Positions 1 through 64,000 of a DNA stretch of 64,000 nucleotides are shown here, in pieces. Each line of letters opens with the position of its first letter. The stretch's first letter is position 1. The notes beneath the pieces were generated by a model that was not told the origin of the DNA, did no database searches, and worked only from the letters and a program-made list of their open reading frames with translations. A program made the position numbers and the translations under genes. This DNA comes from Flavihumibacter petaseus NBRC 106054 (GTDB lineage Bacteria > Bacteroidota > Bacteroidia > Chitinophagales > Chitinophagaceae), in the NCBI RefSeq assembly GCF_000974785.1, contig NZ_BBWV01000001.1, positions 930,001-994,000 on the forward strand. The letters are read 5' to 3'.

Positions 1-93
1 ACATTGGAAGAGAATACGTTAAGTTATATTGTCACCCAAACCACTAACGGCGGCTCAATAACAGCTAAAGTTGTCTGGAAGAAACAATACTAA
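1..93 (+). CDS. C-terminal end of an unrecognised protein (partial)
   Basis: An open frame runs from the first base of the window to a TAA at 91-93, giving the last 30 residues of a protein whose start lies outside. The tail is polar with alternating hydrophobic residues (it ends KVVWKKQY), as in the last strand of a beta-barrel or lipocalin-like fold. That is too little to name a family. It is followed after about 25 bases by a small same-strand frame. Confidence 0.45.
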   Translation, partial: TLEENTLSYIVTQTTNGGSITAKVVWKKQY

Positions 94-117
94 ATCTGAC
101 AGAGAAGCACCATTGGG

Positions 118-345
118 ATGGGTCTACGTAAAGACAAATACACCTACCACTGTAAAGATGCAATTCGATACGACACCTTGCTTTCCAACTATAGAGACTG
201 CATTCCAAAAGAAAGAAGGTCAGTAATATTCAACGACAATGTAATTGCTTATATTGACGGGGAAAACCCGGAAGGACTGAATATCAGTAAACCAATCCCT
301 GAATTATGGCAAATACTTTTTTACAGGCCGAGTGGAGAAAATTAG
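118..345 (+). CDS. small hypothetical protein, 75 aa, doubtful
   Basis: ATG to stop codes 75 residues with no signal peptide, membrane segment or known motif. The last 40 bases overlap the well-supported DUF2071 start at 306 in another frame, which is more overlap than usual for coupled genes. It could be a real small gene, the tail of a decayed longer gene, or a chance frame. The composition (Asp, Tyr, Asn, Ile rich, few low-complexity runs) is compatible with coding, which is the only reason it is kept. Confidence 0.3.
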   Translation: MGLRKDKYTYHCKDAIRYDTLLSNYRDCIPKERRSVIFNDNVIAYIDGENPEGLNISKPIPELWQILFYRPSGEN

Positions 346-1016
346 CAATGGCTAATTACGCTGTTGACAAAAGCCTGCTTAACAGTTACCTGCCTCACCG
401 GACTGAGCTGGATTTATGGAATAACACCTGTTATGTAAGCCTGGTCGGATTTCTGTTTACCAACACGAAACTCAAAGGATTCAGAATTCCCTTCCATACA
501 AATTTTGAAGAAGTAAACCTGCGGTTTTATGTTCGCTATAATGACAGCGGAACCTGGAAGCGGGGAGTTGTATTTGTGAAAGAAATTGTCCCCAAACCAG
601 CGTTGACATTGGTGGCCAATACTGTTTACAAAGAGAACTACGAAACCATGCCCATGGAGCATTCCTGGATCACCGCCAATCACACAATAACTGCCGAATA
701 TAAATGGAAGAAAGGGCGATGGCACTCAATTAAAGTGAAAGCTGACCAGGTCTCCGTGCAAATTGCAGCGGGCAGTGAGGAAGAATTTATCACAGAACAC
801 TATTGGGGATATACCCGGATAACAAGCACAAAAACTTCCGAATACCAGGTTGAACATCCGAAGTGGGATGTCTATCCAACCAAAGGCTATCATATTGATG
901 TGGATTTCGGAAACATTTACGGGGAAGAGTTTGACTTTTTAAAGAACGAGAATCCCAAATCTGTATTTCTCGCGGAAGGTTCTCCGATAAAAGTCAACGC
1001 TGGAAAAATCATTTAA
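306..1016 (+). CDS. DUF2071 (YqjF-like) family protein
   Basis: A 236-residue cytosolic protein of the DUF2071/YqjF family, whose biochemical role is not established. The diagnostic N-terminal block is present: AEWRKLAMANYAVD, then LPHRTELDLW and CYVSLVGF at roughly residues 8-50, followed by a central RFYVRY block and the late HPKWDVYP segment. The length matches the family. The ATG at 306 was chosen because it gives the short lead of about 8 residues before AEWRKL that is typical of the family. It is convergent with the response-regulator gene at 1023, separated by only 6 bases. Confidence 0.9.
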   Translation: MANTFLQAEWRKLAMANYAVDKSLLNSYLPHRTELDLWNNTCYVSLVGFLFTNTKLKGFRIPFHTNFEEVNLRFYVRYNDSGTWKRGVVFVKEIVPKPALTLVANTVYKENYETMPMEHSWITANHTITAEYKWKKGRWHSIKVKADQVSVQIAAGSEEEFITEHYWGYTRITSTKTSEYQVEHPKWDVYPTKGYHIDVDFGNIYGEEFDFLKNENPKSVFLAEGSPIKVNAGKII

Positions 1017-1022
1017 GACCAG

Positions 1023-2966
1023 CTATCTGATATACTCCTTTTTTATTCCCAGTTTCTTCATTCTTGATTGCAATGTCTGAGGAGGAATGTTTAGAATCTC
1101 TGCTGCAGCTCCGGCGCCCCATATCCTGCCATTGCATTTGCGCAGAACGGACAAAATATGGTCCCGCTCATTTTCCTGGATCGTCTTTATTCGCAAAACT
1201 TCGTCACTATTACCATTTTCCTTCTTATCAATTTTTGGCAAAGGAAGATCCTGGATTATGTGACCTTTGGCCAGCAATACTCCCCGTTCAATCAGGTGTT
1301 CAAGTTCCCTTATGTTTCCCGGCCAATCATAACTATTCATACTGCTCAAAACCTTATCAGAAATTCCGCTTACTTTCAAACCTGCCTTCTGACTATAGAC
1401 ATTTATAAAGAATTGACATAATGCCGGTATATCTTCCTTACGATCACGAAGCGCAGGTAAACAAATTGGAAAAACGTTTAAGCGATAATATAAATCCAGC
1501 CGGAATCTTCCTTCCGCAACTTCTTTTTCCAAATTCCTGTTTGTCGCAGCGATAATACGTACATCAACTTTAATGGTATCTTTTCCACCAATCCTTTCAA
1601 TTTCCTTCTCCTGCAGTACTCTCAACAATTTTACCTGCAACTCCAGCGGCATTTCCCCAATCTCATCCAGGAAAATAGTTCCACCGTCTGCCTTCTCAAA
1701 TTTCCCGATCCTTTTCTCATGTGCTCCGGTAAATGCTCCTTTTTCATGACCGAATAACTCAGATTCTATCAATGTTGCAGGTAAAGCTGCGCAATTAATT
1801 TTGACAAAAGGCTTTCCTTTTCTTGAAGATGAATTATGAATGCAATCAGCGATCCTTTCTTTACCGGTTCCGCTCTCACCCAATAATAATACAGACGTAT
1901 TCTGTTTGGCGATCTGCGCTACCAGGTCCATCACACTCAATAATGCCGGACTTGTTCCAATGATACCGTCAAATCCAAAATCAGTTGAATGTTGCATCTC
2001 ATTCACCGCAATAAACGGCTCATTTTGCTTCAATACAACTCTCCTGTCTTCTTCATGAATACTATTGAATACGCCAATTAATGGCTCATGAAGGTGTAAA
2101 AACCAATCAAGCTGCTCAGCGTTAAAGCCATCCGGCACCCGCCGGAAAAAACTAAGTGAAAAACTAAAACCGTCCGATGATTCAAAAGGAATGACCAGAT
2201 TCGACTGGAAATCAAATGTCTTTGCGAGTAATTGCTTAATCGGGTGCGATACAGATAGTTTTTCAAATTGATCGCCGGTGTAACATCCCGGTGTTTCGTC
2301 AGCCGACGAGCTCGCAAGCAGGTCCTTAAGCTTACCTGGCGACATTCCTGATATAGTTGATAGTTCGGTAAGACCTATTGCCTGGTATTCATCATAACCA
2401 ATCCGCAAAAAAGCAAAGCCATTAAAACTATCTTCTTTAAATACTTTCAATTTTATAGCAAGGCAATCAAATGCCAAATACACCTGGAGCACTTTGGCCA
2501 TATTTAAAAGCTTTCCCTTCCAACCGCCCTTTTCCTTACTGAGTACTTCCAATTTTCTCTTAAGATCCTTTTCCCGTCGTAACCTGGATTCAAGACTTTG
2601 TTCATAACGGTATCGGGCAATCTCCAGCATGACAAAGAGGTCTCTCTCACGAAATGGTTTAACCAGAAATCCATATGGTTGTGTCTCTTTTGCTGCATTT
2701 AACACCTCTTCATTTGAATTGGCTGATAAGTAAACAAATGGAATATTGTTCTCTGCCAGATTTCTGGCAAGATCAATTCCGGTTTGTTTGCCCTTTAGAA
2801 AAATATCGAGCAAAACAAACCCCGGTCGTTCCTCCTTTATCAATTCCTTTGCTTCAGGCACAGAACGGGCAATACCTGATACCGTATAGCCCTTTTTCTC
2901 CAGCATCAAGCTGAGATAATCCGCTTCGACAAACTGATCTTCCACGATCAATATTCTTTCTTTCAT
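1023..2966 (-). CDS. sigma-54-dependent response regulator (NtrC class, REC-GAF-AAA-Fis)
   Basis: A 647-residue bacterial enhancer-binding protein. Residues 4-118 are a receiver domain with phosphoacceptor Asp54 (VLLD) and the conserved Lys103 (LVKPF). Residues 145-310 look like a GAF-type sensory linker. Residues 335-570 are the sigma-54 interaction AAA+ domain with Walker A GESGTGKE (363-370), the sigma-54-contacting loop GAFTGA (410-415) and Walker B IFLDEIGE. A Fis-type helix-turn-helix closes the protein (GAAAEILNIPPQTLQSRM). With all motifs intact it should activate sigma-54 promoters after phosphorylation. Its start overlaps the end of the sensor-kinase gene by 4 bp (ATGA), so the two are a cotranscribed pair. 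The nearest candidate target is the divergent operon starting at 5364, which has a -24/-12 promoter. Confidence 0.95.
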   Translation of the reverse strand: MKERILIVEDQFVEADYLSLMLEKKGYTVSGIARSVPEAKELIKEERPGFVLLDIFLKGKQTGIDLARNLAENNIPFVYLSANSNEEVLNAAKETQPYGFLVKPFRERDLFVMLEIARYRYEQSLESRLRREKDLKRKLEVLSKEKGGWKGKLLNMAKVLQVYLAFDCLAIKLKVFKEDSFNGFAFLRIGYDEYQAIGLTELSTISGMSPGKLKDLLASSSADETPGCYTGDQFEKLSVSHPIKQLLAKTFDFQSNLVIPFESSDGFSFSLSFFRRVPDGFNAEQLDWFLHLHEPLIGVFNSIHEEDRRVVLKQNEPFIAVNEMQHSTDFGFDGIIGTSPALLSVMDLVAQIAKQNTSVLLLGESGTGKERIADCIHNSSSRKGKPFVKINCAALPATLIESELFGHEKGAFTGAHEKRIGKFEKADGGTIFLDEIGEMPLELQVKLLRVLQEKEIERIGGKDTIKVDVRIIAATNRNLEKEVAEGRFRLDLYYRLNVFPICLPALRDRKEDIPALCQFFINVYSQKAGLKVSGISDKVLSSMNSYDWPGNIRELEHLIERGVLLAKGHIIQDLPLPKIDKKENGNSDEVLRIKTIQENERDHILSVLRKCNGRIWGAGAAAEILNIPPQTLQSRMKKLGIKKEYIR

Positions 2967-5152
2967 GAAGCAATAATTGAAAAGTTAATGGCTATTTCCG
3001 TCCCGTTGTTACGCTGAATCGAAAAGCCTCCATCTATGTCGTCGCTAAGCCCTTTCATTAATCTAAGACCCATGGATTGTTGGCTGGCAATGTTGAAATG
3101 ATCCGGCAAGCCAACGCCATTGTCATGGATCACCAGTCTGAAATACTTTTCATCTACCTCTTTTAATGAAATATGAATAACACCCTCCCTATTTTCCGGA
3201 AAAGCATACTTGATTGAATTGGTAACGGCCTCACTTATAATCAATCCAATAGGAACACAGTAGGTAAGATTTAACATTACCGGGTCAACATCTACAACAA
3301 AATAAACTGACTTCCTGAGGTTAAAGCTATCCCGCAGGTAACTGACTAATTCATGAATATAATCAGGCATATTAATTGCCGACAGATCCTCTGACTGATA
3401 CAATTTTTGATGGATCAGTGACATTGCCTGCACACGATGCTTGCTTTCTTCTACTGCTTTTATCGCTTCATCTGACTCAAGGTATCGTGATTGTGTTCCC
3501 AATAAACCCATCACCATATGAAAATTATTCTTCACCCTATGATGAATTTCCCTGACAAGCCATTCCTTTTCCCGGACCAAATGTTCAAGGGCGGCATTTT
3601 TCTTTTCAATTTCCTGTTGCTGGATGAATAACTTCCTATTTGCCTTTTGCTTAAGGATGGACTTGTTTATTAACAAAGCAATAATGATCAGGAGCAGGGC
3701 TGCAAGGCCAAGCTGAATCTTCTTATCTTTTTCCAGAAGTTGAATACTTTGATCTTTCTTATCAGTCTCATACTTAATAAGTAATTCATGCACCTCTTTG
3801 TCTTTTGCAACGGTGAAAATAGAGTCATTAAGGGCTTTATACAATTGAAAATGCCTGATCGCAGCAGGATAATTTCCATCGGCCGAGTCAACTTTAAACA
3901 ACAGGTAATTTAAATCCATGATTCGTGTCGCCGATGTTGTGGTCATCAGGCCAGATGCTTTTAATAAATAAGGCTTTGCCTTCTTGAATTCATTTAGCTT
4001 AACATAAAACTTTCCAATATCATAATCAGCAATCATAATAGTTTCTATATTCCTGTCTCCACGATCAAATTCGCTTATCATGCCCAGAAAATATTTTTCT
4101 GCCATGGGATAATCCCCCATTGCATCATAACAATATGCGAAACTTTGAAATAAACTACCTTTCTCGTCGGCATGAACGGGTGGTTTCAATTTTGTAAGGT
4201 TATTCAATAACCCGATTGCCTGCCTCGCTTCCTTCGCCTTTATCATTTGAATGGTTAAGAGATAGGCCGTGAAATAAGTAAATCGCTCCGATGCAATCTT
4301 AGATCTGATCTCTAAACATTTCTTATACCAGTAAATGCTCTGTTCCGGCATATTCAGTTCCTCATACACCAGGGCCAGTTCTCCATAGCAATTGGCAAGC
4401 GATTTTGTTTCCTTTGACTGCTCAGAATTTTTGACGGCTTCCAATGAGTATTTCAGCGCCTGGTCAAACCTGCCACCATACCTGTTTGCTGAAGACAGGA
4501 ACAAATAAATCTCTGGCAACCGGTACAGTTCATTTCCTTTTGCATCTGCCAGGGCAATCAGAAATATGCTGTCTGCAGTAATGAATTGGTTTTTATGAAA
4601 ATACAAATTGCCCAGCTGCATTGTCGCATCGATCTTTCTCTGCATATTTCCCATCTCGGAGTAAAGCAGTAAAGCCTTTCTGAACCCATTTTCTATCGTA
4701 TCCTGATACACATCATAAAAGAGAAGATAATCTCCTTCCTGCATACGGACATCAGCTTCCCGACCTTTGTTTCCCGTTCTTTGATAGGAATTGATCACCT
4801 GGGACAATATTTTTATCCCGGTTTCAAAATTTCTTTTCCGTATATACGCCATCCCGAGAAGCACAAGACTTTGATTATTAATCTCACTGTTGTAAGTGTT
4901 GGCTGAATCGCCTAAATAAACCGCCTTCCGCAAATAAAATAATGAACTGTCAATAAGTTCATCTTCCCTCCAGGATTGAAGAATATAAGTATACCCTAAC
5001 TGGTTATAATAATACTGTCGACTGCTATCTGGTATTCTTTTACTTAAAGCTGCATAAAGTTGAAATTTGGAAAGCGTGCCAGGTTCCTGCGCGAAACAGG
5101 TGTTCAGGCAAAAAACTAAAAACAAAATGAGTTTCGGTTTCAATTTCCACAT
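2963..5152 (-). CDS. TPR-containing sensor histidine kinase (HisKA_2 type)
   Basis: A 729-residue kinase with an N-terminal signal peptide (through CFAQ, about residue 22), an extracytoplasmic array of degenerate tetratricopeptide repeats (about 30-440), one membrane helix near 475-495 (LAALLLIIIALLI), a coiled coil, a HisKA_2 dimerisation domain around the phosphoacceptor motif REIHHRVKNN, and a C-terminal HATPase with N box (EAVTNSIKYAF) and G box (DNGVGLP). It should phosphorylate the response regulator encoded 4 bp downstream. TPR-type sensors of this layout are frequent in Bacteroidota; the ligand is unknown. The 210-base space to the divergent hydrolase gene contains the inverted repeats and sigma-54-like promoter listed separately. 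Confidence 0.93.
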   Translation of the reverse strand: MWKLKPKLILFLVFCLNTCFAQEPGTLSKFQLYAALSKRIPDSSRQYYYNQLGYTYILQSWREDELIDSSLFYLRKAVYLGDSANTYNSEINNQSLVLLGMAYIRKRNFETGIKILSQVINSYQRTGNKGREADVRMQEGDYLLFYDVYQDTIENGFRKALLLYSEMGNMQRKIDATMQLGNLYFHKNQFITADSIFLIALADAKGNELYRLPEIYLFLSSANRYGGRFDQALKYSLEAVKNSEQSKETKSLANCYGELALVYEELNMPEQSIYWYKKCLEIRSKIASERFTYFTAYLLTIQMIKAKEARQAIGLLNNLTKLKPPVHADEKGSLFQSFAYCYDAMGDYPMAEKYFLGMISEFDRGDRNIETIMIADYDIGKFYVKLNEFKKAKPYLLKASGLMTTTSATRIMDLNYLLFKVDSADGNYPAAIRHFQLYKALNDSIFTVAKDKEVHELLIKYETDKKDQSIQLLEKDKKIQLGLAALLLIIIALLINKSILKQKANRKLFIQQQEIEKKNAALEHLVREKEWLVREIHHRVKNNFHMVMGLLGTQSRYLESDEAIKAVEESKHRVQAMSLIHQKLYQSEDLSAINMPDYIHELVSYLRDSFNLRKSVYFVVDVDPVMLNLTYCVPIGLIISEAVTNSIKYAFPENREGVIHISLKEVDEKYFRLVIHDNGVGLPDHFNIASQQSMGLRLMKGLSDDIDGGFSIQRNNGTEIAINFSIIAS

Positions 5153-5223
5153 AGCCCTGTAAATCTACAACCCTTTGAACAAGCTGTTCGGCTTTTGAAT
5201 ACAAAATATTGACAGAAACTCCT

Positions 5224-5269
5224 CACCGATATTTCGTGTTTTATAGCCTCTTCCACCGAAATATCGGTG
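5224..5269. promoter_or_regulatory. paired inverted-repeat site, probable enhancer (UAS) for the sigma-54 regulator
   Basis: CACCGATATTTCG (5224-5236) is repeated exactly in inverted orientation as CGAAATATCGGTG (5257-5269), with a 20-base spacer. Each arm contains an imperfect palindrome (CGATATTTCG, 8 of 10 positions self-complementary). The arm centres are 30 bp apart, about three helical turns, and lie about 118 and 88 bp upstream of the predicted start of the sigma-54 promoter at 5324. Enhancer-binding proteins of the NtrC class typically bind such paired sites at such distances. The site sits between the regulator-kinase operon and the hydrolase operon. Binding by the adjacent regulator is inferred. 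Confidence 0.6.
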
Positions 5270-5323
5270 CGGGCCGATTGCTCCAAAAAGCTCCTTCAAT
5301 TGATAAACAATCACTTCGGCTTG

Positions 5324-5339
5324 TGGCACCCTTGTTGAC
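5324..5339 (+). promoter_or_regulatory. sigma-54 (-24/-12) promoter candidate
   Basis: TGGCAC (5324-5329), 5 bases, then TTGAC (5335-5339). The GG and the -12 dinucleotide are exactly 10 bases apart as required for sigma-54 promoters. The only departure is GA in place of GC at -12. The start of transcription would fall near 5350, 14 bases before the ATG at 5364. Confidence 0.55.
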
Positions 5340-5363
5340 AAACTGTTGCAAACACCTTTGCAA

Positions 5364-6164
5364 ATGGGACATCATCAATCAAAAACAATATTGTTTATCA
5401 CGGGGGCTTTTGTTCACCACAGTTGCTGGGACGACTGGTGCACTTTTTTCCAGGGTAAAGGGTATAAAACTTTTGCTCCTGCATGGCCTTATAAAGACGA
5501 TACAGCCGAAGCACTTCGAAAAAGTCATCCAAACAGCGCCATAGCTTCCAACAGGCTACACATGCTAACGAAGTATTTTGCCACGTTTGCAAAGCAATTA
5601 CCGGAAAAGCCAATTTTGATAGGGCATTCGATCGGAGGTCTTCTCGTACAACTTCTATTGCAAGAGGGATTGGGCGCATTGGGAATAGCTATCCATTCGG
5701 TCCCGCCACAAGGGATAATGACTTTCAAATTTTCATTTATTAAAGCCGGCTGGGGGCCTTTGGGCTTTTTTACTTCCACCAAAAAATCATTCCTGCATTC
5801 TTTCAGCCAATGGAAATATGCGTTCACCAATGGAATGACGGCTGAAGAACAAAAAAATTCCTATTACCAATATACCATACCGGAATCCAAACTGATCGTC
5901 CGGGATACCATCACGAAAGCGGCCAAAATAAATTTTGAGAATCCACATGCCCCACTGCTATTCATCTCTGGCAGCAATGATCATACGATACCTGCATCAC
6001 TCAACTACGCAAACTTCAGGAAATACAGGAAAAGCAACTCAACAACCGATTACCAGGAGTTTGCTGGTCACACTCATTTTGTTTTAGGCCAGCCAGACTG
6101 GAAGAAAACTGCTGAATTTGTTTTCGAATGGATCAAAAAACAATATAACGGCAGTACTATTTAA
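5364..6164 (+). CDS. alpha/beta hydrolase (lysophospholipase/serine-esterase-like)
   Basis: A 266-residue cytosolic alpha/beta hydrolase. The nucleophile elbow is GHSIGG with Ser89, the acid is the Asp of GSNDHTIP (about 205) and the base is the His of AGHTHFVLG (about 235), so the triad is complete. The start is placed at ATG 5364. A TTG at 5346 in frame would lie at or before the predicted sigma-54 transcription start, so it is unlikely. It is the first gene of a three-gene run (23 and 45 bp gaps) divergent from the sensor kinase. Substrate unknown. Control by the neighbouring sigma-54 regulator is inferred from the promoter layout. Confidence 0.88.
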   Translation: MGHHQSKTILFITGAFVHHSCWDDWCTFFQGKGYKTFAPAWPYKDDTAEALRKSHPNSAIASNRLHMLTKYFATFAKQLPEKPILIGHSIGGLLVQLLLQEGLGALGIAIHSVPPQGIMTFKFSFIKAGWGPLGFFTSTKKSFLHSFSQWKYAFTNGMTAEEQKNSYYQYTIPESKLIVRDTITKAAKINFENPHAPLLFISGSNDHTIPASLNYANFRKYRKSNSTTDYQEFAGHTHFVLGQPDWKKTAEFVFEWIKKQYNGSTI

Positions 6165-6187
6165 TCATTCTATAAAATTAACCGGTT

Positions 6188-7180
6188 ATGAAACAACCCA
6201 AAGATTTGCTCCATTTTTTACTTTTAGCAATTCTGACCACCTGCCTGATTGGTTCCAGTAGTTGCAATAATCCTGATAATGATGGCAAACCAAATTCAGC
6301 CACAACAGGCACAAAAGACAGCACTATTAGCCAACCTGCCGCACCTCCGGCAAACTTTAAACATCAGACTGCCACGATAAATGGTATAAACATTCACTAC
6401 GTAATAGGTGGTGAAGGTGAGCCGCTGTTACTGATTCATGGCTTCGGACAAAACTGGTACATGTGGAACCGTATCCTTCCGGAGCTGTCGAAGCACTTTA
6501 CGGTTATTGCACCAGATTTGCCGGGACTTGGGGAAAGTGATAAACCGGACACGGGCTATACAAAAAAACAACTGGCAAACAATCTGCATAGCCTGATGCA
6601 GCAGCTTGGTTTCAGGAGTGAGTATGTTGTGGGACACGACATTGGCTTAATGGTAGCTTATGCTTTTGCTGCACAATTCGGTGAGGAAGTAAAAAAAGTT
6701 GCTTTGCTGGACGCTTTGCTCCCTGGCGTAGAACCTGTCTGGAGTCAGGTGCATGCACAGGCATGGTGGTTTGGGTTTTTCGGATGGCCAGCCTCCGGTG
6801 ATATTGTTGCCGGCAAGGAGAAAGAATTTCTCACCAATTTCTGGCCGGTAGTGGGTCACAAGAATGATGCCTTCACCAAAGCTGAAGTTGATGAATTTGT
6901 AAGAGCTTATTCCATACCAAAATCAACCTATGGCGCTTTTCACTGGTTTGCAGCATTTAACCAGGATGCCTCAGACAACCAGGAATTCATAAAACATAAA
7001 CTAAAAATGCCATTACTGGCAATGGCTGGTGAGTATGCCAGCAACTTTTTGCCTGATCATTGCAAACTGGTTGCTGAGCAGGTAACGGGATCCATCATTA
7101 AAGGTGCGGGGCACTGGATCGTGCAGGAAAATACCGAACAGGTACAGCATGATCTGCTGTCGTTCCTTCTTTCCAAATAA
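6188..7180 (+). CDS. exported alpha/beta hydrolase, epoxide hydrolase-like lipoprotein
   Basis: 330 residues. The N-terminus is a lipoprotein signal with the modified cysteine at residue 26 (GSSSC), followed by a Ser/Thr/Pro-rich linker to about 60. The hydrolase fold then begins with the oxyanion motif HGFGQ (84-88). The nucleophile elbow is GHDIG with Asp151 where esterases have Ser, the mark of epoxide hydrolases and haloalkane dehalogenases. A late His (GAGHWIVQE) supplies the base. It therefore probably opens epoxides or removes halides outside the inner membrane; the substrate is not predictable. It is the second gene of the run starting at 5364. Confidence 0.88.
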   Translation: MKQPKDLLHFLLLAILTTCLIGSSSCNNPDNDGKPNSATTGTKDSTISQPAAPPANFKHQTATINGINIHYVIGGEGEPLLLIHGFGQNWYMWNRILPELSKHFTVIAPDLPGLGESDKPDTGYTKKQLANNLHSLMQQLGFRSEYVVGHDIGLMVAYAFAAQFGEEVKKVALLDALLPGVEPVWSQVHAQAWWFGFFGWPASGDIVAGKEKEFLTNFWPVVGHKNDAFTKAEVDEFVRAYSIPKSTYGAFHWFAAFNQDASDNQEFIKHKLKMPLLAMAGEYASNFLPDHCKLVAEQVTGSIIKGAGHWIVQENTEQVQHDLLSFLLSK

Positions 7181-7225
7181 CAAATACTATCTGATAATTC
7201 ATTAAACACCTTCAATCATTCAATC

Positions 7226-7735
7226 ATGAAAACAATATTCCAATATTTCAAACTGACCGCCGCCATTTTTTTGGCTTGCTCAATACATGTAAATGCACAA
7301 TCCGGTAGCGGACAACTGCGAATAACACAGCAGGAGATCATTAATACAAAATCAACTGGCGCATTGGCGCCAGGTTCTTCCAACTTAAGTGCAGTACAGG
7401 TCATTGTAATTTACGGTGACCCTTCAAAAGCCGGTCTATATACTATTCTATTGAAAGTAGCAGCCAATACCAAAATCCCTGCACATCTACATCCGGACGA
7501 CAGAGTGGGAACTGTTGTTTCAGGAACCTGGTACTTTGGGTATGGTGATAAATTTGATGAAAGCAAATTGAAAAAACTGCCTGTGGGAAGTGTCTATTCG
7601 GAGAATCCGGATCAAAATCATTTTGCCATGACGAAGAAGGAGCCGGTTATTGTTGAGATAACCGGTTATGGTCCTTCAGGTGTAACGTATGTAAACCCGT
7701 CAGATGATCCGGCAACTAAAAACAATAAGCGGTAG
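7226..7735 (+). CDS. secreted cupin-domain protein
   Basis: 169 residues with a cleavable signal peptide ending near HVNAQ (residue 25). The rest is a single small cupin barrel: the metal-binding pattern HLHPDD appears near residue 90, a GTWYFGYGD strand follows, and a later NHF supplies a third histidine. Such proteins bind a metal and act as isomerases, dioxygenases or detoxifying enzymes; the reaction here cannot be named. It follows the exported hydrolase by 45 bp and is probably the last gene of the sigma-54-linked operon. Confidence 0.85.
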   Translation: MKTIFQYFKLTAAIFLACSIHVNAQSGSGQLRITQQEIINTKSTGALAPGSSNLSAVQVIVIYGDPSKAGLYTILLKVAANTKIPAHLHPDDRVGTVVSGTWYFGYGDKFDESKLKKLPVGSVYSENPDQNHFAMTKKEPVIVEITGYGPSGVTYVNPSDDPATKNNKR

Positions 7736-7743
7736 TAAGAAAA

Positions 7744-7914
7744 TCACACTTCCCGCCTAGGGACTATCCGGACAAAACTGGCAGCTGGCGTCACTGTCAC
7801 CGCCGGTTTCGCCTTTTCATCCACCACAGAAATACCAGAATTTGAATGAATCTGTGCCTGTAGGCCTATACCCCACAAGAAAATCGAAACGAAAACCAGA
7901 CTTCGTTTAGCCAT
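7744..7914 (-). CDS. 56-residue secreted peptide or gene remnant
   Basis: A minus-strand frame starting ATG at 7914 and ending TGA at 7744-7746. It begins with a good signal peptide (MAKRSLVFVSIFLWGIGLQA, cleavage after about residue 20), followed by only 36 polar residues ending PRREV. No family is recognised. The convincing signal peptide argues that this was once a gene; the short mature part suggests either a small secreted peptide or a truncated exported protein. It lies between the cupin gene and IS-like repeats, a place where truncation is plausible. Confidence 0.45.
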   Translation of the reverse strand: MAKRSLVFVSIFLWGIGLQAQIHSNSGISVVDEKAKPAVTVTPAASFVRIVPRREV

Positions 7915-7984
7915 AACCTTTTAAGATACGCAGTATGGTGCCTGAAAGCAAACAGCATGCTGGATTTCGCCGGTTGGCGGAATT

Positions 7985-8037
7985 TGTTCCGGAGTATGAT
8001 GAAATATGTTCCGAAGTATGGTGAAATATGTTCCGAA
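7985..8037. repeat. 22-bp tandem repeats, probable insertion-sequence end remnant
   Basis: Units at 7985-8006 (TGTTCCGGAGTATGATGAAA then TA) and 8007-8028 (TGTTCCGAAGTATGGTGAAA then TA) differ at 2 of 22 positions, and a third partial unit begins at 8029. Multiple ~20-bp tandem repeats starting TGTTCC resemble the transposase-binding repeats at the ends of IS21-family elements in Bacteroidota, but no istA/istB gene is present. This looks like an orphan end at the left border of the accessory island. Confidence 0.45.
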
Positions 8038-8063
8038 ACAGGGGTTTACCTCAATTCATTCGG

Positions 8064-8085
8064 AATTGAACCACAATTGAACCAC
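8064..8085. repeat. 11-bp direct repeat
   Basis: AATTGAACCAC occurs twice in direct succession (8064-8074 and 8075-8085), just beyond the 22-bp repeats. It may belong to the same IS-end remnant. Nothing else recognisable lies between here and the stop of the gene at 8195. Confidence 0.5.
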
Positions 8086-8194
8086 ACATCGTTCGGGAAA
8101 TGGCTTCTCCGGGTCATCCGGGCCGGAAGCCGGGATCCGATCGCATTGAAGCAACATTCCATAACCAGGGACTAAACACTCTGGTCACTATAAC

Positions 8195-8626
8195 TCAAAC
8201 TGATTCCTGAATTTCCCGGTAATTCCTTTCGGAAATTCTAATTCTCTGTATGGTCTCCAAAGGCCCTTTCCACTTCACCTGGTAAAATGATATACCATCA
8301 GGCTTTACAGCCCAAAATAACACAGCCCACCAACCAGCATCTTCCAGCAGCTCGTTATCACCTGCAACTAATTCAACAGGTATAATTTCAACAATATCCT
8401 CCTTCCGGATCAGGATGCGTTTCACAAGAAATGCAAACACATGGCATTTTGACACTTCAATTACGTCATTCCTGACACTAACCGTGGAGAAAGAGACCAA
8501 CGCACCACAGGCTATCAGAGAAACCAATATGATCCCATAGTCCCCTTTGCCAAGGAAAAAAAGATATAAAGTAAACCCAATAGCCCCCAGCAATATCAGT
8601 CTCAAAAACCAGACAAGTTTTATCAT
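8195..8626 (-). CDS. hypothetical membrane protein
   Basis: 143 residues. Two hydrophobic helices at the N-terminus (about 5-27 and 31-50) are followed by a mixed beta-type cytosolic part, a layout seen in small PH-like bacterial membrane proteins. No named family is recognised. It is the last of four closely spaced minus-strand genes (10286 to 8195, gaps of 12-37 bp) that are probably cotranscribed. Confidence 0.65.
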   Translation of the reverse strand: MIKLVWFLRLILLGAIGFTLYLFFLGKGDYGIILVSLIACGALVSFSTVSVRNDVIEVSKCHVFAFLVKRILIRKEDIVEIIPVELVAGDNELLEDAGWWAVLFWAVKPDGISFYQVKWKGPLETIQRIRISERNYREIQESV

Positions 8627-8638
8627 CTATCAGTAATA

Positions 8639-8953
8639 CTAAACTACTTGAAGCAATGTCCCGATGCCAGTAACCATCACCATCGGGCGTATCAATGGTT
8701 CCAATGGTTGAACAGATTTGTAATATTCCGTATCCAGAACATCCATTTTATCAGCTAATACTTCCCAGTTATCCTGGTACTCACCTGAATATACAAAATC
8801 ATAAAATCTGTCCGCCGTATAATTATCCGGATTAACAAATGAAAGCCGCCACGAAGTCCAGTCAGATATTTCAGATGGCGTGTCATTTTGAACAGAGGTT
8901 TTGTAAACATAATCTATCAATTCCTCGTTTGTCAATTGCTTTATGTCAATCAT
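8639..8953 (-). CDS. hypothetical protein, 104 aa
   Basis: A cytosolic, acidic, aromatic-rich protein without signal or membrane segment (it begins MIDIKQLTNEELIDYVYK). Not recognised. Its size, charge and position in a run of unrelated minus-strand genes would fit an immunity or adaptor protein, but nothing in the sequence proves that. Confidence 0.6.
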   Translation of the reverse strand: MIDIKQLTNEELIDYVYKTSVQNDTPSEISDWTSWRLSFVNPDNYTADRFYDFVYSGEYQDNWEVLADKMDVLDTEYYKSVQPLEPLIRPMVMVTGIGTLLQVV

Positions 8954-8990
8954 AAAATAGTATGTTACCTACTGGCGCACGCCTTGTCAC

Positions 8991-9728
8991 TTAATAACTC
9001 TGAATTTCGGCATTTGCTGTCAATTTCATAATCATGACAGCAATGACAGAAAACAACACCAGCAAAATCCACCACATACTTCTTTTAGTTTTATTGTCAA
9101 TATTTTTGTTGCTGCGTATTTCTAACAAACTCCAAATCATCAAAGAAACAAATGTTGTACCTGCCAATGCCACGACAATCTTATTATTGACCGTATAAAC
9201 ACAAAGCATGAGTCCGACGGTTAATAGTCCGGTCAATCCTTGATACTTCTGAATAAATGAAACTGTATGCTGAGTCGATATCTGTTGAATGGCCTGTAAT
9301 GATGTTTCAAGCTGTGAGTAATTGTCAATCTGAACCGGAATCACAATTAGTTCTCTGGCATCCTTTCCCCTGATTGTATAACCTCCATTTTTATGCTTGA
9401 CTATTTCCTTTATGTCAGCAAAATAAATAGAGATTGTGGGAGTATTTAGCTGTTCTCTTGTAACCAGGTTGTCTGTAATTTTTAACGTATAACTTTCAAA
9501 TAATTCTTTTTGTCGATTTACACCCCGGTACATCCCCCAGCCCAACATCAGAATAATAAAGGGAACCACAACTGGCCAAATATTCATGTCTGAAGGTGCA
9601 GTTGTCGTATTGATTGTGCCAATAACGATGCCAACTATCGCTGCAATAAGCATAAAAGGAATTGCCCGAAATAGTAACAGCTTTCTGACCTCCTTAAACC
9701 CGTCTTGTTTGATTGTGAATACTTGCAT
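8991..9728 (-). CDS. hypothetical membrane protein with PH-like middle domain
   Basis: 245 residues: two N-terminal helices (about 20-38 and 48-65), a soluble beta-rich middle (about 70-160, including ITDNLVTREQL), and two or three more helices from about 165 to 240. The helix-helix-beta-domain-helix order resembles bacterial PH-like membrane proteins. No family name can be given. Spacing to the DUF1003 gene upstream is 18 bp, so they are probably in one operon. Confidence 0.65.
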   Translation of the reverse strand: MQVFTIKQDGFKEVRKLLLFRAIPFMLIAAIVGIVIGTINTTTAPSDMNIWPVVVPFIILMLGWGMYRGVNRQKELFESYTLKITDNLVTREQLNTPTISIYFADIKEIVKHKNGGYTIRGKDARELIVIPVQIDNYSQLETSLQAIQQISTQHTVSFIQKYQGLTGLLTVGLMLCVYTVNNKIVVALAGTTFVSLMIWSLLEIRSNKNIDNKTKRSMWWILLVLFSVIAVMIMKLTANAEIQSY

Positions 9729-9746
9729 GTTATATAAGGCTATAGT

Positions 9747-10286
9747 CTAAGGTTTGCTCCGCCTTAATTCCCCTTCAATTCTCTCCAGCAACTCTATTTG
9801 TTTCGCCTGGGTTTCGTATAACACCTTCATCTGCTCCTTTTGCATCAGGTCGATCTTCTGGTGCAGGCTCCTCACCTGCAGCTCCGCCTTCAGGTTAACC
9901 ATATAGTCATTTTCATTCCGCTTCCTGTCTTTCTCCTCCTTGCGGTTCTGGCTCATCATAATCACCGGCGCCTGCAGCGCGGCAATCGTAGACAAGACCA
10001 GGTTCATCAGGATAAAAGGAAACGGATCGAATTTCCGCGATTCTGCGGCATAAATATTAAAAAGAATCCAGGCAAACAACAGTGCCGAAAAGGAGATGAT
10101 AAAACTCCAGCTTCCGCCAAAACGCGCAACTTTATCGGAGATACTCTGACCCCGCGTCAGAATTTCCTTGGGCTCATTTAAAAGATTATCCACCACAAGC
10201 TTTTCCTCCGCAATCGACTGTTGAACGATGGCCTGCAATTTGGAAAGCTGGTCCTTCCCTGACTGGGTTAAATTCTCTGTGTTCAT
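9747..10286 (-). CDS. DUF1003 family membrane protein
   Basis: About 179 residues. The family core is clear: DKVARFGGSWSFI begins the first helix, a second helix (FPFILMNLVLSTIAALQAPV) follows after a short loop, and QNRKEEKDR with a long charged C-terminal coiled coil completes it. The function of DUF1003 proteins is unsettled. The start is placed at the ATG giving MNTENLTQSG; an in-frame ATG at 10316 would add 10 less typical residues. It is the first gene of the four-gene run reaching 8195. Confidence 0.85.
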   Translation of the reverse strand: MNTENLTQSGKDQLSKLQAIVQQSIAEEKLVVDNLLNEPKEILTRGQSISDKVARFGGSWSFIISFSALLFAWILFNIYAAESRKFDPFPFILMNLVLSTIAALQAPVIMMSQNRKEEKDRKRNENDYMVNLKAELQVRSLHQKIDLMQKEQMKVLYETQAKQIELLERIEGELRRSKP

Positions 10287-10388
10287 ATATAGCGCTTTAT
10301 TGAAATAAAGAATCAAATCTCAAGCACTAATTTATAGGCAACAGTCGACGATGCCAGATTTTACGGTGAAACCAGCCGGTAAGAGATA

Positions 10389-11111
10389 TCATTGCCCGGA
10401 AGTTCTGCCCATACCGGACGAATTAAGGTATCTCCTTTCAAAAAACATCCTGGTCTGAACAGGCTTTCCCTTACAATATGCCGGCTTCCACTTGCCGGAT
10501 GTTTTAGTGATGCCTTCCACCATTCCCTTATCAAAGCCATAAGAAATACTTTTAGTAACCACAACATCCTCCACCTTACCATTCTCCGTAATGGTAAACT
10601 CCATCCGAAAGTAGCTTGCCTGGATGACATTGTAACCATTACTGTATTTATTCAGTGCCATATCAAGTTTGCCTTTAGTATACCTGGGACTCAGGGTATC
10701 CGTCGCTTCATACAGTGGCAGACTATTCTTTTCTCCGATTTGCCTCAAAACGCCGGGATGCTGGCACAGGTAACCTTCCGCTTTAAATTTTAGCAACCGA
10801 AATCCCGGGGCCTGGATCGTGAACGTAGAATCAGTAAGCTCATCTATAGTATATGACTGGACACCAATAATAATCTGGTTTCCCTGTAAACTATAGTTCA
10901 TATCAAAGTCATCCCAGGCAGGATAAAAACTAATATTAACACGCTCTTTCCCAAAAGAATACCTGGTATAAATTGTATCAGGTCCAGCCGCATTGCCCGA
11001 CAAATCAACGCTCTCTACTTTAATCCAGCTTTTCAACAGCTTTTTGTCAGACTGTCCAGATACCGCCTGACCAAGAATAAGGATTCCAAAAATGAACATC
11101 AGTTGTTTCAT
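10389..11111 (-). CDS. secreted protein with TonB C-terminal-like domain
   Basis: 240 residues with a signal peptide (MKQLMFIFGILILGQAVSGQ). The C-terminal 90 residues (FRMEFTITENGKVEDVVV, KSISYGFDKGM, GKWKPAYCKGKPVQTR) match the TonB C-terminal fold as found in the many TonB-C paralogs of Bacteroidota. The middle resembles a lipocalin-like secreted domain. There is no membrane anchor plus proline-rich span, so it is probably not an energy transducer itself but a periplasmic TonB-C-like protein. Confidence 0.72.
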   Translation of the reverse strand: MKQLMFIFGILILGQAVSGQSDKKLLKSWIKVESVDLSGNAAGPDTIYTRYSFGKERVNISFYPAWDDFDMNYSLQGNQIIIGVQSYTIDELTDSTFTIQAPGFRLLKFKAEGYLCQHPGVLRQIGEKNSLPLYEATDTLSPRYTKGKLDMALNKYSNGYNVIQASYFRMEFTITENGKVEDVVVTKSISYGFDKGMVEGITKTSGKWKPAYCKGKPVQTRMFFERRYLNSSGMGRTSGQ

Positions 11112-11153
11112 GTGATTTCTGATAAGGTTTAAATTAAGGTGCCAATATCGTTA

Positions 11154-11759
11154 CTATACAACACTTTGCCTTGCTGCGATTTGTTTCAACTTATCCGGGT
11201 TGTCTTTGAAGGCTTCCAGCTCACCGATAGCCCTGAAAACAAAACTTCGGAAATAATTTGTATGTCCAGGGGAGTGATTCTTTTGTTTGCTGTCCACATT
11301 TACTGCAATAGCCTGACCCGTACGGATCAATCCCCAGGGTATTCCCCACCATCCGAAAATCACTGATTTAATCAGCGCGCGATTATTTGCCTTATCGAGG
11401 CAGCGGGGACAGCCAACACTGATTTTCCGGTCGTAGGTTGTAGCCAATATCATGCTGAATGCCTCCGCCGTCAAGGTTGCATTGAGTCGGCCTTTTGAAT
11501 CTCCGCACGTGGGACATTCCAGCCTGCTCAGTATATCGCAAAACGCGTCAATCTCCTCTACCGAATAGGTTCTGTTCTGTGCTGCAATTCCACGTTCAAT
11601 ACCTTCCCCGAGCCCTCTTCTCTGAATTTCAGATCTCACCACTTCCATTGCCTCTGGCATTAGTCCATGTGCTTCACGCGTTGCTGCCCTTACCAGTTCT
11701 TCATCAGACATTCGCTGATAAGTCTCTTTTACAATTGAAATGTCAATTCCTTTGCTCAT
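11154..11759 (-). CDS. hypothetical zinc-ribbon protein with one membrane-associated segment
   Basis: 201 residues. A helical N-terminal part (YQRMSDEELVRAATREAH, about 13-32) is followed by two Cys pairs, CPTC near 82 and CPRC near 117, making a four-cysteine zinc ribbon with a 30-residue gap. A hydrophobic aromatic stretch (about 130-150, FGWWGIPWGLIRTG) and a helical tail follow. The family is not recognised; the ribbon suggests a metal-stabilised adaptor. The 154 bases upstream to the next gene contain no clear feature. Confidence 0.65.
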   Translation of the reverse strand: MSKGIDISIVKETYQRMSDEELVRAATREAHGLMPEAMEVVRSEIQRRGLGEGIERGIAAQNRTYSVEEIDAFCDILSRLECPTCGDSKGRLNATLTAEAFSMILATTYDRKISVGCPRCLDKANNRALIKSVIFGWWGIPWGLIRTGQAIAVNVDSKQKNHSPGHTNYFRSFVFRAIGELEAFKDNPDKLKQIAARQSVV

Positions 11760-11913
11760 ATATTATTAGATCTTTTTGCCGAACAAAGCTGATTCAGTAA
11801 AATCGCATATCGTCAACTGATACTTTGACGACAGGTGAGGATTGCGATGAAATGAATACCAATTATGTGTATTGAGTGGACCGCCTTTTCTATGAAAGGC
11901 CTATTCTGCCAGG

Positions 11914-12354
11914 TTACTGTTCTTGCCAGAAATAAATTTTATCTATTGTAGCCAAATAAGAACTTAAATGTCCCTTATGAGTTGTGTCAACAAGCCCTTT
12001 AATTGTTACTCGCTTACCATTCATTCTATCTAAATATGAGTTGTCAATACTCAGGTCTTTGTCTGTTCCTAACCAAAATCCTTCCAGCGCTCCGTTTGGC
12101 AATCTATTATCAGTGTAAATTGCAAATTCTTCAAATGCCTGATGGAATTTTCCCGTAGTTTCAACATACCGTCCCTGAAACGCTCTATAGTTCTCAGCAA
12201 GTTCTGAAATAGAAACTTTTGTTGCTCTAATTGTTGAGTCCAGGTGAACGACTACAAATGCCTGCTTGGGTTTTGAATTGCAAGCAAGATTTGTAAGCGC
12301 AAAAACAAATAATGTCAGTAATGAAACGAAAATGCGGAAAACAAAAGTTGCCAT
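11914..12354 (-). CDS. lipoprotein, probably OB-fold
   Basis: 146 residues from the ATG at 12354 (MATFVFRIFVSLL). This start gives a standard lipoprotein signal with the cysteine in ALTNLAC and avoids overlap with the upstream gene. An earlier in-frame ATG at 12396 would overlap it and spoil the signal. The mature part (YRAFQGRYVETTGKF, NGKRVTIKGLVDTTHKGHL) has the rhythm of a small OB-fold seen in other bacterial lipoproteins. Function unknown. Confidence 0.65.
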   Translation of the reverse strand: MATFVFRIFVSLLTLFVFALTNLACNSKPKQAFVVVHLDSTIRATKVSISELAENYRAFQGRYVETTGKFHQAFEEFAIYTDNRLPNGALEGFWLGTDKDLSIDNSYLDRMNGKRVTIKGLVDTTHKGHLSSYLATIDKIYFWQEQ

Positions 12355-12370
12355 TATTGTGAATTTATAT

Positions 12371-12853
12371 CTACTTTTTGTCAAATCTGACGACATTAGA
12401 CCATGTCAAAGAACTCGACTCCAGTGGATTGGCCAATCGTCTAAGGTCACTTACTGAGGCCTGTATACTTACAACTTTACTGCCCTTTAACTTCTGTCTC
12501 ATTTCAATTGCGGAAATAGTCTTCTGATCAACATATCCCGAAAAGTACATCGTGTCAATACTAATTGTCTTCAAGAAACTTTGCTGACTTTCAAGGGTTA
12601 AATCTTTCTCCAGAAATCTGTCTCCAGGTGAAATCGCATAAAAGCCTTCGTCGTCTACATAAAATCTAAAAATCAAATTACTCAACCGTAATGGCGAAGT
12701 TTCGGTATTTGTAATGCGGACAGTTATGCTTTCAGGGGTTTTGTCAAGTCCCTGGCTGGATGAAATAGTAAAATTGTAATCAAACTTCATAGTCTGAAAC
12801 GATGTCAACCCAATCAGGCTAGAGACAAATAGAAAAATTTTACCGGATTTCAA
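12371..12853 (-). CDS. hypothetical secreted protein
   Basis: 160 residues with a short signal peptide (MKSGKIFLFVSSLIGLTSFQ). The remainder is beta-rich with an immunoglobulin-like pattern (SITVRITNTETSPLRLSNLI). Not recognised. The next gene starts 17 bp downstream when its start is set at 12354. Confidence 0.6.
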   Translation of the reverse strand: MKSGKIFLFVSSLIGLTSFQTMKFDYNFTISSSQGLDKTPESITVRITNTETSPLRLSNLIFRFYVDDEGFYAISPGDRFLEKDLTLESQQSFLKTISIDTMYFSGYVDQKTISAIEMRQKLKGSKVVSIQASVSDLRRLANPLESSSLTWSNVVRFDKK

Positions 12854-12890
12854 ATGTCAGTTTTTGAGTTCTATACTTTCAATCCTGCTA

Positions 12891-13388
12891 TTATAGTTCA
12901 ATACTGTAAAATGTCTGTTTAAACTTATCAATAAATTGCCCTTTGTCCAGGTCTCCGCCCGTAAAAAGAATGAGCGTATTGTCTTTAATAACAAAGGCAT
13001 TAAACACGATATTCTTGTAACTATTACTGTCGTCGGTCTCCGTGTAGGAAATGTAGTAAGCAATGTTACCCTTCATTGTTGTATCCTTTTCCGTTAAGTC
13101 TGAGATCTTATATCCGCCTTGTTTAGACATATTCAACAATTGAATTAGTTGACCTTTTGCCATTGCAGAAGTCACACCGGGTGCAATGGTAAATGAGAAA
13201 GCAGTTGGATTTACTGCCTGGAGGTCTGATGATCCATGTTTGGTAAAAACCTTTGTCCCCTGAAAATCGCCTGCGAAGTGAAACCCAGTGATCGTTGTGT
13301 CAACCTTTATATCTTCCAGCTTGATTTGTCCGACCGAACAAGTAAACGAAAAAACAGAAAATGTAAGAAACGTCAACTTTATATTCAT
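12891..13388 (-). CDS. hypothetical secreted protein
   Basis: 165 residues with a signal peptide ending near TCSVGQ. The mature protein is one alpha/beta domain without cysteines (features include FSFTIAPGVTSAMAKGQ and IVFNAFVIKDNTLILFTGG). No family is recognised; it resembles the small PsbP-like/DUF-type secreted proteins common in this phylum, but this is only a fold impression. Confidence 0.6.
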   Translation of the reverse strand: MNIKLTFLTFSVFSFTCSVGQIKLEDIKVDTTITGFHFAGDFQGTKVFTKHGSSDLQAVNPTAFSFTIAPGVTSAMAKGQLIQLLNMSKQGGYKISDLTEKDTTMKGNIAYYISYTETDDSNSYKNIVFNAFVIKDNTLILFTGGDLDKGQFIDKFKQTFYSIEL

Positions 13389-13462
13389 AGTAGATGATTT
13401 CGGAAGCTAATTTCTATTCGTTAAGCCACACTATCGTTGCGCGAGATCCAGGCCGGATTTCC

Positions 13463-14167
13463 TCAATTTGATATTTCATATTCTGAAATCACCTTACTCA
13501 TGAAAACCAAAATTTCCGGCGAAACCTTAAAGCCCTCTCCTCCATAGCTCTTATTAAAAGTATTAATGCTACCCATATTGGAATATACAGAAGGCTCAAA
13601 CCCTGTCTCGGTATTTGTCAGATACTTTAACTTTCCCAGTTTTACATCTGCCCTGTCACATAATTTGTGCGCAGACTTTAGCGCGTCATCATAGGCCAAC
13701 AGGTCCGTTTCGCGTAGCAGACTATCTGCTTTGGAATGGCCAAACTGGACCTGCGAAATGCTATTTATCCTGGTTGCCAGTAGTTTAGCCGTAAGATCAG
13801 TGAATTGTGAAATGTCGTTCAGGACAAAGTCAATAGATTGCTCTGCTTTGTAGCCAACAAATACATTACGGCGCCCGTTATAATTATACTCTTTGTTTGC
13901 TGAAATGCTACTGGTCTTAATGTCATTCTGTTTACTTCCAAATTCTGCCAAAATATTCACTACACTGTCAACCGTTGCCTGCGAAAGCCTAACCGCCTCA
14001 CTCATTCGCGGCTGTACAAAACTTACATCAATGGTCAGAATAACAAGATCTGGCTTCACACGAATCTTCCCCTCTCCAGACACTTTTATACTGCCTGGCT
14101 CCCTTTTTGAATCATTACAGGAAAATAGACAACCCGATACAATTGCAAGTAAAATAGCCTTATTCAT
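13463..14167 (-). CDS. SIMPL-domain (DUF541) lipoprotein
   Basis: 234 residues from the ATG at 14167 (MNKAILLAIVSGCLFSC), which gives a proper lipobox; an ATG at 14191 only lengthens the signal. The SIMPL/DUF541 signature is present: IKVSGEGKIRVKPDLVILTIDV near the mature N-terminus, then the SAHKLCDRADVKLGKL block about two thirds along. Family members are periplasmic proteins associated with oxidative or envelope stress; the exact role is unclear. Confidence 0.85.
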   Translation of the reverse strand: MNKAILLAIVSGCLFSCNDSKREPGSIKVSGEGKIRVKPDLVILTIDVSFVQPRMSEAVRLSQATVDSVVNILAEFGSKQNDIKTSSISANKEYNYNGRRNVFVGYKAEQSIDFVLNDISQFTDLTAKLLATRINSISQVQFGHSKADSLLRETDLLAYDDALKSAHKLCDRADVKLGKLKYLTNTETGFEPSVYSNMGSINTFNKSYGGEGFKVSPEILVFMSKVISEYEISN

Positions 14168-14248
14168 AATAAATTTTAGGCTGAGATACATAATCTTAAA
14201 GTATACATAACCTACAAAGGTCTTTAAGAAATAATTAAGAAAATGAAG

Positions 14249-14272
14249 CTATGGTATAACGTTCTACCATAG
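14249..14272 (-). terminator. hairpin at a gene end, possible terminator
   Basis: CTATGGTA (14249-14256) and TACCATAG (14265-14272) form a perfect 8-bp stem with an 8-base loop. On the minus strand it overlaps the stop codon of the gene ending at 14264 and is followed by a T-rich stretch (cttcattttctt). It is a weak, AT-rich stem, so efficiency is doubtful. Confidence 0.45.
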
Positions 14273-14557
14273 TCCAGGTAGAGGGAAGCGATAAACGATG
14301 AAATATTTCCTGCCATTGATTTCAAAAGCTTGTTTTTCTCTCCGCTGCTTTAGTAACTTCTTAATCTGCTTTAAATGCCGCTTGTCCAAATAGATAGTGG
14401 TTTCATAACCACCGTCTTCTCTTTTTGTGTCCGGGCTATTCAGGTCGGGCCAATCGCCTGGCCGCCAAACGCAAATTGGCCAAATATAAGAAGGATGAAA
14501 AGAAATAGTCTGTTCATTGGGTTTCTCAAACAATGCAGTTTCTGTCAATTTGGACAA
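14264..14557 (-). CDS. hypothetical protein, 97 aa
   Basis: A small soluble protein rich in Trp, Pro and Tyr (SYIWPICVWRPGDWP), with a basic helical stretch (KRHLKQIKKLLKQRREKQ) in the second half. Not recognised. It has no signal peptide. It lies alone between 46 bp of intergenic DNA upstream and a hairpin at its stop codon. Confidence 0.5.
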   Translation of the reverse strand: MSKLTETALFEKPNEQTISFHPSYIWPICVWRPGDWPDLNSPDTKREDGGYETTIYLDKRHLKQIKKLLKQRREKQAFEINGRKYFIVYRFPLPGLW

Positions 14558-14602
14558 TAGACCATCTGACGCGCCATTAAATAATGTGTCGCCACTTTAT
14601 CC

Positions 14603-15430
14603 TTAAAACCTGTCCAAATACCATTTAATATATTGCTCTTTAATATTATCAAGACTAAGAACCTCAGATGTCATTGAATTTTTTGGCAAAAACGCCAATG
14701 CAGCCGTATTTGCCTCTAAGTTAAAAACGCTGGAACCTGCCATGTAATTCCTTTTAGCGTATCGTGTGATTGGCTGTCCAAGAGGTTCATAAAACTGACA
14801 ACGATATTCAGTCGTGTCGGTAGACTGAATTGTCAATATCCTAAGACCATTGTAGCTGTCAATAACCACCATGTCATATTCGATTGTCGGCCTTTTGAAA
14901 ATCAAAAAAGAATCAAGTCCAGCATACTTCTTCATCTCCTTTATGGCTTTTCTGGCTTCTGCTTTATCATCTCTATCAAAATAATCCTCTCCTTCGCCCG
15001 TCAGCTTCCAAATCTGGTCATTTCTTTTGGCTGCACTTAAAATTTCCTTTCTTGTCGGAGTTGCCAATTTGGGCTTGATAAATGATACAGTAAAATTCTC
15101 TTTGTTGGTATTCAGCTGAGTCAACCAAATTTGAATTTTATCTATATCAATACGAGGATATATGTCTGTATCCAATTCTGTTGTGTCTTTACGGTATGTT
15201 TTACCATCATCGCCTGCAGAAGAAGTCGTTGTAAAGTATCTCGATATTTCGAACTGTCTATCAGAAGCCTTAGAAAATTCGATCATTTCCCCTCGCCCAT
15301 ACACTCCAGGCTCGCCCCAGGAGTTGTGGCTCCTACCATAATAAAAAATAATTCTGGTGATGGTGTCTGCACTTTGTCCTTGTACAAAGTATCCGATCAG
15401 GAGAAAAAAGGAAAGTATAAGTTTTGGCAC
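14603..15430 (-). CDS. hypothetical secreted protein
   Basis: 275 residues with a cleavable signal (MPKLILSFFLLIGYFVQGQ). The mature part shows no named domain; it is rich in charged helices in the middle (DDKAEARKAIKEMKKY) and beta-like at both ends. Exported, probably periplasmic. Another of the unrelated single genes of the accessory island. Confidence 0.6.
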   Translation of the reverse strand: MPKLILSFFLLIGYFVQGQSADTITRIIFYYGRSHNSWGEPGVYGRGEMIEFSKASDRQFEISRYFTTTSSAGDDGKTYRKDTTELDTDIYPRIDIDKIQIWLTQLNTNKENFTVSFIKPKLATPTRKEILSAAKRNDQIWKLTGEGEDYFDRDDKAEARKAIKEMKKYAGLDSFLIFKRPTIEYDMVVIDSYNGLRILTIQSTDTTEYRCQFYEPLGQPITRYAKRNYMAGSSVFNLEANTAALAFLPKNSMTSEVLSLDNIKEQYIKWYLDRF

Positions 15431-15492
15431 TTGTCGGATGAGATTATGTCTTAAGTGAGGGGTTGTCTAAAATGGCTACTAACAGTCTTCTG

Positions 15493-15999
15493 TTAAACTT
15501 CATAAGGTGTCTGACTAAAACCAATTCCATTCCTATCTTTAAGAGTCAAAACTTGTTCGTCAGTTAGAATCGGTTTTTGCCTTACAATCTGGACAAATCC
15601 TGACGATTTAAAACTTATAAAACCTTCCTGCAAGTCAAGCTTCCAGTCGTAAATCCAATTATCTCTTTCCTGTTCTGTTTTGTCAACTAAATAAATATCA
15701 GCAACTTCGAGCATATCTGTAGTACCTCCTCTTCTGTCAATGTTCATCGTCAAACCAAAAGTATCTTTAAACACCAGGGTGCAGGGTGCAACCCAAAATG
15801 AAAAATGTCGAACAGGCTTTATAGGATGCACCCATTTGAAAATATAGTCTATATCCAAAACCAAATGTGCGGTGCCATTTTCATTTACAGGTAAAAATGA
15901 CAAACCATAAATGCTACTGTCGTGCCAGCCCATTTGCCCATAGTCATCCTGTGTCCAAACGAACTTTTCAAGCTCGAATACTTCGTGTCCAATTGTCAT
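15493..15999 (-). CDS. hypothetical cytosolic protein
   Basis: 168 residues, no signal peptide. The order HDS near residue 26, then LVLDIDYIFKWV, then FSFWVAPCTLVF recalls a set of widely scattered bacterial hypothetical proteins that have no assigned function. A role as an immunity or antitoxin-like protein has no direct support here. Confidence 0.62.
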   Translation of the reverse strand: MTIGHEVFELEKFVWTQDDYGQMGWHDSSIYGLSFLPVNENGTAHLVLDIDYIFKWVHPIKPVRHFSFWVAPCTLVFKDTFGLTMNIDRRGGTTDMLEVADIYLVDKTEQERDNWIYDWKLDLQEGFISFKSSGFVQIVRQKPILTDEQVLTLKDRNGIGFSQTPYEV

Positions 16000-16081
16000 A
16001 ATCTTTGTCTTAAAATCGTAAAGGTGATGTTGATTAAAGTGAAGCGCAATACTTTAAGCGTATCGCAGTGTCGGTCCTTTC

Positions 16082-16606
16082 TTATATTGACAAGTTAGCA
16101 TGAAGTCCAAATTGTGTCTTTCTCTTCAACTTTATATGTTTAATTACATCATCCTTTGATTTAAACTTTTGAAAACCGTATCCGGTCCAAAGATCAATCA
16201 CTTTTTCATTTTGCAATCTGAACATGAGAATGGTGGTAGATACACCAGCGCCTCCTGTTAAATATGCTATAAGGAAAATATCTTTACTTGCTAAAAAGAA
16301 TAATAACTTCCTTCGTGGCAATTCCTGAGACGACGTACAACAACAACGATAGTCTTCATTATAATTTGCAATGGAAAACTTGTCATTAGTAAGGCAATTA
16401 AGCTGTTGCCGAATAAATGGGGGAATCTGTTGTTTGTCCTTAAATGTTTCAAAAGCTTGTGATTGCAAGATCGAAAGGAAACCATCTAAACCTTTGTCCA
16501 AAAATATTCTATTGGTATCAACAGCGATACCGCAGCTGTTTTGTCCAAATGAACTATATGAGAACGCTAGAAATAAAGAGAGTGCTAAACATTTAATCTT
16601 TTTCAT
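16082..16606 (-). CDS. hypothetical secreted protein, Cys-containing
   Basis: 174 residues from the second ATG (MKKIKCLALSLFL), which begins a standard signal peptide ending near SSFGQ. The mature part has a triple-cysteine run (RCCCTSS, about residue 88) and other cysteines, suggesting disulfides. No family is recognised. Confidence 0.6.
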   Translation of the reverse strand: MKKIKCLALSLFLAFSYSSFGQNSCGIAVDTNRIFLDKGLDGFLSILQSQAFETFKDKQQIPPFIRQQLNCLTNDKFSIANYNEDYRCCCTSSQELPRRKLLFFLASKDIFLIAYLTGGAGVSTTILMFRLQNEKVIDLWTGYGFQKFKSKDDVIKHIKLKRKTQFGLHANLSI

Positions 16607-16631
16607 ACCCACTAATTTTTAAGTACGAGAA

Positions 16632-17111
16632 TTAAACCGATGTTGCGCGTAGATCTAAGCAGTCAACTTTATCCGTTAACGTCTTGACTTGAACCCACCA
16701 TTGATACGCTGACAAAGACAAATTATACTCCATAAACAGGCTCTCTTCGTTGGCAAGATAGCTTTGACAAAAATGAAAAGATCTGTGATGTTGTCCGACA
16801 TCATAGTAGAATGAATAATTAGGTTCATGGCTCTCCCAGCTCATGGAGTAAGATAGTGTCTTGTCATTATTCATTTTGCCACTCAATATCACTGGCAAGA
16901 AATACTCTGCGTCTAACTTCTGAGAATTGTCATTATAATAGTCAAATAAATGTACCGATGAGTAGGTCTTAATTTCCGATAGGCAACTACCTTTTAGTTT
17001 TTTGACATTGGTCACCCCACCCTTGTTCTCCACTGCAACGGCAAAACTGAATATTAGTGGTCGCCTTTCGCTGTTCCCATTTCTACCTGCACAGAAACAT
17101 GAAGTTATCAA
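16632..17111 (-). CDS. hypothetical protein, start uncertain, possibly truncated
   Basis: An open frame of 159 codons whose only upstream start candidate is a TTG at 17111, two codons after a stop. There is no ATG near the expected N-terminus and no complete signal peptide, although the first residues (ITSCFCAG) look like a damaged lipobox region. The body (LIFSFAVAVENKGGVTNVKK onward) reads as normal coding sequence. It may be a real gene with a TTG start or one that lost its original start. Confidence 0.4.
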   Translation of the reverse strand: MITSCFCAGRNGNSERRPLIFSFAVAVENKGGVTNVKKLKGSCLSEIKTYSSVHLFDYYNDNSQKLDAEYFLPVILSGKMNNDKTLSYSMSWESHEPNYSFYYDVGQHHRSFHFCQSYLANEESLFMEYNLSLSAYQWWVQVKTLTDKVDCLDLRATSV

Positions 17112-17114
17112 TTG

Positions 17115-17606
17115 TCAAAGAGGCTTAAACTTTCTATGTTTTGGAAAGCCATGCAAGTAATTGACTTCTATCTCAAAACAAGTCGCCCCTTTCGGGTTTT
17201 TCAGGTGTGCGAATTCTGTTGTGTTCAACAACAGTCTGGCTTGTGAAAGAACCAATTTGTCCAGGAATGAAAGCTGATGAAAGATAGTAGTGTCATAACT
17301 GCCAGGAAGTTCCCGAAACAAAATCGTATAAGAAAGTCCTTTTTCCCTCTCATCTGTCATTACAATCCTGTCCGGGTAAAAGCTAAAATACCGCTTTACG
17401 TTACTGCTGTCCACGTCCGCATATACTTTGTCAACAGTTGTTCCGTGACGTGTTGCGCTTATTGAATAGAACTTTACTTTTCCATATTCGGTCATACTCT
17501 TCCCAATCAATCTCTCCGTACTGGTACAACTACATATTGCACAAGCAGTCACCAAAAAAAGAGAAATATCTACTATTGTACTGTATTTTAAGTCGGTAAA
17601 ATTCAT
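17115..17606 (-). CDS. hypothetical lipoprotein
   Basis: 163 residues. The N-terminal signal ends in a lipobox with several cysteines (CAICSC near residue 27). The mature part is beta-rich and unrecognised. Its start overlaps the stop of the HEAT-like gene by 4 bp (17603-17606), so it is translationally coupled at the end of the run 19520 to 17115. Confidence 0.62.
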   Translation of the reverse strand: MNFTDLKYSTIVDISLFLVTACAICSCTSTERLIGKSMTEYGKVKFYSISATRHGTTVDKVYADVDSSNVKRYFSFYPDRIVMTDEREKGLSYTILFRELPGSYDTTIFHQLSFLDKLVLSQARLLLNTTEFAHLKNPKGATCFEIEVNYLHGFPKHRKFKPL

Positions 17607-18019
17607 CGGTAGATATCCAATATATGCTTCACATTCTCGTTTCCGCTGTCAACCAGCTGCCTGATAGCTAAGTCTGCCCTATTTGTACCAATGGTCTTTA
17701 AAGCGTGAACGCATTTACGCAATGTCGGCTCCAGCTCGTCGTCAAATGGCCGAAAGGAGTTGCCGTCGAGGGCAATGGCTATTATCGGCTCAATGAATCT
17801 ATCGTCTTTCATGTCTCTCAACCAGATTAAGCCTATAATCTCCTCATGCTTCTGATGCCACCTGTCACTCAGTAGTCTCTCAATGATGGGAAACAAAATG
17901 CTGTCAATTGGATCTGATTGATAAAACAGGATTATCATACAATCTGATAGCTCCTCTACATTGTGTGATTCCAATACTTCTGAAAGCCGCATTGATATGT
18001 CGCCGGAATACTCTTTCAT
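17603..18019 (-). CDS. HEAT-repeat-like protein
   Basis: 138 residues, all helical, with the spacing of HEAT/armadillo repeats: LFPIIERLLSDRWHQKHEE, then FIEPIIAIALDG, then LRKCVHALKTIG and DLAIRQLVDSGNENVKH. No signal peptide. Such small HEAT proteins act as adaptors or immunity-like proteins. Its ATG directly follows the TAA of the upstream membrane gene (TAAATG), and its end overlaps the lipoprotein gene, showing tight coupling. Confidence 0.65.
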   Translation of the reverse strand: MKEYSGDISMRLSEVLESHNVEELSDCMIILFYQSDPIDSILFPIIERLLSDRWHQKHEEIIGLIWLRDMKDDRFIEPIIAIALDGNSFRPFDDELEPTLRKCVHALKTIGTNRADLAIRQLVDSGNENVKHILDIYR

Positions 18020-18403
18020 TTAGACCGCTTGACTCCCGCTGCCACCGCGTTGCCCAAAATATAATTTACCCACTGAACCCATGTAAAGCACAATGAATAG
18101 GATAAATGGCAGAATAAACTGTGGGTATAAAAATGTTGTTATCGGCCATTGAATTAACATAGCAACAAACGGCGCCAAAAGCAAAACGAAAAAAATAACA
18201 TCCAGGAATACATTTGAACTACTATTCCTAATCCATGTGAAATAAATCAATACCAATAGAGAAATGTCGGCTAAAATCACCAGTGGTCTATTATAAATTC
18301 CACTATCAAATGGAGCAAATGCCAATACCAAAACCCAAGGCACTAAGATCATTGTACCTGGTATAAATATCATTAAATAAGAAATAATAGATAGCAGCTT
18401 CAA
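18020..18403 (-). CDS. hypothetical membrane protein, four helices
   Basis: 127 residues with four predicted membrane helices (about 5-30, 40-57, 65-85 and 95-112) and a short Gly/Arg-rich tail. Not recognised. It lies 16 bp after the propeller-like gene and abuts the HEAT-like gene. Confidence 0.6.
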   Translation of the reverse strand: MKLLSIISYLMIFIPGTMILVPWVLVLAFAPFDSGIYNRPLVILADISLLVLIYFTWIRNSSSNVFLDVIFFVLLLAPFVAMLIQWPITTFLYPQFILPFILFIVLYMGSVGKLYFGQRGGSGSQAV

Positions 18404-18419
18404 TTTATCTGGAGTTTTC

Positions 18420-19520
18420 CTAAGCTATAAGTTCATAAACCGATATTGCTTTGTTGTCTGCTGCTAAGAAACGACCTGTCTCGCCGTTATACTCGACTAC
18501 TTTTAGGCTTTCATCTTTAAAAGTGACATCTCCCTCATAAGAAATTATCGATAAACCAGTTTTGTCGGAAACCGTGATAAACGAATTCATAGCAGCGCTA
18601 TAATACATTCCCGAACCAAGAATACTATTGTCAGCAGTTTGAACTCTTTTCTCAATATTAACATCGTCCCCGCTGATCTTGTATAAATGTATTTCATTGA
18701 GAGATTCTGCCGTCGAACTTTCATCCCTTTCAGTAAATGGGCTATATGCAACAGCAATTGTCTCATTGTCAATCCAGCAGGTTGGCCTGTTCTCATGCTC
18801 CCAGACCCCTATATTCAATGCTGATATTCTATTGCTTTTAATAAAGACTTCTATGTCATAAACATTAAAGCAGTCACAGGAACCCCAGGCCCAACCGGCA
18901 CTTAAAAACTTCTTCTGGTCTGGTGAAATGATAAGTTCGCCAAAAAAATAATCGTAAGGTCTTGGCCATGCTAACTCGTTGTATTCACCTTTTTGTTCGA
19001 TATGCCTTTCCTCTGCATTCTCTTCTATTAAGGATTTGGAAGCAGTCAGAATCTGCCGCGTCTCAAGATTCATTATCTGAATGTGATTCCATGCCTCCCC
19101 ATATATCAAATGAGGCACACCATCCGAATTCTTGTAAAGTGCAATTGGATAAACTGAAATGTCAGCATGATAGCCTTCTCTCCACAAATGCAAAGCATAA
19201 TATTTGCCAGGGAAATGAACGAACCCATGTCTTTTGAAGTCATTCACGACAACCACAATTTCATCCATAGTGTAAATGGATGACTTCGCAGTCAGGTCAA
19301 ATCCCCCGTCAGGATATCCAAATTCACTTTTTACTGAAAATAAATGCCTTCCTGCCCGATCGTCCAGGTTAAATCTGACGACACTTCCTGAACTCATCAG
19401 CATTACCACTTCATTTATCTTAGATAATGTCGCAGCAACTATGGTGTCTTCTGTATCAAACTCTATATCGTATATCTTATTCAGTTTCATATTCCCTGAC
19501 TGGAGTTTAAGTGCTGTCAT
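18420..19520 (-). CDS. beta-propeller-like protein
   Basis: 366 residues without a signal peptide. Repeated short beta blocks with Trp/Tyr and Asp turns (for example ISPDQKKFLSAGWAWGSCDC, IDNETIAVAYSPF, MNSFITVSDKTGLSII, YNGETGRFLAADNKAISVYE) fit a WD40-like propeller. An in-frame ATG at 19490 (MKLNKIYDIEF) is an alternative start. It is the first gene of a four-gene run down to 17115. No catalytic motif; probably a binding protein. Confidence 0.62.
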   Translation of the reverse strand: MTALKLQSGNMKLNKIYDIEFDTEDTIVAATLSKINEVVMLMSSGSVVRFNLDDRAGRHLFSVKSEFGYPDGGFDLTAKSSIYTMDEIVVVVNDFKRHGFVHFPGKYYALHLWREGYHADISVYPIALYKNSDGVPHLIYGEAWNHIQIMNLETRQILTASKSLIEENAEERHIEQKGEYNELAWPRPYDYFFGELIISPDQKKFLSAGWAWGSCDCFNVYDIEVFIKSNRISALNIGVWEHENRPTCWIDNETIAVAYSPFTERDESSTAESLNEIHLYKISGDDVNIEKRVQTADNSILGSGMYYSAAMNSFITVSDKTGLSIISYEGDVTFKDESLKVVEYNGETGRFLAADNKAISVYELIA

Positions 19521-19601
19521 ATAGGGTACCTACAGCAATGCGTCTACATTCAAATCGTTGTTTTGTCAACAAGGACCGTATCCTACCATGGTGTATTTCT
19601 T

Positions 19602-20162
19602 CTAGTCATACATTTCTCCATCTTGTACCAAAGTAAATTTATCCGGAAAAAAAATTCGGTCCCCGCCAGAGTTGTTAATCATCTTTATCAGGTATTTCAT
19701 TGGATAGGTCGCCCTGAGAATCGTGTCACTTTCAAGTTCCAGGAACATAAAAGGTCGGCCGATAACCTTCCTGTCCACTTTGTTAATGGCCTTCACAATA
19801 TCAAATTCATACTTCGTGTAAATATTGTTGTCCCAATAAACTATTAACTTGTCATTGTCTCGCTTGTATGGGAATACCAATAAACACTCAGGTGAATATG
19901 ATATCCATAATGTGTCTTTCTCGCCAAAGTGTAAGGCAAGCGAATAGCTGCTGTCCATTCTTTCCACCCAAACGCTACTGGAACTATCAGCAATTACTTC
20001 TGAAAGAGTCCTGAATGAAATTCGTTTCGGTGCCTGCAAAAGTTGAGTTAACTGTGTCGTGTCGCCTTGCTGGATTGCTTCTATAGGATTTCTATTCTCA
20101 TTGCACGCTTATAAAATCAGCTCAATCATCAACAGGCTAAATACTTTTTTCATTCCATTCAT
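19602..20162 (-). pseudogene. lipoprotein gene interrupted by an ochre stop in its signal peptide
   Basis: From ATG 20153 (or 20162) the frame reads MKKVFSLLMIELIL, then TAA (20109-20111), then ACNENRNPIEAIQQ and on without interruption through 145 further codons to the stop at 19602. If the stop were TCA the junction would read ILSAC, a textbook lipobox with its cysteine. One base change therefore separates this from an intact ~183-residue lipoprotein. A downstream TTG at 20039 could give a cytosolic remnant only. The mature part is beta-rich (DSSYSLALHFGEKDTLWISY) and of unknown family. A sequencing error at 20110 is the alternative. Confidence 0.72.
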
Positions 20163-20459
20163 AAAACACCTGCAACGTCTTGGCAGCAGTAACACTAAAG
20201 GAGTCATATAAAACGCTGTCGATGCTGCCCGGATTTAGTTCATCGCGGTCACTTAAGTAGTCGACAAGACGAGCAGGCTATATTCTACAGACAGATCCTC
20301 TCACAGAATACCAGGTACTCACTTCTTGTTTTGTCAGGGTGAATGTATTTGTCAAAGTTCTCCTGTCCTCAAAAAGACACAACCAAACTGTCAACTTTTC
20401 GCTGAATCCCCTTTAGATGATTGGTGTCCTGTCCATAGGAAAGAGACCAGCAATAGCAT
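20137..20459 (-). pseudogene. degraded gene fragment (frameshift plus internal stop)
   Basis: An ATG at 20459 opens MLLLVSFLWTGHQSSKGDSA, then stops. A shift of one frame continues with KLTVWLCLFEDRRTLTNTFT, an in-frame TAG, and then PARLVDYLSDRDELNPGSI and VFYEWNEKSI to a stop at 20137. The three stretches together look like one small exported protein broken by one frameshift and one nonsense change. The end overlaps the start of the neighbouring interrupted lipoprotein gene, so two adjacent genes are decaying together. Confidence 0.5.
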
Positions 20460-20487
20460 AAGATGGCCCAATATCAGCTGTGATAAT

Positions 20488-21027
20488 TCACTTTAGCAGG
20501 TCATCTATTTTGTTAGTCAGCATAATCCTGGTGTCAGATTCAGGTGCCATACAGCTTTCATTCTTTATTCTTTGATAGTCTCTTACTACTACAAAAAATG
20601 ACTTTACTGGTGTCGTTACTGTTATGTGGTAAAACCTGTCGTGTGATTGCCCGGTTCCAGATTTTATTGGAACTGATACATCGTCAAAATTTGTATCCTG
20701 TATATACCTCCACAAATTGGTCAGGTCGCATGTAAAGCTTGTGTCTTTAGTGATAAAGGCACATCCTTGGACAAGTCTGATGTTGCTTCTGCCATTATAT
20801 GTCCAGATAATAGCACGCCTTGAATTCGGTAATCTGCCATTGTCGTAGTCATATAAAATTGTAATTGTACTGTCAACCTTATCTTCCTTCAATTTTATTG
20901 CAAAGGTTTCAGCTATTGAGTCGTTCAGACACAAGTATCTGGAACTATCACCTATAAGCCGAACCTTTTGAGCATTAATCAGAGTTGTCCAAAAAATAAT
21001 GAAAGTTGTTGTTAGCAGTGTCTTCAT
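20488..21027 (-). CDS. hypothetical secreted protein
   Basis: 179 residues from the ATG at 21027 (MKTLLTTTFIIFWTTLINAQ), which starts a clean signal peptide; the ATG at 21069 would place 14 residues before it. The mature protein has two or three cysteines and a beta-rich pattern (HDRFYHITVTTPVKSFFVVV). Not recognised. Confidence 0.6.
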   Translation of the reverse strand: MKTLLTTTFIIFWTTLINAQKVRLIGDSSRYLCLNDSIAETFAIKLKEDKVDSTITILYDYDNGRLPNSRRAIIWTYNGRSNIRLVQGCAFITKDTSFTCDLTNLWRYIQDTNFDDVSVPIKSGTGQSHDRFYHITVTTPVKSFFVVVRDYQRIKNESCMAPESDTRIMLTNKIDDLLK

Positions 21028-21069
21028 AGTACTATAATCAACGAACAGGGCTTGCAGCTGTGGTGGCAT

Positions 21070-21696
21070 TTATTGTGTCGCAACCCTTGTTCTGAAATAA
21101 CCATTCCCTGAATGCTCAATCTTTTCACTATCCTGTCCAATTTCAATAGCCCTGAAATCAATTTTACCAAACAAACTGTCACCAGGCTTATAAAATGATT
21201 TATCTAAGGCTAGCTTTTGATATACAATTTCATAAACGGGTTCAGCTTCACCATCTATGACTAAATCAGTTTCAAAATATGGCTCCGTATTAAATCTTTT
21301 GTCTTCATAGTTGATGATGAATCCCCAACCTCCAAATCCATTTCCAATTCCGATATTAATAGACAATGTGTCACCATGAAAGAAATATGCCCCGCAATTA
21401 TTAAGCCTGGCAGAATTACTATCAGAAAGATCTATGTGTCCTTTGGTAAAGTACAACACGCCACTTGTTCTCTTTGCCACAGTGTTCTGCTTTTCAAGAA
21501 CAGAGAACACTTCGTCTTCCTGGTTTAAAAGTCCAAAAGAGTTGTTTTGAATAATGGTTGGGTCAATGCCTGCATTATCCCATTGTTTGTCTTTCGATTT
21601 GCTTTTGCAACTAATCAGGCTTCCGATCATAAAAAACAACAATGAAAAATAAATGATCTGAAAGTTAGCGTTCAAATTAGAAAATACCTTTCCCAT
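21070..21696 (-). CDS. hypothetical lipoprotein
   Basis: 208 residues with a lipoprotein signal (FMIGSLISC, cysteine near residue 30) and a mature part containing a Gly-rich strand (INIGIGNGFGGWGFIINYED). No known domain. The downstream gene begins 42 bp after its stop when that start is set at 21027. Confidence 0.62.
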   Translation of the reverse strand: MGKVFSNLNANFQIIYFSLLFFMIGSLISCKSKSKDKQWDNAGIDPTIIQNNSFGLLNQEDEVFSVLEKQNTVAKRTSGVLYFTKGHIDLSDSNSARLNNCGAYFFHGDTLSINIGIGNGFGGWGFIINYEDKRFNTEPYFETDLVIDGEAEPVYEIVYQKLALDKSFYKPGDSLFGKIDFRAIEIGQDSEKIEHSGNGYFRTRVATQ

Positions 21697-21819
21697 TCTC
21701 GTCTTTAGCGAATGAGATTTAGTCGCTCACTAATTGCACACAACGTTCGGGCCATAATATATTCTGCCACTCGGTTTCATTGTTCATTCCGGATAGTTGG
21801 GTAATCACAGGACGTGCAG

Positions 21820-22356
21820 TCAGGATCTAAACAGGCCCCTCGCCTTAAATACCGTATTTTTTTTGATGTTAAACAATCGCCTTAGAGACTTTCCTTTTTC
21901 ACCAACATACGAACCGTTCTTCTTTTTCTTTAACGGGTCAAACGAATACTTCTGGTGGAAGTAATAATTGCCGCTGTCACTTTTTGAAAGATATAACAAT
22001 ACGTAATCATACTTCTCAAATGCCGGCTGTCCATAATGGTCAAATGCTTTGAAAGCAACTGTATCAGTTTTGAGATCATTAAATACTGGTCGCATTACGA
22101 TGTACTTTGCATCAAAAGCATGATCCATAATATAACTTCTGCGATAAACGCTGGTGGCGCCAGTAGTTGAATCTACCTCTACACGTAGCGGCTTATTGTA
22201 GTCTGCATTGGGGTCGTATTCCGTCAGTGAAACCCTCTTACCAACAAATGCATAAAGATTTACTGAAGTATCCATCATGACTTCAACTTTCTTTGATCCG
22301 GACTGCCCAAAACACACTTGCGAACTTATCAGAAAAAGCAACAAAATTCTTGTCAT
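21820..22356 (-). CDS. hypothetical secreted protein
   Basis: 178 residues, signal peptide ending near QVCFGQ (residue 18). The mature part is unrecognised, with a basic C-terminal region (DPLKKKKNGSYVGEKGKSLR). It stands alone, with 123 and 158 bp of intergenic DNA on the two sides that show nothing recognisable. Confidence 0.6.
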   Translation of the reverse strand: MTRILLLFLISSQVCFGQSGSKKVEVMMDTSVNLYAFVGKRVSLTEYDPNADYNKPLRVEVDSTTGATSVYRRSYIMDHAFDAKYIVMRPVFNDLKTDTVAFKAFDHYGQPAFEKYDYVLLYLSKSDSGNYYFHQKYSFDPLKKKKNGSYVGEKGKSLRRLFNIKKNTVFKARGLFRS

Positions 22357-22514
22357 AATTGATGTATGTTGTTCGTCGCACCGGAACTACTGTTGACACC
22401 TTTCAAATAATTTGAAATTTCATAGACATCCTGTGATAGCTGCTTACAGTCTGTTGCGCATCCGCCTAATTTCGGTTAGGGATATATTTTGGGTTCCCGG
22501 TCATCTTTAAGCAT

Positions 22515-23012
22515 TCACCGTGTTTCAGCGAGAATAAAATTCCAGGCTTCGATCATCACGGGATGTTGACTGATTTGCAAGTCGATCAATTCATTCTCTT
22601 CATGAATCCTGAAATCAACAGTATCAGAATAATAAGTGGCGATATTAATAATGTGTTCGCTGTCCCGATCCAGGATAAATTCCAACGTTTCATTCACCGA
22701 GACAGAAGCGTTCAGCGCGTAAGACCCCAGGTAATCACCCCCAAAGTCATCCGTATCCGGAACTATAGCATCTATTTTGGGAATCAGCTCAGCTATATCA
22801 GATGGTTCATTGCCGTTACTGTCGAGCCGGGATTGACAAACAATAATTGCATCCATCAAAAGGTCAGCATCACCCCATTGGTAAGCTTCGACAAATTTCG
22901 CGTATTCAGGATACAGCTTTTTACAGATCAACACAGCGAACGCCAGTTGCCGTATATAAGGCAACGCATAGGCCTGCCTTCTCAATGCGGACACATACTC
23001 TTGATAATTCAT
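22515..23012 (-). CDS. DUF416 (YjaG-like) family protein
   Basis: 165 residues, helical and acidic. The N-terminal block YIRQLAFAVLICKKLYPEYAKF matches the DUF416 signature (a helix with Leu-Ala-Phe-Ala followed by Pro-x-Tyr), and the DDFGGDYLGSYALNAS segment and the acidic C-terminal helix fit the family. Biochemical role unknown. It is the right-most gene of the AT-rich minus-strand island. Confidence 0.72.
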   Translation of the reverse strand: MNYQEYVSALRRQAYALPYIRQLAFAVLICKKLYPEYAKFVEAYQWGDADLLMDAIIVCQSRLDSNGNEPSDIAELIPKIDAIVPDTDDFGGDYLGSYALNASVSVNETLEFILDRDSEHIINIATYYSDTVDFRIHEENELIDLQISQHPVMIEAWNFILAETR

Positions 23013-23394
23013 GCTAACTGCTCTGGTAATCTTCCGGGCAATGCTTCGCCTCCTCAGTAACAGACAGCGTCAATCGCCTGGGAAGCGGGCTGCCTGAATG
23101 ATAAGGTTTGTGCAACAATAAATCCGGTCATAATAATAAAACATTCCTTTCGCAGGAGCAAGCGAAATAGTTATTTTATAACGCTCTTTAACAACCGCAA
23201 CCACCACCAGGTACTCACTCTTCCTTTGCGCCTCTGCTCCTTGGCGACTTTGCGTGAAACTTCTTCGAAAATCACCCTGCGTGAAAAAAGCGCCAGTGCA
23301 AAAGAAACTCCGCGAGCCCCCACCGCGCCACTTTATTTTCTTACCCTTGTTATGAAACCGCCACCAACTGCTACTAATTACTAAAAAGAAACCC
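23013..23394. other. gene-free border of the accessory island with a CTTTGCG repeat
   Basis: This stretch separates the AT-rich island from the GC-richer core. It holds a copy of a phase-variable-looking repeat (cctttgcgcctctgctcc, then ttggcgactttgcgtgaaac, 23223-23260) related to the copy at 41899-41936. The rest is unremarkable; the minus-strand frame across it is Arg/Phe-rich and looks non-coding. Confidence 0.55.
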
Positions 23395-24504
23395 ATGCGC
23401 GCCATCTCACGGAAGCAATTCCTCTCCAACATCAGCATCTACGCCGTAGGCGCCGCTGTCCCCTTCATCACGAAAGCCAAAATACCCCCCGCGAGAAAAC
23501 TCAATATCGCCCTCGTCGGACTTGGCCGCTACGCCAACATCCTTGCCGACGGCCTCCTCGTTGCCCAACACTGCCGCCTCGCAGGCATCGTCACCGGCAC
23601 CCCCGAAAAAGCAAAAGATTGGAAGAAGCGCTTCAACCTCGACGACAAAAACATCTACAACTACCAGAACTTTGACCAAATCGCTTCCAACAAGGACATC
23701 GACCTGGTATACGTCGTCACCCCCAATGCCCTCCACAAAGAATATGTACTAAGAGCCGCCAAAGCCGGCAAGCACGTGATCGTCGAAAAACCCATCGGCA
23801 TATCCGTGGAAGAAGCCCGTGACATGATCACCGCCTGCGAAAAAGCCGGCGTGCAACTCGCCATGGGTTATCGCCTCCATTATGAGCCCTATAATATGGA
23901 AATGAAACGCATGGGACAGGAAAGAATCTTCGGCAAGGTGAAACTGGTGGAAGCTTCGCTGGGTTACAAAGCGATCAGCAACCCCGGTGAATGGCGACTT
24001 CACAAAGCCCTCTCCGGCGGCGGGCCCCTGATGAACCTCGGCGTATACTGCGTTCAGGCTGGACGGTACATAACCGGCGAAGAGCCCATCTCGGTTACTG
24101 CCCAGTACGGGCCCGTCACCTATCCCGACATCTTTAAAGAGGTGGAAGAATCCATCACCTGGCAGCTTCAATTCCCTTCCGGGGCTATCTGTACGTCGTC
24201 CTCCAGCTACAATTGCGGGATCGACCGCCTCTACGCGGCAGCCGACGAAGGCTTCTTTGAACTCTCCCCCGCCATCAGCTACGGTCCCTTCCAGGGCCGC
24301 ACCAGCAACGGGCCCCTCAAATTCCCGGAAACCAACCAGCAGGCCGTCCAGATGGACGAGATCGCCAAGGTAATCCTGGCCGGCAAACGACTACCCGACC
24401 ATATCAGCGGCCTCGAGGGTCTCCTTGATATGAAAGTTTTGATGGCCATCTACCAGGCAGCAGATTCTGGTAAGAAAATTGCGATAACTCCTGAGAAGCA
24501 ATAG
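23395..24504 (+). CDS. Gfo/Idh/MocA family oxidoreductase, probably exported
   Basis: 369 residues. The N-terminus (SRKQFLSNISIYAVGAAVPF) resembles a Tat signal with an Arg-Lys pair, as in secreted glucose-fructose-oxidoreductase-like proteins. The Rossmann domain begins about residue 37 with the nucleotide motif GLGRYA, followed by VTPNALH and the family motif EKPIG with its catalytic Lys. The C-terminal domain holds GGGPLMNLGVYCVQAGRY with the expected Asn/Tyr positions. It should oxidise or reduce a sugar or sugar-like compound with bound NAD(P). It stands alone on the plus strand. Confidence 0.88.
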   Translation: MRAISRKQFLSNISIYAVGAAVPFITKAKIPPARKLNIALVGLGRYANILADGLLVAQHCRLAGIVTGTPEKAKDWKKRFNLDDKNIYNYQNFDQIASNKDIDLVYVVTPNALHKEYVLRAAKAGKHVIVEKPIGISVEEARDMITACEKAGVQLAMGYRLHYEPYNMEMKRMGQERIFGKVKLVEASLGYKAISNPGEWRLHKALSGGGPLMNLGVYCVQAGRYITGEEPISVTAQYGPVTYPDIFKEVEESITWQLQFPSGAICTSSSSYNCGIDRLYAAADEGFFELSPAISYGPFQGRTSNGPLKFPETNQQAVQMDEIAKVILAGKRLPDHISGLEGLLDMKVLMAIYQAADSGKKIAITPEKQ

Positions 24505-24824
24505 ATTTTTGAAATCAGCCGGTAAACAGTACTCTTACGATCAGGCACAAGCGCAACTACGAAGAAAGATTACGGAGATGAACTACCCAAATGCCCGTAG
24601 GGGCCAAAAAAGACAGATTAAAGGTTTAAAAATGTGATATTCAGCGAATAAGCTCCCGATTTTTTCCACATTTTCAGCGTTTGGCACAATTTCTGAAACT
24701 ATTTTTCACGAATCGGCACAATAAAAAAATTGATTTCAAATCATCATACAAAATATCCGGGTTAGAGCGTTTATAGGTTCTAACCGTACGTTTTTCTACG
24801 GTTTAGGGTTTAGGGGTTAAAATA

Positions 24825-24850
24825 GGGGGTTGTCTAGCCCCCTTCCTCTT
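24825..24850 (+). terminator. intrinsic terminator candidate
   Basis: GGGGGTT (24825-24831), loop GTCT, AGCCCCC (24836-24842), then TTCCTCTTTTT. Five G-C pairs plus an inner T-G and T-A pair, followed by a pyrimidine/T tract, form a fair plus-strand terminator about 320 bases after the oxidoreductase gene. Confidence 0.5.
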
Positions 24851-24910
24851 TTTATATACCCACCAAGATGCAACAACCTCAAAAACACCGTATATAATCG
24901 AGTAGTTTTT

Positions 24911-24968
24911 GAAATGCAGTGTGGTGGCTCATTTCACTGATTTTTATAAATTACCCATTCTCGAAAAA
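24911..24968 (+). repeat. solo end of a dispersed inverted-end element
   Basis: The sequence from GAAATGCAGTGTGGTGGCTC to the CGAAAAA at 24968 is closely similar to the right ends of the elements at 40581-40952 and 45773-46093 (core GTGGTGGCTCATTTCACTG). No matching inverted left end lies nearby. As at the other copies, a REP-like palindrome follows directly. Confidence 0.65.
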
Positions 24969-24974
24969 GCAACA

Positions 24975-25159
24975 CCCACCTTCGCTAAAGCTTCGGTGGG
25001 CAAAGCCCACCCATGATCGCGGAAGCTCCTGCCTTCGCTAAAGCTTCAGCGTTCGTTATCGCTTCGGCTGACAATGCCGGTGGGCAAAGTCGGCATTCAA
25101 CTTCAAACTTCTCCCAACTTCAAACCCCTGCCTTCGCTAAAGCTACGGCAGGCAAAGCC
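24975..25159. repeat. cluster of three REP-like palindromic units
   Basis: Units at 24975-25012, about 25029-25094 and 25128-25159 share the pattern CCTTCGCTAAAGCT(T/A)CGG followed by GGGCAAAGCC or GGCAAAGCC, whose outer arms can pair (for example CTGCC with GGCAG). The same unit recurs near 40959-41059 and 46100-46132. Confidence 0.65.
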
Positions 25160-25171
25160 AAACTTCAGACC

Positions 25172-25729
25172 TCAAACCTTCCTCCCTTCACCCCTGTACC
25201 GCTTATAAATCTTCACCGCCACCATCAACACCACCCCCAACACCACGATCCCCACCAGCCCATACACAAAACTGATCATCGTCTTCACCGTCGCCAGCAT
25301 CACTATCGCAAACAACAACAGGGTCGACACCTCATTGTACATCCGCAACTGCTGCGACGTAAACCGGTACACCCCAGCCTCCAACTCCTTAAAGATCCTG
25401 TGCATACTGAAATGATACCCATACAGCAATACTACAAACACCAGCTTCACCAGCAACCACCTTCCACCCGGCTCCCCCAGCTGCTTCAACCAACCCCCAT
25501 GAATCGCCAGGGTCAATCCCAGTACCAGCGTGATGATCGCCGACGGCCAGGTGATAATCATCCACAGCCGCCGCATCATGATCTGCAGCTGATTGCGGAT
25601 AATTCTCGACACATTGGGGTCTTCCGACCCCGCCTCGGTCATATAAATAAAGAATCGCGGCATGTAAAAGATGCCGGCGAACCAGGTCACCACAAAAATG
25701 ATGTGCAGCGCTTTAATATAAGGATACAT
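25172..25729 (-). CDS. hemJ: protoporphyrinogen oxidase HemJ
   Basis: 185 residues, four membrane helices with short ends, matching the HemJ/CopD-like family. The N-terminal helix carries KALHIIFVVTWFAGIFYMPR with the conserved His, and a second conserved region ENRMYNE-like is seen as LRMYNEV near residue 137. HemJ oxidises protoporphyrinogen IX to protoporphyrin IX in the inner membrane and replaces HemG/HemY, neither of which is found in this window. Its ATG shares one base with the hemH stop (TGATG), so the last two steps of heme synthesis are translationally coupled. Confidence 0.9.
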   Translation of the reverse strand: MYPYIKALHIIFVVTWFAGIFYMPRFFIYMTEAGSEDPNVSRIIRNQLQIMMRRLWMIITWPSAIITLVLGLTLAIHGGWLKQLGEPGGRWLLVKLVFVVLLYGYHFSMHRIFKELEAGVYRFTSQQLRMYNEVSTLLLFAIVMLATVKTMISFVYGLVGIVVLGVVLMVAVKIYKRYRGEGRKV

Positions 25730-26766
25730 CAGGCAGGGATTTCACTTTCAGCATAAGCCTTTTCAGCATAACCTTTCAGCACCTTCACCCAGGCAGGATC
25801 CACATTGAGGCAGGGGATCTGGTGGAAGCTTTCGCCTCCCGCACCCAGGAAAATATCCCGCCCCTCCACCGAAATCTCTTCCAGGGTCTCCAGGCAGTCG
25901 CTGATAAACGCGGGACAAACCACGAGCAACTTCTTAATCCCCTCCCCCGGCATATCCGCCAGCCGCTGTGCCGTATAGGGCTTCACCCACTCCTCCCGGC
26001 CAAGCCGGCTCTGGAACGAAAAACTGAATTGTCCCGCCCCCAGCCCCAGCCGCGCCGCCACCGCCTTCATCGTCACCAGGCAATGGTGCGGGTAACAGGT
26101 CCGATGGGCCACGGAATTCGCCGAACAACAGTCTGGCGACCGCAGGCAATGCTGCCCCGTCGGGTCTCCTTTATATATATGGCGTTCGGGAACGCCATGG
26201 AAACTGAACAAAACATGATCAAACGGCTCCTGGAGCCAGGGCCGGATCGTTCCTGCCAGCGCATCCAGGTAATTCGGCTCATCATAATAAGGCGGCACCA
26301 CCGTCAGCCGGAATTTATACCCCCCTTGCGCATACTGCTCCCGGGCATATTGCACCGCCGTCTCATAGCTGCTCATGGCAAAATGCGGGTACAAAGGCAC
26401 CAGTAATACCTCCTCAAGCCCCGGCTCCCGCCGAAGCAGTTCATCAAAAGCCTCCCGGGGCGGGAACCGGCCATACCGCATCGCAATGGTCACCGGGTAT
26501 TCCGTCTCCGCCTGCAGGGCTGCCTCCAGCTCCTGCGTCAGCACGATCAGCGGCGACCCCTTGTCCGTCCAGATCGACTGGTAGGCATGGGCGGATTTCG
26601 GGGCCCGGAACGGCACGATCATCCCCCGCACCAGCATCAGCCGGCCCAGGTAAGGGATGTCAATCACCCGCTTATCCATTAAGAATTCATTCAGGTACTT
26701 ACGTACATCGCCAACCGAAGTAGAGTCCGGTGAGCCAAGATTAATCAATACAATTCCGCGTTTCAT
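25729..26766 (-). CDS. hemH: ferrochelatase
   Basis: 345 residues from the ATG at 26766, which gives the canonical start MKRGIVLINLGSPDS; an in-frame upstream ATG at 26820 would add 18 unusual residues. Ferrochelatase inserts Fe2+ into protoporphyrin IX. Family marks are AMRYGRFPP (porphyrin contact), FSFHGVPERH with the catalytic His, the FSFQSRLGREEWVKPYT block and a late CPAFISDCLETLEE with the conserved Glu residues. A cysteine-containing segment (HCLRSPDCCSANS) is present. The divergent hemA gene starts 164 bp away, so both arms of the pathway share one control region. Confidence 0.96.
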   Translation of the reverse strand: MKRGIVLINLGSPDSTSVGDVRKYLNEFLMDKRVIDIPYLGRLMLVRGMIVPFRAPKSAHAYQSIWTDKGSPLIVLTQELEAALQAETEYPVTIAMRYGRFPPREAFDELLRREPGLEEVLLVPLYPHFAMSSYETAVQYAREQYAQGGYKFRLTVVPPYYDEPNYLDALAGTIRPWLQEPFDHVLFSFHGVPERHIYKGDPTGQHCLRSPDCCSANSVAHRTCYPHHCLVTMKAVAARLGLGAGQFSFSFQSRLGREEWVKPYTAQRLADMPGEGIKKLLVVCPAFISDCLETLEEISVEGRDIFLGAGGESFHQIPCLNVDPAWVKVLKGYAEKAYAESEIPA

Positions 26767-26901
26767 ACGAGGTGAAAACTGAATTAAAATTTTCTGCAAT
26801 TCATTCCCGCAAATTGACAATTGACGGAACCTTTCGTTGGCTTTCGGCCTAATATGACATTCACCTGACAGTTGGAAAGCACTGTTTCAAGGTTCCGCAA
26901 G

Positions 26902-26909
26902 TATTTTTG
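26902..26909 (+). promoter_or_regulatory. Bacteroidota-type -7 box for hemA
   Basis: TATTTTTG fits the TAnnTTTG -7 element. Transcription would start near 26914, ahead of the ATG at 26931 and after the TTG at 26907, supporting the ATG as the hemA start. No good TTTG -33 element is seen at 19-21 bp, which lowers confidence. Confidence 0.4.
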
Positions 26910-26930
26910 TGCTCGGTATCACAAAGATAT

Positions 26931-28142
26931 ATGGGAGACTATCCAAAAGACCTGCAACATTTTTTCATGGCCGGCATCAGCTACAAAAAGTCTGATTCCG
27001 CCCTCCGCAGTCGCTTTGCCGTTAGCACCGAACAGTATTTCCGGATCCTGTCCCTCGCCCCCGCTTACCAGGTAGCAGAAGTTTTTGTTCTGTCCACCTG
27101 CAACCGTACCGAGATCTATGGCATTGCCCGTGATATTGAGCCGCTGATCCAGCTGCTCTGTGAAGCCACGGGAGAATCTGCATCACTTTTCCAGAGCATC
27201 GCCTATACCGGCCGTGGCAAAGAAGCCACCCAGCACCTGTTTGAAGTGGCTGCCGGCCTCGATTCCCAGATCCTGGGTGACTATGAGATCGTAGGTCAGA
27301 TCAAGACAGCCGTGAAGCAGTCCAAGGACGCCGGCAGGATTGGCCCCTTCCTGGAAAGATTGTACAACCAGGTACTGCAGGCATCGAAAATGATCAAGAA
27401 CCAGACGGCGCTCAGTTCCGGAACCGTTTCCGTTTCTTTCGCCGCCATTCAATACCTGAAAGACCAGGTGACTGATATCGCCAGCAAGCATATCCTGCTG
27501 GTGGGTACCGGCAAGATCGGCCGTAATACCGGCAAGAACCTGGTCGACTACCTGGGCTGCAAACAGATCACACTGATCAACCGCACGGCGGAAAAAGCGC
27601 TGACCCTTGCCCGTGAACTGGGTATCTCCGCCCGCCCGGCCGAAGACCTCGATGCCGTATTGCAGGAAGCCGATGTGATCATCGTGGCTGCCAATGCACA
27701 GGCACCGATCGTTACACCGCAGCAATTGCCCGCCGGCAAACAACAATGGCTGATTGACCTCTCTATTCCCAATAACGTTCATCCCGATACCGGCCTAATG
27801 CCCGGGAAGCAGCTCCTCAACGTAGATGAGCTCTCCCGCATGAAAGATGAAACACTGCAGAAGCGCCTCGCAGAAGTGCCCAAAGCACTGGAGATCATCG
27901 CCGGACTCACCGCGGAATTCCTCGAGTGGTGCCGGATGCGCAAACAACTCATTGTACTCGGGCACGTAAAAAGAAAGCTCGAGGAGTATAACAGTACCAG
28001 TACCTTTGTAGCCTCCGACGAAGCCGCTTACCGGATACAACAGGTCCTCAACAACATGGCCGTCAAAATGCGGCAGCAGAACCAACGCGGTTGCCAGTAC
28101 CTGGAAGCGATCAACGACTTCATCGGATACGGCGTAAACTAA
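26931..28142 (+). CDS. hemA: glutamyl-tRNA reductase
   Basis: 403 residues. It reduces glutamyl-tRNA(Glu) to glutamate-1-semialdehyde with NADPH, the first committed step of the C5 heme pathway. The catalytic cysteine is Cys57 in STCNRTEIYG. The substrate loop GLDSQILGDYEIVGQ, the NADPH-binding region LLVGTGKIGRN and the C-terminal dimerisation helix are present. ATG 26931 is chosen: it gives a short lead before AGISYKKSD, as in homologs, and lies downstream of a -7 box. First gene of the seven-gene hem run; hemC follows after 1 base. Confidence 0.95.
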   Translation: MGDYPKDLQHFFMAGISYKKSDSALRSRFAVSTEQYFRILSLAPAYQVAEVFVLSTCNRTEIYGIARDIEPLIQLLCEATGESASLFQSIAYTGRGKEATQHLFEVAAGLDSQILGDYEIVGQIKTAVKQSKDAGRIGPFLERLYNQVLQASKMIKNQTALSSGTVSVSFAAIQYLKDQVTDIASKHILLVGTGKIGRNTGKNLVDYLGCKQITLINRTAEKALTLARELGISARPAEDLDAVLQEADVIIVAANAQAPIVTPQQLPAGKQQWLIDLSIPNNVHPDTGLMPGKQLLNVDELSRMKDETLQKRLAEVPKALEIIAGLTAEFLEWCRMRKQLIVLGHVKRKLEEYNSTSTFVASDEAAYRIQQVLNNMAVKMRQQNQRGCQYLEAINDFIGYGVN

Positions 28143-28143
28143 A

Positions 28144-29070
28144 ATGAATCAGGAAATCATCAGAATCGGAACGAGGGACAGTCAGCTGGCCCTCTGGCAG
28201 GCCCATCAGGTAGAACAGGCATTGAAAGCACTCGGTCACGCAGTTGAACTGGTGCTCATCAAAAGCGAAGGCGATCTCGATCTCACTACTCCTTTATATG
28301 AAATGGGCGTACAGGGCATTTTCACCAAAACCCTGGATGCCGCATTACTCGCCGGCCGCATCGATGTTGCCGTGCATTCCATGAAGGATGTTCCCACGAA
28401 ACTGGCCACCGGCCTGCAACAGGCAGCCGTGCTGGAAAGGGGCAACCACCGCGATGTGCTGATCACCCCCAAAGGCGCGGCATTTCTCGACGACCATATG
28501 GGCAAGGCGGTTATTGCCACCAGCTCCATCCGCCGCAGGGCACAATGGCTGCACCGCTACCCCCATCATGAACTCACCAACCTCCGCGGGAACGTCAACA
28601 CCCGCATGAAGAAAGTATTCAGCGAACCCTGGGATGGCGCCATCTTCGCCGCAGCGGGACTCGAAAGAACAGGTCTGTTACCAGCGGATGCTGTTACTCT
28701 CGACTGGATGCTTCCCGCACCCGCACAGGGCGCGGTGGTGGCTGTCTGCCGCGAAAATGATGCCGTCACTGCAACTGCACTCGCACCCCTCAATCACGCC
28801 TTAACAGCCTTGTGTGCCGGCATCGAAAGAGATTTTCTTCGCACCCTCATGGGCGGATGTTCAACCCCCATCAGCGCTTATGCGCAGCCGTGGGAAGAAG
28901 GCATACACATCCAGGGAAATATCTGCTCGCCCGATGGCAGCGATTCACGCTTTATCAATCTCACTGTTGCCTCTATGGCAGCAGCAGCAAATCTCGGCCA
29001 ACAAGCAGCTGAACGCCTACTCGCAGAAGGCGGCAACACCTTGATGGATAAAATCCGCGCGCATGGATGA
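28144..29070 (+). CDS. hemC: porphobilinogen deaminase (hydroxymethylbilane synthase)
   Basis: 308 residues, usual length. It polymerises four porphobilinogens into hydroxymethylbilane on a covalently bound dipyrromethane cofactor. Marks: RIGTRDSQLALWQA at the start, HSMKDVPT with the catalytic Asp, ATSSIRRRAQ and LRGNVNTRM arginine-rich blocks, and the cofactor cysteine in GGCSTP (about residue 240). Its last 8 bp overlap the start of hemD (ATGGATGA). Confidence 0.96.
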   Translation: MNQEIIRIGTRDSQLALWQAHQVEQALKALGHAVELVLIKSEGDLDLTTPLYEMGVQGIFTKTLDAALLAGRIDVAVHSMKDVPTKLATGLQQAAVLERGNHRDVLITPKGAAFLDDHMGKAVIATSSIRRRAQWLHRYPHHELTNLRGNVNTRMKKVFSEPWDGAIFAAAGLERTGLLPADAVTLDWMLPAPAQGAVVAVCRENDAVTATALAPLNHALTALCAGIERDFLRTLMGGCSTPISAYAQPWEEGIHIQGNICSPDGSDSRFINLTVASMAAAANLGQQAAERLLAEGGNTLMDKIRAHG

Positions 29071-29767
29071 GCAGCCCGTCATACTCAGCACGCGTCCCCT
29101 TCCGGATGCACTGGTGCAGGCAGCCCTTGAGCAGGGTGTCACCATCGACATTTCTCCTTTTATCGATACCGTTCCGGTAGACACCATTGAAGTGATCAGT
29201 GAAGTGGAAACTGCATTGCAGCTGTCCATCACCGTTATCTTCACCAGCCAGAATGCCGTGGAAGCAGTGGGTTCCATCCTCCCGCACGAAGCGCCACCCG
29301 AATGGAGGATCTACAGCATTGGTGAAGCCACCCGCGAAGCCGTGGTGCACTATTTCGGAGAAGACCGCCTCGCCGGTACCGCACCCGATGCAGAAGCCCT
29401 CGCAGACCTCATCATCGAAGAAGATGAAGGCGACGAGGTATATTTTTTCTGCGGCGACAAGCGGCGACCCGAGCTTCCTGAAAAACTCGAAGAGGCCGGC
29501 ATCATGCTTACAGAGATCGTGGTATATGAAACGATCCTCCTGCCGCATGCCATTAAAAACCATTATGCAGGTGTGCTGTTTTTCAGTCCTTCTGCAGCAG
29601 AAAGTTTCTTTTCCCTGAACCAGCTGGAAGAACACACCATCGCCTTTGCGATCGGTAAAACCACCGCAGCAGCGATCCGCCGGTTCACCAACAATATGAT
29701 CATTACCGCCGACGCACCAGACAAGGATAACCTGGTGATGAAGGCACTGGAAATACTGACAACATGA
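29063..29767 (+). CDS. hemD: uroporphyrinogen-III synthase
   Basis: 234 residues, two-lobed HemD fold. The family is weakly conserved in sequence, so the call rests on features such as [10 protein letters not shown] at the start, [11 protein letters not shown] (about 52-62), [11 protein letters not shown], the [19 protein letters not shown] block and [13 protein letters not shown] near 165-177, together with its place between hemC and hemE. It cyclises hydroxymethylbilane to uroporphyrinogen III. It overlaps hemC by 8 bp and hemE by 4 bp. Confidence 0.9.
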
Positions 29768-30825
29768 GCCAATTGAAAAATGACCTTTTGCTCCGCACGC
29801 TGCGGGGCGAGCAGACAGAACGCGTTCCTGTCTGGATGATGCGACAGGCCGGCCGTTATCTTCCCGAATACCGTGTGTTGCGCGAGAAGTATGGCTTCTT
29901 TGAAAGATGCCAGACACCGGAACTGGCTTGTGAGATTACCCTCCAGCCGGTTGACATTGTTGGCGTGGATGCCGCGATCCTGTTCAGTGATATCCTCGTG
30001 GTTCCCCAGGCAATGGGGCTCGAAGTGCAGCTGGTGGAAAGCAAAGGTCCCTGGCTCCCCGCACCCATCCAGCAGGAAAGTGATATGGCAAGAATACAGG
30101 TGCCCGATGTGAAAGATAACCTGCACTATGTATTCGATGCGATCCGGCTCATTAAGCAGGAACTCAATGGCCGTGTTCCCCTGATCGGTTTTGCGGGCGC
30201 ACCCTGGACTCTCCTGTGCTATATGGTGCAGGGCAAGGGCAGCAAGACTTTTGACGAAGCCAAGGCATTCTGTTATACGCAGCCTGAACTGGCACATCGC
30301 CTGCTGCAGATGATCACCGATACCACCATCGCCTACCTGAAAGAACAGATCGCCGCCGGTGCGGACACCGTGCAGTTGTTCGACAGCTGGGGCGGACTGT
30401 TAAGTCCCGCTGATTTTGAGACCTTCTCACTGCAGTATATGCGCCAGATCGTTGCTGCTGTAAAAGACCTCGCTCCCATCATCGTATTTGCCAAAGGCGC
30501 CTGGTTTGCCATGGAAGAAATGGCTGCCACCGGTGCGCATGGCCTCGGCATCGACTGGTGCCTGGAACCCGCCAGGGCAAGGGCTTTTGCCAAAAAACCC
30601 GTCACCCTCCAGGGCAATTTTGATCCCGCACGCCTGATGAGTCCGATACCCGTTATCAAAAAAGAAGTGACCCGCATGCTAGAGGCATTCGGCGGCACGC
30701 GCCATATTGCCAATCTCGGTCATGGTATTTTGCCGAACATACCGGTGGACCATGCCCGTGCCTTTGTAGATACAGTTAAAGCGTGGACCCCGCATTATCA
30801 AACCGCTTCAACCACCGCATCGTGA
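29764..30825 (+). CDS. hemE: uroporphyrinogen decarboxylase
   Basis: 353 residues. It removes four carboxyl groups from uroporphyrinogen III to give coproporphyrinogen III. The invariant N-terminal block [27 protein letters not shown] with the catalytic Asp, [13 protein letters not shown], and the late GNFDPARL and [10 protein letters not shown] motifs are all present. It overlaps hemD (ATGA) at its start and hemF (GTGA) at its end. Confidence 0.96.
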
Positions 30826-31742
30826 ATGCCAGCGAATACACGCAGGAATGGGCGGATTATATTCACGACCTGCAAAACAGGATCTGTGTAGCGCTGGAGA
30901 CTATTGACGGAAAGGCAACCTTCCATGAAGATGCGTGGGAGCGGCCTGAAGGCGGCGGCGGAAAAACCCGCGTAATCGCCAATGGCGCCGTATTTGAAAA
31001 AGGGGGTGTAAATACCTCCGTCGTATTCGGCAAAGTAACTGACGCCATGCGGCGGCAGCTGCAGGTAAACGGGGCAGAATGGTTTGCTGCAGGATTGAGC
31101 CTGGTAATTCATCCGCTCAATCCTTTTGTGCCCACCATCCACTGCAATTACCGGATGTTTGAATTGTATGATGACAATGGTGAACCCTCCGACCGCTGGT
31201 TTGGCGGCGGCACCGACCTCACGCCCTACTATCTTTTTGAAGACGATGCCATCCATTTTCACCGCACATACAAGGATGTGTGCGACCGGTTCGACCCGGC
31301 TTTTTACCCGCTTTTCAAAAAGACCTGCGATGATTATTTTGTGAATACCCACCGCAACAATGAAAGACGCGGTATCGGCGGTATCTTTTATGATCATCAG
31401 CGTCCGGCAGGTGACAGGGATGCAGCATGGTGGATGAAGTTCGGGCAGGCCTGCGGAGACTCCTTTACAGAATCCTACCTGCCGATTGTGATGACCCGGA
31501 AACATTTGCCGTACACAGAAGCACACAGGCACTGGCAGGAGATCCGGCGTGGCCGATACACCGAGTTCAACCTCGTGCACGATCGCGGTACCTTGTTCGG
31601 ACTGAAGACCAATGGCCGCATCGAAAGTATCCTGATGAGCCTTCCGCCCACCGTGCGCTTTGAATACAACTACCAGCCCGAAGCCGGTAGCGAAGAAGAA
31701 AAATTATTGAAAGTCTGCCTTCAGCCGGCGGACTGGATTTAA
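30822..31742 (+). CDS. hemF: oxygen-dependent coproporphyrinogen III oxidase
   Basis: 306 residues starting at GTG 30822 in a GTGA overlap with the hemE stop; an in-frame upstream GTG at 30783 would reach into hemE. HemF converts coproporphyrinogen III to protoporphyrinogen IX using O2. Marks: [28 protein letters not shown] with a conserved His, [25 protein letters not shown] and [19 protein letters not shown]. Its presence implies that the organism makes heme aerobically. No hemN is in this window. Confidence 0.95.
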
Positions 31743-31752
31743 CCGATAGATT

Positions 31753-32727
31753 ATGTACCTGCAAAAAAGAAACCGTATACTCCGTCAATCACCGGCCATC
31801 CGTGCTATGGTTGCGGAAACCATTTTACGCCCGGAACAATTCATCGCGCCGCTATTTATTGACGAGGGAAAAGGTCTCAAAACGGAAATCGCTTCCATGC
31901 CCGGATACTACAGGAACAGCCTGGATCATACCGTCACGGAGGTTAAGGAGCTCTGGCAGATGGGCATTAAAAGTGTGCTGCTGTTTATCAAGTGCCCGGA
32001 CGACCTGAAAGACAATACCGGCCGCGAAGCCTGGAACCCTGAGGGACTCATGCAGCGCAGTATCAAAGCGATCAAAGATGCGGTACCAGAAATGGTGGTG
32101 ATGACTGACGTGGCACTGGATCCCTATTCTTCCTATGGCCACGATGGCATTGTTGAGAACGGAAAAATTGTAAATGATCCGACGGTGGAAGCACTGGTAA
32201 AAATGAGCATCAGTCATGCTGCAGCGGGGGCGGACTTTATCGCTCCCAGCGATATGATGGATGGCCGCATCGGCGCTATCCGGGCAGGCCTCGAAACAGA
32301 AGGGTTTACCGAAACCGGTATCATGAGTTACAGTGCGAAATACGCCTCCTGTTTTTATGGTCCCTTCCGGGATGCGCTGGACAGTGCACCGGGTTTCGGC
32401 GACAAGAAAACCTACCAGATGGATTATGCCAACCGGGAGGAAGCCGTTCGCGAGACCCTGATGGATGTGGAAGAAGGTGCAGATATCGTAATGGTGAAAC
32501 CTGCACTCAGTTATCTGGATATCATCCGTGATATCAAAAACAGTGTATCCGTTCCCGTTAGTGCGTACAATATCAGTGGTGAATATGCCATGATCAAGGC
32601 TGCAGCGAAAATGGGATGGATCAATGAAGACAAGGCCATCCTGGAAACGCTCACTTCCATCCGGCGCGCAGGAGCAGACCTGATCGCCACTTATTTTGCC
32701 AAAGACGCCGTGAGGCTCCTGGGCTAA
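31753..32727 (+). CDS. hemB: delta-aminolevulinic acid dehydratase (porphobilinogen synthase)
   Basis: 324 residues. It condenses two aminolevulinates to porphobilinogen. The two Schiff-base lysines lie in SYSAKYAS and MVKPALSY. Where zinc enzymes have three cysteines, this protein has an aspartate-type site (DVALDPYSSYGHDG), so it should be the magnesium-dependent, non-zinc form. It follows hemF after 10 bp and is followed by hemL after 24 bp. Confidence 0.96.
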   Translation: MYLQKRNRILRQSPAIRAMVAETILRPEQFIAPLFIDEGKGLKTEIASMPGYYRNSLDHTVTEVKELWQMGIKSVLLFIKCPDDLKDNTGREAWNPEGLMQRSIKAIKDAVPEMVVMTDVALDPYSSYGHDGIVENGKIVNDPTVEALVKMSISHAAAGADFIAPSDMMDGRIGAIRAGLETEGFTETGIMSYSAKYASCFYGPFRDALDSAPGFGDKKTYQMDYANREEAVRETLMDVEEGADIVMVKPALSYLDIIRDIKNSVSVPVSAYNISGEYAMIKAAAKMGWINEDKAILETLTSIRRAGADLIATYFAKDAVRLLG

Positions 32728-32751
32728 TTTTACAAGACTTACCTGAACACC

Positions 32752-34032
32752 ATGTCAACATCAGCAACGTTATTCAGTCGCGCCCAGCAGTCCATCCCGG
32801 GCGGTGTGAATTCTCCTGTCAGAGCTTTCAAGAGTGTGGGCGGCACGCCGGTTTTTATGGAGAAGGCAAAGGGTGCCTACCTCTATGATGCCGATGGCAA
32901 ACAATATATCGACTATATCGCTTCCTGGGGTCCGATGATTTTGGGCCACGCCTTTGAACCGGTGGTGGAAGCTATCCGGGAATATGCAGGTTACGGCACC
33001 AGCTTTGGCGCGCCGACAGAACTGGAGATCAAAATGGCGGAGCTGATCAAATCGATGACGCCCAATGTTGACCTGATCAGGATGGTGAGCAGCGGTACGG
33101 AAGCCTGCATGAGTGCTGTCCGCCTCGCACGCGGGTATACCAGCAGGAACAAGATCGTCAAGTTCGAAGGCTGTTATCACGGCCATGCGGATTCCTTTCT
33201 CGTGAAAGCAGGAAGCGGACTGGCGACATTCGATATCCAGACCGTGCCTGGCGTAACAGCGGGTGTGAGCAACGATACGCTGACCTGTGCCTATAATGAC
33301 CTGGTGGGCCTGCAGGAACTGGTGGCCACCAACAAGGGACAGATCGCAGCGATCATCATTGAACCCGTTGCCGGAAACATGGGTTGCATTCTGCCGCAGC
33401 CCGGTTTCCTGGAAAGCATCCGGAAGATCTGTGATGCAGAAGGCATCGTATTCATATTTGATGAAGTAATGACGGGTTTCCGGTTGGCACCGGGTGGTGC
33501 ACAGGAAAGGCTGGGCATCGATGCCGATCTCGTAACCTATGGCAAGGTGATTGGCGCAGGAATGCCGGTAGGTGCGTTTGGCGGAAAGAAAGAGATCATG
33601 GATATGATCGCGCCTGTGGGTAAAGTATACCAGGCAGGAACGCTGAGCGGCAACCCGATTGCGATGATCGCGGGATATACTTTACTGACCGAATTGCAGC
33701 ATAACTCCAGCATCTACCAGGAACTTGAAGATAAAACCCAGTACCTGAAGAACGGCCTGGATGCAGCCCTGAAGAACTGGGGCAAACCCTATGTGATTAA
33801 CCAGCTCGGATCGATGATCTCTGTGCATTTCAGTGGGCATGCGGTAACAGATTTTGCTACGGCAGCGGCGGCCAACAACCAGCTGTTCAGCCAGTTCTTC
33901 CATGCGCTGCTGGATCGCGGCGTGTACCTTCCGCCATCTGCCTTTGAAAGCTGGTTCCTCAACAATGCATTGACCAAAGAAGATCTCGACCAAACGATCG
34001 CTGCTGTGAAAGAATCCCTGGAAACACTTTAA
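32752..34032 (+). CDS. hemL: glutamate-1-semialdehyde 2,1-aminomutase
   Basis: 426 residues, PLP-dependent class III aminotransferase fold. It turns glutamate-1-semialdehyde into aminolevulinate, the step after HemA. Marks: [16 protein letters not shown] at the N-terminus, [41 protein letters not shown] with the PLP-contacting Asp, and the Schiff-base Lys in [17 protein letters not shown]. Last gene of the hemACDEFBL run. Confidence 0.97.
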
Positions 34033-34072
34033 GATTTTTTGCTGTATCTTGGGATAACCTCAATCAATTGCC

Positions 34073-34603
34073 ATGTTATCCAAAACAATTGCAGCAGCAC
34101 TGAACAGCCAGGTCCAGATGGAAGCAGAGTCATCACAGGCATACCTGGCGATGGCATCGTGGGCAGATATTCAGCCTGGCCTTCAGGGAGTATGCGCTTT
34201 TTTCTACAAGCAGTCCGATGAAGAACGCGTGCACATGCTGAAGCTGATCGCTTTTATCAACGAGCGCGGCGGATTCGGTGTGGTGCCACCACTGGAGCAG
34301 CCCATCCTTACTTTCAAGAGCCTGCGCAGTGCCTTCAGCGAGTTCCTCAAACATGAACTGAAAGTCAGCAACAGCATTAATGATATCGTGCACCTGGCAT
34401 TGTCGGAAAAGGATTATGCAACCCATAATTTCCTGCAGTGGTATGTAACGGAGCAGATGGAAGAAGAGCGGCTGGCCCGGGTACTGAATGAAAAGCTGGA
34501 ACTGATCGGGGAAGACAAAAGTGGTTTGTACCTGTTTGACCGGGATATTATGGCCTATCGCGGACCGGAAGGAAAAGGTGGTGGCGGCGGCGGAAGGCAC
34601 TGA
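34073..34603 (+). CDS. ferritin (non-heme)
   Basis: 176 residues, four-helix ferritin. The ferroxidase ligands appear in QMEAESSQAYLAMA (Glu of helix A) and DEERVHMLK (Glu and His of helix B), with the Glu-rich helix EQMEEERLARVL further on. It stores iron as ferric mineral in a 24-mer. The C-terminus has a Gly-rich tail (GKGGGGGGRH). It sits 40 bp behind hemL, suggesting that iron storage and heme synthesis are expressed together. Confidence 0.93.
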   Translation: MLSKTIAAALNSQVQMEAESSQAYLAMASWADIQPGLQGVCAFFYKQSDEERVHMLKLIAFINERGGFGVVPPLEQPILTFKSLRSAFSEFLKHELKVSNSINDIVHLALSEKDYATHNFLQWYVTEQMEEERLARVLNEKLELIGEDKSGLYLFDRDIMAYRGPEGKGGGGGGRH

Positions 34604-34698
34604 GCGGAGTACAGGAAGACTTGAGGTAGACTATAGGAAGAGTATAGGAAGAACGGCAGACAAACGGCAAACGAACGGCAAACGAAGATTAACCGTGA

Positions 34699-34771
34699 TT
34701 TTTCCTGCCTGCCGGGAGGCTGTTCCACGCGAGGCCGGATGGTAAGCCGGAAAGCAGGAAAAGCGCGTGGA
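34699..34771 (+). other. interlocking inverted repeats (possible pseudoknot-forming RNA)
   Basis: TTTTCCTGC (34700-34708) pairs with GCAGGAAAA (34754-34762), and TCCACGCG (34724-34731) pairs with CGCGTGGA (34764-34771). The two stems are arranged A-B-A'-B', so they cannot both be simple nested hairpins but could form a pseudoknot. It lies about 100 bases behind the ferritin gene. Confidence 0.4.
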
Positions 34772-34913
34772 TCCACGGGCAATTATTTAATGAAACCCGC
34801 CCCGGGAGAGCGTTTCGCGATACTCCCGGCTTTACTTGCAAAAAAGAACTGACGCCACCTTTCAAAGCTTTTTTTCTTATTCAACCATCCGGGAGCCATT
34901 CCCTGTAAAAGTC

Positions 34914-34955
34914 ATAATGGGCTCATCAGGGGTAATAATGGGCTCATTTAGGGCC
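34914..34955 (+). repeat. 21-bp tandem repeat, IS-end-like
   Basis: Two units beginning ATAATGGGCTCAT (34914-34934 and 34935-34955) share 17 of their first 19 bases (TCATCAGGGG versus TCATTTAGGG at the variable part). The pattern is like the short tandem repeats at the ends of IS21-type elements, with no transposase gene nearby. Confidence 0.45.
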
Positions 34956-35068
34956 GCTCACCCAGCACCTGATATTGCAACCCTGGGAAGGCACGGAGCT
35001 TTAATGCACAAAAAAACAAGCAGGTACATATGACAAATATCCTGCCATAGTTATTGAAATCCTGAAAT

Positions 35069-36007
35069 TTAGTGGAGCAGCAGTTCACAGGGCTTGATGC
35101 CTGTATGCTTCTTGAAAGCTGTCGAGAAATGGGAGATGGAACTATAGCCCAGCATCATCGAGACCTCGGTGACGCTTAGTCCTTTTTCATACAGGAGGTA
35201 ACGGGCATGCTCCATGCGCTGTACCTGGTAAAAGTCGAATACGGTGGTACCGTACAACTCTTTAAATCCTTTTTTCAGGTAGCATTCGTTGATGGCTACC
35301 TTCCTGCTCAGTTCACGGATGGTGATCGGTTCGCAGATATGCTGCAGCAGTACTTCCCGGGCCCTGGCGATCTTTTCCCGGTCGGTTTCATTGGCCAGGA
35401 ATTTACAGGTGAATACCAGCTCTTCCTTTTCCCCTACCATGCATTCGAGACTGTACAACAGCAGCATCTGCATCTGGGCATTGATGAAGATATTCTCCAT
35501 CGATCCGCTGTAATCGTGGCGGAGGAGGGTATCCAGCAGGGTGCGGGTGCGGCTGCACAGGGTGATGGCCTTGCTGAAGGACTGGGTGTGCCGGAAACGA
35601 ATCACGTCGTCGGGAAGGCTTTTGCCGTTCGCGGCATTCGAAAACTGGGAAAGATGGGTGGGGGTGAAAACAAAACTCAGCACATCGACGCTGGCCACTT
35701 TGTTTTCGCATTTATCTGCCTGGTTGAATTTACACTGGCGGCATTCGCTTTCCTTTTCCTGGCAGTACATATTACCAGAAATGCAAAAGCGTAACTCCAG
35801 AAAATTCTCCTTGCTTTTTCCGCTTTCGCGGTTATACACCAGCATACCGATATCTTCAATGGACCATTGCGGCACTTTCCGGTACCGGTAGATGGTATAC
35901 TTCACGGACCCCGGAATCTGCTGCTCTTTCTGCTGTAAAAGTTCCAGCTCATTGAACATTACAGGCTCCTTCCGGGCCATTGCCAGTATTTCAGCAGGTT
36001 GGGTCAT
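35069..36007 (-). CDS. AraC-family regulator with N-terminal cysteine cluster
   Basis: 312 residues. The C-terminal 100 residues are a standard AraC DNA-binding domain with two helix-turn-helix units (TIRELSRKVAINECYLKKGF, and VTEVSMMLGYSSISHFSTAF). The N-terminal domain holds five cysteines in a compact pattern, Cys75, 82, 89, 92 and 100, including CRQC, suited to binding a metal, Fe-S cluster or heme. It is oriented away from gyrB and faces the hem-ferritin genes, so it is a candidate iron or heme regulator of them (inference). A -7 box lies just upstream. Confidence 0.9.
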   Translation of the reverse strand: MTQPAEILAMARKEPVMFNELELLQQKEQQIPGSVKYTIYRYRKVPQWSIEDIGMLVYNRESGKSKENFLELRFCISGNMYCQEKESECRQCKFNQADKCENKVASVDVLSFVFTPTHLSQFSNAANGKSLPDDVIRFRHTQSFSKAITLCSRTRTLLDTLLRHDYSGSMENIFINAQMQMLLLYSLECMVGEKEELVFTCKFLANETDREKIARAREVLLQHICEPITIRELSRKVAINECYLKKGFKELYGTTVFDFYQVQRMEHARYLLYEKGLSVTEVSMMLGYSSISHFSTAFKKHTGIKPCELLLH

Positions 36008-36014
36008 CGGGTTG

Positions 36015-36022
36015 CAAAATTA
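36015..36022 (-). promoter_or_regulatory. -7 box of the AraC-family gene
   Basis: On the minus strand TAATTTTG fits TAnnTTTG. It ends 7 bases before the ATG (36007), giving a very short leader. No clear -33 TTTG is seen. Confidence 0.4.
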
Positions 36023-36056
36023 AGGCAAATCCGGGGGTTCCAAGCCCGCTTTTTTG

Positions 36057-36064
36057 TACATTTG
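36057..36064 (+). promoter_or_regulatory. -7 box of gyrB
   Basis: TACATTTG fits TAnnTTTG, with a predicted start near 36070 and a leader of about 41 bases before the gyrB ATG. Confidence 0.4.
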
Positions 36065-36104
36065 CCAATAGCCAATTTTTAATTACAAAAGAGCTTTCCG
36101 ATAG

Positions 36105-38087
<1,983 letters not shown>

Positions 38088-38118
38088 ATGTTTATTTTGA
38101 TTAAATCCGGGTCCGGTT

Positions 38119-38149
38119 TTTGCCACTATGGAGATTTTGGCTAGCTTTC
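38119..38149 (+). promoter_or_regulatory. Bacteroidota-type promoter (-33/-7)
   Basis: TTTG (38119-38122), exactly 19 bases, then TAGCTTTC (38142-38149), which matches TAnnTTTG at 7 of 8 positions. Transcription should start near 38155, 40 bases before the small gene at 38197. This is the best complete -33/-7 pair noticed. Confidence 0.6.
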
Positions 38150-38196
38150 GTTCTAGTTCAGAAAATTATTCAATAACCCAATAAAATTATAGAGTT

Positions 38197-38400
38197 ATGG
38201 CAGACATCAAGCTGACCGCATATAACGTGAAGACAAAAGAAAAAGGTGTGGAAATCAAGGATGCTGTGATTACCAAAACTGCAAGGGGTGGCTATATGGC
38301 GCAGGGAAATGACGGCAAGGGCAACAAGCTCACCACCATGCTCAACGAAGAAAAAGCGCTCGGCGCCATCAAGGCGGGTATCGCCAAACAAGGATGGTAA
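38197..38400 (+). CDS. small conserved basic protein, 67 aa
   Basis: A short protein (MADIKLTAYNVKTKEKGVEI onward) rich in Lys, Gly and Ala, with no signal peptide or membrane segment. A strong promoter upstream and a strong terminator directly behind it show that it is expressed as its own unit. The basic, Gly-rich composition would suit a nucleic-acid- or ribosome-associated protein, but no family is recognised. Confidence 0.8.
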   Translation: MADIKLTAYNVKTKEKGVEIKDAVITKTARGGYMAQGNDGKGNKLTTMLNEEKALGAIKAGIAKQGW

Positions 38401-38424
38401 TACATAGTGAAGTTTTTTAGTGAG

Positions 38425-38470
38425 AAGTGAAAGAAAATCAGTTTTAAAGTTTTCTTTCACTTTTCTTTTA
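38425..38470 (+). terminator. intrinsic terminator of the 67-aa gene
   Basis: AAGTGAAAGAAAA (38425-38437) and TTTTCTTTCACTT (38450-38462) form a perfect 13-bp stem with a 12-base loop, followed by TTCTTTTA. The stem is AT-rich but long. Confidence 0.7.
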
Positions 38471-38504
38471 TCTCCCTCCCTCTTTTATCCCTCCCCCTCA
38501 ACCA

Positions 38505-40436
38505 TTGAAACGATTTCTCCTCTTCTGCCTGCTTTCGCTGACCGGAAGGATTTGCTTTGCCCAACCAACCGTTGACGGGCCCTATCATATCAATGGCAAC
38601 GCCTCAAAAGAAAACTGCAATTGCTACACCCTGACGCCGAACCAGAATTTCATGTCAGGTTCTGTATGGAACATCAACAAGATCGATCTCCGTCAGTCCT
38701 TTGATTACAAGTTCGAGGTTTACCTGGGTTGCTCGGATGCCAGTGGTGCAGACGGGATGGCATTTGTGCTCCAACCGATCAGCACCAGTGTGGGTAGTTC
38801 CGGCGGAGGGATAGGATATGAAGGCATCACACCTTCGATCGGAGTAGTGATCGATACCTGGCAGAATACTGAAAACAACGATCCCTCGTATGATCATATC
38901 AGCATCAACCGGGATGGCGATATTCATCATTCCTCCGGAAACAATCTTTCAGGCCCTGTTACCGCGCTGGCCGGCAGCGAAAATATCGAAGACTGTCAGT
39001 GGCATGCGCTGCGGGTAAACTGGGATGCACCGTCTAAAAAAATCACGGTGTACATGGATGGTGTTGAGAGGGTTTCAACAGTGATCGATATGGTGAATGA
39101 TGTATTCGGCGGTGATCCCGAAGTGTTCTGGGGTTTCAGTTCCGCTACCGGGGGCTCCACCAATCACCAGCGTTTCTGCACATCGCTGAATGCTGTATTT
39201 ACTCAACTTCCCCAGCAGAATTATTGTGCACCGGCTGTGGTTAATTTCACGGATAACTCGCGGTCCTTCGGCAGCATCCTGAAATGGCACTGGGACTTCG
39301 GAGACGGATCCACTGTTGATGTTCAGAATCCTCCACCGCATGCCTATTCCACCCCGGGTAACTACACCGTCAAAAGTGTGATCCTCGGCAACAACGGCTG
39401 CTGGTCAGACACTTTCACGCAGATCATTACCATCGGTTCCATACCGCAGGCGGCGATCGATATGCCTGCCTCCATTTGTGAAGATGCTTCCTACACGCCC
39501 ATGGATATTTCAACGGTCGCGTTTGGCACCATCAACCAATGGACCTGGAGTATCGGCAGCAACACCGTTACCACACAACAGGTGCCGGAACAAACTCCTG
39601 CAGCAAGTGGCAGCATTCCTGTTCAGCTTCGCGTGCAGACCAAAGAAGGCTGCGTCAGTGCGCCCGTTGCCAAACAACTGACAGTATTGCCGCGGCCTAC
39701 GCTTACAGTCAGCGGTCCCTCAGCGATCTGCAGCAATGAAACGGCGAACCTGCTGGCAACCTCCACCAACCCTGCAAGCGATGTCTCCTCCTGGAACTGG
39801 GCGCCCGATGGCCCATCCACGGCAGCTTTCGCATTCTCCACCAGGACACCGGCCGATTACAATTTTTCCGTTACCGGAACTGCGGCGAACGGCTGTATCA
39901 GTGACGCGATGCCCTGGCAGGTGACCGTTACCGGTACCCAGGCCTATGCCGGCCGCGATACGGTAGTGGCCGATAACCAGCCCGTGCAACTGAATGGAAG
40001 CGGCGGTCCCATTCTGCAATGGTCGCCGCCTACCGGGCTCGACAACCCCAGCTCCCCCAATCCTGTTGCCACCATCGCGCACGACATGAGCTATGTGCTG
40101 ACTGCTTCCACTTCCGTCGGCTGTTTCACCAAAGACACCATCAACATCAAAGTCTATAAGGGCCCTGAGCTGTACGTACCCAACAGTTTCACACCCAACA
40201 ACGATAACCGCAATGATCAGTTCCGCTTCATTGCCGTAGGCATGCGGGAAATGAAATACTTCCGCATTTACAACCGGCTGGGGCAACAGGTCTACAACAG
40301 CCTGGCCAAAACCGGCTGGGATGGCACCTTCTCGGGGCAGCAGCAGCCTTCCGGCGTATACACCTGGATGGCCAGCGGCGTCGATTATAACGGCAAAGTG
40401 TATGTGAAGAAAGGAACATTGCTGCTGTTGCGGTAA
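38505..40436 (+). CDS. secreted L-type lectin/PKD protein with T9SS type B sorting domain
   Basis: 643 residues. TTG 38505 is taken as start because it opens a clean signal peptide (KRFLLFCLLSLTGRICFAQ) and no ATG is available upstream. Residues about 22-235 form a legume-type lectin fold (DGMAFVLQP, GVVIDTWQN, WHALRVNWD). About 245-310 is a PKD domain (WHWDFGDGS). Ig-like segments follow to about 560. The last 85 residues (VPNSFTPNNDNRNDQFRF onward, YNRLGQQVYNS, PSGVYTW) are a gliding-motility type C-terminal domain recognised by type IX secretion. Probably a surface carbohydrate-binding protein. Confidence 0.9.
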   Translation: MKRFLLFCLLSLTGRICFAQPTVDGPYHINGNASKENCNCYTLTPNQNFMSGSVWNINKIDLRQSFDYKFEVYLGCSDASGADGMAFVLQPISTSVGSSGGGIGYEGITPSIGVVIDTWQNTENNDPSYDHISINRDGDIHHSSGNNLSGPVTALAGSENIEDCQWHALRVNWDAPSKKITVYMDGVERVSTVIDMVNDVFGGDPEVFWGFSSATGGSTNHQRFCTSLNAVFTQLPQQNYCAPAVVNFTDNSRSFGSILKWHWDFGDGSTVDVQNPPPHAYSTPGNYTVKSVILGNNGCWSDTFTQIITIGSIPQAAIDMPASICEDASYTPMDISTVAFGTINQWTWSIGSNTVTTQQVPEQTPAASGSIPVQLRVQTKEGCVSAPVAKQLTVLPRPTLTVSGPSAICSNETANLLATSTNPASDVSSWNWAPDGPSTAAFAFSTRTPADYNFSVTGTAANGCISDAMPWQVTVTGTQAYAGRDTVVADNQPVQLNGSGGPILQWSPPTGLDNPSSPNPVATIAHDMSYVLTASTSVGCFTKDTINIKVYKGPELYVPNSFTPNNDNRNDQFRFIAVGMREMKYFRIYNRLGQQVYNSLAKTGWDGTFSGQQQPSGVYTWMASGVDYNGKVYVKKGTLLLLR

Positions 40437-40580
40437 GTCCCCCGCCCTGCTCCCAACTGCTGCTCCCTTCCCCTACCTGCATTCCGGGAACCTTAAGAAA
40501 TTCAGACTATTGTTCTACGGCAAATTCTTCCGGTTGTTATTCGGTTACATTGATTCCCCCGATGAGCGGGAGGTATCTAA

Positions 40581-40952
40581 TTTTCAAAATAGTGCAATTC
40601 ATAAAACTGAGTGAAATGAGCCACCACACTATGTTTCAGAAGCGTATGTGTACTACTCGTTTAAATGCCGTTTTTTTAAACGGGTAAATTGTTAACAGGA
40701 AAAATCATAGCCGGGAAACCTGTTGAGCCGAAACCTGTTTAGTCGAAACTTATTTAGTCGAAACTTATTTAGCGTGACCCATCTATGCCCCTAAACCTAA
40801 AAATCTTTATGGTCTGCCGGAGCAACGTTTACCAGTACCTGCGTTGGCACATAAACACGTATTTACAATAGTCATATACAAACGTATTGTATAGTGAAAT
40901 GCACTGTGGTGGCTCATTTCACTGAATTTTATGAATTGCCCATTTTCAAAAA
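40581..40952. mobile_element. non-autonomous element with ~55-bp inverted ends (copy 1)
   Basis: The left end (40581-40638) read in reverse (TGTGGTGGCTCATTTCACTC, then a TTTTATGAATTG run) closely matches the right end (40896-40952). The interior carries no gene. The same end sequence recurs at 45773-46093 and as a solo end at 24911-24968, so this is a dispersed family, probably a MITE-like derivative of an insertion sequence. Confidence 0.6.
40722..40774 (+). repeat. 15-bp tandem repeat (about 3.5 copies)
   Basis: GTTGAGCCGAAACCT, GTTTAGTCGAAACTT and ATTTAGTCGAAACTT follow each other at 40722, 40737 and 40752, with a partial fourth unit (ATTTAGCG) at 40767. They lie inside the inverted-end element. 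Confidence 0.65.
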
Positions 40953-41132
40953 AACAGCTCCCTTCTCCGCCAAGGCTTCTGCCTAAGCGGCGCTTCGGCA
41001 GACGAAGACGAAGGGCATAGCCCACCTTCGCTAAAGCTACTGCCTTCACTAAAGCTTACTGATGATTTTCCCCGGACAACCGTAAATTCATACCTTCAGT
41101 TCATCACCAACCACGTACATTAGATAAACCAT

Positions 41133-41870
41133 ATGAAATACGCATTTCTAACTATTGTCGGCCTATCAGCCATTCTGGGCGCAGCCCAGGCCCAGCAAAA
41201 GGGAGATCCCAAAGCAACAGAAGTCTGGACGCCCGTTCCTGCCAAAGTAGATCCAGGAAGTGCAACCAAGGCACCCAGCGACGCCATTGTACTTTTTGAC
41301 GGCAGCAACCTGAACCAGTGGGAAAGCGCCAAAGGCGGCGCACCTGCTGAATGGAAGGTTGCAGACAATGCCTTCACCGTAAAACCCGGCTCAGGAGATA
41401 TCCGCACGAAAGAAAAATTCGGCGACTGCCAGCTGCATATCGAATGGAGAACACCATCTGTAGTACAGGGAGAAGGACAAGGCCGCGGCAATAGTGGCAT
41501 CTTCTTCATGGAGCGCTATGAACTGCAGGTGCTGGACAACTACGACAACGTCACTTATTCCAACGGCCAGGCTGGAAGTATTTACAAACAGGGCATCCCC
41601 CTGGTGAACGTCTGCCGCAAGCCCGGTGAATGGCAAACCTATGATGTGATCTTCACCGCACCGAAATTCAACGCAGACGGTTCACTGGCCAGCGCGGCAC
41701 GCATTACCGTATTGCAAAACGGCGTATTGGTGCAGAATAATTTCGAACTGAAAGGGCAGACAGAATATATCGGTAAACCCACCTATAAGCAGCATGGACC
41801 GGGTTCGATCCAGTTGCAGGATCACGGCAACGAAGGCGGCTTCCGCAATATCTGGATCAGGAAGTTGTAA
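41133..41870 (+). CDS. DUF1080 (3-keto-disaccharide hydrolase-like) secreted protein
   Basis: 245 residues with a signal peptide (MKYAFLTIVGLSAILGAAQA). The DUF1080 core is clear: IVLFDGSNLNQWES, FGDCQLHIEWRTP, GRGNSGIFFMERYELQVLDNY, GSIYKQG, GEWQTYDVIFTAP and the closing GGFRNIWIRKL. Family members are secreted concanavalin-like proteins; some hydrolyse 3-keto-glycosides. The substrate here is unknown. Confidence 0.92.
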   Translation: MKYAFLTIVGLSAILGAAQAQQKGDPKATEVWTPVPAKVDPGSATKAPSDAIVLFDGSNLNQWESAKGGAPAEWKVADNAFTVKPGSGDIRTKEKFGDCQLHIEWRTPSVVQGEGQGRGNSGIFFMERYELQVLDNYDNVTYSNGQAGSIYKQGIPLVNVCRKPGEWQTYDVIFTAPKFNADGSLASAARITVLQNGVLVQNNFELKGQTEYIGKPTYKQHGPGSIQLQDHGNEGGFRNIWIRKL

Positions 41871-41898
41871 CCCGGCACGGTATCGAAACCAAAATATT

Positions 41899-41936
41899 CT
41901 TTGCGACTTTGCTCCTTTGCGTGCTTTGCGCGAAAC
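41899..41936 (+). repeat. CTTTGCG-type intergenic repeat
   Basis: TCTTTGCGACTTTGCTCCTT followed by TGCGTGCTTTGCGCGAAA. It repeats the CTTTGCG word three times and is related to 23223-23260. This repeat type is common in Bacteroidota intergenic DNA. Confidence 0.55.
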
Positions 41937-42019
41937 GCCTGCCGAAACGCCAGCGACGGCAGGAAAAAATCCCTCACGAAAAAACAGCTGTGAGAAAAAT
42001 TTCTAGCGTGAAAAGAAAG

Positions 42020-42049
42020 AGGCGGCACTCCATGGTGCCGCCTTTTTTT
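42020..42049 (+). terminator. strong intrinsic terminator
   Basis: AGGCGGCAC (42020-42028) and GTGCCGCCT (42035-42043) form a perfect 9-bp GC-rich stem with a 6-base loop, followed by a run of 7 T. It ends the DUF1080 transcript. On the other strand the stem is followed by ctttctttt, so it may also act weakly for serS. Confidence 0.85.
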
Positions 42050-42059
42050 ATACAAAAAT

Positions 42060-43331
42060 CTAGCGTGAAATAAGGTCGCTTCCAAAATAAGGCTGCAACG
42101 CCGCGGGAACGCGTATACCGTTTTCTTCCTGGTTATTTTCCAGCAACGCCGCGAGAATCCGGGGCAGCGCGAGGGAGCTTCCGTTTAAGGAATGCGCCAG
42201 CTGCGGCTTACCGTTGCCGTCTTTGAACCGGATCTTCATGCGGTTGGTCTGGTAAGATTCGAAGTTGGATACAGAACTCACCTCCAGCCACTTCTGCTGC
42301 GCAGCGCTGAACACTTCGAAATCGTAGGTGAGCGCTGAAGTAAAGCCCATATCGCCGCCGCATAACCTAAGAATGCGATAAGGCAGTTCCAGCGACTGGA
42401 TAAGCTTCTCTACATGCTCTACCATCGTATCGAGCGTATCGTAACTTTTATCGGGATGTGCGAGCTGTACGATCTCCACTTTATCGAATTGGTGAAGCCG
42501 GTTGAGACCGCGTACATCCTTGCCATAACTGCCGGCTTCCCTTCTGAAACAGGGCGTATAGGCAGTCATCTTTACCGGCAGATCGGATTCTTTGATGATC
42601 TCATCCCGGTAGATGTTGGTTACCGGCACTTCTGAAGTGGGAATGAGATAGAAATTATCAACCGTAGCATGGTACATCTGACCTTCCTTGTCGGGCAACT
42701 GACCGGTGCCGTAGGCAGAGGCCTCGTTCACCATCAGGGGCGGCTGAATTTCGGTGTAACCAGCAGCAGTATTGGTGTCCAGGAAGTACTGGATCAAGGC
42801 GCGCTGCAGTTTTGCACCCTTGTTTTTGTAAACGGGAAATCCGCTGCCCGTCAGTTTGTTGCCGAGTTCGAAATCGATCAGATCATATTGCTGAACAAGA
42901 TCCCAGTGCGGTTTTGCATTTGCCGCCAGTTGTGGCTTGACACCACCTTCGCGCACCACCACATTGTCTTCCGGAGTACGGCCGGCGGGAACCAGTTTGG
43001 ACGGCAGGTTGGGGATCTGAACAAGGATATCATGCTGTTGTTTCTCGATGGCATTCAGTCCGGCTACGTCCTGCATCTGTTGCTGGGCAGCCGCCACTTC
43101 CGCCTTGAGTTTTTCCACCGCTTCGGTATCGCCATTCCGCATCAGGTTGCCGATCTCTTTCGAAGCGCTGTTGACCCTGCGCTGCAATTCATCCCTTTCC
43201 GCCTGCAGCTTCCGCCGCTGGTCATCCAGTGCGATCAGCTCGTCGATCAGTTGGGGGGATGAGAAATGCCGCAAAGCCAGTCTTTCCTTCACGAAATCGG
43301 GATTCTGCCTGATAAAATTCACGGATAGCAT
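42060..43331 (-). CDS. serS: seryl-tRNA synthetase
   Basis: 423 residues, class II synthetase. The N-terminal long coiled-coil arm (about 30-100) that binds the tRNA(Ser) is present. Motif 2 is seen around TPCFRREAGSYGKDVRGL, and motif 3 at NGSSLALPRILAALLENNQ. It charges tRNA(Ser). It is divergent from the 115-aa gene at 43384 with only 52 bp between the start codons. Confidence 0.96.
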   Translation of the reverse strand: MLSVNFIRQNPDFVKERLALRHFSSPQLIDELIALDDQRRKLQAERDELQRRVNSASKEIGNLMRNGDTEAVEKLKAEVAAAQQQMQDVAGLNAIEKQQHDILVQIPNLPSKLVPAGRTPEDNVVVREGGVKPQLAANAKPHWDLVQQYDLIDFELGNKLTGSGFPVYKNKGAKLQRALIQYFLDTNTAAGYTEIQPPLMVNEASAYGTGQLPDKEGQMYHATVDNFYLIPTSEVPVTNIYRDEIIKESDLPVKMTAYTPCFRREAGSYGKDVRGLNRLHQFDKVEIVQLAHPDKSYDTLDTMVEHVEKLIQSLELPYRILRLCGGDMGFTSALTYDFEVFSAAQQKWLEVSSVSNFESYQTNRMKIRFKDGNGKPQLAHSLNGSSLALPRILAALLENNQEENGIRVPAALQPYFGSDLISR

Positions 43332-43348
43332 CTTTTCAATATTTGGCG

Positions 43349-43379
43349 CAAAGATAAGCGCCAGGCCCGGTTATCTTTG
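43349..43379. promoter_or_regulatory. outward-facing -7 boxes of serS and the divergent gene
   Basis: CAAAGATAA (43349-43357) and TTATCTTTG (43371-43379) are a perfect 9-bp inverted repeat with a 13-base spacer. Read outwards, each arm is TATCTTTG, which fits TAnnTTTG. The rightward box ends 4 bases before the ATG at 43384, so that transcript would be nearly leaderless. No -33 TTTG sits at the usual distance for either. Confidence 0.45.
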
Positions 43380-43383
43380 TGCC

Positions 43384-43731
43384 ATGAATCTGAATGATGA
43401 TCTCCAGGTCCGCTGGTGGAACCTGGAAGCAATACTGGTAGAGCGTTTTGGAAAGAAACCCGACCTGGAAACCGTCCTGTTCCTCGTAGGAATACAGGAA
43501 TTCGGAGAGATCCGGGAAAAATTCAGCAAGGAACAGAAGCAGGACCTGATGCATGTTGCAGTCTGCAGCCTGTTGTCACAAAGTGGCTATTACGAACTGG
43601 AGGGCGTGGACAATGATGGCTGGCCCCATTACCGGCAACTGAAAGCACTGCCCGAACTGAATCCCATCGACCAGGAGAATTTCATCAAAGACCACGTATT
43701 ATTATATTTCGACAAGATTGGATTCAAATGA
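43384..43731 (+). CDS. conserved hypothetical protein, 115 aa
   Basis: A small acidic cytosolic protein (MNLNDDLQVRWWNLEAILV onward) with no signal, ending in a helical segment (FIKDHVLLYFDKIGF). The ATG at 43384 lies 4 bases after a -7 box; the frame runs further upstream into serS antisense, which is not used. Not recognised by name. Its stop overlaps the start of the cyclophilin gene by 4 bp (ATGA), so the two are coupled. Confidence 0.8.
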   Translation: MNLNDDLQVRWWNLEAILVERFGKKPDLETVLFLVGIQEFGEIREKFSKEQKQDLMHVAVCSLLSQSGYYELEGVDNDGWPHYRQLKALPELNPIDQENFIKDHVLLYFDKIGFK

Positions 43732-44441
43732 CCCACCGCTTTTTCCTTTTTGTATTACTCCTTTTTGCATTAGGCTTTTTGGCCGTATCCTGTAATCCGC
43801 GCATAGCCGACGGCGTCAGGAAAAAAGATCTCCGCAAAGATGTGCTGTTACAGACTTCCATGGGCGATATCCGGCTGCGGTTATTCAATGAAACACCGCT
43901 GCACCGGAACAATTTTATCCGCCTCGTGAAAGAAGGTTACTATGACAGTATCCAGTTTCACCGGGTGATCGATAATTTCATGATCCAGGCCGGTGATCCG
44001 AATAGCAGGCGGGCGACGGATACCACACAACTGGGGGAAGGCGACAAGCCCTATACCATTCCGGCGGAATTTGTGCCGTCTCTTTACCATAGAAAAGGAG
44101 TACTGGCAGCAGCTCGTATGGGTGATGATGTGAATCCAAAAAAAGAAAGCAGCGGCAGCCAGTTCTATATTGTAGAAGGGAAAAAATTCACGGATGCAGG
44201 CCTGGATTCTGTTGAAGTATTCCGGCTGAAAGGCAGGAAGATTCCGGCCGATCAGCGCGCGGTGTACAAAACGGAGGGCGGCGCGCCCCACCTGGATCAG
44301 AACTACACGATTTTCGGCGAGGTAATCAGCGGAATGTCAGTAGTAGAGGCCATTGCCGCAGTACCCACGTCGGGAAGAGAAGGTGGTGACCGGCCGCTTC
44401 AACCGGTTCGTATTGTCAAAGCGCGTTTGGTAAAGCAATAA
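43728..44441 (+). CDS. cyclophilin-type peptidyl-prolyl isomerase, lipoprotein
   Basis: 237 residues with a lipobox signal (GFLAVSC, cysteine near residue 22). The cyclophilin domain carries FHRVIDNFMIQAGDP with the catalytic Arg, SGSQFYIVEG, and a late FGEVISGMSVVEAI. A small insertion separates the last two parts (residues about 145-190). It should assist proline isomerisation during folding of exported proteins. Confidence 0.92.
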   Translation: MTHRFFLFVLLLFALGFLAVSCNPRIADGVRKKDLRKDVLLQTSMGDIRLRLFNETPLHRNNFIRLVKEGYYDSIQFHRVIDNFMIQAGDPNSRRATDTTQLGEGDKPYTIPAEFVPSLYHRKGVLAAARMGDDVNPKKESSGSQFYIVEGKKFTDAGLDSVEVFRLKGRKIPADQRAVYKTEGGAPHLDQNYTIFGEVISGMSVVEAIAAVPTSGREGGDRPLQPVRIVKARLVKQ

Positions 44442-44480
44442 TTCCAATTTCTTCCCCATATTTGCAGGACTAAATTTCAC

Positions 44481-44861
44481 ATGATGAACATTCCAGAAAC
44501 GCTCCGCTACACCAAAGACCACGAATGGATTTCCCTTGAAGGCAATATCGCTACAATCGGCATTACTGATTTTGCCCAGGGCGAATTGGGTGATATCGTG
44601 TATGTAGAGATCGAAACAGTGGGTAAGCCCCTGGAGGCTGAGGCCGTATTCGGAACAGTAGAAGCGGTGAAAACTGTGAGTGACCTGTTTCTGCCCGTTT
44701 CCGGAACAGTTACTGAGGTAAATCCCGCGCTTTCCGGAAGTCCCGAGCTGGTGAACACAGATCCCTATGGAGAAGGATGGATGATCAAAATGAGCGTAAA
44801 TGACCCCGCAGACGTAGCAGCCCTGCTCGATGCGGCCGGTTATCGCCATCTTGTTGGATAA
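44481..44861 (+). CDS. gcvH: glycine cleavage system H protein
   Basis: 126 residues, usual length. The lipoyl-attachment lysine is Lys64 in [10 protein letters not shown]. The domain begins with [12 protein letters not shown] and ends with EGWMIKMSV, all conserved. It carries the aminomethyl group between the P and T proteins. The start is the first of two adjacent ATGs; the second (44484) is equally possible. The P and T genes are not in this window. Confidence 0.95.
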
Positions 44862-44863
44862 TT

Positions 44864-45271
44864 ATGCTGGCGCTTCTCCGAAAAAAGATAGTCCCGATCG
44901 GCTGGCTGATATGCATGCATATCCTGTTGCTTTTTCCGCACCAGGGTATGCCGAAGGAGGATATCCGCCTGTTTCCCCATTTTGATAAGGTGGTCCATTT
45001 CGGATTTTATTTTCTGATCGTTTTTACCTGGTGCTTCTATCTTTTTGTAAACGGGGAGTATTCACCCCGGCAAAAAAGGAATTGGGGCATTTTTATCACC
45101 GTGCTGGCAATACTGGATGGTATTGCAGTCGAGTTTCTGCAGCGCAGTGATTTCATTCAGCGGGACTTTGACTGGTTCGATGCACTTGCTGATGGAATTG
45201 GTGCCATATGCGCACTGGTGGCGGTTTTGCTGGTAAGTCCTCACCTGCCGGCACAAAAAAAGCCCCTGTAG
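44864..45271 (+). CDS. VanZ-like family membrane protein
   Basis: 135 residues with four helices (about 8-26, 40-62, 75-95 and 105-125). The motif PHFDKVVHFGFYFL with the conserved Lys-His spacing, and the EFLQ..DFDWFDALADGIG block, identify VanZ-like proteins. Function unclear, possibly envelope-related. It follows gcvH after 2 bp. Its last codons overlap an inverted repeat that acts as a terminator on the opposite strand. Confidence 0.85.
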   Translation: MLALLRKKIVPIGWLICMHILLLFPHQGMPKEDIRLFPHFDKVVHFGFYFLIVFTWCFYLFVNGEYSPRQKRNWGIFITVLAILDGIAVEFLQRSDFIQRDFDWFDALADGIGAICALVAVLLVSPHLPAQKKPL

Positions 45272-45281
45272 AAACAGGGGC
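45255..45281 (-). terminator. intrinsic terminator on the minus strand
   Basis: GCCCCTGT (45262-45269), loop AGAA, ACAGGGGC (45274-45281). On the minus strand the hairpin is followed by seven T (complement of 45255-45261). On the plus strand no T tract follows. It overlaps the VanZ stop codon. No protein-coding gene lies on the minus strand in the next 1 kb, so it should end a small RNA or a long 3-prime tail of prfA. Confidence 0.7.
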
Positions 45282-45353
45282 CGTAACCAAAACTAACTGC
45301 TTATGAGAAAATTGACTGCTTATGTGAGAGTCAAAAAAATTGATTCGTGTTTG
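45262..45353 (-). ncRNA. putative small RNA of about 90-100 nt (hypothetical)
   Basis: Inferred from a -24/-12-like sequence on the minus strand (45361-45379) and an intrinsic terminator (45255-45281). The predicted transcript starts near 45353 and contains a direct repeat (complement of actgcttatg, at 45297 and 45316) before the terminator stem. No protein is coded in it. Its role is unknown. Confidence 0.35.
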
Positions 45354-45360
45354 TATATAT

Positions 45361-45379
45361 AACGCAAAAGCGTTGCCAA
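45361..45379 (-). promoter_or_regulatory. sigma-54-like promoter on the minus strand
   Basis: Minus strand TTGGCAACGCTTTTGCGTT. GG and GC are exactly 10 bases apart and TTGGCA / TTTTGC match the -24 and -12 elements. Part of the match also belongs to a local palindrome (AACGCAAAAGCGTT), so chance is possible. Confidence 0.4.
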
Positions 45380-45609
45380 AAGTGTGCTGCCAAACGTTAA
45401 AGAACTTTGAAATCTACCTTCCACATTTTCTTTACTGCTTCAGATCGACAACACAAAGAAACGACAGGTTTCGCAACTGTGAAACTAACGGTGGGTTATT
45501 TTTAAAATAATTAACAGCGCAGCCCGCGCCAGCACTGCTTTTCTCTACTCTTCAGGCAGAAACTTACCACTTGTGGGTATATATTATTGGAAAAAAAGTT
45601 GTATTATAT

Positions 45610-45638
45610 AAAGGGTGCTGATGGCACCTTTATTTTTT
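45610..45638 (+). terminator. plus-strand terminator candidate
   Basis: AAAGGGTGC and GCACCTTT pair with one bulged G around loop TGATG, followed by ATTTTTT. It could end the gcvH-VanZ transcript about 340 bases behind the VanZ gene. Confidence 0.5.
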
Positions 45639-45772
45639 ACCGCCAAACCTAGGGAAAGGGGGGGGGGTGGACAGTTTGAAGTTTTAGGTTTGGAGTTTGA
45701 GGTTAAGGTTAAGGTTTGAGGTTTCTGTCGTCTGGCTGTGATGATTACTTCGAAAGTGCGGACAGTATCTTC

Positions 45773-46093
45773 TTTTCAAAATACCGCAATTTGTAAAACT
45801 GAGTGAAAGGAGCCACCAGACTGCGTTCTAAAGCCGTATACGTAATAGCCGTATACAACACCCTAAGTATTACGGGTACACATTCCAGCTGGTAAGTTAT
45901 CGGAAAGTTCCGGATGGAAAATCTAAATGGGCTACGCACGGAAATGTGTCCTGTGCCTTATCGCCAGAATAGCCATTAAGAGCAAGAGCCTGTTTTTGCC
46001 TTCTTACAAAAACCGTCTGCAACGCATACGTTTGTGAAACGCAGTCTGGTGGCTCATTTCACTCGGTTTTATGAATTCTCCGTTTTTAAAAAA
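45773..46093. mobile_element. non-autonomous element with ~55-bp inverted ends (copy 2)
   Basis: The left end (45773-45830) in reverse closely resembles the right end (46034-46093); both contain TCTGGTGGCTC followed by an A-T rich TTTTAxxAATT block. The ends also match copy 1 and the solo end at 24911. The 200-bp interior is not similar to copy 1 and codes nothing. A REP-like unit follows the right end, as at the other copies. Confidence 0.6.
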
Positions 46094-46099
46094 GCATCT

Positions 46100-46132
46100 C
46101 CCTCCTTCGCTAAAGCTTCTGAGGGCAAAGCC
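46100..46132 (+). repeat. REP-like palindromic unit
   Basis: CCCTCCTTCGCTAAAGCTTC then TGAGGGCAAAGCC. Outer arms CCCTC/GAGGG pair. Member of the family at 24975-25159. Confidence 0.6.
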
Positions 46133-46286
46133 TATCGGCAATACGTCTGAATACGGAAATTCGGTTATGGAAGACAGTTTCATACCGGTCTGATAGTAGT
46201 CTGGAGGAGACTACCTTGACACTAGGATAAGCCTTGTTTTAGCGGTCAAACGCAATCAACGAAACGCCGATCCGGAAGGCGGAACC

Positions 46287-47348
46287 CTACTGCTGGGCCA
46301 TCTTTCCGGCATTTTCCTGGAATTGCAGCTGATCGATGAACTCCTGGATATCACCGTTGATTACCGCATCCAGGTTGTAGGAGGTCAGGTTGATCCGGTG
46401 ATCGGTCACCCTACCCTGCGGATAGTTGTAGGTACGGATCTTGGCACTCCGGTCGCCGCTGCTGACCAGGCTCTTCCGGTGCCGGGAGATCTCTTCTTCC
46501 TGTTTCCGGACCTGCTCCTCATATAGTTTGGTCCGCAGCATCTGCATCGCTTTCTCCCGGTTGGCCAACTGCGTCCTTTCCGTCTGGCAGATCACCACCG
46601 TACCCGTGGGTATATGTGTAAGCATCACCTTGGTTTCCACCTTGTTTACGTTCTGTCCGCCCGCACCGCCGCTTCGGGCCGTTTCCATCTTCACATCAGC
46701 GTCACGGATCTCCACATCCACTTCCTCTGCTTCAGGCATTACTGCAACCGTCGCAGCACTGGTATGCACCCTGCCGCTGGCTTCCGTAGCCGGCACCCGC
46801 TGTACCCGGTGAACACCACTTTCAAACTTCAGGATACCATAAACGTCATCGCCCAGCACTTCCACGTTTACTTCCTTGTAGCCACCAACAGTACCCTCGC
46901 TTTCGCTGAGAATAGCCGTCTTCCAGCCGCGGCTGTTGCAATACCGGAGATACATGTTCAGCAGATCACCTGCAAACAGGGACGCTTCATCACCACCGGT
47001 TCCGGCGCGGATCTCCAGGATCGCATTTTTCTCATCCTGCGGATCTTTGGGGATCAGCATCTGCCGGATCGAAGCTGCAAGGGCAGTTTCCCTTTCTTCA
47101 AGCTCCGGGATCTCTTCCTTGGCCAGCTCACGGAGCTCTTCATCATCCCCCTGGAGCGCTTCCCGGTAAGAAGCCAGGTCATTCAGAACAGTGCGGTACT
47201 CGCCATAGGCGGCAACGATCTTTTCAAGGCTACGGTATTCCTTACTCATTGCCCCGAATTTCTTGTTGTCGCTAACGATCTCGGGATTGGTCAGTGCTAC
47301 TCCCAGATCATCGAAGCGGGCCTTTATCGCATCAAGTTTGTCCTGCAT
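46287..47348 (-). CDS. prfA: peptide chain release factor 1
   Basis: 353 residues from ATG 47348 ([15 protein letters not shown]), the usual start; an upstream ATG at 47399 lies before the predicted promoter. It ends translation at UAA and UAG. Marks: the GGQ motif in [10 protein letters not shown], which triggers peptide release, and the codon-recognition motif PAT in [15 protein letters not shown], specific to RF1. A long N-terminal coiled coil is present. Confidence 0.96.
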
Positions 47349-47375
47349 AATTCCTATTTTGCCCCAAATGGTGTG

Positions 47376-47383
47376 CAAAATTA
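47376..47383 (-). promoter_or_regulatory. -7 box of prfA
   Basis: Minus strand TAATTTTG fits TAnnTTTG, 27 bases upstream of the prfA ATG at 47348. No clear TTTG at -33. Confidence 0.4.
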
Positions 47384-47397
47384 ACTGAAATAGACGC

Positions 47398-48540
47398 ATG
47401 AAGATTCGAAAATTGAAAGCAGACAGGCTCTTTACAGGGGAAGACTTTGCACCGGATGATTTTGTACTGATCGCAGATGCATCAGGTAAGATCCTTGACC
47501 TGGTGCCTGGAGACTATGCGGGGGAAGATATTGAACAGCACGACGGCATCCTGGTGCCGGGATGGATCAATGCCCATTGCCACCTGGAACTCAGCCATAT
47601 GGCCGGACAGATCCCCGAAAAAACCGGCATGGTGCCTTTTCTGCTGGCGGTGATGCAACATCGTGTCGACAGGATCGCCCGGCAGGAAATCGCCATGCAG
47701 CAGGCAGATGAAGCGATGTATGCAGAAGGCATTGTGGCCGTTGGCGATATCTGCAATTCGGCCGATACTGTTGGCGTGAAACAAAACAGCCGCATCCGCT
47801 ACCATAATTTTATCGAGACCAGCGGATTTGTACCGGCAGGTGCTGCAACACGATTTGCCGCAGCAAAAAATATCCTGGGTGCATTCGGCGGACAATCCCA
47901 AACAGCCATTGTACCGCATGCACCTTACTCTGTTTCTCCTGAATTGTTCAGGATGATCTTCGAAGAATACACACAACTCTCTACCATGCACAACCAGGAA
48001 AGTGAAGCAGAGAATGATTTCTTCCGGGAAGGAAATGGCCCATTCCGCGACCTGTTTGCCGCCATTGGTGTGTCACTCGATTTTTTCCAGGCACCTCAAC
48101 AGAACAGCCTGCCGGCTGTTGCACCGCTCCTGCAGGCCGCCAGGCAATTGATCCTGGTACACAACACAGTTACCGCCCCGGAAGATATCCTGGCACTGCA
48201 GGAACAGGCGCCGCAAACAGCATTATACTGGTGCCTTTGTCCGCTGGCGAATGAATACATCACCGGAACACTCCCTCCTATTGACCTGTTCCGCAACAGG
48301 CAACTGAATATCTGCCTCGGAACGGACAGCCTCGCTTCCAACTATCGTTTAAGCATAGCCGAAACAGTAGGGTTCCTGGAGCAAAGATTCCCGCAGATTC
48401 CCCAACCCGAAATTTTGCATTGGGCAACACTGGGTGGCGCGAAGGCGCTGCAACTGGAACATGCATTTGGTTCATTCGGAAAAGGAAAATCACCCGGCAT
48501 CGTGTGCTACCAGGCAGGCGTCAGCAAAAGAATTCTTTAA
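47398..48540 (+). CDS. amidohydrolase family protein (possible aminofutalosine deaminase-type)
   Basis: 380 residues, metal-dependent amidohydrolase. The N-terminal beta domain leads to the metal motif [14 protein letters not shown] (about 55-69), then a His in [11 protein letters not shown], a His in LILVHNTV and the late catalytic Asp in [10 protein letters not shown]. This arrangement is that of the chlorohydrolase/adenosine-deaminase-like group, which includes enzymes deaminating 6-amino-6-deoxyfutalosine in menaquinone synthesis. The substrate is not proven. It starts divergently from prfA. Confidence 0.85.
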
Positions 48541-48565
48541 ATTCCGTCTGAGGGTCATCTGGTGC

Positions 48566-49306
48566 TCATCCCAGCACTTCCTGCAACACCGGCAGGGATC
48601 GCAGGTTTCCGAAACCGGGCAGGTGCAGGGCATAGTAAGCTTCCAGGGCCTGCAATAACTGTCGTCGCTGCTGCCCGGTCAGTAATATCGCTTCAAGTTC
48701 GGAAGGCTGCATCACTTTCAGCAGCTGACTGATCACTGCTGCGGGTGCCGGATCCAGGAAGCGTTGGTGCGCCGGCTGTTCCCTCGTAAAAACACCTTCT
48801 TCGAGGTCAAGGTAGAAAGCGCCCTCTCCCCTGGCATCAGCGATCCGGAATCCGAAGAAATTTGCCAGGTGAATCGCAAAGAAGACCGGGTAATTGGCAA
48901 CGACAGCAGGTGTGGTCTTATCCAGTTGCTGCAGGGCATCTTCCATGAACGCAAACAACGGTTCGTTCTCTTCGGGTTGGGTAAGACATTTTTGCAGGAG
49001 CTCCACCATGAAAGTAGCGACGGAAGCTTTGAAAATATCACTATAGAGGTGCGCATAGATGGTATCCCAGTGATATTCTTTAATGCGGTGAATATTCTTC
49101 TGATCCTGGTGGTAAACGACAAGGTCAAGCAGGGCGGCCGGCTGGAAAGGATTGCCCTTCGGTCCGGTTTTTTTAGTGGCTGTCCGTATACCATTTACGA
49201 TATAGGATTGCAGCCCGAAGCGTTCGGTAAAAATGGCCACAATTACGCTTGTTTCCCCGTATTTAACCGACCGCAAAACAATTCCTTTCGTGGGAAAAAG
49301 GGTCAT
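48566..49306 (-). CDS. recO: DNA repair protein RecO
   Basis: 246 residues from the ATG at 49306, which gives the standard RecO N-terminus (TLFPTKGIVLRSVKYGETS). The N-terminal OB-fold continues to about 80 (SYIVNGIRTATKKTG), then the helical C-terminal domain. No zinc-finger cysteines are seen. RecO helps load RecA at single-stranded gaps. The longer frame upstream is antisense to the exporter gene and is not used. Confidence 0.9.
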   Translation of the reverse strand: MTLFPTKGIVLRSVKYGETSVIVAIFTERFGLQSYIVNGIRTATKKTGPKGNPFQPAALLDLVVYHQDQKNIHRIKEYHWDTIYAHLYSDIFKASVATFMVELLQKCLTQPEENEPLFAFMEDALQQLDKTTPAVVANYPVFFAIHLANFFGFRIADARGEGAFYLDLEEGVFTREQPAHQRFLDPAPAAVISQLLKVMQPSELEAILLTGQQRRQLLQALEAYYALHLPGFGNLRSLPVLQEVLG

Positions 49307-49390
49307 GGCAGTTGAAATCGATGCATTGGTGGTAAAGTTAGTCCGAATCCGCTGAAATTGCTTTCTTTGCGGGCAATCAACCCTGTTATT

Positions 49391-51730
49391 ATGTGGCAAC
49401 AGCTTGGCAAATTCATTCTTCGTTTCAGGATCCCCCTGCTGATCATCCTGCTGGTACTTACAGCATTGATGGGATGGCACGCTTCGAGGGTACAAATGAG
49501 TTATGAATTTGCCAAAGCCATCCCAACCGATAATCCCAAATACCGGGATTATATGGCATTCAAAAAACAATTCGGGGAAGACGGCAGCCTGCTCGTGATC
49601 GGCATCGAGACGCAATCGCTGTTCACAGATACGCTGTTTAACGACTACGCACAGTTGCAGCAGGAGCTGAAAAAAGTGCCCGGTGTGGAAGAGATCCTGG
49701 GTATTCCCGGTGCAGTGACCCTTGTAAAAAATGACAGCACGGAAAAACTTGTCGCCCGCCGCCTGTTTCCGGATCCTCCCCTTGACCAGTCGATGATTGA
49801 TTCCGGCGCCGCCATCTTCCGCGACCTGCCCTTTTATGAAGGCATATTGCACAATCCCGCCACCCATGCCTACCTGATGGGGCTCAATATCAACAAGGAT
49901 ATTCTCGCGTCACCAAGGCGGACGAAAGTAGTAGGGGATATCGTAACGCTGGCAGCGACGTTTGGGAAAAAGCACGGACTGGACATGCACTACAGCGGCC
50001 TTCCGCTGATCCGCACACAAATTGCAGACCGGATCGCGCGGGAAATGAAATGGCTGCTGATCGGTTCACTGGCTTTATCGGCGATCATCCTGCTCGTATT
50101 TTTCAGGAGCTTCAGCGCCATGCTGTTGTCCCTGGCCGTGGTGATCATCGGTGTGATCTGGAGTGTAGGAACCATCGAATGGCTGGGTTTCCGCATCACC
50201 CTGCTCAATGCCCTGATACCGCCGCTGATTGTCGTGATCGGCATACCCAACTGTATCTACTTCCTCAACAAATACCATAATGCCTGGCTCGAGAGCCGCG
50301 ATAAACAACAGGCACTGGTCACCATGGTTGCCAAAATGGGGATCGTGACGCTGTTCTGTAATATCGCCGCGGCTATCGGCTTCGCTGTATTCGCACTCAC
50401 GAAAAGCGCCATCCTGAAGGAGTTCGGGATCGTTGCGGGTTCCAATATTTTTATTCTCTTTTTCATTTCGCTGATCCTGATCCCGGCTGTTTTAAGTTTT
50501 CTTCCGGTGCCGAAAGAAAGACATACCCGTTACCTGGAAAATCCTTCATTGCTGGCACTGCTCGACCGCCTGGAAAGATGGTCGCTGAACCACCGCCGCA
50601 CCATTTATGGCATTACCGCCGTTATGACAATTGCAGCCCTGCTGGGAATGATGCGCCTGCGTTCAGAGGGTTTTATTGTAGACGACCTTCCGAAAACAGA
50701 CAAGATCTATGCAGACCTCAAATTCTTTGAACATCATTTCAGGGGAGTGATGCCCCTGGAAATTGTGGTGGATACGAAGCAGAAAAACGGGTTGCGGAAA
50801 GCACCACTTGAACTGTTCAGCAGGATCGATTCTTTGTCACAATCCATTGCCGGTAACCCTGACCTGGCGCGACCGCTCTCCATTGCCGAAGGGATGAAGT
50901 TTGCAAAGCAGGCCTACTATGATGGCGACAAACGGAACTATGCCCTGCCCAACAGCTTTGACATCGGATTTCTGGCCGGTTACCTGAACCTGAAAGGGAA
51001 CAGCAGCACCGGTGAAAAGAACCAGCTCACCAAACTGGTGAGTTCCTTCATGGATTCCGCCCGCCAGCAAACCAGGATCAGTGTCAACATGAAAGATGTG
51101 GGCAGCAAACGGCTTCCCCAGATCCTCGACAGCATCAGGGCCAAAGCCGATACCTATTTTGATTCCACGAAGTACCGGGTGACGATGACCGGTAGCAGTA
51201 TAACTTTCCTGGAAGGAAGCACCTTTATCATCAACGGCCTTAAGGAAAGTATTTTCTGGGCGTTCCTGCTGATTGCCTTGTGTATGATCTATCTCTTCCG
51301 GTCGCTGCGAATCCTCCTTTGTTCCCTGATCCCCAACCTGATCCCGCTGATCATTACCGCAGGCGTTATGGGCTGGGTGGGTGTTGCCCTGAAGCCTTCC
51401 ACCGTTTTGATCTTCAGCGTAGCATTGGGCATTGCCATTGATATCACGATCCGGTTCCTCGTCAATTACAAGCAGGAAAGTGAACACAGTGATGCACCTC
51501 CGGTTGAAGTAGTAGTGGAAACCATCCATTCCACCGGCATCAGTATCATTTATACGTCGCTGGTGCTGATCGCAGGGTTTGTTATTTTCTGCTTCAGCGG
51601 GTTTGGCGGCACACAATCGCTCGGCTGGCTCACATCGCTCACGCTTGTTGTGGCAACGGTTACCAACCTGGTGCTATTACCCGCCCTGCTGATTGATCTT
51701 TCGGGGAAGAAAAAAGCGCCGAAACAATAA
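49391..51730 (+). CDS. MMPL/RND-type exporter
   Basis: 779 residues from ATG 49391 (MWQQLGKFILRFRIPLLI). Twelve membrane helices in two repeats of one plus five: the first near 10-28, the next five about 210-385; then one near 405-425 and five about 610-775. Large extracytoplasmic loops follow helices 1 and 7. It resembles the HAE3/MMPL branch of the RND superfamily, which moves lipids or other hydrophobic compounds. The paired genes of tripartite pumps are not adjacent. Confidence 0.88.
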   Translation: MWQQLGKFILRFRIPLLIILLVLTALMGWHASRVQMSYEFAKAIPTDNPKYRDYMAFKKQFGEDGSLLVIGIETQSLFTDTLFNDYAQLQQELKKVPGVEEILGIPGAVTLVKNDSTEKLVARRLFPDPPLDQSMIDSGAAIFRDLPFYEGILHNPATHAYLMGLNINKDILASPRRTKVVGDIVTLAATFGKKHGLDMHYSGLPLIRTQIADRIAREMKWLLIGSLALSAIILLVFFRSFSAMLLSLAVVIIGVIWSVGTIEWLGFRITLLNALIPPLIVVIGIPNCIYFLNKYHNAWLESRDKQQALVTMVAKMGIVTLFCNIAAAIGFAVFALTKSAILKEFGIVAGSNIFILFFISLILIPAVLSFLPVPKERHTRYLENPSLLALLDRLERWSLNHRRTIYGITAVMTIAALLGMMRLRSEGFIVDDLPKTDKIYADLKFFEHHFRGVMPLEIVVDTKQKNGLRKAPLELFSRIDSLSQSIAGNPDLARPLSIAEGMKFAKQAYYDGDKRNYALPNSFDIGFLAGYLNLKGNSSTGEKNQLTKLVSSFMDSARQQTRISVNMKDVGSKRLPQILDSIRAKADTYFDSTKYRVTMTGSSITFLEGSTFIINGLKESIFWAFLLIALCMIYLFRSLRILLCSLIPNLIPLIITAGVMGWVGVALKPSTVLIFSVALGIAIDITIRFLVNYKQESEHSDAPPVEVVVETIHSTGISIIYTSLVLIAGFVIFCFSGFGGTQSLGWLTSLTLVVATVTNLVLLPALLIDLSGKKKAPKQ

Positions 51731-51733
51731 CGC

Positions 51734-52915
51734 TTATTTCAATATTTCACTGAGTTTCTGTTCGAGGTCAAATCCACGGAGATTTTCAGCGATCACCTTA
51801 CCGGCGGGATCAACCAGCACATTAAAGGGAATGGCATCAAAACCATAAACCTTTACTGCTTCGCTATCCCAGTATTTGAGGTCGCTCATTTGTGTCCAGG
51901 TGAGTTTGTCTGCAGCGATTGCCTTCTGCCACAATTCTTTTTTCTCATCCAGTGACACGCCGAGAACAGTAAAATTCTTGCTGCGGTATTTATCGAAGGC
52001 CCGCACAACATTGGGGTTTTCTGCACGGCAGGGCCCGCACCAGCTTGCCCAGAAATCCACCAGCACATACTTTCCGCGGAAATCAGCGATGGAAACATTT
52101 TTTCCGGAGGGGTCCTGCATGGTAAGGTTCGGCGCATCCTTTCCGACCATTGATTTGGCAGCCTGCTGTTTTTCCATTTCAGCACGTTGCTGTTGTTGCT
52201 GGTCATAGGTTTGCTTCATTGTTTTCAGCATCCCGTGTTCCGGATATTTCTTAACGGCATTGTTGAGTGCCATCCCGAAAGTGGAGTCATCCAGCACACG
52301 TGAGGAAATACCCAATGCAAACAAGCTCACAGCGGGGTTGCTGGCGCTATTGATAAACTGTTTCAGATAGGTCTGGATGCCGGTGATCGCGGCAGTGCGC
52401 TGATCAGCGATCACCTGAACGATACTATCCGCTGCGCCGGCCTGATGCAGGCTGTCGGCCCGCATGGAAACCGCGTTGATGTCACGCATTTTTTTGGTGT
52501 ACTCATCAATGAAAGCGCGCAGCTGTTCACTTCCTTCAGAGCCTTTCACCGTGTAAAAATCTTCTTTCTTTTCCAGGTCAAGTTTAACCTGGATATTACT
52601 GCCATCGTTGGTCAATAACACTACCGGCCCGTCTTCAACGGTCAGCTGGTATAACCCGGATTCCTTCGCCTTGCCATGCAGTTCAACACTGCCTTTATCT
52701 CCTTTCAGGCTGGCAGAATCGAGGATCAGCGGAGCAGTGGCTGCGCCAAAAGGAATCTCTTCCAGCAGGAAACGCCTGTCAGGTTTGGGAGCGAGGCGGT
52801 CACCATGTTCAAAAGAGACGGCAACAGTAAAATCACCACCAGTGCTTTTTTGCTCGCAGGCTGTCAAAATGAAGGCAGCAGCAAGCACGGGTATAAAACG
52901 GGCAACTAAATTCAT
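51734..52915 (-). CDS. TlpA-like thioredoxin lipoprotein
   Basis: 393 residues. Lipoprotein signal with the cysteine in FILTAC (about residue 20). An N-terminal beta domain like DUF4369 (about 30-130) is followed by a helical linker and a thioredoxin fold from about 255 with the active site WCGPC and the cis-Pro segment DAIPFNVLVD. It probably reduces or isomerises disulfides in the periplasm. gatB is 10 bp upstream on the same strand. Confidence 0.9.
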   Translation of the reverse strand: MNLVARFIPVLAAAFILTACEQKSTGGDFTVAVSFEHGDRLAPKPDRRFLLEEIPFGAATAPLILDSASLKGDKGSVELHGKAKESGLYQLTVEDGPVVLLTNDGSNIQVKLDLEKKEDFYTVKGSEGSEQLRAFIDEYTKKMRDINAVSMRADSLHQAGAADSIVQVIADQRTAAITGIQTYLKQFINSASNPAVSLFALGISSRVLDDSTFGMALNNAVKKYPEHGMLKTMKQTYDQQQQQRAEMEKQQAAKSMVGKDAPNLTMQDPSGKNVSIADFRGKYVLVDFWASWCGPCRAENPNVVRAFDKYRSKNFTVLGVSLDEKKELWQKAIAADKLTWTQMSDLKYWDSEAVKVYGFDAIPFNVLVDPAGKVIAENLRGFDLEQKLSEILK

Positions 52916-52925
52916 GAAAGCGACT

Positions 52926-54383
52926 TTAAATTGTTTCGTTGAGTTTTTGTTCGAGAACGGTGGTAGTCATTTTCGGGTCTGCCTTTCCTTTGGACAGCTT
53001 CTTGACCTCCCCCATAAATAATCCGATAAGGCCTTTTTTCCCTTTTTTGTATTCGGCAACTTTATCCGGCATCCTGGTCAGCACTTCCGCAACCCACTGT
53101 TCGATTTCACCAGCCCCGGCATTCTGCAGGAGGTTCAGGGAAGTCGCTAACTGAAGGGGATCGGCGCCGGTATTGTCAACAAGTGCGGGCAGCAGCCGCG
53201 AAGAAGCACTGGAGAAACTGATTTGCCCCGATTCGACGAGTTCCACCAGTTTTGCCAGTGCTGCCGGTTTCAGGGGAAACTCAGCAATGGTGGCATTATG
53301 GTCATTCGTCCAGTTTTTTACAGGCCCCAGCAGCCAGTTGGAAATGGCCTTATAGTGTGTGGTATTTTCAGCGGTAGCTTCAAAAAAGGTAACGACGTCG
53401 ATATCATCACTGAGGATACGGGCATCGTATGCCGGCAGCTGGAAACGGGATTCAAATCGCTCACGGACGGCTTCCGGCATTGGTGGCATGGCCTGTCGGA
53501 TCGCCTGGAGGCGTTTTTCGTCTACGGTAAACACCGGCAGATCGGGATCGGGAAAATAACGGTAGTCATTCGCTTCTTCCTTACTGCGGAGGGCAAACGT
53601 GGTGCCGTTTTCCGCATTAAAACTCCGGGTTTGCTGAAGTATAGTTTCGCCCTTTTCCGCCATCTCCATCATACGTTTTGCCTCGAACTCGATGGCTTTC
53701 TTCACGTGCCGGATAGAGTTCAGGTTTTTCACTTCCACCTTGGTGCCGAGTTTTTTATCTCCCCGAAGCCGGATTGATACGTTGGCATCGGCACGCATGC
53801 TCCCCTCTTCCATATTACCATCACAAATGCCGAGGTAACGCACGAGTTTCCGGATTTCAGTCAGGTAGGCATAGGCTTCATCGGCGCTGAACATATCCGG
53901 CTCAGAAACGATTTCGATCAGGGGTACGCCGGCCCGGTTATGGTCAATTGCCGTCTTTTCCGGATCTGCATCATGGATGCTCTTACCCGCATCTTCTTCC
54001 AGGTGGATATGGTGCAGCTGCACGACCCTTTCCGTGCCGTTGACGGTGATCTTCACGCCGCCGCCCTGGCAGATATTGTTGATGTGCTGGCTGGTCTGGT
54101 ATCCTTTCGGCAGATCGGGGTAGAAATAGTGTTTCCGGGCGAACCAGTTCACCGCGCTGATGTCACTGCCGCAGGCGAGGCCCATGCGGATGGCAAATTC
54201 CACTGCCTTTTCATTTAACCGGGGCAGGGTGCCTGGGTAGGCCAGCGTGATCGGGCTGATATGCGTATTGGGTTCACCGCCGTAAACAGCAGCGTCGCTG
54301 CAAAACAGTTTCGTATGGGTAAGCAGTTGCGCATGAACCTCCAATCCGATAACGAGCTCATATTTTTCGGGTAATCCGGTCAT
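52926..54383 (-). CDS. gatB: aspartyl/glutamyl-tRNA amidotransferase subunit B
   Basis: 485 residues. N-terminal catalytic part with YELVIGLEVHAQL, KLFCSDAA, YFYPDLPKGYQTSQ and LEEDAGKS; a helical middle; a C-terminal YqeY-like tail. With GatA and GatC it amidates Glu-tRNA(Gln) or Asp-tRNA(Asn); those subunits are not in the window. Confidence 0.96.
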   Translation of the reverse strand: MTGLPEKYELVIGLEVHAQLLTHTKLFCSDAAVYGGEPNTHISPITLAYPGTLPRLNEKAVEFAIRMGLACGSDISAVNWFARKHYFYPDLPKGYQTSQHINNICQGGGVKITVNGTERVVQLHHIHLEEDAGKSIHDADPEKTAIDHNRAGVPLIEIVSEPDMFSADEAYAYLTEIRKLVRYLGICDGNMEEGSMRADANVSIRLRGDKKLGTKVEVKNLNSIRHVKKAIEFEAKRMMEMAEKGETILQQTRSFNAENGTTFALRSKEEANDYRYFPDPDLPVFTVDEKRLQAIRQAMPPMPEAVRERFESRFQLPAYDARILSDDIDVVTFFEATAENTTHYKAISNWLLGPVKNWTNDHNATIAEFPLKPAALAKLVELVESGQISFSSASSRLLPALVDNTGADPLQLATSLNLLQNAGAGEIEQWVAEVLTRMPDKVAEYKKGKKGLIGLFMGEVKKLSKGKADPKMTTTVLEQKLNETI

Positions 54384-54438
54384 TGGGCAAATGTACGAAG
54401 TGTATACGGCCAGCCAAGGCGATTGCCCAAAGGAAACC

Positions 54439-55254
54439 TTAAAGGACCCGTGGATTCAGCCTGGTTTCCACGGGATTACCCACCGGATCATTTAACAGCC
54501 AGGTTTTCAGGTCATTTTCCTGCCATTTGTTCCGGGGCGCCGTGATCCGGGCACCATCCGCAACATAAATGACGGTCATGACCTCCCGCATGTCGGTGGA
54601 GCGGTTACCGGGAGCATTGTGGATCGTATAGCCATAATGCCAGGTGGCGTCTCCCGCATTCATCGTTTCGGGCCGGCTGATAGGGAAATTGTTATTCCTG
54701 ACGTAGGCATCAAATTCAGCTTCCGATTCATCAGAGATCTCGTAGTCGAAAATGGCTCCTTTGGTATGGGATCCCGAAGCAAATGTCAGCATGCCCATAT
54801 CGACATTGATATCTACCAGGGGCATCCACATGGTTACGGTATTATGGGTATCCACCGGCCAGTAGTACTGATCCTGGTGCCAGGGCGTGGGGCCGCCACC
54901 CGGTTCTTTGAACAGGGCCTGGTCGTGATAGATGCGAACATTCTCCACGCCCAGCAGGTCAGCTGCAATTTGGCCAAACCGCTTTGCCAGGGTAAACTGC
55001 CGCACCTGCGGATCATTTACCCAGAGGTTCATGATCTGCAGAAATGCTTTGCCGTAGGTATCCCGGTCTTCCAGCTTTCTTTTTTCTGTATTATAGGTCG
55101 CCGCAGCATCCCTGATCACCTGCCGGTAAGCCGCAACTTCATCGGGACTCAGTATTCCGGGAAGGAGGATATGTCCGTCGTGGCGAAAAGCGTCGTGCTG
55201 TTCCGGGCTGGTAATATAAGTAGCATCGAGGGTGGGGAGGGCAATCGTTGGCAT
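54439..55254 (-). CDS. phytanoyl-CoA dioxygenase (PhyH) family protein
   Basis: 271 residues, Fe(II)/2-oxoglutarate oxygenase of the PhyH family. The metal ligands are His and Asp of WHQDQYY (about 122-128) and a distal His in TIHNAPGNRSTDMRE, whose Arg should hold 2-oxoglutarate. FRHDGHILLPGILSPDEV begins the fold. Substrate unknown. The divergent AraC regulator 109 bp away is the likely controller. Confidence 0.9.
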   Translation of the reverse strand: MPTIALPTLDATYITSPEQHDAFRHDGHILLPGILSPDEVAAYRQVIRDAAATYNTEKRKLEDRDTYGKAFLQIMNLWVNDPQVRQFTLAKRFGQIAADLLGVENVRIYHDQALFKEPGGGPTPWHQDQYYWPVDTHNTVTMWMPLVDINVDMGMLTFASGSHTKGAIFDYEISDESEAEFDAYVRNNNFPISRPETMNAGDATWHYGYTIHNAPGNRSTDMREVMTVIYVADGARITAPRNKWQENDLKTWLLNDPVGNPVETRLNPRVL

Positions 55255-55363
55255 GGCAAAAGGTTGAATCAGTTAGGTGATACAAAGGAACACAGGAATG
55301 TCCCGGTAAAAAATGACGGCGAATTCCATTAATTGACCTAAATTATCCGCCCAAACCAGATTT

Positions 55364-56266
55364 ATGCTGATTTCGGAGAAAACGCGCAAAATCAAGCCTT
55401 CATTTGAAGCAGTCCCGCTCAATGGTTCACAGTCTTTCCAGGTAAGGGGATTTGTGCTGGAAGCCTTTGACGCCCAGTACCATTTCCATCCCGAATATGA
55501 GTTGACGCTGATTGAGAAAGGGGAAGGAAAAAGATTCGTGGGCAACCACCTTGACCTGTTTTTTGAGGGAGAGCTCGTATTACTGGGACCGAACCTGCCA
55601 CATTGCTGGCGAAACGACCCGGTAATAAAAGGCTCGGTGAATGCTATCTCGGTGGTGGTGCAGTTCATGCCTGACTTCCTCGGGGACCAATTCTTCTCGA
55701 AACCGGAGTTGGGAAGAATCCGGCAACTCCTGGAAAACAGTCATACCGGGCTGATCTTTCCGGCAGAGGGCAATGCATCCGCAAGGCAAAAGATGATTGT
55801 CCTGAACGAAACGGAGGACTATTTTGAAAGGCTGGTTTTACTGCTTGCCCTGCTCCAGGAATTATCGTTCCGTGAGGACAGCATGCCGCTGGACACATCA
55901 TCCAGGAACAGTCGCCGGCCCAACGCGGAGCAGGCGCGTGTTACGCCGGTGTTGTCTTATATCATCGACCATTTCCGGGAAGAATGTACCCTACAACAAG
56001 CAGCAAAGGTGGCCAATATGACCACCAATGCATTTTGTAAGTATTTTAAGAAGACCACCCGTAAAACGTTTATGGAGATGGTGATCGACTACCGGCTCAA
56101 TTATGCCATGGCACAACTGGTGCATACTGATAAACCTGTTTCCCATATTTGTTTTGAGAGCGGATTCAATGACATCACGCACTTCAGCCGGATGTTCAAA
56201 ACAAAACTAAAATCCACTCCCCTGCAGTACCGGCAGCAATTCCGGAAAGAAATGCAACTCCTATAG
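55364..56266 (+). CDS. AraC-family regulator with N-terminal cupin
   Basis: 300 residues. The N-terminal cupin (YHFHPEYELTLIEKGEG, VLLGPNLPHCWRND) should bind a small ligand; the C-terminal two helix-turn-helix units (TLQQAAKVANMTTNAFCKYF, and VSHICFESGFNDITHFSRMF) bind DNA. It is divergent from the PhyH gene, suggesting that it controls it. Its stop (TAG 56264-56266) overlaps the minus-strand stop of the PDZ gene in the palindrome CTATAG. Confidence 0.92.
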   Translation: MLISEKTRKIKPSFEAVPLNGSQSFQVRGFVLEAFDAQYHFHPEYELTLIEKGEGKRFVGNHLDLFFEGELVLLGPNLPHCWRNDPVIKGSVNAISVVVQFMPDFLGDQFFSKPELGRIRQLLENSHTGLIFPAEGNASARQKMIVLNETEDYFERLVLLLALLQELSFREDSMPLDTSSRNSRRPNAEQARVTPVLSYIIDHFREECTLQQAAKVANMTTNAFCKYFKKTTRKTFMEMVIDYRLNYAMAQLVHTDKPVSHICFESGFNDITHFSRMFKTKLKSTPLQYRQQFRKEMQLL

Positions 56267-57307
56267 TTCTGCGGTTTTCAGCTTACGCGGGATCTTGAGA
56301 TCCGCCTGCATTTCTTTCCCGTCCCGCAGGAACTTTACCGGCATGGATGCTTTTTTTGCCTGTCTTGCAGCACGGGTTATGGTTACCAGTTCATTCACAC
56401 TGTTTACCGGTGTGGCATCCAGCGCGATGATGATATCATCTTCTTTCAGTCCGGCTTTTTCGGCTGCAGATTCGTCATCAATATCCAGCACTTTTACGCC
56501 TTTGCCATCGTCGGTGTCCTGGGCTTTGATACCGATCTTCATTTCCCTTTCGTTCCAGTTGTAGTTGTAATTGTAGTTGAAATCAGGCACTTCAAAATTG
56601 AATGCTTCTGCATGTTCCCTGCGGCCCAGCGTGGCAGTGGTTTTTGCTTCCTTACCGGCGCGCTTATAGGTAACAGTTACCTTGTTGTCCGGCTTCATTT
56701 TCCCGATTGTTTTGCTTAGCACTTCCGGGGAAGTAATCACGGTTTCGTCAACCTTTGTAATGATGTCGCCCTGTTTCAGTCCGGCTTTTTCGGCTGCACT
56801 GCCATCTGTTATTTCGGTGATCACCACACCACCTTCTGTTTTATCGGAACCAACACCGAGAAATGCACGGTCTTCGCTGGTATTAAAGTAATAAAGATTA
56901 TCGCCATCGGGCAGCGTCATGGCGTTTCCCTGGAAGGCTGACCGCGGTGTTCTGGGCGTGGCAAGACGAAGGGTCCTGCCATCTACGATCTCAATATCTT
57001 TTTTGAGAACAGCAATGTCTTTGTCGTTGAAGGACGAAAGCGGTTTGCCGTTCACCACGATATTGTCACCCTTGAGTTCAATTACGACCTTGATGTCTTT
57101 CGGACCCTTGTCACCCTTTTCACCTTTGTCACCCTTTTCGCCTTTATCCCCTTTATCGCCTTTATCGCCTTTCCATTTGATGATCAGCTGATCATATTCA
57201 CCCAGTTGATCTTTCTGGACAGTAGCAGGTTTTTTCTGAGCAGAAAGTGCTCCTGATGTAAGCACCAGGCAAGCCAGCGCCAGGCCGGTTAACACGTTTT
57301 TTTTCAT
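56261..57307 (-). CDS. secreted double-PDZ protein with collagen-like tract
   Basis: 348 residues. Signal peptide to about ALSAQ (24), then eight Gly-X-Lys triplets at residues 47-70 (GDKGDKGDKGEK and on), an unclassified middle, and two PDZ domains (about 145-230, FLGVGSDKTEGGVVITEI; and about 250-340, IGIKAQDTDDGKGVKVLDI). There is no protease domain, so it differs from DegP/HtrA: PDZ parts bind exposed C-termini. A promoter with an operator-like inverted repeat precedes it. Confidence 0.88.
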   Translation of the reverse strand: MKKNVLTGLALACLVLTSGALSAQKKPATVQKDQLGEYDQLIIKWKGDKGDKGDKGEKGDKGEKGDKGPKDIKVVIELKGDNIVVNGKPLSSFNDKDIAVLKKDIEIVDGRTLRLATPRTPRSAFQGNAMTLPDGDNLYYFNTSEDRAFLGVGSDKTEGGVVITEITDGSAAEKAGLKQGDIITKVDETVITSPEVLSKTIGKMKPDNKVTVTYKRAGKEAKTTATLGRREHAEAFNFEVPDFNYNYNYNWNEREMKIGIKAQDTDDGKGVKVLDIDDESAAEKAGLKEDDIIIALDATPVNSVNELVTITRAARQAKKASMPVKFLRDGKEMQADLKIPRKLKTAEL

Positions 57308-57327
57308 AAATAATTATTTACGGCTGT

Positions 57328-57368
57328 TTTCGTAGATCAAATATAATCGGTTTGTCCGATCTACGAAA
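57328..57368 (-). promoter_or_regulatory. promoter with 11-bp inverted repeat (operator candidate)
   Basis: On the minus strand TATATTTG (complement of 57338-57345) fits the -7 box, and TTTC (57365-57368), 19 bases upstream, is a near-match to the -33 TTTG. An exact inverted repeat, TTTCGTAGATC (57328-57338) and GATCTACGAAA (57358-57368), covers both elements. A protein bound here would block or steer the polymerase. Confidence 0.55.
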
Positions 57369-57392
57369 TATTTCGCAAATAACTTTCACATT

Positions 57393-60023
57393 TTATTGCG
57401 AGGCCTTTTCGCGGAGTGCTTCAAAGAGTTCCGGGAACCGGCTGCTGTCCTGTCCGCCTGCCGTAGCCAGGGCTTTCTGGCCGCCCCCTCCGCCTTTGAT
57501 CAACGGTGCTGCAACCTCTTTGATCAGCTTGCCGGCATCAAGTCCTTTTTCTGTTACCAGCAAATCTGAGAAGGAAATGGCTACATAGGCTTTATCACCA
57601 ATGGTGGTGGCGAGTACAATCGCCGCCCGGTCCAGCCCGGCTTTCAGGTCAAAACAAAGTTTCTTCAGGGCATCCGGCTGGCTTACTTCCACCGTCGCCG
57701 CGAGAAACTGGGTGCCGTTCAGATTTTCCACTTGGGTAAGGAGCTCCTGCTTCAGGCTGTTCAGGGCTTTTTGTTCCAGGGCTTCAAGTTGTTTGCGGAG
57801 TTGCTGGTTGTCTGCAACAGCAGACTCGGCAGCTTTGACGATATCAGCAGGATGTTTCAGCACTTCCCGGATTTTGTGAAGCTGCTCCAGTTGGGTACTG
57901 ATCCAGGTTTCTGCTGCAGTGCCCGCAACCGCTTCAATCCTTCTTACACCGGCAGCCACGGCAGCTTCATGCTTCAGTTTGAAAGTGCCGAGTTCGCCGG
58001 TTGCGGACACATGGGTACCGCCGCACAATTCGACACTGTACCGTTTGTCCATTACCACTACCCGCACGATATCTGAATATTTTTCCCCGAAAAGGGCCAT
58101 GGCGCCAAGCTTCAGCGCATCCTCCTTGGGCATTTCACTGATCTCAACCGGAATATTGCAGCGGATCTTTTCGTTCACGATCGCCTCAATCTGTGCCAGC
58201 TCGCTTTCAGTCGGTTTAGAGAAATGAGCGAAGTCAAAACGCAGGTGCTCATCATTCACCAACGATCCCTTCTGCACAACATGATTTCCCAGAACCTGGC
58301 GCAATGCCGCATGCAGCAGGTGCGTGGCGGAGTGATGGGCTTCGGTTTTCTTTCTCCTGCTGCCTTCTACTTTGGCAACAACGGGCGCCGTAATATTTAC
58401 AGGGAGTTTGCTGACGAAATGAACGATCAGGTCATTCTCCTTTTTGGTATCCACCACCTGGATCATTTCACCCATGAAACTGAGGGTACCGGTATCGCCT
58501 ACCTGACCACCACTTTCAGCATAAAACGGCGTAGCCGCCAGCACCAGCTGGAAGGACTCTTTTCCTTTGGCTTTTACTTTCCGGTAACGGAGTACTTTGG
58601 TAGAGATCTCGAGTGAGTCGTATCCCACAAATTCCATCAACTGACCATTTGAAAGAATCACCCAATCTTCAGTATCGATGGCAGTTGCCTGGCGGCTCCT
58701 GTCTTTTTGCATCAGCAGTTCCTGGTCGAAGCCCGGCTTGTCGATGGTCACGGCATTCTCAGCAGCGATCAGCATGCTGAGGTCGATCGGAAAACCAAAA
58801 GTGTCATATAATTCAAAGGCCGCAGCACCGCTGATGGTCTGGTTGCCATTTTTAGCGGCCTGGATCACATCATCCATTTTGCGCAGCCCTTTATCAAGGG
58901 TGCGGAGGAAAGCTTCCTCTTCTTCCCTGATCACTTTGGCAACAAATTCCTGCTGATTGATCAGTTCAGGAAATACGTGTTCAAACTGCTTCGCGAGACC
59001 GGGAAGCAACTGATGCAGCAGGGGCTGCTTGTAATCAAGATAAGAATAGTAGTAGCGGACAGCCCGGCGAAGGATGCGGCGGATCACATACCCTGCATCC
59101 TTATTGGAGGGTAGCTGACCATCTGCAATGGTGAAGGCAATAGCCCTTATATGGTCTGCCAGAACGCGGAAAGCCACATCACTCTTGCTGTCACCGAAAC
59201 CATATTGTTTGCCGGTCAGCTGCGCTGTGGTGGCAATTGTTCCGGTGAATATATCTGTATCGTAGTTGGATTGTTTGTTCTGCAGAACCCGGACCAGGCG
59301 TTCAAAGCCCATTCCCGTATCAACGTGCTGCGCCGGAAGCGGGGTAAGCGATTTATCCTTCAGGCGGTTGAACTGCATGAATACATTGTTCCAGATCTCG
59401 ATCACCTGCGGGTGGTCATTGTTCACCAGGGTTTTTCCGTCAACTGCTGCGCGTTCCGTATCTGGCCGGCAATCCACATGGATCTCCGTACAGGGTCCGC
59501 AGGGACCGGTGTCACCCATTTCCCAGAAATTGTCCTTTTTACTTCCTGTCAGGATCCTGTCTTCAGCGATCCATTTCTTCCATTCTTCATAAGCCTCTTC
59601 ATCTTTGGGAAGATGCTCCGCAGCATCGCCTTCAAATACGGTCACATATATGCGATCTTTATCGATCCCCAGAACGGCCGTCAGCAACTCCCAGCTCCAC
59701 GCGATTGCATCTTTTTTGAAATAGTCGCCGAAGCTCCAGTTGCCGAGCATCTCGAACATGGTATGGTGATAGGTATCCACGCCCACTTCTTCCAGGTCAT
59801 TGTGCTTGCCACTCACCCGCAGGCATTTCTGTGTGTCAGCCACACGCTTGCTGGGCGGGACGCGGTTTCCAAGGAAAAAATCCTTGAACTGGTTCATTCC
59901 GGCATTCGTGAAAAGCAGCGTCGGATCATTCTTCACAACGATCGGTGCAGAGGGCACGATCGTATGTCCTTTAGAAGCAAAAAAATCGAGAAAGCTTTGT
60001 CTTATTTCAGCACTCGTGCGCAT
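57393..60023 (-). CDS. alaS: alanyl-tRNA synthetase
   Basis: 876 residues, full length. Class II catalytic domain at the N-terminus (FLDFFASKGHTIVPSAPIV, FTNAGMNQFKDFFLG, TYHHTMFEMLGNWSFGDYF). The editing domain has the zinc-binding HHSATHLLHAAL and CGGTHVSATGEL motifs. The C-terminal oligomerisation and C-Ala parts follow, ending GGGGGQKALATAGG. It charges tRNA(Ala) and hydrolyses mischarged Ser and Gly. Confidence 0.97.
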   Translation of the reverse strand: MRTSAEIRQSFLDFFASKGHTIVPSAPIVVKNDPTLLFTNAGMNQFKDFFLGNRVPPSKRVADTQKCLRVSGKHNDLEEVGVDTYHHTMFEMLGNWSFGDYFKKDAIAWSWELLTAVLGIDKDRIYVTVFEGDAAEHLPKDEEAYEEWKKWIAEDRILTGSKKDNFWEMGDTGPCGPCTEIHVDCRPDTERAAVDGKTLVNNDHPQVIEIWNNVFMQFNRLKDKSLTPLPAQHVDTGMGFERLVRVLQNKQSNYDTDIFTGTIATTAQLTGKQYGFGDSKSDVAFRVLADHIRAIAFTIADGQLPSNKDAGYVIRRILRRAVRYYYSYLDYKQPLLHQLLPGLAKQFEHVFPELINQQEFVAKVIREEEEAFLRTLDKGLRKMDDVIQAAKNGNQTISGAAAFELYDTFGFPIDLSMLIAAENAVTIDKPGFDQELLMQKDRSRQATAIDTEDWVILSNGQLMEFVGYDSLEISTKVLRYRKVKAKGKESFQLVLAATPFYAESGGQVGDTGTLSFMGEMIQVVDTKKENDLIVHFVSKLPVNITAPVVAKVEGSRRKKTEAHHSATHLLHAALRQVLGNHVVQKGSLVNDEHLRFDFAHFSKPTESELAQIEAIVNEKIRCNIPVEISEMPKEDALKLGAMALFGEKYSDIVRVVVMDKRYSVELCGGTHVSATGELGTFKLKHEAAVAAGVRRIEAVAGTAAETWISTQLEQLHKIREVLKHPADIVKAAESAVADNQQLRKQLEALEQKALNSLKQELLTQVENLNGTQFLAATVEVSQPDALKKLCFDLKAGLDRAAIVLATTIGDKAYVAISFSDLLVTEKGLDAGKLIKEVAAPLIKGGGGGQKALATAGGQDSSRFPELFEALREKASQ

Positions 60024-60064
60024 AAATTCGGAATGATTCTTGGTTATTTTGTTCCTTCCCCCGC

Positions 60065-60072
60065 TATATTTG
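60065..60072 (+). promoter_or_regulatory. -7 box of the M23 peptidase gene
   Basis: TATATTTG fits TAnnTTTG, 52 bases before the ATG at 60125. No -33 match at the best spacing. Confidence 0.4.
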
Positions 60073-60091
60073 TAGCCGCCGGTGAGGTTTG

Positions 60092-60122
60092 CAAAGCTAA
60101 GGAAATGAGGCCGAGCGCCTAA
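60092..60122 (-). promoter_or_regulatory. alaS promoter candidate
   Basis: Minus strand TAGCTTTG (complement of 60092-60099) fits TAnnTTTG, with TTTA about 20 bases upstream in place of TTTG. The leader to the alaS ATG would be about 63 bases. It lies beyond the divergent M23 -7 box, so the two promoters overlap. Confidence 0.45.
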
Positions 60123-60124
60123 AT

Positions 60125-61096
60125 ATGAAAAAAATCAAATATTTCTATAACCCTACTACCCTCCGGTATGAAAAACTGGAAACACCCCTTCGGGTGAAAT
60201 TACTCCGGGCATTGGGTTTCATCGCTGCAAGCCTCGTTACCGCTTTGATCATCGTCTCCATTGCCTTTCAATACCTCGACAGTCCCAAAGAAAAGATCCT
60301 CCGGCAACAATATGAGAAGGCCAGTGAGAACATGGATTTCCTGTCGGGCCAGGTGCGCAAGCTCCAGCAGCAGATGGTGGAGCTGGAGAAGCGGGACAAT
60401 GAAGTGTACCGGTCCATCTTTGAAGCCAGTCCCATTCCCGACAGCGCAAGGGTGAAGGAAATGGAAAAGCTGAAAGAATTGCAGCTGGTGCAGGCTATGG
60501 ATGCAGGAGACCTCTATGCGGATATCGTTCATACCCTGAATAACCTGAACAAGCGGGTTGCCTACCAGAACAAGTCTTACGATGACATCGAAGGATTCAT
60601 TAAAAACAAGGAGATCCTGCTGGCTTGTACACCTGCCATTCAGCCGGTGAGCAACAAGGATCTTAACCGCATCGCCTCGGGGTTCGGTTATCGCATCGAT
60701 CCTGTTTACAAAACGGTTAAAATGCATGCGGGGCTCGATTTTGCAGCACCCCAGGGCACCCCGATCTACGCCACGGCAAATGGAACAGTAAAACTTGCAG
60801 GCAATACCGGCAACGGTTACGGGAATCACGTTGTGGTAAATCATGGCTACGGCTACGAAACCCTGTATGGGCATATGTACCGGGTAAAAGCTGCATCCGG
60901 ACAAAAGATCAAACGCGGTGAGATCATCGGTTACGTGGGCAGTACAGGTAAATCTACCGGTCCCCACCTCCACTATGAGGTCCACAAAAACGGCAAACGC
61001 ATTGATCCTGCCTATTTCTTTTTCAATGATCTTACGCCTGAGCAGTACGACCGCCTGCTGAAGATGGCTGCCGCCAGCAACCAGAGTTTTGACTGA
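60125..61096 (+). CDS. M23 family metallopeptidase
   Basis: 323 residues. One membrane anchor near 30-50 (FIAASLVTALIIVSIAFQYL), a coiled coil (about 60-100), and a C-terminal LytM domain with the zinc ligands in HAGLDFAAPQGTPI (HxxxD) and the HLHYEVH motif (HxH). All ligands are present, so it should be an active peptidoglycan endopeptidase on the outer face of the inner membrane. Divergent from alaS. Confidence 0.92.
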   Translation: MKKIKYFYNPTTLRYEKLETPLRVKLLRALGFIAASLVTALIIVSIAFQYLDSPKEKILRQQYEKASENMDFLSGQVRKLQQQMVELEKRDNEVYRSIFEASPIPDSARVKEMEKLKELQLVQAMDAGDLYADIVHTLNNLNKRVAYQNKSYDDIEGFIKNKEILLACTPAIQPVSNKDLNRIASGFGYRIDPVYKTVKMHAGLDFAAPQGTPIYATANGTVKLAGNTGNGYGNHVVVNHGYGYETLYGHMYRVKAASGQKIKRGEIIGYVGSTGKSTGPHLHYEVHKNGKRIDPAYFFFNDLTPEQYDRLLKMAAASNQSFD

Positions 61097-61164
61097 TCTT
61101 CCTCATTTTTTCAACATAGCCAGTTCGGCCGGATTATTGTGGCAAAGCTGGAGTAAATTGTATT

Positions 61165-61848
61165 GTGAAAAAAGCCCATCAGCAAATCAGCCTGGACTTT
61201 GGTTTTGAAGAACCATCGTTACCGGAAGCCGGTTTACCAGAGGATTCACCCCTGGCAAACGGAACGGATAAGGCTGCAGCCGAAGGGATTTCTGTAGACG
61301 ACGATATCGTTGTGGCTCCGGCAGCAGTTAAGGCTCCGGCAACTACAAAAGCCCCGGCCAGGCTGACCATCACGGACGAAACGACAGTCCTGACCATCCG
61401 CAAGAAGCCCGGCAGAAAAGAAAAGGAAAAAGTCTGGAAGTCTGCCACGAACGGCAAAAGAGGAAGAAAATCTTTAAAGGAGATCGCTGCAGAAGCTGAC
61501 CTTATCGAGATCCCGCCTGATGATATCCTGTTTACCAAACAATATTACAGCATCGGCGATGTGGGCAATATGTTCCGGATGAACCCTTCACTTATCCGAA
61601 CCTGGAGTAATGAGTTTGAGCAATTGCTTCAGCCCCGTAAAAACAGGAAAGGCGACCGCTTTTTCCGCCCGGAGGACGTGAAGACCCTCCACCTGATCTA
61701 CCATCTTATCCGCGTAAGAAAGTTTACGCTGGAAGGGGCGAAAGAGCATTTGAAAATGCAGCAAAAGAAAATCCAGAAACAATTTGAAGTGATCCAGGCG
61801 CTGCAGCAGTTCAGGGCATTTCTCCTTGAGCTGAAGCAGAATCTCTGA
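61165..61848 (+). CDS. MerR-family transcriptional regulator
   Basis: 227 residues from GTG 61165. A long low-complexity N-terminal part (Ala, Pro, Glu and Lys-rich, about 1-110) precedes a MerR helix-turn-helix (YYSIGDVGNMFRMNPSLIRT, then WSNEFEQ..RFFRPEDVKTLHLIY). No cysteine effector site is seen, so it probably does not sense metals. The target is unknown. Confidence 0.85.
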   Translation: MKKAHQQISLDFGFEEPSLPEAGLPEDSPLANGTDKAAAEGISVDDDIVVAPAAVKAPATTKAPARLTITDETTVLTIRKKPGRKEKEKVWKSATNGKRGRKSLKEIAAEADLIEIPPDDILFTKQYYSIGDVGNMFRMNPSLIRTWSNEFEQLLQPRKNRKGDRFFRPEDVKTLHLIYHLIRVRKFTLEGAKEHLKMQQKKIQKQFEVIQALQQFRAFLLELKQNL

Positions 61849-61854
61849 GCCGGC

Positions 61855-62937
61855 TCAGGAGCGGATTAAGACTTCTTTGACTTCTCCCGCGAGCTCAACC
61901 TGCAGCGATTCCAGCAGGCGAAGTATATCCAGGTTGACTGTCTGCTTCAACTGGTTAAAGTCAGCAACAGGAATGATGCCCGTGTAGTATTCCACATGTA
62001 TAAGAAAAGCATTGCCCGTAATATCACTCAGATAGGTAACATAATTTTCGATTGCCGGATGCGAGAGTATCGATTTGATCCCGGCAATTGCATGATCAAG
62101 TTTTACAGAGGATGTCTGGAGGGATATTTCCAGCTTAAGATCAGCGCGGCGGAAGGTGCGCAGCGTCAGGTTATCCATGATGCTGTCTACCATCTGTTTG
62201 TTGGGCACCGTCACAAATGTTTTCTGGTCGGTACGGATACGGGTGCTGCGCAGTCCGATCTTTTCTACCGTACCCGTAATGGACTGCACTTTCACCAGGT
62301 CACCTACATGGAACGGTTTGTCGAAGAAAATAATGAAGGAGGCGATCAGGTTTTCAAGGCTTTCCCTGGCCGCAAGGGCGAGGGCACCGGCAACGATACT
62401 AAGACCGGCGAGATAGGTAGTAATGTTCTTGTTAAATGAAAAACGGATAACCAGCAGTATCCCGATGATCACCAGGATTGCTTTGAAAAAATCCTTGAAG
62501 AACACCACCATCTGGTTATCTGCCGTATCGGTTGTCAGGTTTGCCCGTTGCTCCATGAGCATGGCGATAAAATCGATGATGCGGCGCAGGAGCCAGATGA
62601 AGATCACGACAAAAACTCCCTTTGCCAGGCCATCGACAATGCGCCGGAAGCTGATGTGATACACCTCGATGTCGAGTATCGCAGGAAAATTAAGGCTGTC
62701 GAGGGCCAGCATCGTGAAAGTCACGATCAGGAACAGCTGCATGGGTTGCAGCAGCAGTTCTACAAAGCTCTTCTGATCGATCTTCCAGGAACTATGCCGG
62801 ATGAGCCGGAAGAGCACCCTTGAAATGGTTCGTGACAGGTATTTTTTGATGGCAAAAACAAAGGCAATAAAAGTCAGGCAGATCAGCCAGCTTCTGATAC
62901 TATTGCTTAATACTTCATATGACAGCAGGTCATTCAT
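61855..62937 (-). CDS. MscS-family mechanosensitive ion channel
   Basis: 360 residues. About four membrane helices in the first 170 residues, then the pore-lining third helix with the Gly/Ala pattern (LAGLSIVAGALALAARESLENL), the beta domain (VGDLVKVQSITGTVEKIGLRSTRI) and an alpha-beta C-terminus. It should open under membrane tension to release solutes. It shares one base with the stop of the upstream gene (TAATG). Confidence 0.93.
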   Translation of the reverse strand: MNDLLSYEVLSNSIRSWLICLTFIAFVFAIKKYLSRTISRVLFRLIRHSSWKIDQKSFVELLLQPMQLFLIVTFTMLALDSLNFPAILDIEVYHISFRRIVDGLAKGVFVVIFIWLLRRIIDFIAMLMEQRANLTTDTADNQMVVFFKDFFKAILVIIGILLVIRFSFNKNITTYLAGLSIVAGALALAARESLENLIASFIIFFDKPFHVGDLVKVQSITGTVEKIGLRSTRIRTDQKTFVTVPNKQMVDSIMDNLTLRTFRRADLKLEISLQTSSVKLDHAIAGIKSILSHPAIENYVTYLSDITGNAFLIHVEYYTGIIPVADFNQLKQTVNLDILRLLESLQVELAGEVKEVLIRS

Positions 62938-63749
62938 TACTTCGATAAATTGTTAAGCGCATAGATAAAAAGGCTGCCATCCTTCAGGCAATACAGCTTG
63001 TCGATGGTGACCTGCATTTTCTGTACACCGGTTAACTGAGCCGGCATGGCAATCTCCTGTAACTGCAAGGCTCCCGGAACATAACTTTCCAGAAGGGTTC
63101 CTTTTCTGCCGATCACTTTTTTGCCGATTACCTGGAAGTCGGTCCAGCCCAGCAAGGCAACTTTGTTTCTGACGCTTCCGAAGTAGTCCAGCACAAATAA
63201 GCCCTTATTCGGATCATACAGGTATACGAGCCGGTCCGCATCAGCGATCTGTTCGGGGGAAGGAGGATCATCAAAAACATTTCTGAAGTCGACGGTTTCA
63301 CCTATCACATTTCCATTATCATCGAGTCGTTTCAGTTTTGCATCGATTTCGTCATATACCCATACCCCGTTATCGTAGGATTGTGCCACAGCCTTTGCCT
63401 GCAGGATCTGCTGTTTACGCATGTCGATGGTGTTGCGCCTGTTCAGCAGCCGGTCAAGCACTACAACGGTGCCAAAATCACGGTAGAACAAAATCAGCTT
63501 GAGCGGATTCGACACGTCCATAGCATAAAGCTTGCCGAAACGGCGGACATCATTGAAGACAGCCACGGAGTCGCCGGTAGCGGAGAGTTTTTTCAGTTCT
63601 CCTTTCTGGCTAAGCAGGTAATAGTTGCCGAGGTTATCAATCCGGAAATCAGCCAGGTCTTTTCCCACCACAGATACCAATGGAAAGCTGTCCGTCTGCG
63701 CCATTCCGGTAAAGGGAAGCATCAGCAGTATCCATAGAAAATACCTCAT
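62937..63749 (-). CDS. secreted propeller-like hypothetical protein
   Basis: 270 residues with a signal peptide (MRYFLWILLMLPFTGMAQ). Repeating short blocks (DFRIDNLGNYYLLSQKGELK, VYDEIDAKLKRLDDNGNVIG, YDPNKGLFVLDYFG) suggest a beta-propeller. No catalytic motif. It overlaps the LpxH-like gene upstream by 4 bp (ATGA) and the channel gene downstream by 1 bp, so the three are one operon. Confidence 0.78.
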   Translation of the reverse strand: MRYFLWILLMLPFTGMAQTDSFPLVSVVGKDLADFRIDNLGNYYLLSQKGELKKLSATGDSVAVFNDVRRFGKLYAMDVSNPLKLILFYRDFGTVVVLDRLLNRRNTIDMRKQQILQAKAVAQSYDNGVWVYDEIDAKLKRLDDNGNVIGETVDFRNVFDDPPSPEQIADADRLVYLYDPNKGLFVLDYFGSVRNKVALLGWTDFQVIGKKVIGRKGTLLESYVPGALQLQEIAMPAQLTGVQKMQVTIDKLYCLKDGSLFIYALNNLSK

Positions 63750-64000
63750 GGCTGGTAGTATTTGAGTTCCATGTCCTGCCCGTCAAATACTGCATAGCTG
63801 TCATATCGTAACCAGTCGCCGAGGTTGATGTACCTGCTGTTGCCGGGAAGCCGGAAGTCGATGGGCAGGTGGCGGTGACCGAATACAAAGAAATCGTAGT
63901 GTTTGGCCTGCAGTACATCTTTACAATAGGTGATCAGCCACTCATTGTCTTCGCCGAGAAAATGTTCGTCCGTCTGACCCGTAGCGGCGCGGCTTTTCCG
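63746..64000 (-). CDS. UDP-2,3-diacylglucosamine pyrophosphatase-like (LpxH family) protein, partial
   Basis: Only the last 84 residues lie in the window. The segment FFVFGHRHLPIDFRL, with the metal-binding GHRH motif, followed by INLGDWLRYDSYAVFDG, matches the C-terminal part of the calcineurin-like LpxH family used by Bacteroidota in lipid A synthesis. The start is beyond base 64000. It is the first visible gene of the operon running to 61855. Confidence 0.8.
   Translation of the reverse strand, partial: RKSRAATGQTDEHFLGEDNEWLITYCKDVLQAKHYDFFVFGHRHLPIDFRLPGNSRYINLGDWLRYDSYAVFDGQDMELKYYQP

Follow-up and report, generated by a model that had tools for sequence, protein, structure and literature searches.

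The region in which two divergent operons meet (5153-5363) in the genome of Flavihumibacter petaseus NBRC 106054 is very probably a complete, dedicated sigma-54 switch, through which a TPR sensor kinase and its adjoining regulator would command an operon of two alpha/beta hydrolases and a small cupin. The window, meaning the whole stretch of 64,000 nucleotides that was analysed, corresponds to bases 930001-994000 of contig 22 in a genome of 5.69 Mb, and carries the following features, some of them defined by a comparison of 35 loci that is described below.

1023-2966, minus strand: REG, regulator with a response-regulator receiver, a variable middle domain, an AAA+ sigma-54 activator domain and a Fis-type HTH (Pfam Response_reg, Sigma54_activat, HTH_8; GAFTGA)
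2963-5152, minus strand: KIN, sensor kinase with TPR repeats, a hydrophobic stretch (by eye) and HisKA_2/HATPase (Pfam TPR_12, HisKA_2, HATPase_c)
5223-5240, strandless: predicted regulator site 1, the distal dyad TCACCGATATTTCGTGTT, centred at about -118 from the predicted start
5253-5270, strandless: predicted regulator site 2, the proximal dyad CCACCGAAATATCGGTGC, centred at about -88 from the predicted start
5293-5317, strandless: IHF/HU-like element, YAAN4YTGATW (5293-5305) plus a partly symmetric WATCARN4TTR (5305-5317) (conserved columns at 35 loci; consensus fit)
5324-5329, plus strand: -24 element TGGCAC (sequence read; 35-locus comparison)
5335-5339, plus strand: -12 element TTGAC, with GA in place of GC (sequence read; 35-locus comparison)
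5350, plus strand: predicted transcription start, placed from the position of the -12 element
5364-6164, plus strand: HYD1, alpha/beta hydrolase, gene 1 of the controlled operon (Pfam Abhydrolase_6; orthologs)
6188-7180, plus strand: HYD2, alpha/beta hydrolase whose start resembles that of a lipoprotein (by eye); its matches to models for haloalkane dehalogenase and enol-lactonase fall below their cut-offs
7226-7735, plus strand: CUP, small cupin whose start resembles a signal peptide (by eye); Cupin_7 at E 4e-4, below its cut-off

In the proposed mechanism, the membrane TPR kinase would sense a signal and phosphorylate the adjoining REC-AAA+-Fis regulator, dimers of which, bound to one face of the helix at the two dyads (about -118 and -88), would form an active AAA+ ring. 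An IHF/HU-family protein would bend the DNA at a conserved element near -45, which would bring the ring to the RNA polymerase-sigma54 complex at TGGCAC-N5-TTGAC. ATP hydrolysis would then open the promoter, yielding a HYD1-HYD2-cupin transcript from about 5350. Binding, phosphotransfer, bending, the start site and the direction of control (activation) are the parts of this scheme that we infer.

Gene calls and Pfam matches bear out the preliminary description of this DNA, which had placed the sites between an NtrC-class regulator operon and a hydrolase operon. KIN is the first and REG the second gene of their operon, and the two overlap by 4 bp at 2963-2966. REG has the hallmarks of a bEBP response regulator, namely a phospho-acceptor Asp in the receiver, an AAA+ domain with GAFTGA and a Fis-type HTH, and its D54 and K103 are invariant in nine aligned homologs. 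It does not qualify as an NtrC equivalog, scoring 342.3 bits against a cut-off of 558.6 for NCBIfam TIGR01818. HYD2 likewise stays below the cut-off of every NCBIfam model among the matches listed, the best being haloalkane dehalogenase with 102.3 against 241 bits.

NtrC-class regulators bind paired sites about three helical turns apart, at roughly -80 to -150. In the window, direct reading of the sequence shows the arm CACCGATATTTCG from 5224 onwards and, from 5257, CGAAATATCGGTG, which is its exact reverse complement. The two mirror-image sites with cores 30 bp apart that had been reported are thus present; the units are two 18-bp dyads with centres 30 bp apart, and the 13-base arms make up the left side of the first and the right side of the second. 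The right half of dyad 1 is imperfect. The dyad centres lie about 88 and 118 bp before the predicted start, which is where activator sites had been expected, and these positions are conserved. A search of the whole genome for the two-arm motif, which had been suggested as a check, finds the paired motif (up to three mismatches, fixed spacing) only at this locus, and CACCGAWATWTCGGTG has a zero-mismatch match at one place. A search for single sites with up to three mismatches was rejected as a regulon predictor, being too loose (84 matches per strand against 51 for a reversed-pattern control). Exact 13-mer inverted repeats spanning no more than 75 bp occur twice in the window, one of them being the dyad arms; the other lies at 38425-38462 (AAGTGAAAGAAAA).

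The sigma-54 consensus is GG-N10-GC, in which the GC is normally near-invariant. The element TGGCAC-N5-TTGAC (5324-5339) stands 64 bp beyond the dyads, and the ATG of HYD1 at 5364 follows the start of the -24 by 40 bp, similarly to many orthologs. The exact GG-N10 spacing ascribed to it holds for the G of the -12 box, but the dinucleotide is GA and the usual GC is absent. As a stand-alone predictor, TGGCACN5TTGCW was rejected, for it shows no excess over chance in the window (34 matches with up to two mismatches against 40.6 expected). The promoter match by itself is at chance level, and its support comes from its conserved position.

To follow this position across genomes, loci were gathered from 119 relatives, from 394 genomes of the family and from a scan of named genomes (26 loci, 20 of them analysed). 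With the best three candidates scored per genome, at least 46 of the 394 family genomes are positive, at no fewer than 78 places. The 10 lowest-scoring of the family-genome places were left out, and the final set holds 90 oriented loci, window included. HYD1 lies divergent from the kinase within 1.5 kb at 37 of these 90, and removal of two duplicates leaves 35 loci, which were thus picked by gene layout. The two-site architecture, its spacings, the promoter element, the association with the operon and the presence of rpoN and HU/IHF-family genes emerge from this comparison of sequences.

Two dyads 29-32 bp apart with a GG-N10-G 63-66 bp from the second are found at 35 of 35 loci in a scan restricted to spacings of 29-32 bp and distances of 60-68 bp, so both sites recur in the orthologous regions, the comparison that the preliminary description had called for. 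In the same restricted scan the spacing is exactly 30 bp at 25 loci and the GG distance 63-64 bp at 32, and the score exceeds all 200 shuffles at 33 loci (shuffled fraction 0.01 at L175 and 0.005 at L178). In a free scan, with spacings of 16-48 bp allowed and no promoter term used, 26 of the 35 loci have their best pair at 29-32 bp and the other nine at a different spacing; when each locus is shuffled once, 2 of the 35 have it at 29-32 bp. Where a pair spaced by 28-33 bp is present, 26 of 27 promoter-pattern matches located 30-150 bp past site 2 lie at 63-66 bp. Furthermore, a stricter scan of the first 70 loci of all kinds gives 17 positives, compared with a mean of 0.225 and a maximum of 1 in 40 shuffles. 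Information content reaches 1.9 bits within the sites and averages 0.15-0.17 bits in the flanks. The 35 loci share ancestry, with L173/L174, L182/L183 and L185/L187 as close pairs in the tree, and the counts therefore demonstrate conservation and not independent events.

The same loci define an off-consensus promoter, TGGCAY-N5-TTGRY. The GG, the T at position 12 and the G at position 14 were set by the search pattern and are present at 35 of 35 by construction. In the context of the -24, GGCA occurs at 27 loci and TGGCA at 18, the window having TGGCAC, and the TTG of the -12 box occurs at 27. The C position of the -12 box is G at 20 loci, A at 8, T at 5 and C at 2 (L132 and L165); because 33 of the 35, the window among them, are without the C of the -12 GC, a canonical TGGCAC-N5-TTGCW search would be expected to miss or under-score these promoters. 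The start of the -24 precedes the called HYD1 start by 27-49 bp at 31 loci, by 16 bp at L130 and by 10 bp at L181. At L164 and L132 the promoter call falls inside the called hydrolase ORF, by 90 bp and 1 bp, so either the ORF start or the promoter element may be wrong there.

A sigma factor for such promoters is encoded throughout the sample. At least one rpoN is present in all 119 genomes searched, own genome included, which settles a doubt raised in the preliminary description, and the own genome has two (PF04552). More than one PF04552 match is present in 26 of the 119 genomes; in G118 the two are fragments. The second rpoN of the own genome (G000:C22:1740354-1740827, at L002) has an ARRTVAKYR box and adjoins an activator gene with GSFTGA. 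That a second rpoN causes the odd -12 was rejected, since the same module occurs at L064 in G021, a genome with a single rpoN.

Between sites and promoter lies a conserved element that had been overlooked when the control region was first delineated, although the sites and the promoter named at that time are borne out. When the 35 regions are aligned on the promoter, with positions relative to the first base of the -24 hexamer, conserved columns comprise AA at -30/-29 (30/35 and 26/35), YTGA at -24 to -21, A at -15 (35/35) and TTA at -9 to -7. The E. coli IHF consensus is WATCARN4TTR (PMC3897727, cited in part), and YAAN4YTGATW is its reverse. The fit to this consensus averages 7.34 of 9 over the 35 loci at one fixed offset, compared with a median of 3.54 over offsets from -52 to -9, and the best match in the spacer, in either direction, is 8 of 9 or better in 83% of loci but only 14% of shuffles. 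The right-hand columns, read in the opposite direction, have a mean of 6.17 at -19, with a close second of 6.0 at -34, which gives the element a partly symmetric look, centred on -19. Each half agrees in the window at 7 of 9 informative positions, and the AA is absent. Two HU/IHF-family genes are present in the own genome, and the conserved element is a probable bend site.

The sites could instead be autoregulatory operators of the divergent kinase-regulator operon, with effects on the hydrolases being secondary. With the kinase start codon 71-118 bp downstream of them in the divergent layout, they could serve both genes, but their distance to the hydrolase-side promoter is held at 63-66 bp in all 35 loci, which makes this account unlikely. 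Loci with another gene order argue in the same direction. At L188, from another family (Chryseolinea lacunae, Fulvivirgaceae), the regulator is followed by the hydrolase operon, and sites and promoter are found between the two and not before the kinase: REG ends at 8920, the dyads start at 8945 and 8976, TGGCAC is at 9045 and HYD1 at 9084. Since the sites stand in front of the hydrolase operon here too, they belong to the target operon. At the paralogous loci L068, L070, L118 and L159, likewise, the regulator is separated from the next operon by sites and promoter. The earlier proposal that the TPR kinase and its regulator switch on the hydrolase operon is supported in that sites and promoter face this operon, at L188 as well, activation itself being the presumed direction.

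A house-keeping TAnnTTTG promoter driving the operon, with a repressor bound to the dyads, is a far less probable account. The only plus-strand match with at most one mismatch in 5140-5400 is CACCTTTG at 5353-5360, one mismatch from TAnnTTTG; it is not prominent in the 35-locus profile and would presumably place the transcript start at codon 1 or within it. No conserved TAnnTTTG block appears in that profile up to 44 bp past the -24, so the alternative promoter that the preliminary description had named as a counter-indication does not recur across the 35 loci, whereas GG-N10-G and the paired sites do, beside a GAFTGA activator. The least probable reading of the arms is as an RNA hairpin, terminator or attenuator, to which a perfect inverted repeat of 13 bp around a loop of 20 bases would be suited; yet they lie upstream of the predicted hydrolase transcript start, sites in orthologs are often palindromic individually, and a 30-bp centre spacing fits the helical phasing of DNA and not a single stem. 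The dedicated sigma-54 switch is the reading that we adopt.

HYD2 is found within five called ORFs downstream at 30 of 35 loci and the cupin at 16, while the ortholog at L064 has in addition a third alpha/beta hydrolase and an isochorismatase-type hydrolase. At two paralogous modules (L068 and L071), genes for further alpha/beta hydrolases and a cupin stand nearby, as do those for an antibiotic-biosynthesis-monooxygenase-type protein and a DUF1348/SnoaL-like protein. That the operon serves catabolism or detoxification is a guess. HYD1 homologs (33-50% identical) also occur next to or near sigma-54 activators of other architectures in the own genome (G000:C20:888677/891269 at L081 and G000:C20:38650/42095 at L082) and in related genomes (L077, L079 and L080 among these loci).

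At least three full-length regulators of this kind are encoded in the own genome, and paralogous KIN-REG pairs have their own, differing dyads nearby. Dyad sequences vary with the recognition-helix motif, which is TLQS in REG: TTCACGAATAACCGTGAA goes with TLEY, CTCC/CCCC types with TLES/TLEA, ACCRYGA with TLKS and CACCGA with TLQS. More broadly, TLE-type regulators covary with CTCC/CCCC half sites (TLEY with TTCAC) and TLK-type with ACC(R). The covariation is loose in the non-E group, where L146 and L147 have TLAS yet ACC/GCT-type sites, and the window is the sole one of the 35 with TLQS and CACCGA sites (n=1). That each regulator reads its own adjoining site is a lead only, because residue and site both follow the tree.

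A paralog scan, run as a match search free of shuffle control, gives a match at 31 of the 53 loci outside the 35, the register sometimes being shifted, for example by odd-centred dyads. The distance from the second dyad to the promoter is 74 bp in L068 and L070; among TLE-type paralogs scoring at least 21 in the paralog scan, it is 99-136 bp in 16 of 17 and 61 bp in the remaining one. For L117, L120 and L126, a TGGCA taken as the -24 was rejected, as it overlaps the -12 box; alignment places the true -24, RGGCAT, 12 bp earlier. The distances of 75-76 bp at these three loci are withdrawn, and a helical distance series of 64/75/86/118 is not claimed because the -24 of this subclade had been misplaced. 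Of the 12 non-E regulators without a divergent HYD1 in the tree, four have the module (L121, L160, L139 and L188) and L066 has the dyads alone; in these scans a convincing module was not found at the other seven (L124, L149, L151, L153, L154, L162 and L170), at some of which the sequence stretch perhaps ends early or the target lies elsewhere. In L067 (10640-10770, plus strand) a CCGAATTTTTCGG dyad and a TGGCATGCTAATAGG element are seen by eye before a divergent gene of 239 aa, besides the region downstream of the regulator, and one system may there drive two operons. L065 (G021:C24) is a decaying KIN-REG copy with both reading frames broken.

The distribution of the locus is patchy. Within the genus (14 genomes, two of them less than 80% complete), full-length regulator matches peak at 53% (G008), and in G014 the match covers the AAA+ part only (E <= 1e-100); among named relatives, matches reach 65% in Chitinophaga ginsengisoli and C. 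rupis. The locus may have moved. A single clean clade for the HYD1 neighbourhood was rejected: the 34 HYD1 rows in the tree need eight label changes, and the operon has therefore been gained, lost or moved.

A broader proposition, to which we give slightly less than even credence, is that Chitinophagaceae and at least one other family of Bacteroidota have multiplied such pairs of TPR kinase and sigma-54 activator. Each pair would be insulated by its own dyad via the variable TLxS residue, and each would command an adjoining hydrolase/cupin-type operon through a fixed module of enhancer, partly symmetric IHF-like site and promoter, with the -12 of the hydrolase module shifted from TTGCW to TTGRY. 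In any case, one conserved sigma-54 module at 35 loci, together with paralogous modules with different operators, constitutes a testable family. This set is useful for studying how the -12 is read by sigma-54 in Bacteroidota, how a Fis-type helix chooses its site and which operons stand under these kinases. The off-consensus -12, the IHF-like element and the multiplied modules are the points meriting specialist attention.

To our knowledge, few sigma-54 switches have been described in Bacteroidota, and no description of this system was found among the titles and abstracts listed in searches of open literature, subscription journals lying outside this coverage. NtrC-type enhancers are paired upstream sites of sigma-54 promoters, as in the glnA layout. 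The present switch resembles them in its two dyads about three helical turns apart upstream of a -24/-12 promoter and in its REC-AAA+-Fis regulator with GAFTGA, whereas REG scores below the NtrC equivalog cut-off, has a long middle domain and a TPR HisKA_2 partner, and has a hydrolase operon as its target. Sigma-54 regulons of Bacteroidota classes have been predicted with class-specific matrices (PMC12316311, cited in part); the strings 'chitinophag' and 'UAS' do not occur in the main text of that paper, and, as far as this part of it extends, what its regulons and this switch have in common is the sigma factor and the phylum. In Desulfovibrio vulgaris, orp2 has a palindromic activator site at -88, an IHF site at -43 and a sigma-54 box at -11 (PMC3897727, cited in part). 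Compared with that portion of the account, the layout predicted here (-88, about -45 and -12) is nearly identical, while regulator and target are different, each promoter has two dyads, the -12 is without GC and the role of IHF is putative. The switch is therefore of a known, ordinary kind, of which it is a newly described and well-conserved member.
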